This document shows, one piece after another, positions 1-45,239 of a stretch of DNA of 45,239 nucleotides (position 1 is the first letter of the stretch; each line of letters starts with the position of its first letter). This DNA is from a virus. The notes beneath the pieces were generated by a model. The model did not search any database and was not told the origin of the DNA. It saw only the letters and a program-made list of their open reading frames with translations. The stretch is from positions 1-45,239 of IMG/VR virus record IMGVR_UViG_3300042893_001754. The stretch is one strand, 5' to 3'. The position numbers and the translations under genes are program-made.

Positions 1-71
1 TACCGCAATTTTATTAAAAAATAAATCTGTCTTTCCAGATCGTCACCCATGCTACTTTTTGTGCTAATCAT
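1..71 (-). CDS. Partial hypothetical protein cut by window edge
   Basis: An open frame runs from an ATG at 71 off the left edge (about 23 codons, beginning MISTKSSMGDD). The same frame is open upstream of this ATG as far as the TAG that ends the neighbouring gene at 165-167, about 54 codons in all, but no ATG or GTG start was identified in that stretch. It may be the start of the next gene of the leftward operon or a read-through extension of its neighbour. No family recognised. Confidence 0.3.
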   Translation of the reverse strand, partial: MISTKSSMGDDLERQIYFLIKLR

Positions 72-164
72 GAATTCCCTCTTTTTACGTAGCACAGTGA
101 TACGACCAAAGTAGTGGCCAACATTATAGGGTTTATAAGGATTATTACTCGTATAAAAGAGGTA

Positions 165-401
165 CTATTTTATTACTCTCACTTTTAGGTGAGTTTCTAC
201 CCAAACCCTAGCTCCACAAGATAAAGGCTTATTTGGACTGTAAACAACTTTTGCTATCACATTACCGCTTTCATCTAGGATTTCTACCTCTTGGGCATAT
301 ATATTTTCTTTGTAAGTCTTACAAGTAAGAACCGGATTTTCTGTACCGTTCTTTTTATTGGCTCGAATTACACTTTGATTGACATGAATTACTGTTTTCA
401 T
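165..401 (-). CDS. Small hypothetical phage protein (78 aa)
   Basis: ATG at 401, TAG stop at 165-167. The product is short and has alternating hydrophobic and charged residues (for example EVEILDESGNVIAKVVY), suggesting a small beta-rich fold. No membrane segment, catalytic motif or known family is visible. It lies downstream of the DenV-like gene in the leftward early cluster. The frame stays open after the TAG to the window edge, which is unusual for such AT-rich DNA. Confidence 0.6.
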   Translation of the reverse strand: MKTVIHVNQSVIRANKKNGTENPVLTCKTYKENIYAQEVEILDESGNVIAKVVYSPNKPLSCGARVWVETHLKVRVIK

Positions 402-456
402 AGCTATTGTTATCTTTCTGTGTTTGCTAATGTATAAATTACAAAAAGCACTATTA

Positions 457-888
457 TTATATAGAGTGGCATAATTTTATTTTTAAGTGTGATACATCAA
501 TTGGTTCTCGGTTGTATTTTAAGTTCTTCATACCGGAGAGTCTTTCGTTTATTCTCTCCGCAACTATCTCCCTATCATTTTCTGTTTCTTCATAATTGTT
601 CCACAAAGATAATGGAATATCTTTAAAACTATCTGAAAAATCTGTTATTTTAAAATCTCTTTCAATACATTCAGCAGTAAGTTCAGCATATCTTTGATAT
701 AAGTAGCCTAATTTGTCGTAAAAGAATCTCACATGACCTTTACCTAGTGTAAACTGTTTAGGTATATCTTTAATAACCGCCTTACCTGATTTAATGGTAT
801 TTGGTATTCTTAGTATTTCTATTCTCTCTTTGATTAAATGTGCATCACAAAGTTCTATTGCTCTAACACCTACTGAAATTCTTGTCAT
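457..888 (-). CDS. denV: T4 DenV-like pyrimidine dimer DNA glycosylase (endonuclease V)
   Basis: This 143-aa protein matches phage T4 endonuclease V along its length: an N-terminal MTRI, then ELCDAHLIKERIE (T4 ELADQHLMAEYRE), then FTLGKGHVRFFYDKL (T4 FILGAGHVTFFYDKL) and ELTAECIERDF. In that family the enzyme excises UV-induced cyclobutane pyrimidine dimers and nicks the abasic site. The alpha-amine of Thr2 is the nucleophile and Glu23 the key acid; here Thr2 is present and Glu24 sits at the Glu23 position. Length is close to T4 (138 aa). It is probably an early repair gene protecting phage DNA in sunlit water. The identification rests on recalled T4 sequence. Confidence 0.93.
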   Translation of the reverse strand: MTRISVGVRAIELCDAHLIKERIEILRIPNTIKSGKAVIKDIPKQFTLGKGHVRFFYDKLGYLYQRYAELTAECIERDFKITDFSDSFKDIPLSLWNNYEETENDREIVAERINERLSGMKNLKYNREPIDVSHLKIKLCHSI

Positions 889-901
889 GATTGTATTTTT
901 A

Positions 902-1213
902 TTAAGCTATAAGTGGTCTTTCAATATGTAAAGTACCTATTTTTGGTTTATTTCCTCTATTACCTTCTTTCTCTTTATATAGATAAAGTAGACTTTTGAC
1001 TGTTTCTAAATCTGTAATCTCTATATAGTTTTGTACATCAGCTTCTATATACCTTACCATTTTTACTGTATCCTTTTTTTCCCAATTCCATTCAAAGGTT
1101 ATGGTTTTATTTACTTTTAGAAATAAGTAAAAGTCGTGAAATCCTAAATCGTTAAATCCATCGCCCATGTTATAGCGTTCAAATCCTAAATTAATCAAAT
1201 CTGAGTATTTCAT
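902..1213 (-). CDS. Hypothetical protein (103 aa)
   Basis: ATG at 1213, TAA at 902, 13 nt before the denV-like start. The product is rich in aromatic residues and charge (FHDFYLFLKVNKTITFEWNWEKKD in its first half) and is likely a small soluble domain. No recognised family. It is packed in the leftward early operon between denV and another unknown gene. Confidence 0.6.
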   Translation of the reverse strand: MKYSDLINLGFERYNMGDGFNDLGFHDFYLFLKVNKTITFEWNWEKKDTVKMVRYIEADVQNYIEITDLETVKSLLYLYKEKEGNRGNKPKIGTLHIERPLIA

Positions 1214-1239
1214 AATGCTATTTTTTACAAATTTACAAA

Positions 1240-1461
1240 TTATTTTGTTTCTACACTACTTTCGTAAGTGAAAGTTTTTAAATCTATTTTTACCTTGTTG
1301 TGGTATACTGCAAAAGGCTTCTGTCTGTTAGAACTAAAAAACGCTAATCCTTTTTCAACCGCTTCTTTTAAACTGTCCGCAATTACTATATGGTAATCAA
1401 AATCTTTTTCTTGCTCTCCATTAACTGTACGTCTGTGCCAAATCTCTAGTTTATATGTCAT
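1240..1461 (-). CDS. Hypothetical protein (73 aa)
   Basis: ATG at 1461. A small soluble protein with the look of a compact alpha/beta domain: N-terminal strand MTYKLEIWHRR, a helix around DSLKEAVEKGLAFF, then a second strand region. No known family. It lies in the early leftward gene train with short intergenic spacing. Confidence 0.6.
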   Translation of the reverse strand: MTYKLEIWHRRTVNGEQEKDFDYHIVIADSLKEAVEKGLAFFSSNRQKPFAVYHNKVKIDLKTFTYESSVETK

Positions 1462-1472
1462 ATCTTTTATTT

Positions 1473-1634
1473 TTAATCTGCATCAGTACACTCTTTGATT
1501 CTGAACTCTGCTCTATATACCATAGTAATTTCTTTCTCACTATCTGCACAACAAAACTTTAAGTGCTTCATAGAAAGTTCATACTGTTGACTTTGTGTCA
1601 AATTATTCCACCAATTAATCGCTGTAATATTCAT
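1473..1634 (-). CDS. Small hypothetical protein (53 aa)
   Basis: Reading the minus strand from an ATG at 1634 gives 53 codons ending in TAA (begins MNITAINWWNNLTQSQQ, ends KECTDAD). It fills the gap between its neighbours exactly, leaving 11 nt downstream and 3 nt upstream, as expected for an operonic gene. The WW pair and the NLTQSQQYEL helix resemble small phage helical proteins, but the function is unknown. Confidence 0.55.
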   Translation of the reverse strand: MNITAINWWNNLTQSQQYELSMKHLKFCCADSEKEITMVYRAEFRIKECTDAD

Positions 1635-1637
1635 ATT

Positions 1638-1859
1638 TTATAGTTTAAATTTATAAGTCATCACAAATTCGTTATACTCGTTGTATTCATGTATTAGGTA
1701 TTCTGACCAAGTATTATTAAATAACCATCGTCTTCCTTTTTTTGAGTCTATGTATCTTAGTGTTTGGATAATCTCCTCTCTGACGTAGCTACTACATCGT
1801 GAATCATCTATTAAAAAGTTATTTACATCCAACTCATTTAAAAATATACTTCTTTCCAT
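1638..1859 (-). CDS. Hypothetical protein (73 aa)
   Basis: ATG at 1857-1859 lies 2 nt after the TAG of the upstream gene (1862-1864), so translation is probably coupled. The product is Tyr/Asn/Glu-rich (WSEYLIHEYNEYNEF near the C terminus) with a central RRWLF motif. No known family. Confidence 0.6.
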   Translation of the reverse strand: MERSIFLNELDVNNFLIDDSRCSSYVREEIIQTLRYIDSKKGRRWLFNNTWSEYLIHEYNEYNEFVMTYKFKL

Positions 1860-1861
1860 AA

Positions 1862-2308
1862 CTAAATTTTAATTTCAATTTTTAGAACTCTCTCAATCAT
1901 CGGTAAATATTTTGCTCTGTTAAACATAAAGTTCCAATCTTCTTGCTCTTTTAGAGAATCTAATAAAAACTTTTCTGTCTTTCTAAATGGGATAATCATC
2001 TTTTTTTCATAAGCACTAGTGTCTATTATATCTTTACAGTCAAAATACATTTCTTTATCAAACGTTATTGCGGCATGAGTACAAGAAGTGGCTCTTTTAC
2101 TTACCCCACTAATATATGACTTATTACTTTTAAATTCATCATAACTAACACCATCATAAAAATATACTACTCTCACTCCCTTCCTTAACTCTTTGTTTTT
2201 CTTTAACCACAAGAACATAGCTAGAGAAGCGATACCACAACCACCTCTGTTTATATGTGGTATCTCTGATAGGAACTCTTGAACATCCCCAAAATTATTT
2301 ATTTTCAT
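1862..2308 (-). CDS. Papain-like fold Cys/His/Asp protein (putative peptidase or transglutaminase-like)
   Basis: The ATG at 2308 is preferred: it lies 10 nt after the upstream stop and gives a 148-aa product. Earlier ATGs at 2371 and 2353 would overlap that gene. The product carries GGCGIASLAMFLWLKK (Cys24 at the start of a helix), then CTHAAITF (His78) and MYFDCKD (Asp90). Order and context fit the Cys-His-Asp triad of papain-like folds (C39, NlpC/P60 or transglutaminase-like). Activity is an inference; a structural role of the fold is possible. It ends in TAG; read-through would meet TAA eight codons later, so TAG is a true stop here. Confidence 0.6.
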   Translation of the reverse strand: MKINNFGDVQEFLSEIPHINRGGCGIASLAMFLWLKKNKELRKGVRVVYFYDGVSYDEFKSNKSYISGVSKRATSCTHAAITFDKEMYFDCKDIIDTSAYEKKMIIPFRKTEKFLLDSLKEQEDWNFMFNRAKYLPMIERVLKIEIKI

Positions 2309-2318
2309 ACCGGAACTT

Positions 2319-2573
2319 TTAAAATTTACTACCTCCAATCCATAACTCGCCATATTGAAAACTTGGCTCATAGTTTTTATGGGATGCCATCATATCATCT
2401 GTTTCCATAAAATCTGTATAATCGGCAAACTGTAACTCATGGCATACGATAATTACCGGAAATTCATCTCCTTTTAAAGGATGCTCATAGAACACTATTT
2501 CCTGACCTATGGAATTAATCATTCTATCGTACTCCGTTGGGTTTTGTGCCATTAATTTATGATATTTTAGCAT
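2319..2573 (-). CDS. Hypothetical protein (84 aa)
   Basis: ATG at 2573, TAA at 2319. The product is acidic with a hydrophobic core segment (EFPVIIVCHELQFADY) and a Met/Asp-rich middle (METDDMMASH). No family recognised. It precedes the papain-like gene in the operon, and its stop position helps fix that gene's start. Confidence 0.6.
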   Translation of the reverse strand: MLKYHKLMAQNPTEYDRMINSIGQEIVFYEHPLKGDEFPVIIVCHELQFADYTDFMETDDMMASHKNYEPSFQYGELWIGGSKF

Positions 2574-2584
2574 AACGTATGTTT

Positions 2585-2740
2585 TTAATTTTTAACTTCG
2601 TAATCGTAGTTTACTTTTCTGCTTAAATAAACTTTGCCATTGTGTTTGTAATATGGTCTGTCGTATTCATCTAACAGTACATTCTCAATAGGGCAACTTA
2701 CTATATAATCTTCTAATATTTTGTTTATATCTTTATTCAT
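2585..2740 (-). CDS. Small hypothetical protein (51 aa)
   Basis: An ATG at 2740 opens 51 codons ending in TAA at 2585 (begins MNKDINKILEDYIVSCP, contains VLLDEYDRPYYKHNGKVYLSRKV). The start overlaps the end of the upstream gene by 8 nt, typical of coupled phage genes. The GKVYLSRKV strand and central DEYDRPYY suggest a small folded domain. Function unknown. Confidence 0.55.
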   Translation of the reverse strand: MNKDINKILEDYIVSCPIENVLLDEYDRPYYKHNGKVYLSRKVNYDYEVKN

Positions 2741-2981
2741 GATTATTTTTTTTATTTAGGTTATTATAAGTTAATCCTTCTGAATCTGTGTAAACATTTA
2801 AGTCTACTATGTAGTTATTTTTTAAATCTGCTAAATGTGTTTCGTATACGTACTCAAAAACTTTCTCCCCTAACTTTTCTTTGTAAGGTAGAATATATCT
2901 TTTAAATTGGTGATTATCTCTATCTGCACTTCCATAAGTAAAACAACTGTTTATCATTTGCTTTAAATTCTCTACTTCCAT
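2733..2981 (-). CDS. Hypothetical protein (82 aa)
   Basis: ATG at 2981, 8 nt after the upstream gene's stop. The product has mixed charge, begins MEVENLKQMINSCFTYGSADRDN and has an Asn/Lys-rich C terminus (NNLNKKNNHE). No membrane segment or known motif. It overlaps the following 51-aa gene by 8 nt. Confidence 0.6.
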   Translation of the reverse strand: MEVENLKQMINSCFTYGSADRDNHQFKRYILPYKEKLGEKVFEYVYETHLADLKNNYIVDLNVYTDSEGLTYNNLNKKNNHE

Positions 2982-2989
2982 AACTTTTA

Positions 2990-3322
2990 TTATATGTTGT
3001 TTACTATTTCGTGCATTTCGTCTTGATATTGCTCTAATAAAGATAATATTCTTCTCTTCTCAAAGTTGTCTATCTCTCTATTTCTTTCCGCCCCCTTCCA
3101 AAAGTCATAAGACCTTGAATCATTAGTTTCCCATGTAAAGACCTCCGTTTTACTATCTAATTCGATTAGCAGTCTGTATTCGTATTGACCATAGCCTTTC
3201 CGCCTTATCGCAAAGCTACATAACCACACCTCTTGTATTCCATCGGGTATTCTCTTCTGTACTTCTTTCCTGAAGTTCTCGGTTAATTTAAAACCAAGAG
3301 TGCTTATAATGTATGCTTTCAT
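2990..3322 (-). CDS. Hypothetical protein (110 aa)
   Basis: ATG at 3322, 1 nt after the upstream stop. It has a beta-rich core (YEYRLLIELDSKTEVFTWET) followed by a charged C-terminal helix (NFEKRRILSLLEQYQDEMHEIV). The predicted architecture is a small alpha/beta protein of unknown function. Confidence 0.6.
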   Translation of the reverse strand: MKAYIISTLGFKLTENFRKEVQKRIPDGIQEVWLCSFAIRRKGYGQYEYRLLIELDSKTEVFTWETNDSRSYDFWKGAERNREIDNFEKRRILSLLEQYQDEMHEIVNNI

Positions 3323-3323
3323 G

Positions 3324-3533
3324 TTATTGTCTATTTATAAATTCACTTAATGTTTCTTCCCAATCTAATTCTGTCCAATCTGTTTTGTACTCCTCCGAGT
3401 ATTCTTTAATAAACTGTTCTGCCAACTCAATAGACTTATCTATTTTTGAGAAGAAACTGTCATTGATTTTAAAATCTAATAAGTCATAATACATTATGTA
3501 TCCACTAACTACTGCTACTTCTTTACTTATCAT
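3324..3533 (-). CDS. Small acidic hypothetical protein (69 aa)
   Basis: ATG at 3533. The C-terminal half is strongly acidic and tryptophan-bearing (YKTDWTELDWEETLSEF), a pattern repeated in several neighbours, while the first 20 residues are hydrophobic. No known family. It is part of the leftward cluster started by the promoter at 3832-3862. Confidence 0.6.
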   Translation of the reverse strand: MISKEVAVVSGYIMYYDLLDFKINDSFFSKIDKSIELAEQFIKEYSEEYKTDWTELDWEETLSEFINRQ

Positions 3534-3544
3534 GATGTTTTGTT

Positions 3545-3808
3545 TTAATCTTCTAATTCAATTAACACTCCATCTACCAATTGGTATTGAAAATCCTCTT
3601 CCCATTCAGTATAATAGTACTCTTCTAAGTCATATGCTTCTTTCAAAAGAAATTCATCTGATAGGTCAGTATTGTATTCATCTAAACCTCTTAAAAAGTC
3701 TACTAAATCTTTTTCTTCTTTAAAATATTCCTCTCCTTCTCTAAATACATAACCTTCGTTCATTCCTTCTCCCGTAGCTGAACATTTTCTTGCAAAATAA
3801 TTTTCCAT
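3545..3808 (-). CDS. Acidic conserved-type phage protein with CSATGEGMNEGYV motif (87 aa)
   Basis: ATG at 3808 lies 24 nt downstream of a good promoter -7 box (3832-3839). The first third has CSATGEGMNEGYVF, a Cys-x-x-Thr-Gly-x-Gly-Met-Asn-Glu-Gly signature that I associate with recurrent small phage proteins of unknown role. The remainder is very acidic (YDLEEYYYTEWEEDF). The strong negative charge could suit a DNA- or RNA-mimic, but nothing visible proves this. Confidence 0.65.
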   Translation of the reverse strand: MENYFARKCSATGEGMNEGYVFREGEEYFKEEKDLVDFLRGLDEYNTDLSDEFLLKEAYDLEEYYYTEWEEDFQYQLVDGVLIELED

Positions 3809-3831
3809 GATAGTTTGTTTTAAATTCTCCG

Positions 3832-3862
3832 TAAAGATAATTAATTATTTTAAGTCTACAAA
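3832..3862 (-). promoter_or_regulatory. Bacteroidota-type leftward promoter
   Basis: On the minus strand TTTG (3859-3862) is followed after 19 nt by TATCTTTA (3832-3839), close to the TAnnTTTG consensus. It stands in a gap free of genes and fires toward the 87-aa acidic gene at 3808. The leader shares TTTTAAATTCT (plus-strand sense) with the promoter at 6358-6389. Confidence 0.7.
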
Positions 3863-3883
3863 ACTTTTTATAAAATATTTTAT

Positions 3884-4249
3884 TTATTCTTCTCCGAACA
3901 TTCTTTTACTTAATTCTTTTCTAGCTAAATCCATAAAATACCAATCATAACAAGTAGAAAAATGAATATTAAAATAATCATCTTCTGCTTCCCCTTTTAG
4001 GTACAGTTTGATATAAGTTAAAAAAGTAGAATCATTACTTAATAACACTTCATCACAAATTTCCATGATGATTTCATAAAACTCTGCCCACCCATTATCA
4101 TCAATATAATCTGAATATAATTCTGTACCCTCTATTGCTAAAGTACAAGTAATTGCGGTTCTTAAAAAGAATATAGAATCTCTTAATTCTCGTTTCTCTT
4201 TTTTACTTAAAGTCTTTTTGAGTTTATTGTATTCTTTAAAATTTGCCAT
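3884..4249 (-). CDS. Hypothetical helical protein (121 aa)
   Basis: ATG at 4249. It begins with a basic helical segment (YNKLKKTLSKKEKRELRD), followed by a mostly alpha-helical, acidic body with FLRTAITCTLAIEG and DWYFMDLARKELSKRM. No motif of a known enzyme. It is separated from the next gene downstream by a promoter, so it probably ends a transcription unit. Confidence 0.6.
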   Translation of the reverse strand: MANFKEYNKLKKTLSKKEKRELRDSIFFLRTAITCTLAIEGTELYSDYIDDNGWAEFYEIIMEICDEVLLSNDSTFLTYIKLYLKGEAEDDYFNIHFSTCYDWYFMDLARKELSKRMFGEE

Positions 4250-4260
4250 GTTTCTTTGTA

Positions 4261-4467
4261 TTAAATAATTAAACTATAAAATTCTCCTTCAATCCATTCA
4301 TTCCAACCCTCTTGCCAATCTGTTTCATCATAGTTAATCCAACTACCATTTCTATCTCTATTGATTTCATCTAGTATATCTCCTAGTGACCATTTTTGAA
4401 TTTCGTTTGTTTCAAGTACTTTAATATCATAAAGTTCATGGAATACACTTTTTTTATTAGTTGCCAT
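4261..4467 (-). CDS. Small acidic Trp-rich hypothetical protein (68 aa)
   Basis: ATG at 4467, 20 nt downstream of a TATATTTG box. The C-terminal half is rich in Trp and acidic residues (YDETDWQEGWNEWIEGEF), echoing the 69-aa neighbour at 3324-3533. No recognised family. Confidence 0.6.
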   Translation of the reverse strand: MATNKKSVFHELYDIKVLETNEIQKWSLGDILDEINRDRNGSWINYDETDWQEGWNEWIEGEFYSLII

Positions 4468-4487
4468 ACGTTTAATTGATTAGATTA

Positions 4488-4495
4488 CAAATATA
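4488..4495 (-). promoter_or_regulatory. Probable -7 box (TATATTTG)
   Basis: The minus strand reads TATATTTG, matching TAnnTTTG, in the gap upstream of the 68-aa gene. No clear TTTG is present at the -33 position, so this is a weaker call than its neighbours. Confidence 0.5.
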
Positions 4496-4506
4496 AGGAT
4501 TATATT

Positions 4507-4746
4507 TTAATTATAAAAATATTTTGTGGTATTTTTTGTTAAAATTTTACACAATTCTTCATAGTCATTATCTCGCTCTTCTTCCGTAGTATAAGAGTAA
4601 CTTGTATCTTCCACATCAATAAGATAAGGAAAATCTAAATTAAAATCCTCTTCTTTTGATATAGCCATTTTAGTTATATCATTCTCGATTGATTCTTGAT
4701 TCCATTTGATTTTATCAAGGTCAAAGTTTAAATCTCCGTTTGTCAT
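4507..4746 (-). CDS. Acidic hypothetical protein (79 aa)
   Basis: The start is placed at the ATG at 4746 because a promoter (4770-4801) overlaps the longer frame that would begin at a TTG. From there the protein reads MTNGDLNFDLDKIKW and is strongly acidic, with a Tyr/Asp/Glu-rich C-terminal half (DVEDTSYSYTTEEERDND). No family recognised; it fits the pattern of small acidic early proteins. Confidence 0.6.
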   Translation of the reverse strand: MTNGDLNFDLDKIKWNQESIENDITKMAISKEEDFNLDFPYLIDVEDTSYSYTTEEERDNDYEELCKILTKNTTKYFYN

Positions 4747-4769
4747 AAGTTCTATTGTTTTGTGTGAAA

Positions 4770-4801
4770 CAAAAATAAGGATTATATTTCTATAATCCAA
4801 A
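4770..4801 (-). promoter_or_regulatory. Bacteroidota-type leftward promoter
   Basis: On the minus strand TTTG (4798-4801), a 20-nt spacer and TATTTTTG (4770-4777) make a full match to the flavobacterial promoter consensus. It decides the start of the downstream 79-aa gene. Confidence 0.7.
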
Positions 4802-4826
4802 TCTTTTTTGAATTATTTCTAATGTG

Positions 4827-5117
4827 TTATAAATTAATAGGTTGATTAATAAATCTAATTATATCAATTGCTGAGTTAATTTCTTCATCATTAAAGGCTT
4901 CTTGAAAACCATTTAAAGTGTAAACTCTACCTTGCTCTTCTGATAAAGTTTGAAATTCTTCATCACTCATATTAGGGGAATACCCATCTTCATTAACATC
5001 AATTACATAAACTCTTTTTTCTACTTCATAAGGAAGCCTTTCTTGGTCAAAATTACTTGTTGCTTGGTTGAGGTTTTCAAATTTTTGAATTTCTCCTTGT
5101 AATGTTATTGTTTTCAT
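4827..5117 (-). CDS. Acidic hypothetical protein (96 aa)
   Basis: ATG at 5117, 6 nt after the upstream stop. It has an N-terminal beta-type segment (MKTITLQGEIQKF), an acidic centre (DVNEDGYSPNMSDEEF) and a helical end (EEINSAIDIIRFINQP). Function unknown. Confidence 0.6.
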   Translation of the reverse strand: MKTITLQGEIQKFENLNQATSNFDQERLPYEVEKRVYVIDVNEDGYSPNMSDEEFQTLSEEQGRVYTLNGFQEAFNDEEINSAIDIIRFINQPINL

Positions 5118-5123
5118 AATATT

Positions 5124-5396
5124 CTATGTTAAAATTTCTAATTCATAACCTATTGATTCTAACTCTTTTTTAAGGTCTTTATATTCTTCTTCTGTTGCGG
5201 TTTCTACTTTGTGTTTATAAACATCGCCATCAATTAAAAAATCTTCATTTATTTCACTATGTTGTCCAATATGTGCATAACTTAAAATACAATCTCCACC
5301 TTCAAACATTTCGGGGAATAAAGCGTTAACCTCCACAATAGGATTTCCAGATTCATTAAACCAACTAATTTTCTTAAATACTACTCTCGTTACCAT
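5124..5396 (-). CDS. Hypothetical protein (90 aa)
   Basis: ATG at 5396, 2 nt after the previous stop. It starts with hydrophobic beta-type sequence (MVTRVVFKKISWF) and ends with a helix rich in Glu and Lys (ATEEEYKDLKKELESIGYEL). No enzymatic motif. It is part of a tight four-gene group (4827-5927). Confidence 0.6.
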   Translation of the reverse strand: MVTRVVFKKISWFNESGNPIVEVNALFPEMFEGGDCILSYAHIGQHSEINEDFLIDGDVYKHKVETATEEEYKDLKKELESIGYELEILT

Positions 5397-5398
5397 AA

Positions 5399-5596
5399 CT
5401 ATACTTTTTTAAGTCTTAACGGTTCTAAACCTAGTTCTAATCTTTTAATATCCATTTGAATTTCTGCTTGAATCTTTGTGCTGAAATCTTTTGTAAAGTA
5501 ACTAACTCCATTATACTTTGTAACTCCTTTATACTTTGGTGCTATTACTCTTCCGTTCTCTTTAGTTTTCACTAAAATACTACTATGTGCTTTCAT
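5399..5596 (-). CDS. Small basic hypothetical protein (65 aa)
   Basis: ATG at 5596, 1 nt after the upstream stop. It is one of the few basic proteins in the cluster. KYKGVTKYNGVSYFTKDF followed by a helix (AEIQMDIKRLELG) recalls the strand-strand-strand-helix layout of very small AP2-like DNA-binding domains. The resemblance is weak, so function stays open. Confidence 0.55.
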   Translation of the reverse strand: MKAHSSILVKTKENGRVIAPKYKGVTKYNGVSYFTKDFSTKIQAEIQMDIKRLELGLEPLRLKKV

Positions 5597-5597
5597 A

Positions 5598-5927
5598 TTA
5601 AAAATCGCTTAATATTAATTCTTTACTTTCAAAATTATCTGAACTGTCATATTTGCTTTCTGAATAATAATAAAACGAATTCTCAAAAACTATAAACTGC
5701 TCTATGCCTACTCTCCATTCATCTGAATCTACTTCTGTATCTCCATCATCCAACAAAACTACTTCACCTGATATATCAATTCTTGCGTTTGATACAAATT
5801 TATTATTTTTTATAAAGTCTTGTACTTTTTTGATATTTATTTTATCATGCTCTGATAATAATATATCTAATTTTTGGATTGCATCACTTGTTCCGTATTC
5901 TGTTCTGTATGTTACTTCTTTTATCAT
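5598..5927 (-). CDS. Acidic hypothetical protein (109 aa)
   Basis: ATG at 5927. The protein has an N-terminal basic/hydrophobic part, then an acidic stretch (VVLLDDGDTEVDSDEWRVG) and an aromatic segment FIVFENSFYYYSESKY. No known family. It is the first gene of a tightly packed group downstream of the promoter at 6358-6389. Confidence 0.6.
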   Translation of the reverse strand: MIKEVTYRTEYGTSDAIQKLDILLSEHDKINIKKVQDFIKNNKFVSNARIDISGEVVLLDDGDTEVDSDEWRVGIEQFIVFENSFYYYSESKYDSSDNFESKELILSDF

Positions 5928-5950
5928 GTTCTCTATGTTTTAAAATTAAT

Positions 5951-6334
5951 TTAATATCTTTCTGTGTAAAATTTAACTCCCCCTCTAAATGTTGGTTCTT
6001 CTTCTTCAAAACGATTACTACCTCTGTCTGTTTCTTCCCATGTGAGAGGTTTATTCCCATCTTCTTCTACTTTAGTCATACAATTGAAATCATACCAACG
6101 TTTGTCATATTCTCGGCACTCTCTTAAAAGCGATAAAGAAAACTCCCAAAGAATACCTTTCATTGTTTTATATTCAATCAATCCAAAATCTGAACCACCA
6201 ATCCAATATCTTTCTTCTCGTTTTATAAAAGCGTAGAACACTTTACCAAATCTGTTTGTTGCTTTAACTGTTAGAGAATCTGAGTTATGTTTAATAACCT
6301 CAATCTGATATAATTTGTAATTTGCTTTGTGCAT
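5951..6334 (-). CDS. Hypothetical protein (127 aa)
   Basis: ATG at 6334, 23 nt from the -7 box of a good promoter. The N-terminal half looks beta-rich (YKLYQIEVIKHNSDSLTV, RFGKVFYAFIKREERYWIGG); the C-terminal half is acidic and probably flexible (EEDGNKPLTWEETDRG). No recognised domain. Confidence 0.6.
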   Translation of the reverse strand: MHKANYKLYQIEVIKHNSDSLTVKATNRFGKVFYAFIKREERYWIGGSDFGLIEYKTMKGILWEFSLSLLRECREYDKRWYDFNCMTKVEEDGNKPLTWEETDRGSNRFEEEEPTFRGGVKFYTERY

Positions 6335-6357
6335 GACAATAGGTTTTAAATTCTTTG

Positions 6358-6389
6358 TAAATGTACTATTTTAATTCGGTAATAACAAA
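6358..6389 (-). promoter_or_regulatory. Bacteroidota-type leftward promoter
   Basis: On the minus strand TTTG (6386-6389), 20 nt, TACATTTA (6358-6365). It stands in the intergenic gap upstream of the 127-aa gene. The final G of the -7 consensus is replaced by A, as in the promoter at 3832-3862. Confidence 0.6.
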
Positions 6390-6397
6390 CTTTTTTT

Positions 6398-6556
6398 CTA
6401 AAAATTTACAACAAAATAATCGTCATAAGTACCATCGCCTTCTGTTTCTTCTTGAATGTTCTCGTAGATAAAACTCCACGCATCTTGAAAACTGTTAAAT
6501 ACTTTATCTTTGAATAAATGATTGTCTGCCCAATCCTTGATAATAAACTTTTCCAT
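6398..6556 (-). CDS. Small hypothetical protein (52 aa)
   Basis: The ATG at 6556 gives MEKFIIKDWADNHLFKD, with a helix FQDAWSFIYENI and an acidic end (GDGTYDDYFVV). A longer frame beginning at a TTG (6580) is less likely. The layout (short strand, helix with conserved-looking DAWxFIYE, terminal DDYFVV) recalls tiny phage proteins seen in many genomes, but no function is known. Confidence 0.6.
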   Translation of the reverse strand: MEKFIIKDWADNHLFKDKVFNSFQDAWSFIYENIQEETEGDGTYDDYFVVNF

Positions 6557-6609
6557 AACTTTGGTTTTTTTAAAGGGCAAACATTTCTATCTGCCCTTGT
6601 ATATTAGTA

Positions 6610-7188
6610 TTATTTTAAACTTTCTAGTAATTCTTTCAGTTCTTCTAATGTAGGTACATAACCTTTAATTAGATTACCATCATCATCTAGCTTGATAACA
6701 CCTAGATTATATTTATGTTGGTCATGGAGCGTATCGTAATTTTCAATAGCGTGTTTTACTTTTACCACTCTTTGTTCTTCTGCATTCAATAAGTTCCAAA
6801 CAATTGCTTTTTTACCATAGCATTTAATAAAATCTTTGTGCTTTTGTACAGTAGTGTACATCGCATTATCTCTTTCGTCATAATTAAAACCTAAACTATT
6901 TGAAAGTGTTTTTAAACCACTATTTGATAAGGTATTTTTTAAACTGTCTAAACTATCAATAGGTAAACCTCCTAGATTACATTTTCCTTCATCAACATTA
7001 CTATCATCCACTCCAATATAGTTTTTATATTGTGTTTCATATAATCTAGCGTAATAAGAAAACTCTTGTTGAAAATTTCCTTTGGTTATTTTAAATGCGC
7101 CACTAACTTCTAATCCGAAACCCTCTCTTAATGTTTCTACTTTAACTTCTCCTGATACGACTTGTAAGCCATTAAATAAATTTTCCAT
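6610..7188 (-). CDS. Hypothetical protein (192 aa)
   Basis: ATG at 7188. It is one of the longer proteins of the early arm. The first 60 residues look beta-rich (LQVVSGEVKVETLREGFGLEV), the middle is Ser/Leu/Asn-rich (SLDSLKNTLSNSGLKTLSNS), and the C terminus is helical (TLEELKELLESLK). There is no membrane segment, metal-binding cluster or nucleotide-binding motif. Unknown function. Confidence 0.65.
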   Translation of the reverse strand: MENLFNGLQVVSGEVKVETLREGFGLEVSGAFKITKGNFQQEFSYYARLYETQYKNYIGVDDSNVDEGKCNLGGLPIDSLDSLKNTLSNSGLKTLSNSLGFNYDERDNAMYTTVQKHKDFIKCYGKKAIVWNLLNAEEQRVVKVKHAIENYDTLHDQHKYNLGVIKLDDDGNLIKGYVPTLEELKELLESLK

Positions 7189-7266
7189 GATATAATTTTT
7201 AAATGATTATTTTTTAATAAGTGGTATCTACATACCTATTTTTAATTTTGATTGCTTAAATAGGCT

Positions 7267-7668
7267 CTATTTAGCTATTTTAATGTATTCGACTACTGCA
7301 TCGTAGATAGCTTCTTTCATACTTCCACTAACTACATCAACTAATACCTCTCCTCTTTCGTTATTTACTACCCGAACCATGTTCTCTTTTATCTCCACGA
7401 TATTATTCAAGCCATTTATTTTTTCAACAACTTCCATCAGGGAGTTCCAATCATGGTCAAAAGTAAAATACTTATGAATATGATACCAAAGTTCTTCTAA
7501 ATCGGTAGAACTAATTGGGGCATTTTCAGCTACCATGTACTCGTATCTCCCATCTTTGTTTATGTATGGTGCTTTGCCCATAAACTCAGCTATCAATCTG
7601 TTGGATTCTCTTAGGTCAATTTCTTTTAAGAAATCAGCTAACTTTTTTTCGTATTCTTGTGCTTCCAT
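7267..7668 (-). CDS. Hypothetical protein, paralogue of its upstream neighbour (133 aa)
   Basis: ATG at 7668. It carries ESNRLIAEFMG and WNSLMEVVEKI, the same two blocks in the same order as the adjacent 108-aa gene (NNKIIAEFME, WNWLMEVVEKI). A C-terminal helix (MKEAIYDAVVEYIK) also matches (IKAVYNACVEFIK). The pair therefore arose by tandem duplication. I recognise the N/R-L/I-IAEFM and W-x-x-LM-x-VVEKI blocks as recurrent in phage genomes, without a known function. Confidence 0.65.
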   Translation of the reverse strand: MEAQEYEKKLADFLKEIDLRESNRLIAEFMGKAPYINKDGRYEYMVAENAPISSTDLEELWYHIHKYFTFDHDWNSLMEVVEKINGLNNIVEIKENMVRVVNNERGEVLVDVVSGSMKEAIYDAVVEYIKIAK

Positions 7669-7671
7669 AAT

Positions 7672-7998
7672 TTATTTATTTTCGTTATACCATTTAATAA
7701 ATTCTACACAAGCGTTGTAAACTGCTTTAATTTTAGTTTGATTAGATACTTTTGTGTGTTGTCTAAATAGAGTTTCTCTATACTTTTCTATTCTTACTTC
7801 AAAAGTTTCAATAAATAAATCATAACCTAAACTCTCAATCTTTTCAACTACCTCCATTAACCAATTCCAATCAGTATCGTATTTCATTTTTTCCCAACAC
7901 CCATATTTTGTCATAGGGTTTATGCTAAATGTGTCATCGAAAGCAGTATTTATTTCCATAAACTCTGCTATAATTTTATTGTTTTCTGTTGTGTTCAT
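7672..7998 (-). CDS. Hypothetical protein, paralogue of its downstream neighbour (108 aa)
   Basis: ATG at 7998. It shares the IAEFM block, the DWNWLMEVVEKIE block and a C-terminal VYNACVEFIKW helix with the 133-aa gene 3 nt downstream. The region between the blocks is shorter here. Predicted helical, soluble, unknown role. Confidence 0.65.
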   Translation of the reverse strand: MNTTENNKIIAEFMEINTAFDDTFSINPMTKYGCWEKMKYDTDWNWLMEVVEKIESLGYDLFIETFEVRIEKYRETLFRQHTKVSNQTKIKAVYNACVEFIKWYNENK

Positions 7999-8005
7999 AA
8001 TTTTG

Positions 8006-8179
8006 TTATTTTTTATTTGTTTTTAAATAAACCCATATTATTAAATTAACTATTGACAAAACGAGTATGTATAAATAACTTTCTGTCATTCTTAATTCCG
8101 TATTAACTGTTCCTAATAACATTACTAATACAAAATAAACTATTGCTATTGGGTGCGCTTTATTTATAAGTTCATTCAT
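8006..8179 (-). CDS. Small membrane protein with two predicted TM segments (57 aa)
   Basis: The ATG at 8179 is chosen because a promoter -7 box covers 8205-8212, within the longer frame that would start at a TTG. The product, MNELINKAHPIAIVYFVLV and onward, has two hydrophobic segments (about residues 9-25 and 34-51) separated by a short charged loop, with a basic C terminus (KTNKK). This is a two-pass inner-membrane topology. It could be a holin-like or superinfection-exclusion protein, but its early position argues against a lysis gene. Confidence 0.6.
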   Translation of the reverse strand: MNELINKAHPIAIVYFVLVMLLGTVNTELRMTESYLYILVLSIVNLIIWVYLKTNKK

Positions 8180-8204
8180 GTTTTCTTTGTGTTTTGATTC
8201 TGTA

Positions 8205-8235
8205 CAAATATACAACCTTTTATTTAATGTGCAAA
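8205..8235 (-). promoter_or_regulatory. Strong Bacteroidota-type leftward promoter
   Basis: On the minus strand TTTG (8232-8235), 19 nt, TATATTTG (8205-8212): a perfect match to the consensus and spacing. It drives the 57-aa membrane protein and probably the genes after it. Confidence 0.8.
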
Positions 8236-8301
8236 TCTTTTTATGTTAAAATTTCGGGCGTTTTTAAAAAAATAAAATAATTATTTAAAAAGACTGTAAA
8301 C

Positions 8302-8601
8302 CTACTCTTCATCTTGTTCTAACATAAGTTCATTATAATCTCTACATAACAATAACAAACTATCTAAAACATCATCACTTAATTCAGAATACATCATAGT
8401 AAAATCTTTCATACTGAAATCACTATCTAAATCATATAGAGAAACATCAACACAATCTAAACTAACATAAGTAATAACACTTCTTAAACCAACCAATGAA
8501 TTAATAATAACCTCCCTACCATCAGAAACCTCTTTGGGACTAAAACCTCCCCACATGGTAACAACACTTAAAATACGAGCAATCTTTTTTTCTGTTTTCA
8601 T
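8302..8601 (-). CDS. Acidic hypothetical protein (99 aa)
   Basis: ATG at 8601, TAG at 8302-8304. The N terminus is basic (MKTEKKIARI), the rest acidic with Leu-rich helices (DDVLDSLLLLCRDYNELML). The centre has MWGGFSPKEVSDGREV. Unknown family. Confidence 0.6.
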   Translation of the reverse strand: MKTEKKIARILSVVTMWGGFSPKEVSDGREVIINSLVGLRSVITYVSLDCVDVSLYDLDSDFSMKDFTMMYSELSDDVLDSLLLLCRDYNELMLEQDEE

Positions 8602-8801
8602 CTCTTGTCTGTTTTTTCTTAATAGTTTTATATACTTACTATTTTAGTTTTGGCAATTTATCACTTTCGATATTACCTCCAAATCTTGGGGAGGGTTGCA
8701 CCACCCCCTCATTATCAAGTAGTTAGCTACATTTTCTCCCCAAATTATCCTCTCAAACTAAATCTTAAAATTTTCTTAAATCCTTTCTCCCTCTTCCTTT
8801 C
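8602..8801. other. 200-bp intergenic region with a GC-rich inverted repeat
   Basis: No credible gene is seen on either strand. A local GC-rich patch (about 8689-8712) contains GAGGG and CCCTC separated by about ten bases, a short hairpin possibility in otherwise AT-rich DNA. It may be a weak terminator or leader structure between the flanking leftward genes. Confidence 0.3.
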
Positions 8802-9002
8802 TTATTCTTCTCCGTATAGTGCTATCACTACCTTTTTTGCTTCTTCATCTGCTAGTAGTTCTAGTTTTTTGCGTGATAGTTCTTTGTTTGGTTTCTTCCA
8901 TGATACTTCTATTCCTCTTATTTCTGTTTTAGTACTTCCTTTTAGGTACTCTGTTGCGATATGATTATGAATTTCTGCTTTTAATAGTTCTAATGTTGCC
9001 AT
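8802..9002 (-). CDS. Small hypothetical helical protein (66 aa)
   Basis: ATG at 9002 preceded by a repeated AAAC leader (three AAAC units). The product begins MATLELLKAEIHNHIATEYLKG and ends in a charged helix (RKKLELLADEEAKKVVIALYG). Probably two helices around a short strand pair. Function unknown. Confidence 0.6.
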   Translation of the reverse strand: MATLELLKAEIHNHIATEYLKGSTKTEIRGIEVSWKKPNKELSRKKLELLADEEAKKVVIALYGEE

Positions 9003-9149
9003 GTTTGTTTGTTTTTACTGTTCTTTTTTAGAATGCCGATTATATTATTATTAAGAAATACTTATTTTTACTGAGAATACTTTATTTTTAATGCCCCAAA
9101 ATAAGCCAATATGCCAATCTCCCACCGAAGAGTACTGCATTATTCACAA

Positions 9150-9419
9150 TTACTCCCTTTTAAGTCTTGTATTAATTGATTGGGTAAAGTTATCTGTGAA
9201 TAATATATAACCATCCCCTCCATTTTCTATTCTTCCTTTTACTTCTATTCCTATATTGTTTAGGAACTCTTCTGCTATCTCGGAAGCATCATCTTTGTCT
9301 GTATTGAATAAAGATAGTTTTATATTTACTCTTCTTCTTAGGTCGGTCAGTTTTATGTATGCTCCCCTCTTGTCTGTTGCTCCTATGTATTTTGCTTTAA
9401 TACCTCTGTAGTTTTCCAT
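9150..9419 (-). CDS. Conserved-type phage hypothetical protein (89 aa)
   Basis: ATG at 9419. The N-terminal part, IKAKYIGATDKRGAYIKLTD, follows a pattern (KYxGxTxxRGxxIKxTD) that I recall from many small phage proteins. A helix (DASEIAEEFLNNIGI) and a C-terminal strand pair follow. Role unknown. Confidence 0.6.
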   Translation of the reverse strand: MENYRGIKAKYIGATDKRGAYIKLTDLRRRVNIKLSLFNTDKDDASEIAEEFLNNIGIEVKGRIENGGDGYILFTDNFTQSINTRLKRE

Positions 9420-9431
9420 GACTGTCTTTTT

Positions 9432-9638
9432 TTAAATTACCCCGACTTCAATTCCTATTTTCTTCCCCTCTAAAATGGCCTTTGTTATTTTATCTCTGTT
9501 TGTAACTAATGATTCTGAATCATCGCCATGTAAGATATATAAGTCAAATAAACCACTGTTAAAAATTTCTTTTGCTTTATCTGTTACATCCATAAAGATA
9601 AAACCGTCTTTCATAACTATTGCTAGACTTTTACTCAT
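9432..9638 (-). CDS. Small hypothetical protein (68 aa)
   Basis: ATG at 9638. It has the appearance of a small alpha/beta domain: strand LAIVMKDGFIFMDV, helix KAKEIF, strand LYILHG, helix RDKITKAIL, strand IGIEVGVI. No motif identifies it. Confidence 0.6.
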   Translation of the reverse strand: MSKSLAIVMKDGFIFMDVTDKAKEIFNSGLFDLYILHGDDSESLVTNRDKITKAILEGKKIGIEVGVI

Positions 9639-9697
9639 GATATTTGTTTTTTAGTACCCCCAAACTTTTCTGTCTAGGGGTTTTATTAATACTATTT

Positions 9698-9982
9698 TTA
9701 AATTTCTGTTTCTTGGCCATCCCACTCAATACCATTAAGATACCAAACCCCCTTACTTTGATTGATACTAACGCCATCTAGGGCATTTAATCTTTCTTTG
9801 GTAGTTTTACTTTTCCAACCTGCATTTCGTATCTTTAAAACGCCATTTTCTTTTTTGGCAATTAAGTTATCAAATAAGAATAGTTTTGTTACTCCATCCT
9901 TTACTGTTACCTCTGTGTTACCAAAGTTTTTTGGTTGGTTGTTGTAAAAAGACTGTACTGCATTTCTAGTAATTACTTTCAT
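9698..9982 (-). CDS. Conserved-type phage hypothetical protein (94 aa)
   Basis: ATG at 9982. The sequence pattern TEVTVKDGVTKLFLFDN, NAGWKSKTTKERLNAL, GVWYLNG and EWDG is one I recognise from small proteins in many unrelated phages, of unknown function. It has its own promoter, with the shared GGCAATnAAGCC element between promoter and start. Confidence 0.7.
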   Translation of the reverse strand: MKVITRNAVQSFYNNQPKNFGNTEVTVKDGVTKLFLFDNLIAKKENGVLKIRNAGWKSKTTKERLNALDGVSINQSKGVWYLNGIEWDGQETEI

Positions 9983-10001
9983 AATATTGGTTTTTTGCTT
10001 T

Positions 10002-10025
10002 GGCTTAATTGCCTATGTAAAGATA
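10002..10025 (-). promoter_or_regulatory. -7 box plus shared 12-bp inverted-repeat element (copy 1)
   Basis: The minus strand reads TATCTTTA (10018-10025), 4 nt, then GGCAATTAAGCC (10002-10013), then 19 nt to the ATG at 9982. The same layout occurs at 11163-11186 and 11956-11979. GGC/GCC ends make an inverted repeat around the expected transcript start: either an operator or a 5' hairpin. Confidence 0.6.
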
Positions 10026-10081
10026 ATTCTTTTTATTCTAATAAACTATTATTTTATAAGGTTTTTTTATTTTTTTATCAT

Positions 10082-10107
10082 CCCCCTCGAACCTTACAAC
10101 GAAGGGG
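10082..10107 (-). terminator. Stem-loop downstream of the 186-aa gene
   Basis: On the minus strand CCCCTTCG and CGAGGGGG pair (8 bp including one G-U) around a 10-nt loop, just after the stop at 10121. No U-tract follows, so it may act as an mRNA 3' stabiliser rather than an intrinsic terminator. Confidence 0.5.
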
Positions 10108-10120
10108 AATAATAACCTAA

Positions 10121-10681
10121 TTACATTTTCTCGTACACTCCCTCTCCATTACTGAACGAACCTAATTTTCTATAAGGAGTTGTAACTTGGGTAAACAGTT
10201 TTTCTATCTCTTTAATCATCTCCTCACTTTCTTTGACTGCCCACTTTTCAGCGTTCCTACTTTGTATTTTTATCATCCCCGAATTCATATACGAACGGCT
10301 TTCAAAATCAAATCTAAAATCGGGTTCATCCTCCCAACATGAACCACTACTAAACTGCACCTCATAATCTAAATTTGCACCCTCATAATAGCCATATCTT
10401 AAAACGATTAAAATTTTAATGCTAACCTCAACATCCCCAAAGGTTTTATCTTCTCTTAATGAACCTAAAAACGCTCCCTTATGACTTGTTTGTTCGTACC
10501 CCCACTTTCTAGGGTAAAAGTCATAACTGCTTTCTTCTTGAAATAAATCTTCAACCTCATTTTTGAATTCTTGAATCTCGTACAGTTCAGGACAAATTGT
10601 TTCTTCTGTTTCTTGATCCGTGTAATTCATTAAACATGCGAAGATAGTTTTGCTATTACTATAAAAATTATTTGTTGCCAT
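10121..10681 (-). CDS. Hypothetical protein (186 aa)
   Basis: ATG at 10681. It is acidic and aromatic-rich. It contains RKWGYEQTSHKGAFLG, an IKILIVLRYGYYEGANLDYEV beta-hairpin-like region and FRFDFESRSYMNSGMIKI, then a C-terminal helix (AVKESEEMIKEIEKLFTQV). No motif of a known enzyme. A single-domain soluble protein of unknown function, flanked by hairpins on both sides. Confidence 0.65.
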   Translation of the reverse strand: MATNNFYSNSKTIFACLMNYTDQETEETICPELYEIQEFKNEVEDLFQEESSYDFYPRKWGYEQTSHKGAFLGSLREDKTFGDVEVSIKILIVLRYGYYEGANLDYEVQFSSGSCWEDEPDFRFDFESRSYMNSGMIKIQSRNAEKWAVKESEEMIKEIEKLFTQVTTPYRKLGSFSNGEGVYEKM

Positions 10682-10703
10682 GATATTGATTTTTAAAAGT
10701 TAG

Positions 10704-10748
10704 AAAATAGGAAGGGAATCGAACCCCTCTTAATACCTTTACTATTTT
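10704..10748 (-). other. tRNA-like fragment: acceptor-type stem plus T-arm
   Basis: The minus strand has a clear T-arm (AGGGG, loop TTCGATT, CCCTT). It is enclosed by AAAATAG (5') and CTATTTT (3'), which pair over 7 bp, giving about 45 nt in all. There is no room for D and anticodon arms, and no matching 5' acceptor strand was found at the usual distance, so it is not a normal tRNA. It may be a decayed tRNA, a tRNA mimic, or a copy of a host tRNA 3' end such as an attachment-site core. No integrase gene is seen. Confidence 0.45.
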
Positions 10749-10757
10749 GATACATGT

Positions 10758-10784
10758 AAAAGTAGTTTTTTATATTGAAACTAC
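10758..10784 (-). terminator. Intrinsic terminator after the 114-aa gene
   Basis: On the minus strand GTAGTTT, a 9-nt loop and AAACTAC make a perfect 7-bp stem followed by TTTT, 15 nt downstream of the stop at 10800. This is a standard rho-independent form. Confidence 0.7.
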
Positions 10785-10799
10785 CAAAACAATTTGTGA

Positions 10800-11144
10800 T
10801 TATTTTATTTTAAAATATTCAAAAAACTTTCTATTGAAATAATAACCTCCCCCTTTGTAATTCACATTGAAAGCTAGTACTTCCATTTTGTTGGTAACGA
10901 TAGCAATACTTTCTTGAGTGAACACGCTACATAACCTTTCAAAATCAGCTAAAACTTTAGAATCCGAACTATATTTGTACTCTAGTATTGCTACAAAAGT
11001 AGGCTCAGGATTACCTTCAAATTCTTTTTCTGTAAAGTAATAACCCATTAACCGGTATCCGTTAAGAGTTCCCATATAATTTAATACTTCTTCTTCATTC
11101 ATTGGGTTGTTATTCATCCCTAAATTAACTTGAACTGTCTTCAT
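10800..11144 (-). CDS. Hypothetical protein (114 aa)
   Basis: ATG at 11144, TAA at 10800. Features: an N terminus rich in Asn (LGMNNNPMNEEEVLNYMG), a central strand TFVAILEYKY, and a Gly/Tyr-rich turn (NYKGGGYYFNRKFFEYF). It sits alone between a promoter with the shared 12-bp element and an intrinsic terminator, so it is probably monocistronic. Function unknown. Confidence 0.65.
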   Translation of the reverse strand: MKTVQVNLGMNNNPMNEEEVLNYMGTLNGYRLMGYYFTEKEFEGNPEPTFVAILEYKYSSDSKVLADFERLCSVFTQESIAIVTNKMEVLAFNVNYKGGGYYFNRKFFEYFKIK

Positions 11145-11162
11145 AATCTTGTTTTTTAGTTT

Positions 11163-11186
11163 GGCTTCATTGCCGTTACAAATATA
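11163..11186 (-). promoter_or_regulatory. -7 box plus shared 12-bp inverted-repeat element (copy 2)
   Basis: The minus strand reads TATATTTG (11179-11186), 4 nt, GGCAATGAAGCC (11163-11174), then 18 nt to the ATG at 11144. Spacing is the same as in copies 1 and 3. The -33 region is weak. Confidence 0.65.
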
Positions 11187-11208
11187 ACTCTTTTTTAATT
11201 AAATCCTA

Positions 11209-11271
11209 CTATCTTTTTAATTTAATTATCAAAATAATGATAATAATTAATGCAGCAAATATTTTTATCAT
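11209..11271 (-). CDS. Micro-membrane peptide (20 aa)
   Basis: An ATG at 11271, 2 nt after the TAG of the upstream gene, opens 20 codons to a TAG at 11209. The peptide starts MIKIFAALIIIIILIIKLKR: one hydrophobic helix of about 14 residues ending in basic residues. The tight coupling to the preceding gene supports translation, but the size makes the call tentative. Confidence 0.4.
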   Translation of the reverse strand: MIKIFAALIIIIILIIKLKR

Positions 11272-11273
11272 AA

Positions 11274-11531
11274 CTACTCTTCATTATTAAAATTGGTTAA
11301 CTGTTCCCCACATTCCGACAACTTAAAAAAGTCAATACTGTAACTGTTCTGAACAAAACAATTACAACCTTCAAAAAATCCATTAACATCTATATAATCT
11401 TCTACCTTCCCACTCCATGGCGTGTTGAACCTCATTACAGTATTGGCTTGGATTTTATCTTTTTTATTTTCCTCATTAATGAAGATCGCATTTCCTTTTT
11501 TATTAAATGTCAATTCATAAGTATTTTTCAT
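11274..11531 (-). CDS. Hypothetical protein (85 aa)
   Basis: The start is set at the ATG at 11531 (MKNTYELTFNKKGNAIF); a longer frame would need a non-ATG start and would overlap the 30-aa membrane peptide. The product is acidic at its C terminus (QLTNFNNEE) and contains three Cys (GCNCF, SECGE). It may be beta-rich. Unknown family. Confidence 0.55.
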   Translation of the reverse strand: MKNTYELTFNKKGNAIFINEENKKDKIQANTVMRFNTPWSGKVEDYIDVNGFFEGCNCFVQNSYSIDFFKLSECGEQLTNFNNEE

Positions 11532-11542
11532 GATATAATATT

Positions 11543-11635
11543 TTAAAGGGTTCTTAAAAGTTGCGCTACAAAATAAATAGCGAGGATTAAACAAAAAATA
11601 TACTGTGGTCTCTTATACTGTAAAAAATGTTTCAT
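11543..11635 (-). CDS. Small membrane peptide (30 aa)
   Basis: From ATG at 11635 the frame gives MKHFLQYKRPQYIFCLILA and continues through a hydrophobic helix (about residues 11-27) to a TAA at 11543. A basic N-terminal segment followed by one TM helix fits an inner-membrane micro-protein. It lies between the hairpin at 11656-11673 and the 85-aa gene. Confidence 0.4.
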   Translation of the reverse strand: MKHFLQYKRPQYIFCLILAIYFVAQLLRTL

Positions 11636-11655
11636 GGTCTTAAAGTTGTTTAAAT

Positions 11656-11673
11656 AGCCCCCTTTCGAGGGCT
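11656..11673 (-). terminator. Hairpin with GAAA tetraloop
   Basis: The minus strand AGCCCTC-GAAA-GGGGGCT folds to a 7-bp stem (one G-U pair) capped by a stable GNRA loop, 8 nt after the stop of the 84-aa gene. It is followed by ATTTAAAC, only weakly U-rich, so it may be a terminator or an attenuator/RNA-stability element. Confidence 0.6.
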
Positions 11674-11681
11674 TGGTTATA

Positions 11682-11936
11682 TTAGTTGGTTAACTCTTCA
11701 AAGTTGTTTATAATAAGATCTCTTTCTCTTATATAATCTTGTAGATCTCTTTTGTTCAACTGTTCGCCTAAATGCCATGCGAAAGGTTTATTTTCTAGTT
11801 GTGGCTTAATATGATCTATTACATAATTTAGATCCTTAATGTAGCCTTTAAAGAAGATTAATTTCTTTCTTCTAGTATCTTTGCCGAAGTAATCAGCAGT
11901 TACTTTTAATTCTGATAATGTAGGAATTGTTTGCAT
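11682..11936 (-). CDS. Small charged hypothetical protein (84 aa)
   Basis: ATG at 11936. It has several Lys/Arg/Asp-rich helices (KDTRRKKLIFFKGYIKDL, LNKRDLQDYIRERDLIINNF). Probably all-helical and soluble. No known family. A strong promoter with the shared 12-bp element lies just upstream, and a GAAA hairpin just downstream. Confidence 0.6.
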   Translation of the reverse strand: MQTIPTLSELKVTADYFGKDTRRKKLIFFKGYIKDLNYVIDHIKPQLENKPFAWHLGEQLNKRDLQDYIRERDLIINNFEELTN

Positions 11937-11955
11937 GTTTGTAAGGTTTTAGCTT

Positions 11956-12002
11956 GGCTTGATTGCCTTTACAAATATACAATTATATATTAGATATGCA
12001 AA
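11956..12002 (-). promoter_or_regulatory. Strong leftward promoter with shared 12-bp element (copy 3)
   Basis: On the minus strand TTTG (11999-12002), 19 nt, TATATTTG (11972-11979), 4 nt, GGCAATCAAGCC (11956-11967), then 19 nt to the ATG at 11936. It is the most complete of the three promoter/element pairs. Confidence 0.75.
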
Positions 12003-12154
12003 CATAAAAGTAATTTATTTTATAATTATTTTATATTATTTATTAGCTACCCAAAACTTTAGGAGTGAAGGAGAAGATCCTTCTCACTATCTTACTATCT
12101 TATACCTACTACATGAAGGAGAAGAAGAAGAGGAGAAGGACCACAACCTAAAAA

Positions 12155-12180
12155 TAAAACTTGAAAAGTCCAAAACTTTT
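12155..12180 (-). terminator. Intrinsic terminator in the non-coding locus
   Basis: On the minus strand AAAAGT, loop TTTGG, ACTTTT, followed by a U-rich run (TTTTATTTTT). There is no gene just upstream on this strand, so it would end either read-through from 12.4 kb or an independent small RNA. Confidence 0.5.
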
Positions 12181-12300
12181 TTAAGGCCCTAGAAAAAAGT
12201 GCGGACCTACTATATAGAAGAGGGGGGCGTACCAAAGTTTTCTGATTTGCCCTCCGCCCTTAGCTTAGGATGGGTACGTACATTTTTATACATCCCCCAA

Positions 12301-12352
12301 AAAAAATTTACTATAAAAAATTTACTATAAAAAATTTACTATAAAAAATTTA
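12301..12352. repeat. 14-bp tandem repeat, three full copies plus a partial
   Basis: AAAAAATTTACTAT is repeated at 12301, 12315 and 12329, with a fourth partial copy from 12343. Pure AT direct repeats in a non-coding gap beside replication/recombination genes fit origin iterons. The TAAATTTT seen on the minus strand also resembles degenerate -7 boxes, so stacked promoters are an alternative. Confidence 0.75.
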
Positions 12353-12388
12353 TAACATTAACATTTATTTAACATATTATATTTTGAC

Positions 12389-12419
12389 ATAAAAATCCCC
12401 CTAAGATTTCTCCAGGGGG
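12389..12419 (-). terminator. Intrinsic terminator after the 232-aa gene
   Basis: On the minus strand CCCCCT, an 11-nt loop and AGGGGG, then ATTTTTAT, 24 nt after the stop at 12443. It closes the leftward replication/chaperonin operon. Confidence 0.75.
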
Positions 12420-12442
12420 TTAGTTAGGTTTGTGGTGCCTAT

Positions 12443-13141
12443 TTAAGATATGTAGTTTGAAAAATTATGTGCTGCTGTACGTGCTTGTAATGGTGTTTCA
12501 ATTGTCTCTGCTCCTCTTTTTTTGAAGGGTACTACTTCTTTTATTGAAATTACATCTCCCCATCCACCAGCATCACTTTCCTTTTGAGCTTTGGTTTGTT
12601 TCTCTAGAAATCCTGCCCATTCCCACTCTTCGTAGTCTTCTTCTTTTGGGTCATAGTTTTCATCGAATATTCTATCTCCGATTTTGAATTTCTGTTTACA
12701 CCTATGTGAGTACCCAACAAAGCTGTTATCTTCTTTATTATAGGCTACTCCTTTGTGTTCAAAGTCCGGTGAATATTTTTCTACGATCATCCAGCTCATG
12801 TCACCTAGGCTACCAAGTAAATCTCCAGTTAAGTTATAACAATATAATCTGTTATATTCCCCTTTTGCTAACAGTACTTTACTAAAGTCTCTCATATTTG
12901 TATTTTTTCCTTCAGATTCAAAAATGTTCTTGGCTAGCTTATTACTTACATACCCAAATAGGTTATTGGCCCTGCTAATAGCTTCTGGCTTGTATCCTGT
13001 TTTTACTAATCGCAATGCCAGGGTCCATCCAAATATATTGAAGTACTGTTTTAAACAAATATCTCTACTGCTTTTTATTGAGTACCATGGTGATCTGCGT
13101 TCTAATTTTAGGTATTTTTTACCTGTCCAAATGTGTTCCAT
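12443..13141 (-). CDS. Hypothetical protein (232 aa)
   Basis: The ATG at 13141 (MEHIWTGKKYLKLERRSPWY) is preferred over an upstream TTG at 13156. It overlaps the thioredoxin gene by 23 nt, so it is coupled to it. Features: an aromatic, basic N-terminal half and an acidic patch (ENYDPKEEDYEEWEWAGF) around two thirds of the way. The protein has several Cys but no clear metal cluster. Unknown family. It is the last gene of the folding/redox cluster and is followed by a good terminator. Confidence 0.65.
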   Translation of the reverse strand: MEHIWTGKKYLKLERRSPWYSIKSSRDICLKQYFNIFGWTLALRLVKTGYKPEAISRANNLFGYVSNKLAKNIFESEGKNTNMRDFSKVLLAKGEYNRLYCYNLTGDLLGSLGDMSWMIVEKYSPDFEHKGVAYNKEDNSFVGYSHRCKQKFKIGDRIFDENYDPKEEDYEEWEWAGFLEKQTKAQKESDAGGWGDVISIKEVVPFKKRGAETIETPLQARTAAHNFSNYIS

Positions 13142-13373
13142 TTTTTGTTTTTTCAAATGTTCCTAAATCATATGTACCAACTAACCTGGCAAACTCGTTA
13201 TCTTGATCATCTAAGAATATCGTAACTGGGACTTTTCTAACTCCATATTTAATTGTCAAGTCCATGTCTTCAAATATATCTACTTCGGTAATTTGATCTT
13301 TTACCGGTTCTAATGTCTTTGCTAGAACTTTACATGGTCCGCAAGTGGTTGAATAAAATTTTAATATCTTCAT
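13119..13373 (-). CDS. Thioredoxin/glutaredoxin-like protein
   Basis: An 84-aa thioredoxin fold: strand MKILKFYSTT, the redox motif C11-G-P-C14, and the cis-proline region VRKVPVTIF (Pro49). CGPC is the classic thioredoxin active site; the length is that of phage mini-thioredoxins (T4 NrdC is 87 aa) rather than the 105-110 aa of cellular ones. Such phage proteins usually reduce ribonucleotide reductase or act as general disulfide reductants; no ribonucleotide reductase gene lies in this window. ATG at 13373 overlaps the upstream stop (ATGA), so translation is coupled. Confidence 0.9.
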   Translation of the reverse strand: MKILKFYSTTCGPCKVLAKTLEPVKDQITEVDIFEDMDLTIKYGVRKVPVTIFLDDQDNEFARLVGTYDLGTFEKTKNGTHLDR

Positions 13374-13636
13374 AGTGCTTTTATAAATTTTCCCTCTTTA
13401 TTTGTTATTATGGTAATTCCAAGTTTCCTGTCCATATCTTCTATAATCTCTATTAAGTTTCTTGGAACTAGGTGTTCTACTTTTTGGCCCCCAAAGTCTA
13501 CAACTTGTTTTTTATTGTTAAATACAATTTCAAACTCTTTTGGTGTGGCATTACCACCGTTTTCTTTAAAATATTTATAAAACCAATTGATGTCATATAA
13601 ATTGGTGTTCCGCATTTTCAAGTACCCTTCTCTCAT
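13370..13636 (-). CDS. Hypothetical protein (88 aa)
   Basis: ATG at 13636. The stop TGA overlaps the thioredoxin ATG (ATGA). The product looks alpha/beta: DINWFYKYFKENGGNATPKEF, strand KKQVVDFGGQ, helix NLIEIIEDMDRKLG, strand ITIITNKEG. No family recognised. It sits between the GroES-like gene and thioredoxin, so it may be part of the same folding/redox unit. Confidence 0.6.
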   Translation of the reverse strand: MREGYLKMRNTNLYDINWFYKYFKENGGNATPKEFEIVFNNKKQVVDFGGQKVEHLVPRNLIEIIEDMDRKLGITIITNKEGKFIKAL

Positions 13637-13716
13637 AATTTTATTTTTTTATAACTGCCCTTTTAATGCTCGGATAGTACACATATAAGGCAGGTTATTT
13701 TTACTCCGACATGAGG

Positions 13717-13947
13717 TTATACAAAATATAACAAACTGGTTTCGTGTAGTAGTAAATAATTAAATTTTTCGTCTTCATCTACTAGGTCTCCGGCTGTATA
13801 TTTTACCTCTTTTCCTAAACTGTTTTTTAATCTATCATCACAATCGTCTGCAACTTTGTAAAGGTAAGCTTTTAAATTTACCTCTGCAAATGCATCTTCA
13901 GGTTGTTTCTCTTGTCTAATTATGACTCTTTTAAATAGTGGCTCCAT
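13717..13947 (-). CDS. Divergent short GroES-like co-chaperonin
   Basis: The 76-aa product follows the GroES (Cpn10) pattern: MEPLFKRVIIRQEK (GroES PLHDRVIVKRKE), LKAYLYKVAD (VLAVGNG region), VKYTAGDLV (VKVGDIV) and YLLLHETSLLYFV (VLIMSESDILAIV). Most GroES proteins have about 95 aa. What is missing here is mainly the mobile loop with its Ile-Val-Leu GroEL-binding tripeptide: only QPEDAFAEVN lies between the first two blocks. The ATG overlaps the GroEL TAA by one base (TAATG), so the two are translated as a pair, in the order groEL then groES, the reverse of the bacterial operon. It may pair with the phage GroEL by other contacts, or act as a regulator. Confidence 0.65.
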   Translation of the reverse strand: MEPLFKRVIIRQEKQPEDAFAEVNLKAYLYKVADDCDDRLKNSLGKEVKYTAGDLVDEDEKFNYLLLHETSLLYFV

Positions 13948-15500
13948 TATAATCCGTTATCTGAAATTAAACAATCTGTTTTGATTACTAAAGAGGCAAC
14001 TGATACTGCATTTTCTAATGCCACTTCTAATGCTTTGGTTGAGTCTATTATTCCGGTCTTTAGTAAATTTTCAACTTTTCTCGTTTTAACATTTACCCCA
14101 TACCCAAATTTACTTGTAGCTGAATTATAATTAACTTCTTTCATAGAGGCATTCTCAAGAATTTGTCTGAAAGGTGCATAAAGTGCCACTCTAACATTAT
14201 CATAACCTAAGAGGGTTGCTCCAGATAGCTTTGAAACTTCTTTCATTCTAAATTCTGAAATATGCCTTAAAGTAGACCCACCTCCTGAAACAAATCCTCC
14301 ATCTAAAGAAGATCTAACAGCATGTACTGAATCTTCAATTCTATCTTTCTTTTCTTTTACCTCCGATTCAGTTACCCCTCCTACATAGATAATAGCAACT
14401 GTATTTTTTAGATTAGATAATCTTTTTGATAACTTAACTTTATCGAATTGATCAACTGTGTTCTCTAACTGTACTTTTAAAGATTCTACTCTTTTTTCTA
14501 CTTCTTCTGAAACACCTTCGCAAATAAACACTGTTCTATTTTTATCGGATAAGATCTTTTTTGCAAATCCCATTTTTACCGTAGAGCTTGTTTTTGTAGA
14601 AAAGACCTCTCCGGAAGTAAATGCAGCAAGATCCTCTAAAATATTTGTACGATTCAATCCAAAGTCTGGACTAAGTGTAACAGATACATTAATAGTACCC
14701 TGCATTTTACTTTTTGCCAGTGTGGCCATTACACCTTCATCCACATCTTCGGCAATGATGAATAAAGATTGTCCGTTAGTTTGGCACTCTCTTACTACTG
14801 CCGCAATGTCATTAATAGATTTTATCGGGCCATCGTAAATTAGGATTCTAGAATTCTCTAAGGTAACGGTCATTGTTGATTGATCTGTGATAAAGTGTGG
14901 AATGGCCCAACCTCGTTCAATAGACATACCATCAATAAATTCTGTTGTTGTCTCTCTAGAAACTCCTTCTTGAATATCAATAGTACCTTCATTTCCAACC
15001 CTTTCAAAAGTATCTGAGACTACTCTACCAATAATTGGATCGTTGTTTGCGGATACTGTCGCAATTTGGAACATCTCCTTTTTACCAACTTTCTTTGTTA
15101 ACTTATGTAAGTTTTTTTGTACTTCCTTGAATGCGATATTCATGCCCTCTACATACTCAACGTGAGATGTATCTGGAAGTAACTCTAATGTCTCTACTGC
15201 GTTTGTAACTAATTGTTGAGTTAGTACAGAGGTGGTTGTAGTGCTGTCTCCAACTAAATCAACTGTTTTTCTTACAGCCTCTTTAAGGAGTTGTCCTCCC
15301 ATTTCTCTAAATGCATCATCTTGCATAATACTTTCGGCCACTGTAACTCCATCCTTGGTAATATGGTTTCTGAATCCCATTTTGTTTCTGATGATAACTG
15401 TCTTACCTTCTGCACCCATTGTAGTTTTAACCGCATTGGCTACAACTTCAATTCCTTCTCGTAGAGCTTTTCTAGCCTCTTTATTTAATTTTATCAGCAT
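13947..15500 (-). CDS. groEL: Phage-encoded GroEL (Hsp60 chaperonin)
   Basis: The 517-aa protein is a full-length group I chaperonin with equatorial, intermediate and apical regions. Nucleotide site: KDGVTVA with Asp50 (E. coli Asp52), the loop GDSTTTT at 84-90 (E. coli GDGTTT, Gly88 replaced by Ser), GGG at 406-408, and the hydrolytic Asp390 in RIEDSVHAVRSS (E. coli Asp398). Apical region: ERGWAIPHF replaces RGYLSPYF. The C-terminal GGM tail found in many bacterial GroELs is absent; it ends SDNGL. ATG at 15500 lies inside the end of the upstream gene (20-nt overlap). It would fold phage proteins, possibly the capsid, in the host cytoplasm. The Gly-to-Ser change in the phosphate loop and the divergent apical face suggest a specialised machine. 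Confidence 0.95.
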   Translation of the reverse strand: MLIKLNKEARKALREGIEVVANAVKTTMGAEGKTVIIRNKMGFRNHITKDGVTVAESIMQDDAFREMGGQLLKEAVRKTVDLVGDSTTTTSVLTQQLVTNAVETLELLPDTSHVEYVEGMNIAFKEVQKNLHKLTKKVGKKEMFQIATVSANNDPIIGRVVSDTFERVGNEGTIDIQEGVSRETTTEFIDGMSIERGWAIPHFITDQSTMTVTLENSRILIYDGPIKSINDIAAVVRECQTNGQSLFIIAEDVDEGVMATLAKSKMQGTINVSVTLSPDFGLNRTNILEDLAAFTSGEVFSTKTSSTVKMGFAKKILSDKNRTVFICEGVSEEVEKRVESLKVQLENTVDQFDKVKLSKRLSNLKNTVAIIYVGGVTESEVKEKKDRIEDSVHAVRSSLDGGFVSGGGSTLRHISEFRMKEVSKLSGATLLGYDNVRVALYAPFRQILENASMKEVNYNSATSKFGYGVNVKTRKVENLLKTGIIDSTKALEVALENAVSVASLVIKTDCLISDNGL

Positions 15501-15663
15501 ATAGTTTTTTTAATATTTCTTGGTTTATGTTCCATTGTTTGGTAAACCTTTTTTTGTCATCCTCCCAAATACCTTTCATACTAGGAAATAAAATTTTAAG
15601 ATCTTCGGTCTCTAGTAGTTTATCATACTCAGCTTTTATTATAAGCTCATTATCGTTATTCAT
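15481..15663 (-). CDS. Small hypothetical protein (60 aa)
   Basis: ATG at 15663. A charged, helical protein (YDKLLETEDLKILFPSMKG, INQEILKKLYADKIK). Its end overlaps the groEL start by 20 nt and its start overlaps the upstream gene by 8 nt, so it is embedded in the coupled cluster. No family known. Confidence 0.6.
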   Translation of the reverse strand: MNNDNELIIKAEYDKLLETEDLKILFPSMKGIWEDDKKRFTKQWNINQEILKKLYADKIK

Positions 15664-15955
15664 ACATTTTATTTTTTAATGCATCTTTAAGCCATGTAAA
15701 ATCTTGCTCTTCTAAGGTATAAAGTGGCTTATCAATTCTGTATATAACTCTATCTTTACCTCCTAAATCATTGATAATTAAGGCGTTAAACGCATCATAT
15801 TCTTCGACTTCTCCGGTCTCTTTATTTTTAGAAGATTCTTTTGAAAAAGCCAAAAATGTACAATCTTTACCAAGTTCTTTCTTTACATTAGATAAACTAA
15901 GCAACAGGCTTTTGGATATTACCTGTTGTAGTTTTGTGAAATCATTTTCTTCCAT
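15656..15955 (-). CDS. Hypothetical protein (99 aa)
   Basis: ATG at 15955, 2 nt after the upstream stop. The N-terminal half is helical (KLQQVISKSLLLSLSNVKKEL), the centre charged and probably flexible (SKESSKNKETGEVEEYD), followed by strand NALIINDLGG. Unknown function, co-transcribed with the SSB-like and GroEL genes. Confidence 0.6.
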   Translation of the reverse strand: MEENDFTKLQQVISKSLLLSLSNVKKELGKDCTFLAFSKESSKNKETGEVEEYDAFNALIINDLGGKDRVIYRIDKPLYTLEEQDFTWLKDALKNKMYE

Positions 15956-15957
15956 CT

Positions 15958-16359
15958 CTAAGAAATTGTCTCGCTTAGTTCTTTTAAATCTTGGAAACTT
16001 TTTGCTACACCACTTTCAATATTTCTTTGGTGAATTTCCGCAATTAATTCTTGACCTTCCACCATGTCCATTGACAGCTTATCTGAAAAGAATGTTTTTA
16101 CATTACCAGGGTTGAAAGTAGACTCACGATCAGTGACCATCACAACTTCTCTGTTTTGAATTTGCTCTTGTGTTGGGTTATCTATTTTACTTGCAGTAGA
16201 TACTTCTACCCAATTTACCACCTCTGGTAGGTAATTAATAATTGTTGCGCTAATTCCTTGTTCTACAGCAGATCTTAACTTAATAAACTCTTTTGCGGTA
16301 ATTGTAATTTGTTCATCTCCTTGGTATCCGAAACCTTGTTGCATTTGTTCTTGTGACAT
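15958..16359 (-). CDS. Hypothetical protein (133 aa)
   Basis: ATG at 16359. It begins MSQEQMQQGFGYQGDEQ, then a helix with KEFIKLRSAVEQGIS, a central VVNWVEVSTASKI and EVVMVTDRESTFNPGN, and a helical end. No recognised enzyme motif. Position between the SSB-like gene and the chaperonin cluster suggests a DNA-metabolism accessory, but this is only context. Confidence 0.6.
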   Translation of the reverse strand: MSQEQMQQGFGYQGDEQITITAKEFIKLRSAVEQGISATIINYLPEVVNWVEVSTASKIDNPTQEQIQNREVVMVTDRESTFNPGNVKTFFSDKLSMDMVEGQELIAEIHQRNIESGVAKSFQDLKELSETIS

Positions 16360-16376
16360 ATTATATAAATTTATTA

Positions 16377-17102
16377 TTAAAATGGTAAATCATCTTCATC
16401 CTCTTCATTATACACTAAAGGTTCTGGTGAGCTAAAGGCCTCTTCTGCTGTAGGCGTAGGAATTGATTTTGGTTTTTCTACTGGTTGATCAGGAGTATTA
16501 CTGTTTGTTTTCCATGTAAGTCTCTCTACTTCGGTCTCTAAAACTTTAAATAAATAATCTTCTTTTGCTTCTAAAGAGGCAGCTGATGGTGAGTTTTTAC
16601 CTAATTTTGTAACCCATTTAACTGCTGGAATATCTCCATCTACAAAACTACCATCCTTTACGTAGTAAGCATTAGTAAGTGCAGGTTTAATCTTTTCTCC
16701 ACTTACCTTAAACGATACTCCTACTTTTGTATTCTCAGTTCCTTCAGGAGTAAATTTATAAGGAAATAAAGTAATATTTTGTTTCTTTTCTAACTGTGGT
16801 AAAAATTTAATTGCACTCTCAGCATAGGAATCAATATTACCTTTTTGGTTAAAAATAGATATTGGAGCATAGTAATGATTCTCACCATCTTGGATACTAA
16901 AAGAGATTTGTTTTCCGAAATCAGATTCGTAAATTGTAACCGAATCTAACTCTCCTGTAACTCCCTTATCAAAGTACTTTCTATAGGAAATCTTTCCTGT
17001 GCTACTTTCATTCTTTTTATATCCCTCTTTCTCTTCTTTTGAATAAAGGAAGAATATTCCTTGTGTCTTATCTAACTGTAAATAATTTTTCTTAAATTCC
17101 AT
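16377..17102 (-). CDS. ssb: Putative single-stranded DNA-binding protein (SSB-like)
   Basis: The 241-aa protein ends NEEDEDDLPF. A D-D-L-P-F acidic tip preceded by a Pro/Ser/Thr/Glu-rich linker is the signature of bacterial and phage SSBs, where it recruits partner proteins such as helicases and RecO. The first about 190 residues look beta-rich (KQISFSIQDGENHYYAPISIF, KVGVSFKVSGEKI) and would be the DNA-binding OB part, though divergent. It would coat ssDNA during phage replication and recombination, in the same arm as RecA and the SF2 helicase. It is coupled to the upstream gene by an 11-nt overlap. Confidence 0.78.
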   Translation of the reverse strand: MEFKKNYLQLDKTQGIFFLYSKEEKEGYKKNESSTGKISYRKYFDKGVTGELDSVTIYESDFGKQISFSIQDGENHYYAPISIFNQKGNIDSYAESAIKFLPQLEKKQNITLFPYKFTPEGTENTKVGVSFKVSGEKIKPALTNAYYVKDGSFVDGDIPAVKWVTKLGKNSPSAASLEAKEDYLFKVLETEVERLTWKTNSNTPDQPVEKPKSIPTPTAEEAFSSPEPLVYNEEDEDDLPF

Positions 17103-17466
17103 TTTTTGCTTGTTTAATTTTTTCTTCTACTTCTTCTACTGTTTCTATAACAGATATTTTGTAATCTGTTTCCATGTATATTGTGCAGCCCTTATCTTTA
17201 TTATTTACCATGAAACTTATTTGATTTGGCCGTAACCTAGCTTCAGCAATTTCTTCGGTATATGAATTGTCATCCATAATCAAAGCTTCATAGTCATCTT
17301 CTAATAACTCTTTTGGTGGTGTAATACCTAAATCTTGATAAAAAGATAAAGTGTTACCATTTAAATCTTTTTTATCTCCTTGGTCATCACCTAAGATTTT
17401 ATTTTCTACCTCTTCTTTTAATACTGAAGATATGACATTAACTGAAATAAATTCTTTTTCTTGCAT
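17092..17466 (-). CDS. Hypothetical protein (124 aa), first gene of the SSB operon
   Basis: ATG at 17466, 23 nt from a strong -7 box. The product is acidic with GDDQGDKKDLNGN, ITPPKELLEDDYEALIMDD and a C-terminal helix (VEEVEEKIKQAKNGI). It overlaps the SSB gene by 11 nt. No known family; co-translation suggests a link to the SSB. Confidence 0.6.
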   Translation of the reverse strand: MQEKEFISVNVISSVLKEEVENKILGDDQGDKKDLNGNTLSFYQDLGITPPKELLEDDYEALIMDDNSYTEEIAEARLRPNQISFMVNNKDKGCTIYMETDYKISVIETVEEVEEKIKQAKNGI

Positions 17467-17488
17467 ATGTGTTTGTTATTTTATTCTG

Positions 17489-17520
17489 CAAATTTACGAA
17501 TAATATTTGGATTATACAAA
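17489..17520 (-). promoter_or_regulatory. Strong leftward promoter of the SSB-GroEL operon
   Basis: On the minus strand TTTG (17517-17520), 20 nt, TAAATTTG (17489-17496). It lies in the only gap between 12.4 and 21 kb that carries such a site, so it probably drives the ten or so genes from 17466 down to the terminator at 12389. Confidence 0.8.
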
Positions 17521-17527
17521 TTATTAT

Positions 17528-18178
17528 CTATTTATTATACTCAAAATCTAATATTTTACCAACAAGGTCAGATCTATGATTAGTTTTAAGCTTAACCCAC
17601 TTAATATCTTGTAGTTTTTTAGATAAATCTATTACATAAGATAAACCGTTATATTCTTCACGTATATCTTTTTGTTCATTGTCTCCGTTTATGATAATTT
17701 TACCAGTTTTACCAAGCCTTGTAAGGATAGCTAACATTTCTGCTTTAGTTAGATTTTGTGCTTCTTCAACAACAAGTACGTCATCTATTGTTTTACCCCT
17801 AATAAATTGAACTGGCAGTGCTTTTACTTTTTCATCTTTAATCAACTCTTCTATTTTTACCTTATCGTAACACTTGATTAAATTTTCTTGAAATGCTTCT
17901 AAATATGGATCAAATTTACTTTTTAAATCGCCCGGTAAAAAGCCAAGCGAGTTTCCAACTTCAACAGCTGCTCTAGTAACTAATATATGATCACATTGTT
18001 TTTTCATCAAGAAATCCAAAGCTGCTTGTGCACATATTAAACTTTTTCCGGAACCTGCACGCCCTGTAACTACCACAATTTGATTGTCGATGATTAATTG
18101 TTTAGTTTCTTTTTGTTCCTCGTTAAGTGTAACTTGATATTTAATTTCTGATTTTCTAACCCTATTTGGTTCTTTCAT
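17528..18178 (-). CDS. phoH: PhoH family P-loop ATPase
   Basis: The 216-aa product has Walker A GRAGSGKS (residues 39-46), the region VTRAAVEVGNSLGFLPGDL typical of PhoH, Walker B VVEEAQN (136-142) and a C-terminal TNHRSDL motif. This is the compact PhoH ATPase core related to the N-terminal part of SF1 helicases and common in marine phages. The biochemical role in phages is uncertain (RNA metabolism or phosphate-stress response). It is the last gene of the helicase-RecA operon, 6 nt after the GIY-YIG-type gene. Confidence 0.92.
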   Translation of the reverse strand: MKEPNRVRKSEIKYQVTLNEEQKETKQLIIDNQIVVVTGRAGSGKSLICAQAALDFLMKKQCDHILVTRAAVEVGNSLGFLPGDLKSKFDPYLEAFQENLIKCYDKVKIEELIKDEKVKALPVQFIRGKTIDDVLVVEEAQNLTKAEMLAILTRLGKTGKIIINGDNEQKDIREEYNGLSYVIDLSKKLQDIKWVKLKTNHRSDLVGKILDFEYNK

Positions 18179-18184
18179 TTTAGT

Positions 18185-18643
18185 TTATTTTTTACCGTAT
18201 CTTACTATTTTAATTCCGTCATTTAAATATTTACAATCTTCTAATGCTCCTGAACACATAATTTGTTTAGCTTCTTGGTAAGTTAAGTCATTATCTGTGT
18301 TAGCTGTAAGTAATATCTCACGCTCAATAAAAAAATTATGACTATTTAGTTTAATAAATTTATTACTGGACAAATATGTTCTCCAATCGCTTTCTTTTAT
18401 TACATACTCATAAGTTTTTAATCTTTTATCTGTAATATTGTTTTTTTCTTTTTTGCCAAAAACTCTTTTTCTCTTTGTAAATAAATTTTTTTTACCTATA
18501 TATTCAAAAGTTACATTGTTTGTTTTAAGGTCCAAAAGTCTTAATTTGTATACAAATCCACATGCATCAGGAAAGTGCTCTTGTAAGTCTTGGAGGGAGC
18601 TTATCTGCTCACCTCCATACCTCCACTCTGTATAATTTTTCAT
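18185..18643 (-). CDS. GIY-YIG-type phage nuclease (putative)
   Basis: The 152-aa product has CGFVYKLRLLD near residue 28 and EYIGKKNLFTKRKR at about 47-60, matching the two GIY-YIG core strands (here FVY and YIG). Then KESDWRTYLSS and IEREILL follow, which I recognise from a group of phage GIY-YIG-like nucleases with ESDWKxYxGSS and REIL. It is probably a stand-alone DNA nuclease or homing-type enzyme; its place between RecA and PhoH in a compact operon suggests a phage function. Stop at 18185, 1 nt gap to RecA upstream. Confidence 0.7.
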   Translation of the reverse strand: MKNYTEWRYGGEQISSLQDLQEHFPDACGFVYKLRLLDLKTNNVTFEYIGKKNLFTKRKRVFGKKEKNNITDKRLKTYEYVIKESDWRTYLSSNKFIKLNSHNFFIEREILLTANTDNDLTYQEAKQIMCSGALEDCKYLNDGIKIVRYGKK

Positions 18644-18644
18644 A

Positions 18645-19634
18645 TTAGATATTAAAGTGTTCTCTAATTTTACTTTCTAATTCTTCAGCTAACTCTGGGT
18701 TATCTTTAAGAAGTTGTTTTACATTAGCTGTTCCTTGTCCTAATTTAGTTTCTCCATAGTTAAACCAAGATCCTTTTTTGTCTATAATACCTATGCTCTC
18801 AGCTATTGCCACAATCTCACTGTTTCTATCAATACCTTCTCCAAATACAATATCAAACGTTGTCAACTGAAAAGGTGGAGCAAGTTTATTTTTAATAGTT
18901 TTTACTTTTACGTGACTATTGATAACATTACCTTCATTATCTTTATCTCCTGCACTTTTTCTAATATCAATTCTTATAGAAGCGTAAAACTTCATTGCAT
19001 TACCTCCAGGAGTAGTTTCAGGAGATCCAAACATAACTCCAATCTTCTCTCTTAATTGGTTTGTCCATAAAAGAACTGTATCTGTTTTGTTAACAACACC
19101 TGTTAATTTTCTACATGCTTGAGACATTAATCTGGCATGTAGTCCCATTTTAGAATCTCCCATTTCGCCTTCAATTTCAGCTTTAGGGGTAAGTGCAGCA
19201 ATTGAGTCAATAACACACACTGAAATCTTGCCTGATGAAATTAATGCTTCTGCAATCTCTAATGCTTGCTCTCCAGAGTCAGGTTGTGAAATAATTACTT
19301 GAGACATATCTAGGCCTAAATGCTCTGCATAGTTTCTATCAAAAGCATGCTCTGCATCAATAAAAGCAACTCTTTTGTCTGGTGTATCTTGTTGAGCTTG
19401 TATCATTGTGTGTATACAAAGTGTTGTCTTGCCCGAAGATTCTGGCCCATAAATCTCAACCATTCTACCTTTACCCCAACCACCTCCTGTGATTATGTCA
19501 ACTCCCAATGATCCGGTACTTTGTCTTTCAGTTTGAATAACAGTATCCCCAACGATAACAGCTCCTTTTCCAAAACGTTTGTCCATACTTGCTAGAACAT
19601 CTAATAACGGGTCTTTTTCTTCCATTTTTGTCAT
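18645..19634 (-). CDS. recA: RecA recombinase
   Basis: The 329-aa protein is a bacterial-type RecA, not UvsX: FGKGAVI, GSLGVDIITGGG, Walker A GPESSGKT (63-70), AFIDAEHAFD, CVIDSIAALTPKAEIEGEMG (Walker B and L1 region), LLWTNQLREKIGVMFG and a TTPGGNAMKFYASIRIDIR L2 region. It is slightly shorter than E. coli RecA (352 aa), missing most of the acidic C-terminal tail. It catalyses strand exchange during recombination-dependent replication and repair. An ATG nine bases downstream (19625) is an alternative start. It lies directly after the SF2 helicase (3 nt), so the two are co-transcribed. Confidence 0.96.
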   Translation of the reverse strand: MTKMEEKDPLLDVLASMDKRFGKGAVIVGDTVIQTERQSTGSLGVDIITGGGWGKGRMVEIYGPESSGKTTLCIHTMIQAQQDTPDKRVAFIDAEHAFDRNYAEHLGLDMSQVIISQPDSGEQALEIAEALISSGKISVCVIDSIAALTPKAEIEGEMGDSKMGLHARLMSQACRKLTGVVNKTDTVLLWTNQLREKIGVMFGSPETTPGGNAMKFYASIRIDIRKSAGDKDNEGNVINSHVKVKTIKNKLAPPFQLTTFDIVFGEGIDRNSEIVAIAESIGIIDKKGSWFNYGETKLGQGTANVKQLLKDNPELAEELESKIREHFNI

Positions 19635-19637
19635 ATA

Positions 19638-21017
19638 TTATTTAGGTATTAATTCGTAATCTATTGCGGCTTTTAACGCCTTTCCTTTTGTTCCAAACCA
19701 GTTAAATTCCTTATTTGAGGCTAACCAAACTATGTATTTTTTATCTTTTTCCATAACATAAGAAACTGGCTTTCCATTATGTTTACCAAAGTGAAATACA
19801 ACATCATTAGGCTTACTTAACTTATGAGCTTTTTTAGCTAATAGTGTTTTCTTTGTAGGCCTTGAAATAGCATCTATAGGATAATTACTTATTAAATACT
19901 CTCCTTTAAACAATCCCCAACCGTATCCTTCTAAATAATCTATAGTGAAATCCTCAACTTTTCCAAACCTAGTAAAATTTTCACTAAAATCTACTATCAC
20001 AGTTTCTTTTTTATCATTATGTATTCTACAACCCCTTCCAACCATTTGATAATATAAAGAGAAAGACATTGTTGATCTTGCAATTATCACAGTGTCTAAT
20101 TCTGGGTAATCAAATCCGGTAGTTAAAATACCTACGTTTATAACAGTTTTAATACTGCCATTTTTAAACCCGTCTATTATTTCATCTCTCTCTACTTTAG
20201 AGGTCTTAGAACTTACATATCTGGAACCAATTACTTTACTAGAAAGTGTCTCAGCTTCTTCTATAGAAGGTACAAAAACTAATATAGCCTTTCTGTTATT
20301 CTTTACTGCTTCATTAATTCTATTTACTATTTGACCCTCTATATCATTATTTTTATAGAACAGTTTTATACTGTTATCTGTGTAATCAGATCCTGAAGTA
20401 TTTACTTCTAAAATAGACTTATCTTGGTTTATATACTCATAGGATAGTGGTGTCCAAAAATCGCCAGCTAGGTCTTTAATTTGAGAAACATATGCTATAT
20501 CAGAAAAAAGTTTATTTTTTAACTTAGTTAGCATTTTTAATTCTGATCCTCCCATCCCACTTTCTAGGACAAAAGGAGAAGCTGTCAGACCAACTATATT
20601 TGTAATACCAAGACTTTTTATAAAAGATCTTAACTGAGATCCAGATTTAACTCCTATATGTGCTTCATCGACTATTAGGTTTTTAACACCCATACTTTTT
20701 AGTTTATCCACTTCCTTTATAATAGAACCTATTGTAGCGAAAGTGATTTTACCTATTTCTTTTATTCCTGCAGAAGCAGAGTAAATAGAAGCTTTTCCGC
20801 CAGAGTTTATAAACTTCTGATAGTTTTGTTCCAACAGTTCTTTTGAGGGCTGTAAAACAATTAGTGGACTTTTTAACCTTTTAGCAGTAGCTGATATTAT
20901 CACAGATTTTCCTGTCCCAGTCGGGAGAACTAATAACTCTTTTCTAGTTCTTTTTGACGTAAGTATATCGTATGCTATGTTTGAAGAATCTGTTTGATAA
21001 TATCTTAACTTATACAT
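19638..21017 (-). CDS. SF2 DNA helicase with ExoX-C-like C-terminal domain
   Basis: The 459-aa protein carries SF2 helicase motifs: I LPTGTGKS (31-38), II DEAH (117-120), III LTASP (144-148), motif V around VGILTTGFDYP and VI QMVGRGCR (324-331). The length and layout resemble UvsW/RecG-type or SSL2-type phage helicases used in branch migration. The last about 55 residues (FHFGKHNGKPVSYV and IVWLASNKEF) resemble the C-terminal domain of exodeoxyribonuclease X-like proteins (FGKHKGxP...WL), an extra DNA-binding module. ATG at 21017 is preceded by TATCTTTG (21032-21039). First gene of the recombination operon. Confidence 0.92.
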   Translation of the reverse strand: MYKLRYYQTDSSNIAYDILTSKRTRKELLVLPTGTGKSVIISATAKRLKSPLIVLQPSKELLEQNYQKFINSGGKASIYSASAGIKEIGKITFATIGSIIKEVDKLKSMGVKNLIVDEAHIGVKSGSQLRSFIKSLGITNIVGLTASPFVLESGMGGSELKMLTKLKNKLFSDIAYVSQIKDLAGDFWTPLSYEYINQDKSILEVNTSGSDYTDNSIKLFYKNNDIEGQIVNRINEAVKNNRKAILVFVPSIEEAETLSSKVIGSRYVSSKTSKVERDEIIDGFKNGSIKTVINVGILTTGFDYPELDTVIIARSTMSFSLYYQMVGRGCRIHNDKKETVIVDFSENFTRFGKVEDFTIDYLEGYGWGLFKGEYLISNYPIDAISRPTKKTLLAKKAHKLSKPNDVVFHFGKHNGKPVSYVMEKDKKYIVWLASNKEFNWFGTKGKALKAAIDYELIPK

Positions 21018-21031
21018 GTATTAATTTTTAA

Positions 21032-21039
21032 CAAAGATA
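21032..21039 (-). promoter_or_regulatory. -7 box for the helicase-RecA operon
   Basis: The minus strand reads TATCTTTG, then TTAAAAATTAATAC and the helicase ATG. The leader is nearly the same as those after TAACTTTG (21622-21629) and TACCTTTG (21701-21708). At -33 only TTTT is present. Confidence 0.6.
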
Positions 21040-21621
21040 AGAATTATATTTGATTAAAAAAAGGAAAAAGCAAAAAAAAATTAAAATTTCTAAAAAATAA
21101 ACATACCTTCCCATAATTATAGTTTTGTAGAAATAATTCCGGGGGATTAAGAAAATCTAACTTTGTAGGAAAAATATTGTTTACTTGTAAAATTGCATCT
21201 TTTGAGGTTAGAACTGTCTTTTTATCTGTATTGTGGGTAAGACCGTTCTACCGCTTCTAGGTAGGTAAGAAAAACTGCCCTGCGCTGTCTACTTCTCTGC
21301 GGTTTGTTGTTGCAGAACACCCCCAAACCCCCTCTTTTGTAAGAGTAGGTTTGTAGGAGTACCAGAATAGGAAAAACACCGAATCCATCATTCTGTAGGT
21401 TTTTTGTTTTACTACTTTACCAACCCCTTCTTCCTTCTCGTTGATATTCGATTGTATTATTTATTTAACAACCTACTTGTGTAGTTTTAGCTGAAACCAT
21501 ATAAACAGCTATACTCTGGCGAATATTATACAGTAATCTGTATACATCTCTTCCATTTAGCTTAGGCAAACAAATTACCGCAATACGAACCTTTCGGTAG
21601 CCACGTATCATTAATTTTTTA
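21040..21621 (-). ncRNA. Candidate structured leftward RNA in the divergent region
   Basis: About 0.58 kb between the arms is richer in G+C than its surroundings and holds many complementary segments: TATACAG/CTGTATA with a 4-nt loop (21527-21544), TAGCTG/CAGCTA (21488-21511), CAGAAT/ATTCTG (21363-21395), CTCTT/AAGAG (21332-21345), GGTTTG/CAAACC (21301-21329), TCTGC/GCAGA (21296-21316), CTACC/GGTAG (21248-21264), and GTAGGTT (21395-21401 and 21345-21351) complementary to AACCTAC (21470-21476). A TAACTTTG box (21622-21629) would transcribe it leftward. Strand is inferred from that box. It competes with the 48-aa reading frame at 21465-21611. Confidence 0.4.
21465..21611 (-). CDS. Possible small basic protein (48 aa)
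   Basis: An ATG at 21611, 10 nt after a TAACTTTG box, opens 48 codons to TAA (begins MIRGYRKVRIAVICLPKLNG, ends TTQVGC). The product is basic and the position after the promoter is like that of the helicase. However, the same DNA contains perfect hairpins and is GC-rich for this phage, so it may instead be part of a structured RNA. Confidence 0.3.
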   Translation of the reverse strand: MIRGYRKVRIAVICLPKLNGRDVYRLLYNIRQSIAVYMVSAKTTQVGC

Positions 21622-21629
21622 CAAAGTTA
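21622..21629 (-). promoter_or_regulatory. -7 box of the divergent leftward transcript
   Basis: The minus strand reads TAACTTTG followed by TAAAAAATTAAT. It stands back to back with the rightward promoter at 21668-21708, so about 40 bp separate the two divergent transcription units. At -33 only TTTT is present. Confidence 0.55.
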
Positions 21630-21667
21630 AGAAATAAGTTTAGATAAAAAAAATTAATTAAATATTA

Positions 21668-21708
21668 TTTAACTATTTTGGTGTAGATTTAATTTTTTAA
21701 TACCTTTG
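21668..21708 (+). promoter_or_regulatory. Rightward promoter with extended -33 element (PR1)
   Basis: TTTAACTATTTTG (21668-21680), 20 nt, TACCTTTG (21701-21708). It is the first of four rightward promoters sharing the TTTAACTA(A)TTTTG element; here one A is missing. It drives the first plus-strand gene at 21727. Confidence 0.75.
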
Positions 21709-21726
21709 TAAAAAATTAATACACTT

Positions 21727-22008
21727 ATGTTACCAGTAGATTTAACTTACGCAGAATTGCAGGACATCACATATGAAGAGTTTTATGACTTACTATGGGA
21801 GAATGTTTCAGAAAATATAGTTTCAACAATATACTTAGATGAGAATGATGAGTACATTAATAGTATGACTTTTGATCTTTATAGATTATACCAAATGAAT
21901 TGTGGGATAACTATTAGGGTTTTAGGTAGGATACTAGAATCTTCTTTTTTTAATATGTTTAGGCATAAACCAAGAACAGAGAATTCACTAGATAATTATT
22001 ATAATTAG
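21727..22008 (+). CDS. Hypothetical protein (93 aa), first gene of the rightward arm
   Basis: ATG at 21727. The product is acidic with YAELQDITYEEFYDLLWENVSEN at the N terminus and a helix with FDLYRLYQMNCGITIRVLG; it ends TENSLDNYYN. No known family. It is followed by its own promoter for the next gene, so it may be a single-gene unit. Its place at the head of the structural arm would suit a regulator or an early virion component, without direct evidence. Confidence 0.6.
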   Translation: MLPVDLTYAELQDITYEEFYDLLWENVSENIVSTIYLDENDEYINSMTFDLYRLYQMNCGITIRVLGRILESSFFNMFRHKPRTENSLDNYYN

Positions 22009-22028
22009 TTAATTAAAAGTTAAACTTC

Positions 22029-22059
22029 TTGTGAAATGTTATAAATATTTGTAATTTTG
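22029..22059 (+). promoter_or_regulatory. Rightward promoter upstream of the terminase gene cluster
   Basis: TTG (22029-22031), 20 nt, TAATTTTG (22052-22059). The upstream GTTAAACTTC partly resembles the extended element of the other rightward promoters. ATG of the next gene lies 14 nt after the -7 box. Confidence 0.7.
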
Positions 22060-22073
22060 CATAAAAAGTAAGA

Positions 22074-22430
22074 ATGAAATTTCCAACATTAAAATCAACT
22101 TATAAAAATGAGATAGATAAGGTAGATAAAATACTACAAATATACTCGTTGACTCAGAACCGGCCACTTAGAAATTTTGAAAGAATAATACTAATCTATT
22201 ATATTAGGAATGGGTATAGTAAAGAAACAAAAGAGTTTATAAAAGAAGATACCGGAAAAAAGGATGGAGATATACGTGTAGCAGATCTACATCTTAGAAA
22301 TAAGGGGTTCCTAGATGCAAGTTTAACAAATCTAAGAATGAGTAAGCTTTCTTCAGATATGGAAAGTATAAGAAGTAGTTTCATTCTAAATAAAAAAGAT
22401 GTGTATGTCCTACTCTTACAAAAAGAATAA
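22074..22430 (+). CDS. Hypothetical protein (118 aa)
   Basis: ATG at 22074. It is basic and mostly helical, with RPLRNFERIILIYYIRNGYSKETKEFI and a helix-turn-helix-like LRNKGFLDASLTNLRMSKLSSDM (split by Gly/Ser turns). It could bind DNA, but no family is recognised. It overlaps the next gene by 32 nt. Confidence 0.6.
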   Translation: MKFPTLKSTYKNEIDKVDKILQIYSLTQNRPLRNFERIILIYYIRNGYSKETKEFIKEDTGKKDGDIRVADLHLRNKGFLDASLTNLRMSKLSSDMESIRSSFILNKKDVYVLLLQKE

Positions 22431-22845
22431 AACACTTGTTTTCTCAGAAGAAATAATATCTGAATTGGCTAAGGAGTTAGATCTTGACGAAAAATACATT
22501 ACGGATATTGTAGACACCAATATAAAATATGTAAAAAAGTCAATAGCCGAAAATGATAATATATTGATAGTAAGTTTCCCTAACTTAGGAAAACTTGTCC
22601 TAAACTATTACTTAGGGCTTTCTTCTAAAACTGTTCAAAATTTTAATGTAGAAGCTAAAATTAATCTTTTACAAAATATTATGAAACGTACAGGAAAAAG
22701 TTTAAAAAACTTTAGAAGACCTTTAATATATAAGTTTGGAAAAAAATTAAGATCAGATATTTTTAATGATACGCATGTAATTGCAAATTTTAATAAAATA
22801 TGGTCAGATATAAATATAAAATATGATGAAAAAATTAATAAATAA
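22399..22845 (+). CDS. HU/IHF-like DNA-binding or structural protein (148 aa)
   Basis: ATG at 22399 (a second ATG at 22405 is possible). Residues about 15-65, SEEIISELAKELDLDEKY then VKKSIAENDNILIVSFPNLGKL, fit the HU/IHF core: two helices, then the strand I-x-I-x-x-F-P-x-x-G-K. Such HU-fold proteins occur in Bacteroidota phages near terminase genes, either binding DNA or in the virion. The C-terminal half is basic (KRTGKSLKNFRRPLIYKFGKKL). Overlaps both neighbours, so it is in a coupled operon. Confidence 0.55.
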   Translation: MCMSYSYKKNKTLVFSEEIISELAKELDLDEKYITDIVDTNIKYVKKSIAENDNILIVSFPNLGKLVLNYYLGLSSKTVQNFNVEAKINLLQNIMKRTGKSLKNFRRPLIYKFGKKLRSDIFNDTHVIANFNKIWSDINIKYDEKINK

Positions 22846-23134
22846 AGTATTGCTGCCTATAAAATCAAGGTTAGACAATAAGGAGTATCTTACAGATGCA
22901 CAGGTTAAAAGATTAGAGGTATGTAAAATGTGTCCTCACAACTCAGAAAATGTAAACTTTAAAAGTTTTTTAGACAAAATAAAGATTTTTTTAAACACCG
23001 TTCTTAATATATTGACAGGTGTAAAAGAGAAAGATAAATCTGTTTGTCTTTTATGTGGATGCCAATTAATATTTAAGTCGGCACAAAAAGATAAAGAAAA
23101 TATGTGTGAAATAGGAAAATGGGATAATTTATAA
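22823..23134 (+). CDS. Cys-rich zinc-binding phage protein (103 aa)
   Basis: The product has two Cys clusters: C34-x2-C37 (VCKMCPHNS) and C75-x2-C78-x-C80 (VCLLCGCQLIFK), with C95 in MCEIGKW at the end. RxxxCxxCPxN ... CxxCGCxLxxK ... CxxGKW is a pattern that I recognise from small zinc-ribbon proteins of Bacteroidota phages, of unknown role. A basic N-terminal helix precedes. It overlaps the previous gene by 23 nt. Confidence 0.7.
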   Translation: MMKKLINKVLLPIKSRLDNKEYLTDAQVKRLEVCKMCPHNSENVNFKSFLDKIKIFLNTVLNILTGVKEKDKSVCLLCGCQLIFKSAQKDKENMCEIGKWDNL

Positions 23135-23138
23135 ATAT

Positions 23139-23450
23139 ATGTATATAACAGGAGATAGCAGAGTTAAAGAAGTTGTTGAGAATATTTCTTACACAATTCA
23201 ATATGGAACCTTAAAAAGAGGAGGTGATACTAAAGTATTTATTACTATACACGATGTTCAGCATCTATCCACAACTAAAACATGTGGGTGTACGTTACCA
23301 GAAGTCACAAACAATAATGGCAACGTTGAGATTATGATAGGGTATGATAATAAAAAAATAGGAGTTATTAATCAAAGAGTGATTGAAAAAGTCCTAGATA
23401 ATGGAGTAGAAAAAAACATAGTATTTAACTTAACAGGTACAATAGAATAA
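23139..23450 (+). CDS. DUF1573-like beta-sandwich protein (103 aa)
   Basis: The order HLSTTKTCGCTLPEVTN, NVEIMIGYDNKKIGVINQ and a final KNIVFNLTGTIE follows DUF1573: a strand, Cys-Gly-Cys-Thr, Ile-x-Val-x-Tyr/Phe-Asp/Asn...Gly, and a terminal LxGxI strand. These are immunoglobulin-like domains typical of Bacteroidota proteins, which fits the predicted host. The gene may have been acquired from it; a virion surface or assembly role is possible. Its TAA overlaps the next ATG (TAATG). Confidence 0.65.
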   Translation: MYITGDSRVKEVVENISYTIQYGTLKRGGDTKVFITIHDVQHLSTTKTCGCTLPEVTNNNGNVEIMIGYDNKKIGVINQRVIEKVLDNGVEKNIVFNLTGTIE

Positions 23451-23647
23451 TGAATTTTAAAAATAACGCAATCAGAGAAGTACAGGAACTTATCAAACTT
23501 TTTCCAGAGTACACATTAGGAGAAATAATTTATGCATTCCTGAGAAATGCAGATATTAAAAAAATGTCTGATCTTTTATCTAAAGAAGATGAAGAATTAT
23601 TTACAGCAATAGAAAAAACAAAAACAGTAGAAAATGAAACAGCTTAA
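23450..23647 (+). CDS. Small helical protein (65 aa)
   Basis: ATG overlaps the previous stop by one base. The product is helical (IREVQELIKLFPEYTLGEIIYAFLRNA) with an acidic C-terminal half. A layout of two amphipathic helices then KKMSDLLSKEDEEL suggests a small oligomeric protein. Unknown function; between the DUF1573-like gene and the putative small terminase. Confidence 0.6.
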   Translation: MNFKNNAIREVQELIKLFPEYTLGEIIYAFLRNADIKKMSDLLSKEDEELFTAIEKTKTVENETA

Positions 23648-24083
23648 AGATAAAATAACAGAGTTATATACTGAGTTTATAGAGTTTGAAAAACTAGTTA
23701 AAATTAAGAACGAAGAAATAACTAATCTTAAAGGGGGTATAAAAAGCCTTGCTGCAGGTAAAGATATAGAAGCTCTAAAAGACATAGTATTAACTACTTA
23801 TGTAGATACTATACTCTACAACAAAGACCTACAAGTATTGTATTTGAAACTAATAAATGCAATTGAAATTTATATAGAATTCTCAATAGAGCCTTTACCA
23901 AAAGAGATTGAAAACTATTACGATAGTATGAAGGGATGGGCACCAAAAAGAGATTTTAAAATAGAAAAAGGAACTATTGTTGAGGTAGAGTTAGGCAAAC
24001 TAGAAAAAGCCAGAGAGGATTTCTTAAAAGGAGATTTTTACCAAAATATTTTAAATAAGATTAAAGATATAGAAAATGTCTGA
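23634..24083 (+). CDS. Coiled-coil protein, candidate small terminase subunit (149 aa)
   Basis: ATG at 23634 overlaps the previous gene by 14 nt and its end overlaps the large terminase by 8 nt. The first about 35 residues form a charged coiled coil (LYTEFIEFEKLVKIKNEEITNL), followed by helices. Small terminase subunits are encoded just upstream of the large one and contain coiled coils, but no helix-turn-helix is evident, so the identification is by position only. Confidence 0.45.
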   Translation: MKQLKDKITELYTEFIEFEKLVKIKNEEITNLKGGIKSLAAGKDIEALKDIVLTTYVDTILYNKDLQVLYLKLINAIEIYIEFSIEPLPKEIENYYDSMKGWAPKRDFKIEKGTIVEVELGKLEKAREDFLKGDFYQNILNKIKDIENV

Positions 24084-26802
24084 TTTTGTAGATAATTTTA
24101 TTAAAAACCACAAAGAGTATTTCAATAGAAATAAAGTAGTAATAGAAGCAAATCACTGGAATAATTCAGAAAAGTTTACAGAAAAATCAAAAAATCTGTA
24201 TGATACACTTTCTAATATTAGTTTAGAAGACAGTAAAGATAAAGTTAAAAAACTACAAGATATTGAAAAACAAATAAGACAAACTTCAGAGCAGTATGCA
24301 AAAACAAAAGAAGTATTATTTAAACAGGAAAACGAGCTTACCAGTTCTATACTAGGTAGGCTCTCTGTGTTTATATTAGAAGCCCAAGGAGACAGACACT
24401 TAAAAAAGACTCAAGATTTTATAAACGATACAGTTGGGATAATAAACATCCATATAAAGAAGTGTGATAATTACTTAAAATATAATTTAGATATTTTAGT
24501 AGATGAAGCTGAAACAGAACAAGAGGCAGACTACAAAGCCCAAGAAATTGTATTTCAAGATACAGTTTTTAATGAAAAAATAAAGATACAAGAAAAACTA
24601 TCTAAACTGAATATTAATAACTCAACAGATAATCTATCTGTAAAGTTTTTTAAGGACCAGAAAGCTTCTCTTTTTATGAGAGAGCCATTAGTATTAAGAA
24701 ACTTAGATATAAACATAGCAACAGAAGCTGCGTTTAGTAGTATTGATTTAACAACTTCAAAAGAGATGTTAATTAACATGAAAGATAGTTATATTCCAAA
24801 ATGGAATCCTAAAAAACATTATTGGGAGCAAAGCAAAGATGTACTACAGTTTTGGGAAGAAGAAAGACAAAAAGTAACTAAAGGTATAAATATAAATGGA
24901 TACTACTTTCATCCTTGGTTATATTGGCACTTGAATATTTTTAAAACACCAATTCCACAAGAAGATAAAAGCGAACCAACCATAAATCCATATTTTAGGG
25001 ATAACGAATGGTTTTTTGTAGAGAACTTAAAAGAAGCAGAAGATAGAGGAGACAGAGGATTACTTATGTACGGAACAAGACGTTTTACAAAATCTGTGTT
25101 GCTAGCTTCGTATATACAATGGAAGTCACATACAAAACCAAACGCTGTCGCAACATTAACAGGTGGGTCAGAAAAAGATTTACTAGATCTTACAGACAAA
25201 GTAAGAACATCTATGGACCACACAACGCCAGCTTTTAAGTTAGAAGTACAGAGTCAAGCTTGGGATGGCGGAAATACAGTACTTGGATTAAAAGAAGACG
25301 CATCTAATGTAGTAAAATATTCAACAATATCGGTAATTAACTTAGCTGCAGGATCCAAAAAAGCATCACAAAAAACGGCTGGTGGAGCTCCAAGTGCATT
25401 TGTTAATGATGAAATAGGTAAATATGACTTTTTAAGATCATATCTAGCAGCACTACCTTCTTTTGAAACACCTTATGGATTTAAATGTGTTCCAATTTTG
25501 GTTGGTACTGCCGGAGAAGAAGGGTTATCAAAAGATGCTAATACTGTCTTATCAGATCCAGAAAAATACAATTTACTATCCATGAACTGGGATATGCTTG
25601 AAAGTAAGATTGACCCAGAATTTATAACATGGAAAAGGAGAAAATTTGGGATATTCGTTCCAGCACAGATGGCTTATAAAGAAGGTTTTGTCAAAAAGAA
25701 CATGCCTTTTTCAGATTACATAGGCATAGAAGATGAAATGTTGAATAACATAAACATACAAGTAACAGATTGGGAAGGAAACAAGAAGAAACTAGAAGAC
25801 TGGAGAAAAGAAGCGGAAGGAGACAAACTGTTAGAACAACAAAGAACAGTTCAGTACCCAATTGATCCAGAAGAGTGTTTCATGTCATCTGAAGAAAACC
25901 CATTTCCGGCACTTGAAGCAAAAAGACATAAAGAGTTTTTAATAGAGTCTGGAGACATAGGTAAGAGAGTAACAGTAATACAAGAATCTAACGGTAAAAT
26001 AGCCTACGAGATGAATAATAAACCTCTTGCTGAATATCCACATCCAGGAGGATTTATTGATGCCCCTGTAGTGTTATATGAGGATCTTCCAGCAGAAAAA
26101 CCGGTAGACTATTTATACGTAGGTGGATTTGATGATTATAAACAAGAAGAATCAGGTACAGACTCAGTAGGATCGTTTCATATTTATAAGGTTAACATAG
26201 GAATGGATAAATGGTGCGGAAGAATTGTAGCATCAGTTTCAACAAGACCTGATCCACATAATAAGATGTACAGACAGATATATTTACTAATGCAAGCATT
26301 TAATGCAAAAGTATTTATGGAAAATGCGGATATGGGCTTTAAAGAATATCTTGACAGAAAAAGAAGTACAGATCTTTGGCTTGTAGAGTCTATGGACTTT
26401 AAATCAGATATGTCTCAAAGATCTCAAGGAAAAAGAAGGTATGGGTGGGCACCAACTCCAGAAAACAAAAAATTCTTATTTGGTTTACTTAAAAATTATG
26501 CCAAGCAAGAGTTTGTTATTCAAGATGAAGATGGCACTGAAAAGACAATACTTGGTGTTCAGATGATAAATGATATAGGTTTACTAGATGAAATGATTTC
26601 GTACAAAAAGGAAAACAACGTTGATAGAATGACTTCTTTCATGTCATGCCTTGGGTATGAGTTTTTTTTATTTCAAAATTATATGTTACCAAATATTTCG
26701 AACAGAAGAGTAAAACAAGAAGATAGTCAGAAAAAGAAACCAGAAAAAAATATGGCAGAAAAGCTGTATGGATCTTCTAAAAGAACTATGAAATACTACT
26801 AA
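24076..26802 (+). CDS. terL: Large terminase subunit (DNA-packaging ATPase/nuclease)
   Basis: The 908-aa product has a packaging ATPase core: an atypical Walker A GTRRFTKS (residues 333-340), Walker B SAFVNDEIGK (440-449, acids D445 and E446), and a C-terminal RNase H-type nuclease with GGFDDYKQ (D686 and D687) and VFMENADMGF (E749). Typical TerL length is 450-750 aa; here about 250 N-terminal residues form an extra coiled-coil region (KVKKLQDIEKQIRQTSEQ). It would cut concatemers and pump DNA through the portal. It is preceded by a candidate small subunit and followed, after a promoter, by the portal gene. Confidence 0.92.
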   Translation: MSDFVDNFIKNHKEYFNRNKVVIEANHWNNSEKFTEKSKNLYDTLSNISLEDSKDKVKKLQDIEKQIRQTSEQYAKTKEVLFKQENELTSSILGRLSVFILEAQGDRHLKKTQDFINDTVGIINIHIKKCDNYLKYNLDILVDEAETEQEADYKAQEIVFQDTVFNEKIKIQEKLSKLNINNSTDNLSVKFFKDQKASLFMREPLVLRNLDINIATEAAFSSIDLTTSKEMLINMKDSYIPKWNPKKHYWEQSKDVLQFWEEERQKVTKGININGYYFHPWLYWHLNIFKTPIPQEDKSEPTINPYFRDNEWFFVENLKEAEDRGDRGLLMYGTRRFTKSVLLASYIQWKSHTKPNAVATLTGGSEKDLLDLTDKVRTSMDHTTPAFKLEVQSQAWDGGNTVLGLKEDASNVVKYSTISVINLAAGSKKASQKTAGGAPSAFVNDEIGKYDFLRSYLAALPSFETPYGFKCVPILVGTAGEEGLSKDANTVLSDPEKYNLLSMNWDMLESKIDPEFITWKRRKFGIFVPAQMAYKEGFVKKNMPFSDYIGIEDEMLNNINIQVTDWEGNKKKLEDWRKEAEGDKLLEQQRTVQYPIDPEECFMSSEENPFPALEAKRHKEFLIESGDIGKRVTVIQESNGKIAYEMNNKPLAEYPHPGGFIDAPVVLYEDLPAEKPVDYLYVGGFDDYKQEESGTDSVGSFHIYKVNIGMDKWCGRIVASVSTRPDPHNKMYRQIYLLMQAFNAKVFMENADMGFKEYLDRKRSTDLWLVESMDFKSDMSQRSQGKRRYGWAPTPENKKFLFGLLKNYAKQEFVIQDEDGTEKTILGVQMINDIGLLDEMISYKKENNVDRMTSFMSCLGYEFFLFQNYMLPNISNRRVKQEDSQKKKPEKNMAEKLYGSSKRTMKYY

Positions 26803-26806
26803 CAAA

Positions 26807-26847
26807 TTTAACTAATTTTGGTAATTGCTAAAATTTAACTAATTTTG
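26807..26847 (+). promoter_or_regulatory. Rightward promoter with extended -33 element before the portal gene (PR2)
   Basis: TTTAACTAATTTTG (26807-26820), 19 nt, TAATTTTG (26840-26847). The sequence AATTTAACTAATTTTG is present twice (26805 and 26832); the first copy supplies the -33 and the second the -7 box. No gene in this gap. Confidence 0.8.
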
Positions 26848-26877
26848 TAAATTAAGCACTATAAAATTTTACATTAA

Positions 26878-29664
26878 ATGTCAGAAAATAATATTCACAG
26901 CTTTTATAACGGAATTGGTACCTCTGTTGTAACAACCCACTCTATACCAACACAGACAGTAGCCGAAAGCGTAAAACAAAAACCGCAGTGGCAAAAAAAG
27001 ATGATGGACAGTCTTGAGTCTATTGGTATATCTCAACTAGCAGAAAACGCTTCTTTTAGGGAGTTTTACAAAATGTTAGAAGGTAGACTTGCGTACTCAG
27101 ATTACGGCCTAGATAATACAATATTAGATAGGGTAAGAGAATTAGGAGATGGTGTTGGTATACCTACTTTTGTAAAGCACTATGATTTTATAGGAATCAT
27201 AACTAGACAACTAGTTGGAGAATGGTTAGAACAAAAAGATGATTTTAAAGTAGATTGTATTGATGACATATCAGATAACGAATATCTAAGAGAACGTACA
27301 AAAAAAGTACAAAACTATGCCATAGAAACTTTCAAAAAAGAGTTAGAAATAGCTCTTATGAAAGATGGAATCGACATAAACAAACAAGACTTTCAATCAG
27401 AAGAAGAAAGACAACAGTATATGCAAATGCTTGAACAAGAAAAAGCAAAAATTATACAACCTTCTCAGATAGAAAAAGAAATGAAAAGCTGGAAAGCAAA
27501 GGCAGCTGAATGGGCAGAACATGTAATTGAAAAAGATCAACAAAGATTTTACATGGATAAAATAGACAAACAAGAAATGGAAGATTATTTACTTACCGGT
27601 AGATGTTTCAGACATTACTATATTGGATATGATTATTATAAGCCTGAAAGATGGTCCCCAATAGAAACTTTCTTCTCTAAAGATGTTATAGCAGAACACC
27701 CACAAGATGGTGAATACGCAGGAAGAGTCTTTTACATTTCTGTATCTGATATTATTAAAAGATATGGACATATTTTAACACCGGATCAAATTAAAAAATT
27801 AGGAAAAAGATTCGGTTCAGAAAGTAACACTAATCAGAATTCAAACGTAAGTACATGGAAAAGCGCAATGGACAACGGAATGTTTGGCCAAGTTCAAACA
27901 ATACCATTTCAAAATTACTATGATTATGACTTAGGGCTACAGTTTCAAGATGCATTAGATATTCCAATGGGTGAATCTATAGTGAACACACCAGACGGAG
28001 AAAAAAGAATACCTTCATGGTTAAGCCCTTTCCAAAATCAAAATTATATAGGCCATAGATATAGCGAAATACACAGAGAAGATATATCTGTAAGATCCGA
28101 TTTATTACAAGTCACAGAAGCATATTGGAAAAGCACCAAAAGAATGTGGTTTTTAAACTACACAACAAGTACAGGTATTGAAGATACTGCAATTGTCACA
28201 GATGAACTTCTTCCAGAGTTTGTTAAAGAAAACAATATTAAAAAAATATCTACAAAAGCTTTAAATGACATACAAAAAGACTTAGAAAAAGACACTATGT
28301 ATGAATTTTGGGTACCGGAAGTCTGGAAAGGAACTAAAATCAACGCAGGTAACTCAGAATTATCTGATAACTTATATATTGGAGTAGAGCCATTACCTTA
28401 TCAAATAAAAGGAGACTCAAACATATTTGATGTTAAACTGCCTGTATCTGGTATTATAGCTTCATCTGTAGCTATGAGATTACGACCATACCAAATAGGT
28501 TACAACATCTGCTTAAACCAGATTTTTAATTTGTTAGAGAAAGAGATAGGAATGTTCTTTCTATTCGATATAAACTTTCTGCCTTCAGAATACAAGGACC
28601 ACGGAACTATTGAAGAGTCTTTAGAAAAACTTAGAGATTTAGCAAAAGATGTAGGATTAGTACCACTTGACACCACTAAACAAAACATGGCAGGAGCAAA
28701 TCCTCAAATGAATACTTTCATGGTACAAGATGTAACTTTTGACAAGCAAATAAATAGCAGAGTACAGTTATCAGAGTATTACTTTAAAAAAGCACTAGAG
28801 CAAATTGGTATTACACCACAAAGACTAGGACAACCAACTGTTTATGAGACAGCTACAGGAGTAAAGCAAGGATCAGAAGCTTCTTATATGCAAACAGCAG
28901 ATATTTTTACAAATATGGCAGTAGCAAGAAGAAAAGCAATGGAATTACACTTAACTGTGGCACAATACTGCCAAAAAGAGTACTTGGATGTTGACATGGT
29001 ATTCTCAAACTCTGATGGGGATAAACAGTTTATTAATCTTACTGATCCAGATTTTCCTCTTAGAAGAATAGGTTTATTCCCTATAAATGATCCTAAGAAA
29101 CGTAGAGAATTAGAAACAATGAAACAGGCATTGTTGAATATGAACACGTTAGGATCTGATATGCTTGACTATGCACAATTATTCTCAGCAGACACAATGA
29201 CAGAGCTTATAGCTATTGGTAAAAAAGGCAGAGAAGATAAGAATAAAGAAGTTGAAGCACAGAGAGCACACGAACAAGAGTTGGCTGATAAACAGATACA
29301 AGCAGTTGCGGCAGAAAAGAAATCAGAGAGAGATTTCAAAATTTCTGAAAATGCCAAAGACAGAGAAGCTAGACTTCTTCAAGAAGAAATTCAAGCTATG
29401 GGAAAAGCAGCGGATAAACAATCAGATCAACAATCTTTTGATAACATAAATAAAGAAACTGATATGGCTCTAAAACAGATTAAAGTTAACAATGATATTG
29501 AAACAAGTAATTTAAAGCTTGAGCATCAGACTTCTGTAGATAAGAAAAAACTAGACATATTAGAAAAAGATTTACAGTTAAAAGTTAGACAAATTGACCA
29601 AAAAGACAAAGAGTTAATGAATTCTAGATACATAGCTGAAATAAACCGTAATAGTTTTGGATAA
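26878..29664 (+). CDS. Portal protein
   Basis: The 928-aa product follows the terminase and precedes the scaffold and capsid genes. The central part (about residues 480-640) has the beta/alpha alternation of portal wings and stem (VSGIIASSVAMRLRPYQIGY), then VKQGSEASYMQTADIFTNM and a long Glu/Lys/Gln-rich coiled coil (about 780-910), typical of large portals of Bacteroidota phages. It would form the dodecameric DNA channel at one capsid vertex. Identification is by order, size and the coiled-coil end rather than by a diagnostic motif. Stop overlaps the homing endonuclease start (TAATG). Confidence 0.8.
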   Translation: MSENNIHSFYNGIGTSVVTTHSIPTQTVAESVKQKPQWQKKMMDSLESIGISQLAENASFREFYKMLEGRLAYSDYGLDNTILDRVRELGDGVGIPTFVKHYDFIGIITRQLVGEWLEQKDDFKVDCIDDISDNEYLRERTKKVQNYAIETFKKELEIALMKDGIDINKQDFQSEEERQQYMQMLEQEKAKIIQPSQIEKEMKSWKAKAAEWAEHVIEKDQQRFYMDKIDKQEMEDYLLTGRCFRHYYIGYDYYKPERWSPIETFFSKDVIAEHPQDGEYAGRVFYISVSDIIKRYGHILTPDQIKKLGKRFGSESNTNQNSNVSTWKSAMDNGMFGQVQTIPFQNYYDYDLGLQFQDALDIPMGESIVNTPDGEKRIPSWLSPFQNQNYIGHRYSEIHREDISVRSDLLQVTEAYWKSTKRMWFLNYTTSTGIEDTAIVTDELLPEFVKENNIKKISTKALNDIQKDLEKDTMYEFWVPEVWKGTKINAGNSELSDNLYIGVEPLPYQIKGDSNIFDVKLPVSGIIASSVAMRLRPYQIGYNICLNQIFNLLEKEIGMFFLFDINFLPSEYKDHGTIEESLEKLRDLAKDVGLVPLDTTKQNMAGANPQMNTFMVQDVTFDKQINSRVQLSEYYFKKALEQIGITPQRLGQPTVYETATGVKQGSEASYMQTADIFTNMAVARRKAMELHLTVAQYCQKEYLDVDMVFSNSDGDKQFINLTDPDFPLRRIGLFPINDPKKRRELETMKQALLNMNTLGSDMLDYAQLFSADTMTELIAIGKKGREDKNKEVEAQRAHEQELADKQIQAVAAEKKSERDFKISENAKDREARLLQEEIQAMGKAADKQSDQQSFDNINKETDMALKQIKVNNDIETSNLKLEHQTSVDKKKLDILEKDLQLKVRQIDQKDKELMNSRYIAEINRNSFG

Positions 29665-30407
29665 TGGCAAAATTAACAACTGAGTATTTTATAACAAAAG
29701 CTAAGATTAAACATAAAGACAGATATGACTACAGCTTAACCAGATACATAGGTAATGCAGAAAAAGTTGATATTATTTGTAAAATTCATGGCGTATTTAA
29801 GCAAATAGCAAATGACCATTTATCTGGAAAAGGTTGTAGTAGGTGTAATAAAACACACAAACATACAACAAAAGAAGCTATTGATATGTTTATAAATACA
29901 CATGGAGACACTTATAACTATGTAAATGTCAATTATGTAAATAATAGAACTAAAGTATCAATTACTTGTAAAAAACACGGAGAATTTACACAAACACCTA
30001 AACAACATAAAAGAGGAGAAGGATGCCCTAAGTGTGGCATAATAAAATCTACATCAAATATTTATAATAGTAAAGGTTTTTATTCTGATAAAAGAGCCAA
30101 TAGACATAAAGATAAATGGGGAAATATACCAGCAATTTTATACTTTGTTAAAATAATATCTTATGATGAGACTTTTTATAAAGTAGGTATAACAACTAAA
30201 AGTATAAAAGAGAGGTTTGGAAATGTAAAAGCTAACATAGAAGTTATATTAGAGCATAAAACAAATCTATACGAGGCCTGCCTATTAGAGAATAAACTGA
30301 TATTAGATAATATAAAACATAAATATATAGCAAAGTCGTTTATAAATCACGGCAATACAGAATGTTTTAGTAAACCAATAAATATTTCAGAAATCAATAA
30401 AAATTAA
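29664..30407 (+). CDS. Free-standing homing endonuclease (zinc-finger repeats plus GIY-YIG/T5orf172-like end)
   Basis: The 247-aa product has two repeats of the DUF723-like layout: DRYDYSLTRYIGNAEKVDIIC then HGVFKQIANDHLSGKGCSRC (C39, C58, C61), and DTYNYVNVNYVNNRTKVSITC then HGEFTQTPKQHKRGEGCPKC (C102, C121, C124). After residue 155, ILYFVKI...FYKVGITTKSIKERF is a GIY-YIG/T5orf172-like core. Such proteins are selfish nucleases that spread between related phages. The gene splits the portal from the scaffold gene, has one-base overlap with the portal, and is more AT-rich than its neighbours. Confidence 0.85.
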   Translation: MAKLTTEYFITKAKIKHKDRYDYSLTRYIGNAEKVDIICKIHGVFKQIANDHLSGKGCSRCNKTHKHTTKEAIDMFINTHGDTYNYVNVNYVNNRTKVSITCKKHGEFTQTPKQHKRGEGCPKCGIIKSTSNIYNSKGFYSDKRANRHKDKWGNIPAILYFVKIISYDETFYKVGITTKSIKERFGNVKANIEVILEHKTNLYEACLLENKLILDNIKHKYIAKSFINHGNTECFSKPINISEINKN

Positions 30408-30458
30408 TGTTAAATAATCTTTAACATATTAAAAACAATTTAACAACAAAATTGGAAT

Positions 30459-30499
30459 TTTAACTAATTTTGAAATTTAAAAAAAACTTAATAAATTTG
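30459..30499 (+). promoter_or_regulatory. Rightward promoter with extended -33 element before the scaffold gene (PR3)
   Basis: TTTAACTAATTTTG (30459-30472), 19 nt, TAAATTTG (30492-30499), followed by CAAAACCA and the ATG at 30508. It restores transcription downstream of the homing endonuclease. Confidence 0.8.
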
Positions 30500-30507
30500 C
30501 AAAACCA

Positions 30508-31623
30508 ATGAACCCAGAACAAAACCAACAAGAACTTTCATTTGAACAACTACTAGACTTTAGTAATTTTAGTTTAGAAGCAGAAGAAGAGAAGGTAGAA
30601 GAAGTAATTCAAGAGAATGACTTAAAAACTGAAGAAGAAGAGATTCCTAAAGAAGATATACCAGTTTTAGAAGACGAAAGTAAAGAAGTAAAAAAAGAAG
30701 AACCTAAAGAGGAGATTAATTTTTCTTCAGGAGAAGACTTTTATTCAAGACTTATCCAAGAAAATCTAAGTTCAGGAGATTGGGAAGATGTACTTGTAGA
30801 GGATGAAGAAGGTAACGAAGTAAAGTTATCAGAAATAAAAGATATTGACAAAGAAAAGTTTGATAATATCAAAGAGGCCTTAAAAGCTAAAGAGCAAGAA
30901 GAGTTTTCTGAAAAATTTATTTCTGTAGAAGGAGTAGATGAAGTCAAAAAAAGACTTATCAACATTGTAAAAAATGGAGATCTAGAATTAGCAAAAGCTT
31001 TATTTGAAAATCCAGAGTCTTTAAAAGAACCTTTCCAAGGTTATGATTACGAAAATGATACTCATAATGAACAAGTCCTGGCTTGGTATTACACTAATGT
31101 GTTAAAACACAGTTCATCTGAAACAAGGGCGTTAGTAAATTCAGCAAAATCCGATTTAAGCTTAGACGAAAAAGCACAAAAAATTGTAGAGTACCAAAGG
31201 GCACAATTCTATACAGGATTAGAAAATAAAGAACAAGAACTACAACAAGAAAAAATAAACGAACAAGAGAGAATAAAACAGTATAGAAAAGATCTTACTG
31301 TCTCTTTAAAGGGTGAAGGACTAAATGAACCAACTGTTAGAAAGTTTGTTGATTTAGCTACAAAGACTACCAAAAATGGTTCTTTTGAAATAGATGAAGT
31401 TTATGAAGAATGGATGACCAATCCAGATAAAGCTAAAGAACTTATTTTCTTCCTTTTAGATAAAGAAAATTATTTAAAGAAAGTAACCGGAGAAACTAAG
31501 AAAAATGTACAGCTCGATAATCTTAAAAAAATAAGAATTATACAAGATAACTCTAAAGTATCTAAACAAAAGAAAGAAGAGGAAGCCCCAATTACAGCTT
31601 TTGAACAATTAAGTTTCGAATAA
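30508..31623 (+). CDS. Putative capsid scaffolding protein (371 aa)
   Basis: ATG at 30508. The first 110 residues are extremely Glu-rich (EAEEEKVEEVIQEND, EEEEIPKEDIPVLEDES) and likely disordered; the rest is charged and helical with a coiled coil (QEKINEQERIKQYRK). A large acidic coiled-coil protein between portal and capsid genes, with no enzymatic motif, is the standard profile of a phage scaffold. A minor virion or chaperone-type role cannot be excluded. Own promoter just upstream. Confidence 0.65.
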   Translation: MNPEQNQQELSFEQLLDFSNFSLEAEEEKVEEVIQENDLKTEEEEIPKEDIPVLEDESKEVKKEEPKEEINFSSGEDFYSRLIQENLSSGDWEDVLVEDEEGNEVKLSEIKDIDKEKFDNIKEALKAKEQEEFSEKFISVEGVDEVKKRLINIVKNGDLELAKALFENPESLKEPFQGYDYENDTHNEQVLAWYYTNVLKHSSSETRALVNSAKSDLSLDEKAQKIVEYQRAQFYTGLENKEQELQQEKINEQERIKQYRKDLTVSLKGEGLNEPTVRKFVDLATKTTKNGSFEIDEVYEEWMTNPDKAKELIFFLLDKENYLKKVTGETKKNVQLDNLKKIRIIQDNSKVSKQKKEEEAPITAFEQLSFE

Positions 31624-31660
31624 TTAAAAATAAACAACTAAAATTAAAATTAAATAAAAA

Positions 31661-33355
31661 ATGGTAACACAACAAAACATTCCTCATATTGTAAATGGAG
31701 ATCAAGTTATCATGTTCACTAATAAAAAGACAGTATCGTCTATTAATGGTGTGCAGGATTTACCTTCTCTTTACTCTTGGTATAAAGAGGACCCTAACAA
31801 ACATCACTTAGGTTTGATGAACTTATGGGGTAAACAAGCAACACGTAGCTACGGAATCTTGCGTGAACTTTTACAAAACAAAGCAGTTTTAGAAGTGAAT
31901 GGTTGGGATGGTGGATTTACTTACGACATTCCAGTAGAAGAGTACAAAGGATGCTACACAACAAGAGATTTAAGTAACCAAGCTTACGCAGGTATTGATG
32001 GTGGAACTTTTAAAATTGTTTTAAGCAAATCATTTACAACAGGAGATGTTTTAACAAATGATAAATACTATGGTCAGCAAATTATTGTTTCTGGAGAAGA
32101 GCCAGTAGTAGCTGTTGGAGAAGGGTGGGAACACACAGTTAAGTTAGCAGATAACGATAAAACAACTTGGTTTTTACCTTCAAACTTAGTAAAAGGGACA
32201 CAATACTTTAAAGTAGGTCACGTTATTTTAGGAGAAAGAGGTACTAACTTCTCTCACTTCGATATGCCAGATACAGTTGGTACAATGCGATGTGAGTTTA
32301 GACTAGGAACAGCATCTGGGGTTGAAGCTTACATTACAGGTATGGCAGACTCTAAATCATTCTCTGGAGCAGACGCTCAATCTAAACAATACTTAGATAA
32401 ACTACAAGCAGAATTTGGAGATAATGAGTACGCAGTATTAGCCAACATGGTTAATAAAGGTGGAAAGAAAGTCCCAGATATGAAGACAGCTAGAATTGGA
32501 GCTACAATGGAGTTCTTGACAATGAGAGAACTAGAGAGAATGACAGCTCAAAAAATGTTATTCCAAAAAGCAGCAACTATCCGTGATACAAATGGTATGG
32601 CTAGATTAAACGAAGGTTTATGGCACCAATTGAGAAGAGGTAAGTTAATTAAGTATGGTCGTCCTGGAGGAATTACTCGTGATCACTTAAAAGAAGCTGT
32701 AGAATATGTATTCCGTAATAACCCATTTAAACAAGACGTTGAGAGACGATTGAAATTTAAAGCTGGTAAATACGCTTACCAAAACATTTTAGATATTTTT
32801 TCTGAAGAAGTTAATTCTCAAAACGCAGGTCTTAATGCTTTCTTAGGTACAGATAGAACTATCCATAACCCGGTTCGTGGAAATGACCCATTTAACTTAG
32901 AATACGTACCAATTCGTTTTACTAAAGTATTTATTCCTGGAGTTGGAAATCTTGAAGTAGAAGAAGATACATCACTAAATATGATGGAAGGTGTTGATCG
33001 TTTAGCAGGTGGAATGCACCCAGAAAACTTATCACCTACAGCATACTCATTGATTATTTGGGACGTAACAGATCAACAATATTCTAACAACAAACAACTT
33101 CCAAAAGGAGCTACGTTAGTTGAAGGAGGTAATGATGGAGCAAACATCTACTTAGTTAAACCAGAAGGTGAAATGACTTATTGGGGAACTACTAATGGTC
33201 GTTATGATTACCGAAAAGCGGGAGATATTATGTCATCTATGAAACAGATTGGTCAAGAATTTTGGGCTTTTAATATTTGTGATATTCACGTTCGTGATTT
33301 ATCTCGATTTGTTATGGTTGAGTTAGACGAAGCTGGAAGAAAAGGATTTAATTAA
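31661..33355 (+). CDS. Major capsid protein
   Basis: The 564-aa product lies in the canonical place after portal and scaffold, and is followed by a strong terminator. It uses CGT, GGT and GCT codons much more than its neighbours, as highly expressed virion genes do. Sequence features: MFTNKKTVSSINGVQDLPSL, long helix MEFLTMRELERMTAQKMLF (spine-helix-like), and RPGGITRDHLKEAVEYVFRN. I see an HK97-type alternation of alpha and beta regions but no diagnostic motif. The leader TAAAATTAAAATTAAAT is shared with the 666-aa virion gene. Confidence 0.8.
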   Translation: MVTQQNIPHIVNGDQVIMFTNKKTVSSINGVQDLPSLYSWYKEDPNKHHLGLMNLWGKQATRSYGILRELLQNKAVLEVNGWDGGFTYDIPVEEYKGCYTTRDLSNQAYAGIDGGTFKIVLSKSFTTGDVLTNDKYYGQQIIVSGEEPVVAVGEGWEHTVKLADNDKTTWFLPSNLVKGTQYFKVGHVILGERGTNFSHFDMPDTVGTMRCEFRLGTASGVEAYITGMADSKSFSGADAQSKQYLDKLQAEFGDNEYAVLANMVNKGGKKVPDMKTARIGATMEFLTMRELERMTAQKMLFQKAATIRDTNGMARLNEGLWHQLRRGKLIKYGRPGGITRDHLKEAVEYVFRNNPFKQDVERRLKFKAGKYAYQNILDIFSEEVNSQNAGLNAFLGTDRTIHNPVRGNDPFNLEYVPIRFTKVFIPGVGNLEVEEDTSLNMMEGVDRLAGGMHPENLSPTAYSLIIWDVTDQQYSNNKQLPKGATLVEGGNDGANIYLVKPEGEMTYWGTTNGRYDYRKAGDIMSSMKQIGQEFWAFNICDIHVRDLSRFVMVELDEAGRKGFN

Positions 33356-33369
33356 TATAAACTTATAAG

Positions 33370-33397
33370 CCCCCTCTTTAACAAGTAGGGGGTTTTT
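33370..33397 (+). terminator. Intrinsic terminator after the capsid gene
   Basis: CCCCCT (33370-33375), an 11-nt loop, AGGGGG (33387-33392), then TTTTT, 14 nt downstream of the stop at 33355. Confidence 0.85.
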
Positions 33398-33446
33398 AAA
33401 ATATATAAATGTTTTTGTTAAACAATATTTACAATAAAGTTAAAAG

Positions 33447-33487
33447 TTTAACTAATTTTGAAACACTAAAAGTTATACGTAACTTTG
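33447..33487 (+). promoter_or_regulatory. Rightward promoter with extended -33 element (PR4)
   Basis: TTTAACTAATTTTG (33447-33460), 19 nt, TAACTTTG (33480-33487), then CAAAACCAA as in PR3. It lies between the capsid terminator and the 332-aa gene. Confidence 0.85.
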
Positions 33488-33532
33488 CAAAACCAACAAA
33501 CCAAAAGAGAATAAAACCAAAAATTAAAAAAT

Positions 33533-34531
33533 ATGCCACCAGCAAAAAAAGAATTGTTGTCAAAAACAACATTGGCTTCAAATAATGTTATTCTAAAACT
33601 TTATGAGTTTGAAATTAAAAAAGATACATTATATGAAATTAAAGAAAAATTAGACACTTCTGCACCAGAGGGTTTTAAAGAATATAATACTTCAAAAGTA
33701 CTTAGTGATGTCATTGTTGACAGTTTCCCAGGTGCAGTATTTAATCAAGAAAGAGAAGTTTGGGATACCGGTTTATATGCTACTTCTACAGCTTTAGCTA
33801 AAGCAATAACAGATCCGACATCTAGAGAATTAGCACTAAAATCTTTAAAAGAAAATATCATAGATCCTATCGAACTTGAAAAAGGAGAAGGTATTTTAAG
33901 ACATTCCCAAGACAATAATAAATATTGGGATGGTTACAGAATTAAAGTGCAAAGAGGTAAATTATTTGACACTTCAAAAACAGAAGACTTATTAAGTCTT
34001 TACTTACTTTTACTACACAAAAGAGTTACACCTAAAAGTTTAGAAAACCACCCAGAATTTAAACAGCCAATTTCAATGTACTGCATTGTAGACAAAGATA
34101 GTTCTATGTCTAGAGAAGCAGAAAAAGAAATGAAACAAGCAAAAGCTTCCGCTTTATTCTACAATATGATCAGCTCTAATAGAGAGGGATTATTACAAGT
34201 GATGGATTACTTAGGTATTACAACAAGTGCTAGTGCAGATGACGCAGTATTATTTACAGTATTTGGCAACTTCCTAAGATCAAAAGAAGATAAGTACCAA
34301 AACGATAAAGTATTTATTGACACTATCGAAAAATACAATACAGACTCCGGAGCAGAGGAAATATACATCCATGCAAAATTAAAAGATCTTTACACAAAAG
34401 GTAAAGTTAAGTTTAAAAAAGGAGAAATTTGGTTAGACGACATTTATATCGACAACGGTTGGAAAAATGCGGCTAGAAAAATTAATGAAGATTCAGAATT
34501 TAAAAAAATCTTTTCTTCGTTAATTGGTTAA
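33533..34531 (+). CDS. Putative virion/assembly protein (332 aa)
   Basis: ATG at 33533, 45 nt after PR4. The product is charged and helical with SKVLSDVIVDSFPGAVFNQE, a MYCIVDKDSSMSREAEKEM segment and a C-terminal WLDDIYIDNGWKNAARKI. No family recognised. Position after the capsid gene, with its own promoter and terminator, suggests a head-related or accessory protein made in stoichiometric amounts. Confidence 0.6.
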   Translation: MPPAKKELLSKTTLASNNVILKLYEFEIKKDTLYEIKEKLDTSAPEGFKEYNTSKVLSDVIVDSFPGAVFNQEREVWDTGLYATSTALAKAITDPTSRELALKSLKENIIDPIELEKGEGILRHSQDNNKYWDGYRIKVQRGKLFDTSKTEDLLSLYLLLLHKRVTPKSLENHPEFKQPISMYCIVDKDSSMSREAEKEMKQAKASALFYNMISSNREGLLQVMDYLGITTSASADDAVLFTVFGNFLRSKEDKYQNDKVFIDTIEKYNTDSGAEEIYIHAKLKDLYTKGKVKFKKGEIWLDDIYIDNGWKNAARKINEDSEFKKIFSSLIG

Positions 34532-34539
34532 ATTAATAT

Positions 34540-34570
34540 GGGGAGCAACCCCAAAAACTCCCCTTTAATT
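34540..34570 (+). terminator. Intrinsic terminator after the 332-aa gene
   Basis: GGGGAG (34540-34545), 12-nt loop, CTCCCC (34558-34563), then TTTAATTT. It occupies nearly the whole gap before the next ATG at 34575, so it may attenuate rather than stop transcription. Confidence 0.7.
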
Positions 34571-34574
34571 TAAT

Positions 34575-35240
34575 ATGAATACAGAACAAGCTTACATAAA
34601 ATTTCAGTTAAAAGTAAATCAAAACTTTGAAAACTCAAAGATAGCCGTAGATAGAGGAAGGTTTGTTTTATTTTATAATGAAGCTCAAAATAAAATGGTA
34701 GAAGCTATTTTAGATAAAAAGAGCAATGATGAAATAAGGTACATACAAAAACTTTTAGTACCAAACTATAGCATCAGCGATTCAAAAAACACAGAGCTGG
34801 CAACATTATTTAGTTTACCAAAAAACTATTTTGATTTTTCATCCGCCTACGCAAAAGCATCTACAGAAAAATGTAAAGAACAGGTAATCTATCTTTTTGA
34901 AATAAAAGATGATAATAAGTTTGAAATACTGCAGGACGAATTTAATGGGCCTTCTTTTTTAGCGAGAGAAGCACCAATGATAATATCTTCCGATAGTCTA
35001 CACGCATTTAAAAAAGATTTTGTATACGATTCTTTATACTTATCTTACTACAGATACCCCCTACAAATAAAACTTCTTACTGAAGAAGATCCAGAGTCAC
35101 AATTTGACCCAAGCGTAAATCCAGAGTTTGATGATAAATTCACGGATAGAATTATAACAATGGCATCTAGCCTTTTTGAACAAAATAACTCTAACCCTAA
35201 ATATCAAATAGATATGCAAAGGGCCATACAAAAGATGTAA
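34575..35240 (+). CDS. Putative head-tail connector/adaptor-type structural protein (221 aa)
   Basis: ATG at 34575. Features: YIKFQLKVNQNFENS, RGRFVLFYNEAQNKMVEAILDK, a QKLLVPNYSI segment and, near the end, DKFTDRIITMASSLFEQNNSNPKYQ. The blocks RFVLFYNEAQNKMVE and IITMASSLFE match a class of conserved virion proteins that I recall from Bacteroidota phages, placed between capsid and tail genes. The connector role is inferred from gene order only. Confidence 0.6.
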   Translation: MNTEQAYIKFQLKVNQNFENSKIAVDRGRFVLFYNEAQNKMVEAILDKKSNDEIRYIQKLLVPNYSISDSKNTELATLFSLPKNYFDFSSAYAKASTEKCKEQVIYLFEIKDDNKFEILQDEFNGPSFLAREAPMIISSDSLHAFKKDFVYDSLYLSYYRYPLQIKLLTEEDPESQFDPSVNPEFDDKFTDRIITMASSLFEQNNSNPKYQIDMQRAIQKM

Positions 35241-35241
35241 T

Positions 35242-35349
35242 ATGAAAAAACAAACTGCTAGTAAAAAAGTACCAATGTGTAAAAAAGGAGGTACTGTTAA
35301 AGCAAAGAATAAGCCGGTTTACAAAAAAGGCGGTACAAAAATGTGTTAA
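35242..35349 (+). CDS. Tiny Lys/Gly-rich protein with KKGG repeats (35 aa)
   Basis: ATG at 35242, 1 nt after the previous stop. Thirty-five codons: MKKQTASKKVPMCKKGGTVK and onward, with two KKGGT units and two Cys near ends of the repeats. It is highly basic. Similar tiny Lys/Gly proteins occur in structural regions of aquatic phages; function is unknown (DNA condensation or capsid-associated roles are possible). Its tight placement supports that it is real. Confidence 0.6.
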   Translation: MKKQTASKKVPMCKKGGTVKAKNKPVYKKGGTKMC

Positions 35350-35384
35350 AAAATAAAATAAACAAAAATTAAAATTAAAATTAA

Positions 35385-37385
35385 ATGGCAAGTCACGCAC
35401 CACAAACATTAGCATTTGTTACCAACGAAGGTTCGGTAATGACTACAGGCTTTTCTACAAGATTAGCAAAAGGTCAACTTGGTATTGTAGACAAAGGAGC
35501 TGCACCTTCTTCTTTAGGAATGGCAGTTACTAGTACAATTACAACACCATCAGTAGATAGAAATAGATTATTTGAACTAAGATTAGGTATTACACCATTA
35601 ACACCTACAAGATCTCAATCTGATAAAGCATACTCTACAGTACCTTTTAAGATTTCAGAAATTGTAAGTATTAAAGCCAACGCCCCTAAAGTAGGTGTTT
35701 CTGTAGATGAATTGCTTATCGGATATGATGGTATTAATGCTAACTCAGCAATTGTATTATCTAATGGAGATAACGAAGTAATTGATATTACTTTATCGGG
35801 AGAAGCAATTGGAATGTTAGGATACCCAGAAGCAAAAGTAACAGTTAAGCTTTACTTAGAAGCACCAGATACAGGCGCATTCACAATGCACCAAATTATC
35901 GAAGATGGTGTTAAACGTTTAAAAGATATGACTTTACTTGGTGAAGTTCCAATCTCAAACTACATTGACATTACTCCAGTTAATAGTGATAATATCTCAC
36001 TAACAACTTTGCAATTAAACGATGTACCAAGCACTTTCTACAGACTTACTGTAAGAGATAATGGTAACGCAGCAGCATTAGGATTAGTTCAAGCACAGTA
36101 TCCATTACTTAATGTAAAAAGAGAATCTTACGTAGTAGGAACTAGTTCAGCAGGTACTTCTGTATATGTTGCATTAGGTGGAAGTGCTGTTCCAGCAGCT
36201 TTCTCAGTAGCAGTTGCTACTTTAGCAGATACTAACTGTGATGGAATTCCAGAGATTAATACAAACACATCAACAATTGCTTGGGTTACAGGTTCAACTT
36301 GTGCTGCAACACAAAAAACTTATACTTTACAGTTAAAAGATACAGATTGTGGTAGTAATAGATTAGCTGAAGTTAAAGCAGCTTACCCAATGTTAAACGT
36401 AGTAGTTGATACAGCAAACGCAAGTTGGGCACAGTCAGTTACAGCAACGGTTGGTGCTTCAGGAGTATTTGGTCTTAATATAGCAGGAGTTGACTACAAT
36501 CAAGCTTATGCAACAAGTATGGCAGCTACAGTTACAGCTTGGTTTACTACTCACGGTTCAGCTATTACATCAGCAACAGGAGCAGTAGTTACAAATCCAA
36601 GTGCAGGAGTTATCACACTTACAGATTTAGCTGAAGGATTCCCTGCAATTGTTCTAGGAGCAACAAATACATTTACAGCAACTGTAGGAGCAGTAACTGG
36701 TACAGGTTTAGCTACAACAGGTGCATGTCAAACTGTATATAGAACAGTAGTTACATCAAATGTAGTATGTGAAGAATGTTCTCCAATGTTGAGAGACTTA
36801 TTTATCACAGATGCACCATATCCATTCGCAGGAATTAACTGGGTAGCTGCACCAACAACATACAGTGCTACAGCTAAAATGGGTATTCGTCTAAAAGGTA
36901 AAGTAAATATTTTAGCAGGATCAGAAGAGTACAGAGATGATATGCCATTCGTATATAGCTCTACAAGACTATCTGTAGCCAATGAAGCACCAGGAACTGT
37001 TAACGAATCATATAAATCAGGTACAAACGGTAGATTCAAAGTTAAAATGCTTTCTATCGCAGCCGATCCAGAATCTTTAGGAGCACATTACTATGATTTA
37101 GAGGAGCGTACGAGAGTTTACTTTGAAAACCGTCAAAGATTAGCTGGAAATAATTATGGAAAAGCAGTGTTAGGCCAAGGCTCACACTTAAAACCAACTG
37201 CTCAGTATGTAGATTATGTTGTAAGAGTAAGAACTACTCGATTTGCTCAATCTTTTTCAGGAGAAGTAGTAGAGAATTTTGACTACCATATTTTGGCAGA
37301 GATCGGAAAACATGCAGCTATTCAAACACAAGTAAACTTGTTAGCTACAGCAGCCGGACTTCCAACAGTATCAGCAGGGTACTAG
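35385..37385 (+). CDS. Major structural protein (666 aa) with duplicated internal domain
   Basis: Like the capsid gene it has A-rich leader AAAATTAAAATTAAA and highly expressed-type codon use. It is rich in Ala/Thr/Gly/Val. An internal domain is repeated: TFYRLTVRDNGN...QAQYPLLNV (about 214-245) and KTYTLQLKDTDCGSN...KAAYPMLNV (about 311-342). The N terminus (LAFVTNEGSVMTTGFSTRLAKGQLG) and C terminus look like structural cores flanking inserted Ig-like or adhesion modules. It may be the tail tube/sheath or another abundant virion component. It is followed by a perfect terminator. Confidence 0.7.
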   Translation: MASHAPQTLAFVTNEGSVMTTGFSTRLAKGQLGIVDKGAAPSSLGMAVTSTITTPSVDRNRLFELRLGITPLTPTRSQSDKAYSTVPFKISEIVSIKANAPKVGVSVDELLIGYDGINANSAIVLSNGDNEVIDITLSGEAIGMLGYPEAKVTVKLYLEAPDTGAFTMHQIIEDGVKRLKDMTLLGEVPISNYIDITPVNSDNISLTTLQLNDVPSTFYRLTVRDNGNAAALGLVQAQYPLLNVKRESYVVGTSSAGTSVYVALGGSAVPAAFSVAVATLADTNCDGIPEINTNTSTIAWVTGSTCAATQKTYTLQLKDTDCGSNRLAEVKAAYPMLNVVVDTANASWAQSVTATVGASGVFGLNIAGVDYNQAYATSMAATVTAWFTTHGSAITSATGAVVTNPSAGVITLTDLAEGFPAIVLGATNTFTATVGAVTGTGLATTGACQTVYRTVVTSNVVCEECSPMLRDLFITDAPYPFAGINWVAAPTTYSATAKMGIRLKGKVNILAGSEEYRDDMPFVYSSTRLSVANEAPGTVNESYKSGTNGRFKVKMLSIAADPESLGAHYYDLEERTRVYFENRQRLAGNNYGKAVLGQGSHLKPTAQYVDYVVRVRTTRFAQSFSGEVVENFDYHILAEIGKHAAIQTQVNLLATAAGLPTVSAGY

Positions 37386-37400
37386 TACTAATATAGATTA

Positions 37401-37430
37401 GGGAGGAGTAAGACACTCCTCCCTTTTTTT
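37401..37430 (+). terminator. Strong intrinsic terminator after the 666-aa gene
   Basis: GGGAGGAGT (37401-37409), 5-nt loop, ACTCCTCCC (37415-37423), then TTTTTTT: a perfect 9-bp stem with an ideal U-tract. Confidence 0.92.
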
Positions 37431-37447
37431 ATACAAAAACTTGAAAA

Positions 37448-37924
37448 ATGGATAAAATCACACTTGAAAGAATTGAGTTAGCACACCCGAAAATAAGGGA
37501 GGAGCTAATGGTATATTACAAAGAATGTAATAACAAGCTACCTAAACACGTTAGGCTACGTTTTAGCCACGTTTATAGAAGTCCAGCAGAACAACACGCC
37601 TTATTCTTAAAACGTCCTAAGGTAACAAATGCGGATGCTTTTCAATCAATGCACAATTACGGATTAGCTTTTGACATTGTTTTGCTTTACGATAAAAACG
37701 GTGACGGCAATTTTGAGAGTGCATCTTGGATAATTGACGAACATTGGAATAGAGTGGCTGAGTACTTTAAGGGTAAAGGTTACGAGTGGGGCGGTGATTG
37801 GAAAAAGTTTAAAGATGCTCCACATTTTCAGAAGGCATTCGGTTTTGATTGGAAAACTCTAAAAAGTAGACTTGACAAAGGAATAACTATACAAAATAAC
37901 GGGATAACTTATGTTAAAATATAA
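37448..37924 (+). CDS. Endolysin, M15 (VanY/L-alanyl-D-glutamate-type) peptidase
   Basis: The 158-aa product has the M15 zinc motifs: SMHNYGLAFD (S-x-H-x-x-G-x-A-x-D; H69 and D76), an acidic/aromatic YEWGGDW (E113) and APHFQ (H126). It matches the T5-type and Ply500-type endolysins that cleave the L-Ala-D-Glu bond of peptidoglycan. DKNGDGNFE at 82-90 resembles an EF-hand-like Ca2+ loop, as in the T5 enzyme whose activity depends on calcium. No signal peptide, so it needs a holin, not recognised here. The spanin candidate starts 3 nt after. Confidence 0.88.
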   Translation: MDKITLERIELAHPKIREELMVYYKECNNKLPKHVRLRFSHVYRSPAEQHALFLKRPKVTNADAFQSMHNYGLAFDIVLLYDKNGDGNFESASWIIDEHWNRVAEYFKGKGYEWGGDWKKFKDAPHFQKAFGFDWKTLKSRLDKGITIQNNGITYVKI

Positions 37925-37927
37925 GAT

Positions 37928-38395
37928 ATGAAAAATATTTTAATAATATTATTTTCGCTTCTACTAGTATCTTGTAATACAACTAAAAAAGTTAAAGAGA
38001 CAAAAGAAGATGTAAAGTCTGAAATAGTGGCTGAAATTAAAGAAAACAAGGATTCAAATACTAATGTAATTACAAATGTAGTTACAGACAATAAAGATGA
38101 AGAATTTATATACGAACCTGTAAATGAGGATAAACCTATGGTTATAGATGGAGTTGCGTATAAAAATATTAAAATAAAGAAAGTGAAGAAAAATACTAAA
38201 ACATCTTCAAAAGAAGTCTATAATAAAAAAGACACTCAAGCAATAATTAAAAAAGCTGTAGCAAAAACCACTCAAACAACGTCTAATAAAAAATTAGATA
38301 AAGAAGTTAAGACAAGTAGTTTTATTTGGCTATGGTGGCTTTTAATAGCTGTGATAGTTGCTGCATCTTACCGAGTTTATAAATACTTCACATAA
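37928..38395 (+). CDS. Candidate unimolecular spanin (lipoprotein with C-terminal TM)
   Basis: The 155-aa product starts with a lipoprotein signal MKNILIILFSLLLVSCN (lipobox LVSC, Cys16), continues with a long charged Lys/Glu/Thr-rich periplasmic region, and ends with a TM helix (about 133-150, WLWWLLIAVIVAASY) and short basic tail. Outer-membrane lipid anchor plus C-terminal inner-membrane anchor is the topology of u-spanins (T1 gp11), which fuse inner and outer membranes at the end of lysis. Location directly after the endolysin supports this. No separate Rz/Rz1 pair is visible. Confidence 0.75.
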   Translation: MKNILIILFSLLLVSCNTTKKVKETKEDVKSEIVAEIKENKDSNTNVITNVVTDNKDEEFIYEPVNEDKPMVIDGVAYKNIKIKKVKKNTKTSSKEVYNKKDTQAIIKKAVAKTTQTTSNKKLDKEVKTSSFIWLWWLLIAVIVAASYRVYKYFT

Positions 38396-38415
38396 AAACT
38401 TAAAAACAATATACA

Positions 38416-38964
38416 ATGGCAGAAATAGTAGGACAAATAAAAATAGATTTTGATGTAATACAATCCACAGTTCAGACTCTTTGGATAGGTGATAGAAGTG
38501 ATTGGATACACGCAGAAAATTTACCAGCAAATGTACTAATAACTCTACCTGGATCAAGTAAACCATTAACTTTCTCTTTTAAGAAAAAAGCTATAAACTC
38601 TTTTAATAGCCATAACTTAGGTATAACGTGCTTGCATGGAGATTGTACAGAAGAAGTATACTCGGATTTACCTGATGGAATATATACAATAGTTTTAAAA
38701 AGTGGATTCACTAATTTTGAAAAAGAGAAGTTCTATTTAAAAACAGACAGAACAGAATTAGAATTAGCAAAGATTATAATAAAAAACGGTTTTGAATATT
38801 CTAAAAACGATAGAGATTTTAGAAGTAAGATTTATGACATTGATTGGTTAATTAAAGTATCCAAAGCACATGCAAAAGTTGGGGATTTTGTAAAAGCAGA
38901 CAGATTCTTCCAACAAGTAAGAGAATCAATAAGAGCATTATCAGATTGTAAAGACTGTATATAA
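38416..38964 (+). CDS. Conserved-type virion protein (182 aa)
   Basis: ATG at 38416. The N-terminal half seems beta-rich (IKIDFDVIQSTVQTLWIGDRSDW, VLITLPGSSKPLTFSF); then NLGITCLHGDCTEEVYSDLPDGIYTIVLKSG and a helical C-terminal part with RFFQQVRESIRALSDCKDC. The Cys pair in LSDCKDC may be a metal or disulfide site. I recall similar proteins in flavobacterial phage structural modules; probably a tail-related component, by context. Confidence 0.6.
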   Translation: MAEIVGQIKIDFDVIQSTVQTLWIGDRSDWIHAENLPANVLITLPGSSKPLTFSFKKKAINSFNSHNLGITCLHGDCTEEVYSDLPDGIYTIVLKSGFTNFEKEKFYLKTDRTELELAKIIIKNGFEYSKNDRDFRSKIYDIDWLIKVSKAHAKVGDFVKADRFFQQVRESIRALSDCKDCI

Positions 38965-38966
38965 TT

Positions 38967-39308
38967 ATGGCCGGACAACAAAACTTACTAAACCTCACAC
39001 AAGAAAACTACTACGATAATTTTGAGACGGCTATATTAAAACAAGCTGACTTACATTACTTAGTAAAAAAATTTGGTATAGGGGAAGACATAGACAGAGA
39101 TAGATTAAGACATGATCAAATGTTTTATAACATACTATGTACAGACGAATGTGAATTAATTGATTGGGTAAACAAAAAAATAAACGGTCAAATTAATAAA
39201 TGTGACACAAGCATAAAAGTAAAAAATATTTTTGGAGAATTTCCAAATATAAGTAACATATCCGATTCAGCAGACGAACAATGTGAATGGAGCACAATAG
39301 AGTGGTAA
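38967..39308 (+). CDS. Hypothetical virion-module protein (113 aa)
   Basis: ATG at 38967, 2 nt after the previous stop. Helical and acidic; begins MAGQQNLLNLTQENYYDNFE, contains CTDECELIDWVNKKI and ends QCEWSTIEW. Several Cys. No known family. Tight spacing with its neighbours suggests a tail or baseplate accessory. Confidence 0.6.
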   Translation: MAGQQNLLNLTQENYYDNFETAILKQADLHYLVKKFGIGEDIDRDRLRHDQMFYNILCTDECELIDWVNKKINGQINKCDTSIKVKNIFGEFPNISNISDSADEQCEWSTIEW

Positions 39309-39309
39309 A

Positions 39310-40020
39310 ATGAGAGAAATACAACATTTTAAAGTAAGAATACTTCCAACCAGATTAGAAGCCAATTCTGTATACTATGTAGCAGCAACCGGAGCTACAG
39401 CAGTTACAACATACATAACGGATAAATGTGGAGTACCTTTACCACTTGTAGATTTACATGGTGTAAACACAGTAACAGGAACAGGGGTAACAGGTACAGC
39501 ACAAGATCCAATAGTAGACATAGCCACATTCGTAAGCTCAGAAGATGGAAATTTAATAACTCTATCCACAATAGACGGTAAACTATTTGTAGACATACCA
39601 GTTGTAGATCAAAACAACAAAGTAGTTTACTTCTATCCTACTTTAGAAGAATTAGGAGTAGCTACACTAAAAGAAGTGAACGAGTCACACATAGCAGATT
39701 GGATTCAAAATGAGGGTATAATTATAGCAGATGATCAGATTCCAATGTTTAAAGTTGACTTAACTCTTTACCCTATATATTTTGATTCTGATGGTACATT
39801 AGGAGGCTTTAATCCTACTTTGTTTTATGCAACAAAAGACTATACAACAACAACAAATGTAATTGGGGCCACTGTGTATAGAGATAAAGCAGGTAGTAAT
39901 AAATTTATTGGGAATAACTTATCTGGTTTCAATAATATGTACCGGTATGATACAACCCCTTGTGCCTATGCTATAGATAATAATGGGGTAATTTTTAATC
40001 AAGGTTGTCTTTACGAATAA
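39310..40020 (+). CDS. Putative tail fibre-associated protein (236 aa)
   Basis: ATG at 39310, 1 nt after the previous stop. Beta-rich with many Thr/Val/Gly (YYVAATGATAVTTYITDKCG; NTVTGTGVTGTAQDPIVDI) as in tail fibres and appendages. The C-terminal domain, aromatic and Asn-rich (GNNLSGFNNMYRYDTTPC), could be a receptor-binding or knob domain. Start of the appendage gene block. Confidence 0.6.
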   Translation: MREIQHFKVRILPTRLEANSVYYVAATGATAVTTYITDKCGVPLPLVDLHGVNTVTGTGVTGTAQDPIVDIATFVSSEDGNLITLSTIDGKLFVDIPVVDQNNKVVYFYPTLEELGVATLKEVNESHIADWIQNEGIIIADDQIPMFKVDLTLYPIYFDSDGTLGGFNPTLFYATKDYTTTTNVIGATVYRDKAGSNKFIGNNLSGFNNMYRYDTTPCAYAIDNNGVIFNQGCLYE

Positions 40021-40032
40021 AAAATAAAAACT

Positions 40033-41478
40033 ATGGCATTTATAAACTTTAAAGTATTCTCTCTTAAAAATAGAGGTAAAGGAGATCTTTCAAATATAAC
40101 TTCTGCAGAGGTAGAATTACTATCTCAATATTTTGAGCAAGATTTAAGCGGAGTACAGATTACACAATTTATAGAAGTTACTTATGATGAATTAGTAAAT
40201 TTAATTGATACTTCAGCATTAATTAAAGGCCAAACATATCTATTAACTGATTATGAAACAGACTGGTTAGATCCAATAACAGGAGAACAAAAATATAGTG
40301 GTATTATTGAACCTTTGTATTTAACTGCTACAGATGTAGATAAATTACATAATGAAGCTAAAAGTGAATTGTATCCTCAAGATATTATTTACTATGCTAT
40401 AAATAGAAATATTTTAAATGAGTATTATGAATATGAGTATGGTCTTTCCAAAGGAATTATTTATAGACGTATTGATACAATTAAAAACAATGACATTGGT
40501 ACTGACTGGAGACACATAACATACAGAAGATATGCAATAAATGTAACTACACCTTATGTACCAGGAACTACTTATTCTACTGGAAATGTGGTAGAATTAA
40601 ATGGAGAAATTTATATATGCATGTTAGCATACAATTCAAGTAGTGGTGCAACATTTGAAAAATACTTTTACAAGTATCCTTATAGTAATGGAGCTTTTAT
40701 AGGAACTGGAGGAGATGGTAATAGTATTCGTTGTAGGATAATAAGTATTTATGCTTATATACCATTAGATGCAAATTCCTGGATAGACTCACCTATAATA
40801 AATGCAGAAGAAGCTTTTAATAATACTATTATAGACCAACAATTAACAAACACTGTTATTGAGCAGGGGTATAACTGTTCTGGCAATACTATTACAAATC
40901 AATTTAGGAATAATCATTTTTCTCAATTAACAGATACTACTATTGATGTTGATTTTAGTAGCAATATAATAAGAGTGTGTAAAGGTAATTCTATAGGTAT
41001 TTATATGAATAGTGGTATTATGTCTACCAATACAATAGGAATTTTAGCAGGAGTTGTAATAAACACTATCTTTTCAAGTAATAGTTTTCAAAGTATAAGT
41101 AGGAGTGATATTAGGGACTTTAATGGTAATGTAGGAGATACTATATCCCAATGTAAATTATTTTCTTCTACTAGCGGAAGTATAATAACAGATTTTACAA
41201 GTGTAACTGTATTAGGTTGGTTTAGAGACAACGTAGTGTTAAGACAATTAGCAAATGTAGATTTAAATAGTACAATATTTAATTTAGAGATAAACGAAAG
41301 TAATATAGCCTTAGCAAATTATAAGTTTGAAGGACCTCTTGATGGTGGTAATTTTAATATGAATACAATACCAGATTTACCAGAAGAGTCTAGAATTACT
41401 GTCTATGGTAAAGGAAGTAAATACTATTACAAATATGAAGATGAGTTTGGAGATATAATAATAGAAGAATTATTTTAA
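40033..41478 (+). CDS. Putative beta-helical tail fibre/tailspike (481 aa)
   Basis: ATG at 40033. After a conserved-looking N terminus (TYDELVNLIDTSALIKGQTYLLTDYETDW), residues about 260-440 are a series of short Ser/Asn/Ile/Thr repeats (NTIIDQQLTNTVIEQGYNC, SGNTITNQFRNNHFS), a pattern of right-handed beta-helix coils. Such folds are found in tailspikes and adhesins that bind or cleave surface glycans; no catalytic residues can be assigned. It precedes the big fibre genes. Confidence 0.65.
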   Translation: MAFINFKVFSLKNRGKGDLSNITSAEVELLSQYFEQDLSGVQITQFIEVTYDELVNLIDTSALIKGQTYLLTDYETDWLDPITGEQKYSGIIEPLYLTATDVDKLHNEAKSELYPQDIIYYAINRNILNEYYEYEYGLSKGIIYRRIDTIKNNDIGTDWRHITYRRYAINVTTPYVPGTTYSTGNVVELNGEIYICMLAYNSSSGATFEKYFYKYPYSNGAFIGTGGDGNSIRCRIISIYAYIPLDANSWIDSPIINAEEAFNNTIIDQQLTNTVIEQGYNCSGNTITNQFRNNHFSQLTDTTIDVDFSSNIIRVCKGNSIGIYMNSGIMSTNTIGILAGVVINTIFSSNSFQSISRSDIRDFNGNVGDTISQCKLFSSTSGSIITDFTSVTVLGWFRDNVVLRQLANVDLNSTIFNLEINESNIALANYKFEGPLDGGNFNMNTIPDLPEESRITVYGKGSKYYYKYEDEFGDIIIEELF

Positions 41479-41479
41479 T

Positions 41480-44400
41480 ATGAAAAAGTTACAAGCAACT
41501 CACATATATGATATAGACCCTTCTCCATTAAATGATGTACCTTCAGGGTATGCATTAGGACAATGGTGGGAGAACATTTCTACTGGGGATAAATTTTTTC
41601 ATAAAACAGATGGAGTTTGGATTAAGTTACTAAATAATAGTGATTTACCAACTAATACCTCAGACCTTATAAATGATGGGGAGGGTATAAGTCCATTTGC
41701 AACAACTGATGATTTAGCAAACAAAGCTGATTTAGTAGGAGGTTTTGTACCTGCATCTCAATTACCATCTTATGTAGATGATGTTATTGAAGTAGCTAAT
41801 TTTGCAGCTCTACCTGTTACAGGAGAGTCAGGGAAGATATATCTAACTATTGATAATAACAAGACTTACAGATGGACTGGTAGCACTTATTTAGAAATAT
41901 CAGCTCAACTTTTAATACCTGAAATATTAGATGCAAATATTGGTTCAAGGTTAAAACCTGCTGATGCTGTAAGTAATGGATATAACATCACTAAATCTAT
42001 TAATGGCCAAGTAGGTATGTACATCAAAAACAGTGATAATACTGGTAATGGTGCCTTAGCTACTATCAATGCAATGGGTTCTGGTACAGGTCTTTATGAT
42101 AAAGGAATGTCATTTAACTTTGCCAATAATGGATACTTCATTACTTATTTAAGAAACTCTGGATTTATTTATTCAGATTCACCTATTAATGTGGTAGGTC
42201 AAACAATAGCTTTAAGAGTTGGAACATTATCTACACCTACTACAGTATTTACTGTTGCAGCAACAGGTCAAATAAATTTAGTTACATTACCCACTTTAGA
42301 TAATACAGTAATTACTTTATTAGGTAGAAAAGCTGATGGTAGTTTAGTTACATTAGATAAGTCTAGTGTAAGTGGAGCAACGGATTTATCATACACTGCA
42401 AGTCCAACAAATGGGATAGTTGTAAGTTCAACTGGAACAGATGTTACTTTGCCTTTATCTACAACTACTTTTGCAGGTTTATTATCACCTGGCGAAAAGA
42501 CTGAAATTGCTAAAATTGCTGATATAAATACAAATGCTGTTGATAAAGTTACTGTTAAATTAACTGAAGCTGTAACCAAAGGACAAGCTGTATATGTTGT
42601 TGGTGCAAATGGAACCAATATCCTGGCTGCTAAGGCATCAAATACAACTGAAGCAACAAGTAGTAAGACTTTAGGATTAGCTGAGACTACAGGCGTTAAT
42701 AATGACATAATAAATGTAATTACAAGTGGTTTATTTCCTAATTTAAATACATCAACAGCTACTATTGGCGACCCTGTTTTTTTAGGTACAAGTGGTAATT
42801 TAATTTATGGTACTGAACCAGCATCTCCAGCTCATTTAATATTTATTGGTTTTGTAACTAGAGTAAGTGCTACTGTTGGAGAGATTTTTGTTAAAATACA
42901 AAACGGTTATCAATTAACACAATTACATGATGTACTACTTACAACACCATTAGATGGTCAAGTTATTCAATATGAATCAGCAACACAATTATGGAAAAAT
43001 AAAACACTTGCTTTAAGTGGGTATTTAACTGTAAATAACCCAGCATATACTGGAATATTAAGTGGGGTAGGAGAAACTCAAACAGGTTCTTCTGCAGTTG
43101 GTATTGAAGCATTGTCTCAAACTTGGAATACTACTGGAGCTCCTTCAGCATTTCTTATGACTATAACTGATACTGCATCTTCTGCTCTATCAAGATTAAT
43201 GGATTTAAGAGTTGATGGTGCTGTAAGATTTCAAATTACAAAAGGTGGTGTATTATCATTTGGTAACTTTGGTACACCAGTTCCAGCAATTGGTACAGCA
43301 GTACCAACAAGTGGTGCTGGTTCACCTGGACAAACTGCTATGTACTTAGGTGGTTCTGTAGGTTCATCAGCTGGGTATCAAATGTTTCTTCAAGCTCAAA
43401 GTGGAACTAGGTCAGCAACATCAGGTATATGTGGTCTTGTTAATATTAGAGAAACATTTGCTCCTGCAAGTGGTACAGCAACCTATGATACATTAACATT
43501 AAATAATACTGTAAATCAAACAGGAGGTGCTAATGGTATAACTAGAGGGATTTATAATAACCCAATAATTACAGCAGCAGCTGATTATAGAGCAATTGAA
43601 TCAAGTAATGGTAAAGTAATATTTGCAGATACATTAACAGCTGTTAGTGGAGCTAATGCTGGTTCATTATTAGATTTAAAACAAACTTGGAATACAACTG
43701 GTGCACCTACTGCAATATTGTTAAATGTAACTGATACTGCATCAAGTACCAATTCATTATTGATGGATTTACAAGTAGGGGGAGGTTCAAGATTTAAAAT
43801 AGGCAAACAGACTACTACAATTACCTCGAATACTGGTTCAACACAGCTAGTTGTGAAGAGTGTAAGCACTACTGCAAGTGATGCAGCTGGTATTCAGTTA
43901 ATGAATAATAATAATAGTCAATCAAATATATTTTTTACACAAAATAATGCCTCCACTTTTTTCAACAATAAGACAAACCAACTTCAAGTATATGGGAATG
44001 GAACTGGAGGTGTTCTTATTGGTTCAACAGGAACACAATCCAACGCGACAATAGATTTTATCGTGAACGGGTATGCAACAGTATCTGGAAGTATATTGGC
44101 ATCTAGAATACTAGTAACTGGTGCTATTGAATATAGGGCTCCATTTACTCCAACATCAGGAACAGGTTTATTTAATATTTTATCCTTACAAAACACAATA
44201 AACCAAACTGGAGGAGCAAACGGAATAACTAGAGGACTTTATATTAATCCAACTTTAACAAGTGCTTTTGATTTCAGAGCAATTGAAGTTGAAGCTGGTA
44301 AAATAGTATTTTCTTCAACAATTACCACACCAGGTACAACTGGAGCACAAACAATTAATAAAATTAGTGGTAAAGTAAATGCAGCTGCTGGTTCTACATC

Positions 44401-44572
44401 ACTTGTAGTAACCAATAACTTAGTAACCACTTCAAGTATTGTTATGTGTCAATTAGGTACTAACGATGCAACTTGTATAATCAAATCAGTAGTAGAAGCA
44501 AATGGTTCATTTACAATAAACTATATAGCACCAACAGCAGAAACAGTAATTAAATTCTTTGTGACCAATTAA
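41480..44572 (+). CDS. Large tail fibre protein (1030 aa) with repeated modules
   Basis: ATG at 41480, directly after the previous stop. The N-terminal anchor (MKKLQATHIYDIDPS, GQWWENISTGDKFFHKTDGVW) recurs in the next gene. It is followed by the collar block LVGGFVPASQLPSYVDD, a module common in phage fibres. The shaft has alternating repeats: A (QTWNTTGAPSAFLMTITDTA; about 545-595 and 734-780) and B (VNQTGGANGITRGIY; about 658-712 and 888-945). The C-terminal 75 residues form a compact beta-domain. It probably contacts host surface structures. Confidence 0.82.
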   Translation: MKKLQATHIYDIDPSPLNDVPSGYALGQWWENISTGDKFFHKTDGVWIKLLNNSDLPTNTSDLINDGEGISPFATTDDLANKADLVGGFVPASQLPSYVDDVIEVANFAALPVTGESGKIYLTIDNNKTYRWTGSTYLEISAQLLIPEILDANIGSRLKPADAVSNGYNITKSINGQVGMYIKNSDNTGNGALATINAMGSGTGLYDKGMSFNFANNGYFITYLRNSGFIYSDSPINVVGQTIALRVGTLSTPTTVFTVAATGQINLVTLPTLDNTVITLLGRKADGSLVTLDKSSVSGATDLSYTASPTNGIVVSSTGTDVTLPLSTTTFAGLLSPGEKTEIAKIADINTNAVDKVTVKLTEAVTKGQAVYVVGANGTNILAAKASNTTEATSSKTLGLAETTGVNNDIINVITSGLFPNLNTSTATIGDPVFLGTSGNLIYGTEPASPAHLIFIGFVTRVSATVGEIFVKIQNGYQLTQLHDVLLTTPLDGQVIQYESATQLWKNKTLALSGYLTVNNPAYTGILSGVGETQTGSSAVGIEALSQTWNTTGAPSAFLMTITDTASSALSRLMDLRVDGAVRFQITKGGVLSFGNFGTPVPAIGTAVPTSGAGSPGQTAMYLGGSVGSSAGYQMFLQAQSGTRSATSGICGLVNIRETFAPASGTATYDTLTLNNTVNQTGGANGITRGIYNNPIITAAADYRAIESSNGKVIFADTLTAVSGANAGSLLDLKQTWNTTGAPTAILLNVTDTASSTNSLLMDLQVGGGSRFKIGKQTTTITSNTGSTQLVVKSVSTTASDAAGIQLMNNNNSQSNIFFTQNNASTFFNNKTNQLQVYGNGTGGVLIGSTGTQSNATIDFIVNGYATVSGSILASRILVTGAIEYRAPFTPTSGTGLFNILSLQNTINQTGGANGITRGLYINPTLTSAFDFRAIEVEAGKIVFSSTITTPGTTGAQTINKISGKVNAAAGSTSLVVTNNLVTTSSIVMCQLGTNDATCIIKSVVEANGSFTINYIAPTAETVIKFFVTN

Positions 44573-44583
44573 AAAATAAACAG

Positions 44584-45239
44584 ATGAAGAAATTACAAGC
44601 AACACATATTTACGACATTGACCCCTCTTCAATGAATGATGTATCAGGGGGTTATAACCTAGGTCAGTGGTGGGAGAATACAAGTACAGGAGATAAGTTC
44701 TATCACAAAACTGATGGTGTATGGGTACTAGTAGGAGGGGGAGGAACTCAAAATTTACAAGAGGTTACTGATGAAGGGAATATCACTACAAGAAACATTA
44801 TATTAACTGATGGAGATGATGATAGTCAAACTATACTGACTAATCAAGGTATAGTTTTTAAAAGAGGGGTAATCCCTAATAATATAGAAGTAACTCTCAC
44901 AGGTGAAAACAATCAAGTTGTAAGTAGAGATTGGGTATTACCTGCAGATGAACCAACTGTAGAACTACAAGTAGCTAGTAGACAATGGACTAATGAACAG
45001 TTAACTAATAAAGCAGATCTTGTAGGTGGATTAATTCCTGAAAGTCAGTTACCTTCTTATGTGGACGATGTATTAGAATTTGATGATTTTTCTATGTTAC
45101 CTCCAATAGGAGTTAGTGGTAAAATATATGTTACTCTTGATAATAATAAAACTTATAGATGGGGTGCCACTAGTTATGTAGAAGTTGGCAATGGAGTTGT
45201 GCCAACACTTCAAGAAGTCACTGATTTAGGAAATAGTAC
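44584..45239 (+). CDS. Second tail fibre protein, N-terminal part (cut by window end)
   Basis: ATG at 44584, open to the window end (218 codons). The N terminus, MKKLQATHIYDIDPSSMND then LGQWWENTSTGDKFYHKTDG, is nearly the same as that of the 1030-aa fibre. The collar module (ADLVGGLIPESQLPSYVDD; GKIYVTLDNNKTYRW) also recurs, but a different insert with LQEVTDEGN repeats lies between. It is a paralogue made by duplication of the anchor with a divergent shaft, typical of host-range variation. Confidence 0.85.
   Translation, partial: MKKLQATHIYDIDPSSMNDVSGGYNLGQWWENTSTGDKFYHKTDGVWVLVGGGGTQNLQEVTDEGNITTRNIILTDGDDDSQTILTNQGIVFKRGVIPNNIEVTLTGENNQVVSRDWVLPADEPTVELQVASRQWTNEQLTNKADLVGGLIPESQLPSYVDDVLEFDDFSMLPPIGVSGKIYVTLDNNKTYRWGATSYVEVGNGVVPTLQEVTDLGNS

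Follow-up and report, generated by a model that had tools for sequence, protein, structure and literature searches.

The AT-rich phage sequence studied here (a stretch of 45,239 nucleotides, the window) has two divergent gene arms, and we consider it likely that the region separating them encodes a structured noncoding RNA that is some 300 nt long and transcribed independently, the predicted core of which spans 21610-21316 on the minus strand. Comparison of homologous loci indicates that the RNA has a conserved fold, a conserved strand, a non-coding nature, a promoter-like box and a fixed place in the genome. The earlier note on this DNA had proposed a large structured noncoding RNA read leftward, a notion that is in agreement with the covariation now found in homologues and with the lack of conservation of a 48-aa frame. 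The interval that it delimited, 21040-21621, is however only partly occupied by the conserved RNA, which runs from helix P1 to an invariant GGGGGUGUU (21316..21610, minus strand; nhmmer and covariance model homologues, alignment and covariation), whereas 21040-21315 is a variable, lineage-specific tail.

The RNA lies in a gap of roughly 700 nt that separates a helicase gene read leftward (19638-21017) from a gene for a 93-aa protein read rightward (21727-22008), and as previously stated no protein gene is found between 21017 and 21727 in the window. The description of the region as GC-rich and hairpin-dense is borne out for the hairpins, the 7-bp stem and the named pairings being present, but the GC excess is only mild (33.5% in 21040-21621 versus 31.3% in the whole window), and even the RNA core with 37% GC (21305-21612) is equalled by 9.7% of equal-sized windows. 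Single-sequence folding against shuffled controls gave z = -2.05 for the minus and -2.27 for the plus strand, and z = -1.2 for the homologous locus L004; the advantage over shuffles is thus only moderate, at about two standard deviations, and the left half (21045-21304, z = -0.31) is at chance level. With a folding advantage of this size and a mild GC excess, the case had to rest on comparison. Elsewhere in the window, one of the 67 proteins matches the Pfam family of the type I Thoeris inhibitor Tad6 (E 1.4e-12) and may be a counter-defence gene, and a phage-encoded chaperonin GroEL is found at 13947-15500 on the minus strand (phrog_5725, E 3.5e-120).

The first homologues came from a helicase search of IMG/VR followed by alignment of the gap upstream of the helicase; these gaps align immediately, in blocks including GCTAAATGGAAGAG, CGCCAGAG and TGGATTCGGTGTTTTTCC. 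Pattern scans and an nhmmer profile yielded 15 distinct full copies (14 and the window); L044 and L046 are far diverged. Furthermore, a covariance model built on P1-P4 was run on 49 loci anchored on TerL and matched 20 contigs and the window, all with E < 1e-25, the next best match having E = 0.84. These 20 IMG/VR contigs have TerL identities of 39-90% and carry the RNA in the same place, 7.1-7.6 kb upstream of TerL or in the equivalent zone on truncated contigs, and across the homologues its position is fixed between a gene for a 75-93-aa protein and recombination or replication genes. The small gene itself is inverted, being on the strand of the RNA in L044 and L046 and on the opposite strand in the clade of the window. 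On a TerL tree the distribution of the RNA is patchy, with 15 rows of RNA-positive phages in a single clade and a further pair, L082/L095, within another one. Searches of whole records revealed two diverged copies at other sites, in the records of the relatives L083 and L094, which suggests that the RNA family is older than the synteny. In the phage of L094, the diverged copy is situated within an intergenic region that measures about 900 nt (L107 2350-3267). Several weaker candidates were set aside, namely the genome_contigs matches L051 and L052, which the profile does not recover, the weak covariance model matches G014 (inside a reading frame), G012 (inside a 765-aa frame) and L114 (GC-rich coding DNA), and the marginal matches W01 and G002.

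Nine helices are retained across the 15 distinct sequences, which were parsed by hand into P1, P1a, P2, P3o, P3, P4, P5, P5b, P6 and P6i; all coordinates that follow refer to the minus strand. The core opens with P1 (21582..21609), in which 21609-21604 pair with 21587-21582 around P1a, a hairpin with a GAAA loop (21598-21596 with 21591-21589), both helices showing covariation, and P1 carries a UGGCU bulge at 21603-21599. P2 (21565..21579) is a GGUAA/UUGCC hairpin with compensatory GG/CC, GA/UC and UC/GA among homologues, and in the homologue alignment it is followed by a conserved unpaired segment GCUAAAUGGAAG at 21550..21561, present as GCUCAAUGGAAG in L013 and L025. The perfect 7-bp stem with a 4-nt loop that had been pointed out at 21527-21544 is indeed P3 (UAUACAG-AUUA-CUGUAUA, that is TATACAG-ATTA-CTGTATA on the minus strand), a covarying hairpin with one pair at a two-set E = 0.0002, closed by P3o (21548-21547 with 21522-21521). 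The segment GCCAGAG (21514..21520), invariant in 15 close homologues, leads to P4 (UAGCUG/CAGCUA, 21488..21511), which covaries and has three pair types at its closing pair, and then to P5 (GGUUGU/ACAAUC, loop UAAAUAAAUAAU, 21450..21473), where covariation reaches as many as five standard types of pair at a position and three pairs have two-set E < 0.01. The likewise covarying P5b (21418..21446) varies in length by lineage, while P6 (CAGAAU/AUUCUG, 21363..21395) covaries as AAU/AUU, UUG/CAA and CAG/CUG and bears a conserved cap GGAUUCGGUGUUUUUCC (21386-21370) in which one position is variable among homologues. The hairpin P7 (21316..21362), taken from homologue alignment and folding, has a G-rich 3' strand, and the invariant GGGGGUGUU of this region is found at 21324-21316.

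Not all pairings proposed previously are part of this fold. Both copies of GTAGGTT (21345-21351 and 21395-21401) and the AACCTAC at 21470-21476 are present, but the two-state switch between them that had been suggested finds no agreement with the homologues, where strong covariation assigns the bases in question to P5 and no conservation of the second partner is seen. The interleaved TCTGC/GCAGA and GGTTTG/CAAACC, read as a pseudoknot or switch, are likewise not conserved and lie partly within the non-conserved tail. Judging by the alignment, a short pseudoknot between GGC of the P1 bulge and GCU at 21561-21559 is possible. The two segments are nearly invariant, only one or two changed sequences are informative and the alignment of L107 is ambiguous here, and with so few informative sequences we did not accept it as a conserved pseudoknot and retain it as a candidate interaction.

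Among 686 pair cells in the 15 sequences, a count that excludes the first position of P5b, 645 are Watson-Crick, 35 are G-U, six are other combinations and none is A-C. This identifies the minus strand as that of the RNA, since on the opposite strand the G-U cells would turn into A-C mismatches. The hand alignment was built with the structure in view and is by construction biased towards it. In the MAFFT alignment A2, which was not fitted to the structure, 91.5% of the cells are paired and 19 of 29 pairs have changes on both sides, compared to a mean of 8.7 for shuffles and 0-6 for slid structures. In addition, RNAalifold recovers P1, P1a, P2 and P4 unaided. The model-fitted alignment A4, which includes the two diverged copies, has 95.7% of its cells paired, as opposed to 30-40% for slid structures, and both-side changes in 26 of 28 pairs (shuffles 12.7, slides 4-10). 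At E <= 0.05, a home-made phylogeny-aware two-set test similar to R-scape gave support to 12 of the 48 pairs, compared to 0-1 in slid controls, and at least one supported pair is found in each of P1a, P3, P4, P5, P5b and P6. When all pairs were tested for covariation, the hand alignment yielded a single pair that passed E 0.05 and the MAFFT alignment yielded none, as 15 sequences give low power. The covariance check that the earlier note had called for thus came out in its favour, covariation being present in several helices beyond controls.

The promoter box that had been placed for leftward transcription is likewise found: TAACTTTG at 21629-21622 corresponds to a -7 element of the Bacteroidota type (21622..21629, minus strand), which from its sequence is predicted to drive the leftward RNA, and a longer exact promoter motif, TAACTTTGTAAAAAATTAAT, covers 21610-21629 on the same strand. 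From this box, transcription would start near 21610. A TTTG box about 15-25 nt before P1 is kept in all 15 readable homologues. The helicase gene appears to have a separate promoter, TATCTTTGTTAAAAATTAAT (21020..21039, minus strand; a motif match conserved in homologues), and a motif match, TACCTTTGTAAAAAATTAAT, for a promoter that would serve the rightward arm and is divergent from the others is found at 21701..21720 on the plus strand. The shared 20-nt motif TANCTTTGTAAAAAATTAAT has three matches in 45 kb, all of them at promoters of this region, with 0.5 expected, and the promoters at 21020-21039, 21610-21629 and 21701-21720 possibly constitute one common class. A U-tract after P7 and GGGGGUGUU occurs in some homologues only, which makes P7 at most a candidate terminator, and in several homologues lineage-specific hairpins come next. 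The transcript may extend past 21316 into the tail that separates the core from the promoter of the helicase (21040..21315, minus strand), which is not conserved among homologues.

It is hardly conceivable that the region instead holds short peptide genes, such as the 48-aa frame or one like it, and folds by chance. An ATG at 21611 directly after the promoter does open a 48-codon frame, but this frame is open in the window only, all 14 homologues (14/14) having stops in it as well as indels of lengths not divisible by three, and several lack the ATG altogether; codon-level conservation, which had been named as an argument against a structured RNA, is hence absent. A cis-acting leader, in other words a riboswitch, attenuator or processing element that forms the 5' part of the helicase or RecA mRNA and controls it by folding, is an explanation that we regard as unlikely, although the gene immediately downstream of the RNA and on its strand is always helicase or RecA, some members have a U-tract after P7 and a leader could be read through. 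Indeed L044 and L046, where RecA is the next gene and a similar box precedes its start, illustrate that the downstream gene is not constant, and in both lineages a promoter-like box of its own is found just before the start of that gene. Furthermore, the two diverged copies that lie elsewhere are difficult to reconcile with a leader and are what would be expected of a free-standing gene. Since the helicase or RecA gene has its own promoter-like box, an independent RNA acting in trans is the most likely reading.

A replication origin, with the hairpins or a leftward transcript (as primer or R-loop) initiating DNA replication between the arms, seems quite improbable as the primary explanation. 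The cumulative GC skew is lowest at 21001-21500, the arms are divergent and recombinase and helicase genes are adjacent, all of which would suit an origin, but skew also tracks gene direction, which flips here, the 35 G-U and zero A-C cells indicate selection on one RNA strand rather than on a DNA hairpin, and the diverged RNA copies elsewhere likewise speak against it. An RNA gene does not, however, exclude an origin at the same place as a double role. Still another notion, that the region is the remnant of a tRNA island with decayed tRNAs or a tmRNA-like gene, stems from the relatives, in which the equivalent locus contains between 1 and 22 tRNA genes, but it is very improbable, given that ARAGORN and Rfam detect no tRNA or tmRNA in the window or its homologues and that the fold is under active selection rather than decay.

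At the corresponding locus the nearest relatives carry tRNA genes: the Cellulophaga phages phi17:2 and phi4:1 have more than 20, L075 has five and L076, L100 and L104 have one each, whereas the clade of the window has the RNA and no tRNA. These Cellulophaga phages, of Lightbulbvirus, are the nearest cultured relatives found by TerL, and they resemble the window in having the TerL arm with a helicase on the other side and a 92-aa gene similar to the 93-aa gene, but differ by the many tRNAs and an unannotated stretch. Neither R1 nor R2 has a convincing match anywhere in the Lightbulbvirus genome. The unannotated stretch of phi17:2, which is about 500-650 nt long, lies upstream of the helicase and adjoins the tRNA island (L053 ~1000-1690, minus strand; also L054), contains long complementary segments such as CGCTGAG/CTCAGCG, folds with z -1.55, lacks any Rfam match and is possibly another structured RNA. 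An RNA-like stretch with ACGTG...CACGT pairing is likewise seen in L081, in the gap from the homologue of the 93-aa gene to RecA (~6934-7440, minus strand), where no model matches.

By analogy with large phage RNAs at tRNA-island loci, we infer that the independently transcribed RNA has a trans-acting role. The leftward promoter would produce it during infection, it would act as a stable folded molecule, and the exposed GCUAAAUGGAAG, GCCAGAG, the P6 cap loop UUCGGUGUUUU and GGGGGUGUU could bind a phage or host partner. Anti-Shine-Dalgarno pairing of the G-rich GGGGGUGUU with the 16S rRNA tail was considered and rejected, since 1-45% of shuffles reach the duplex energies, as expected from the G content of the segment alone.

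With respect to known families, none in Rfam 15 reaches its gathering threshold in the window or in L001, L002, L004, L013, L021, L029, L044 or L046, and the best sub-threshold match to the region of the window has E = 1.3, with none at E < 1. The covariance models of GOLLD and ROOL match neither the window nor eight homologous loci, and we found no description of this RNA in the open-licence literature. In our view it is a new RNA family that falls among the structured phage RNAs of unknown function, a kind already known. A more far-reaching proposal, which we put forward tentatively and as rather doubtful, is that it represents an undescribed class of phage RNA at the tRNA-island locus, acting in trans as a ribonucleoprotein on the translation or nucleic-acid machinery of the host or the phage, and that it would stand in functionally for the tRNA island and be a compact equivalent of GOLLD and ROOL. 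The latter are phage RNAs that often occur near tRNA islands (PMC12286853), and like GOLLD the new RNA is phage-encoded, structured and of unknown function, with a tRNA locus in relatives at this place; many GOLLD members however exceed 800 nt (PMC12286853), compared to a core of some 300 nt in the gap described here. With ROOL, for which a fold of many helices is predicted (PMC12286853), it shares the many helices of a phage RNA and the tRNA-island niche, but its core is a chain of hairpins in which no long closing helix is seen. A multimeric RNA cage is a further feature of GOLLD and ROOL. The new RNA is smaller than both and belongs to neither. The function of these large phage RNAs is a standing puzzle, and a smaller, well-conserved RNA, whose fold has the support of compensatory changes and which offers a few conserved motifs to mutate, makes the question of function testable on a molecule of 300 nt.
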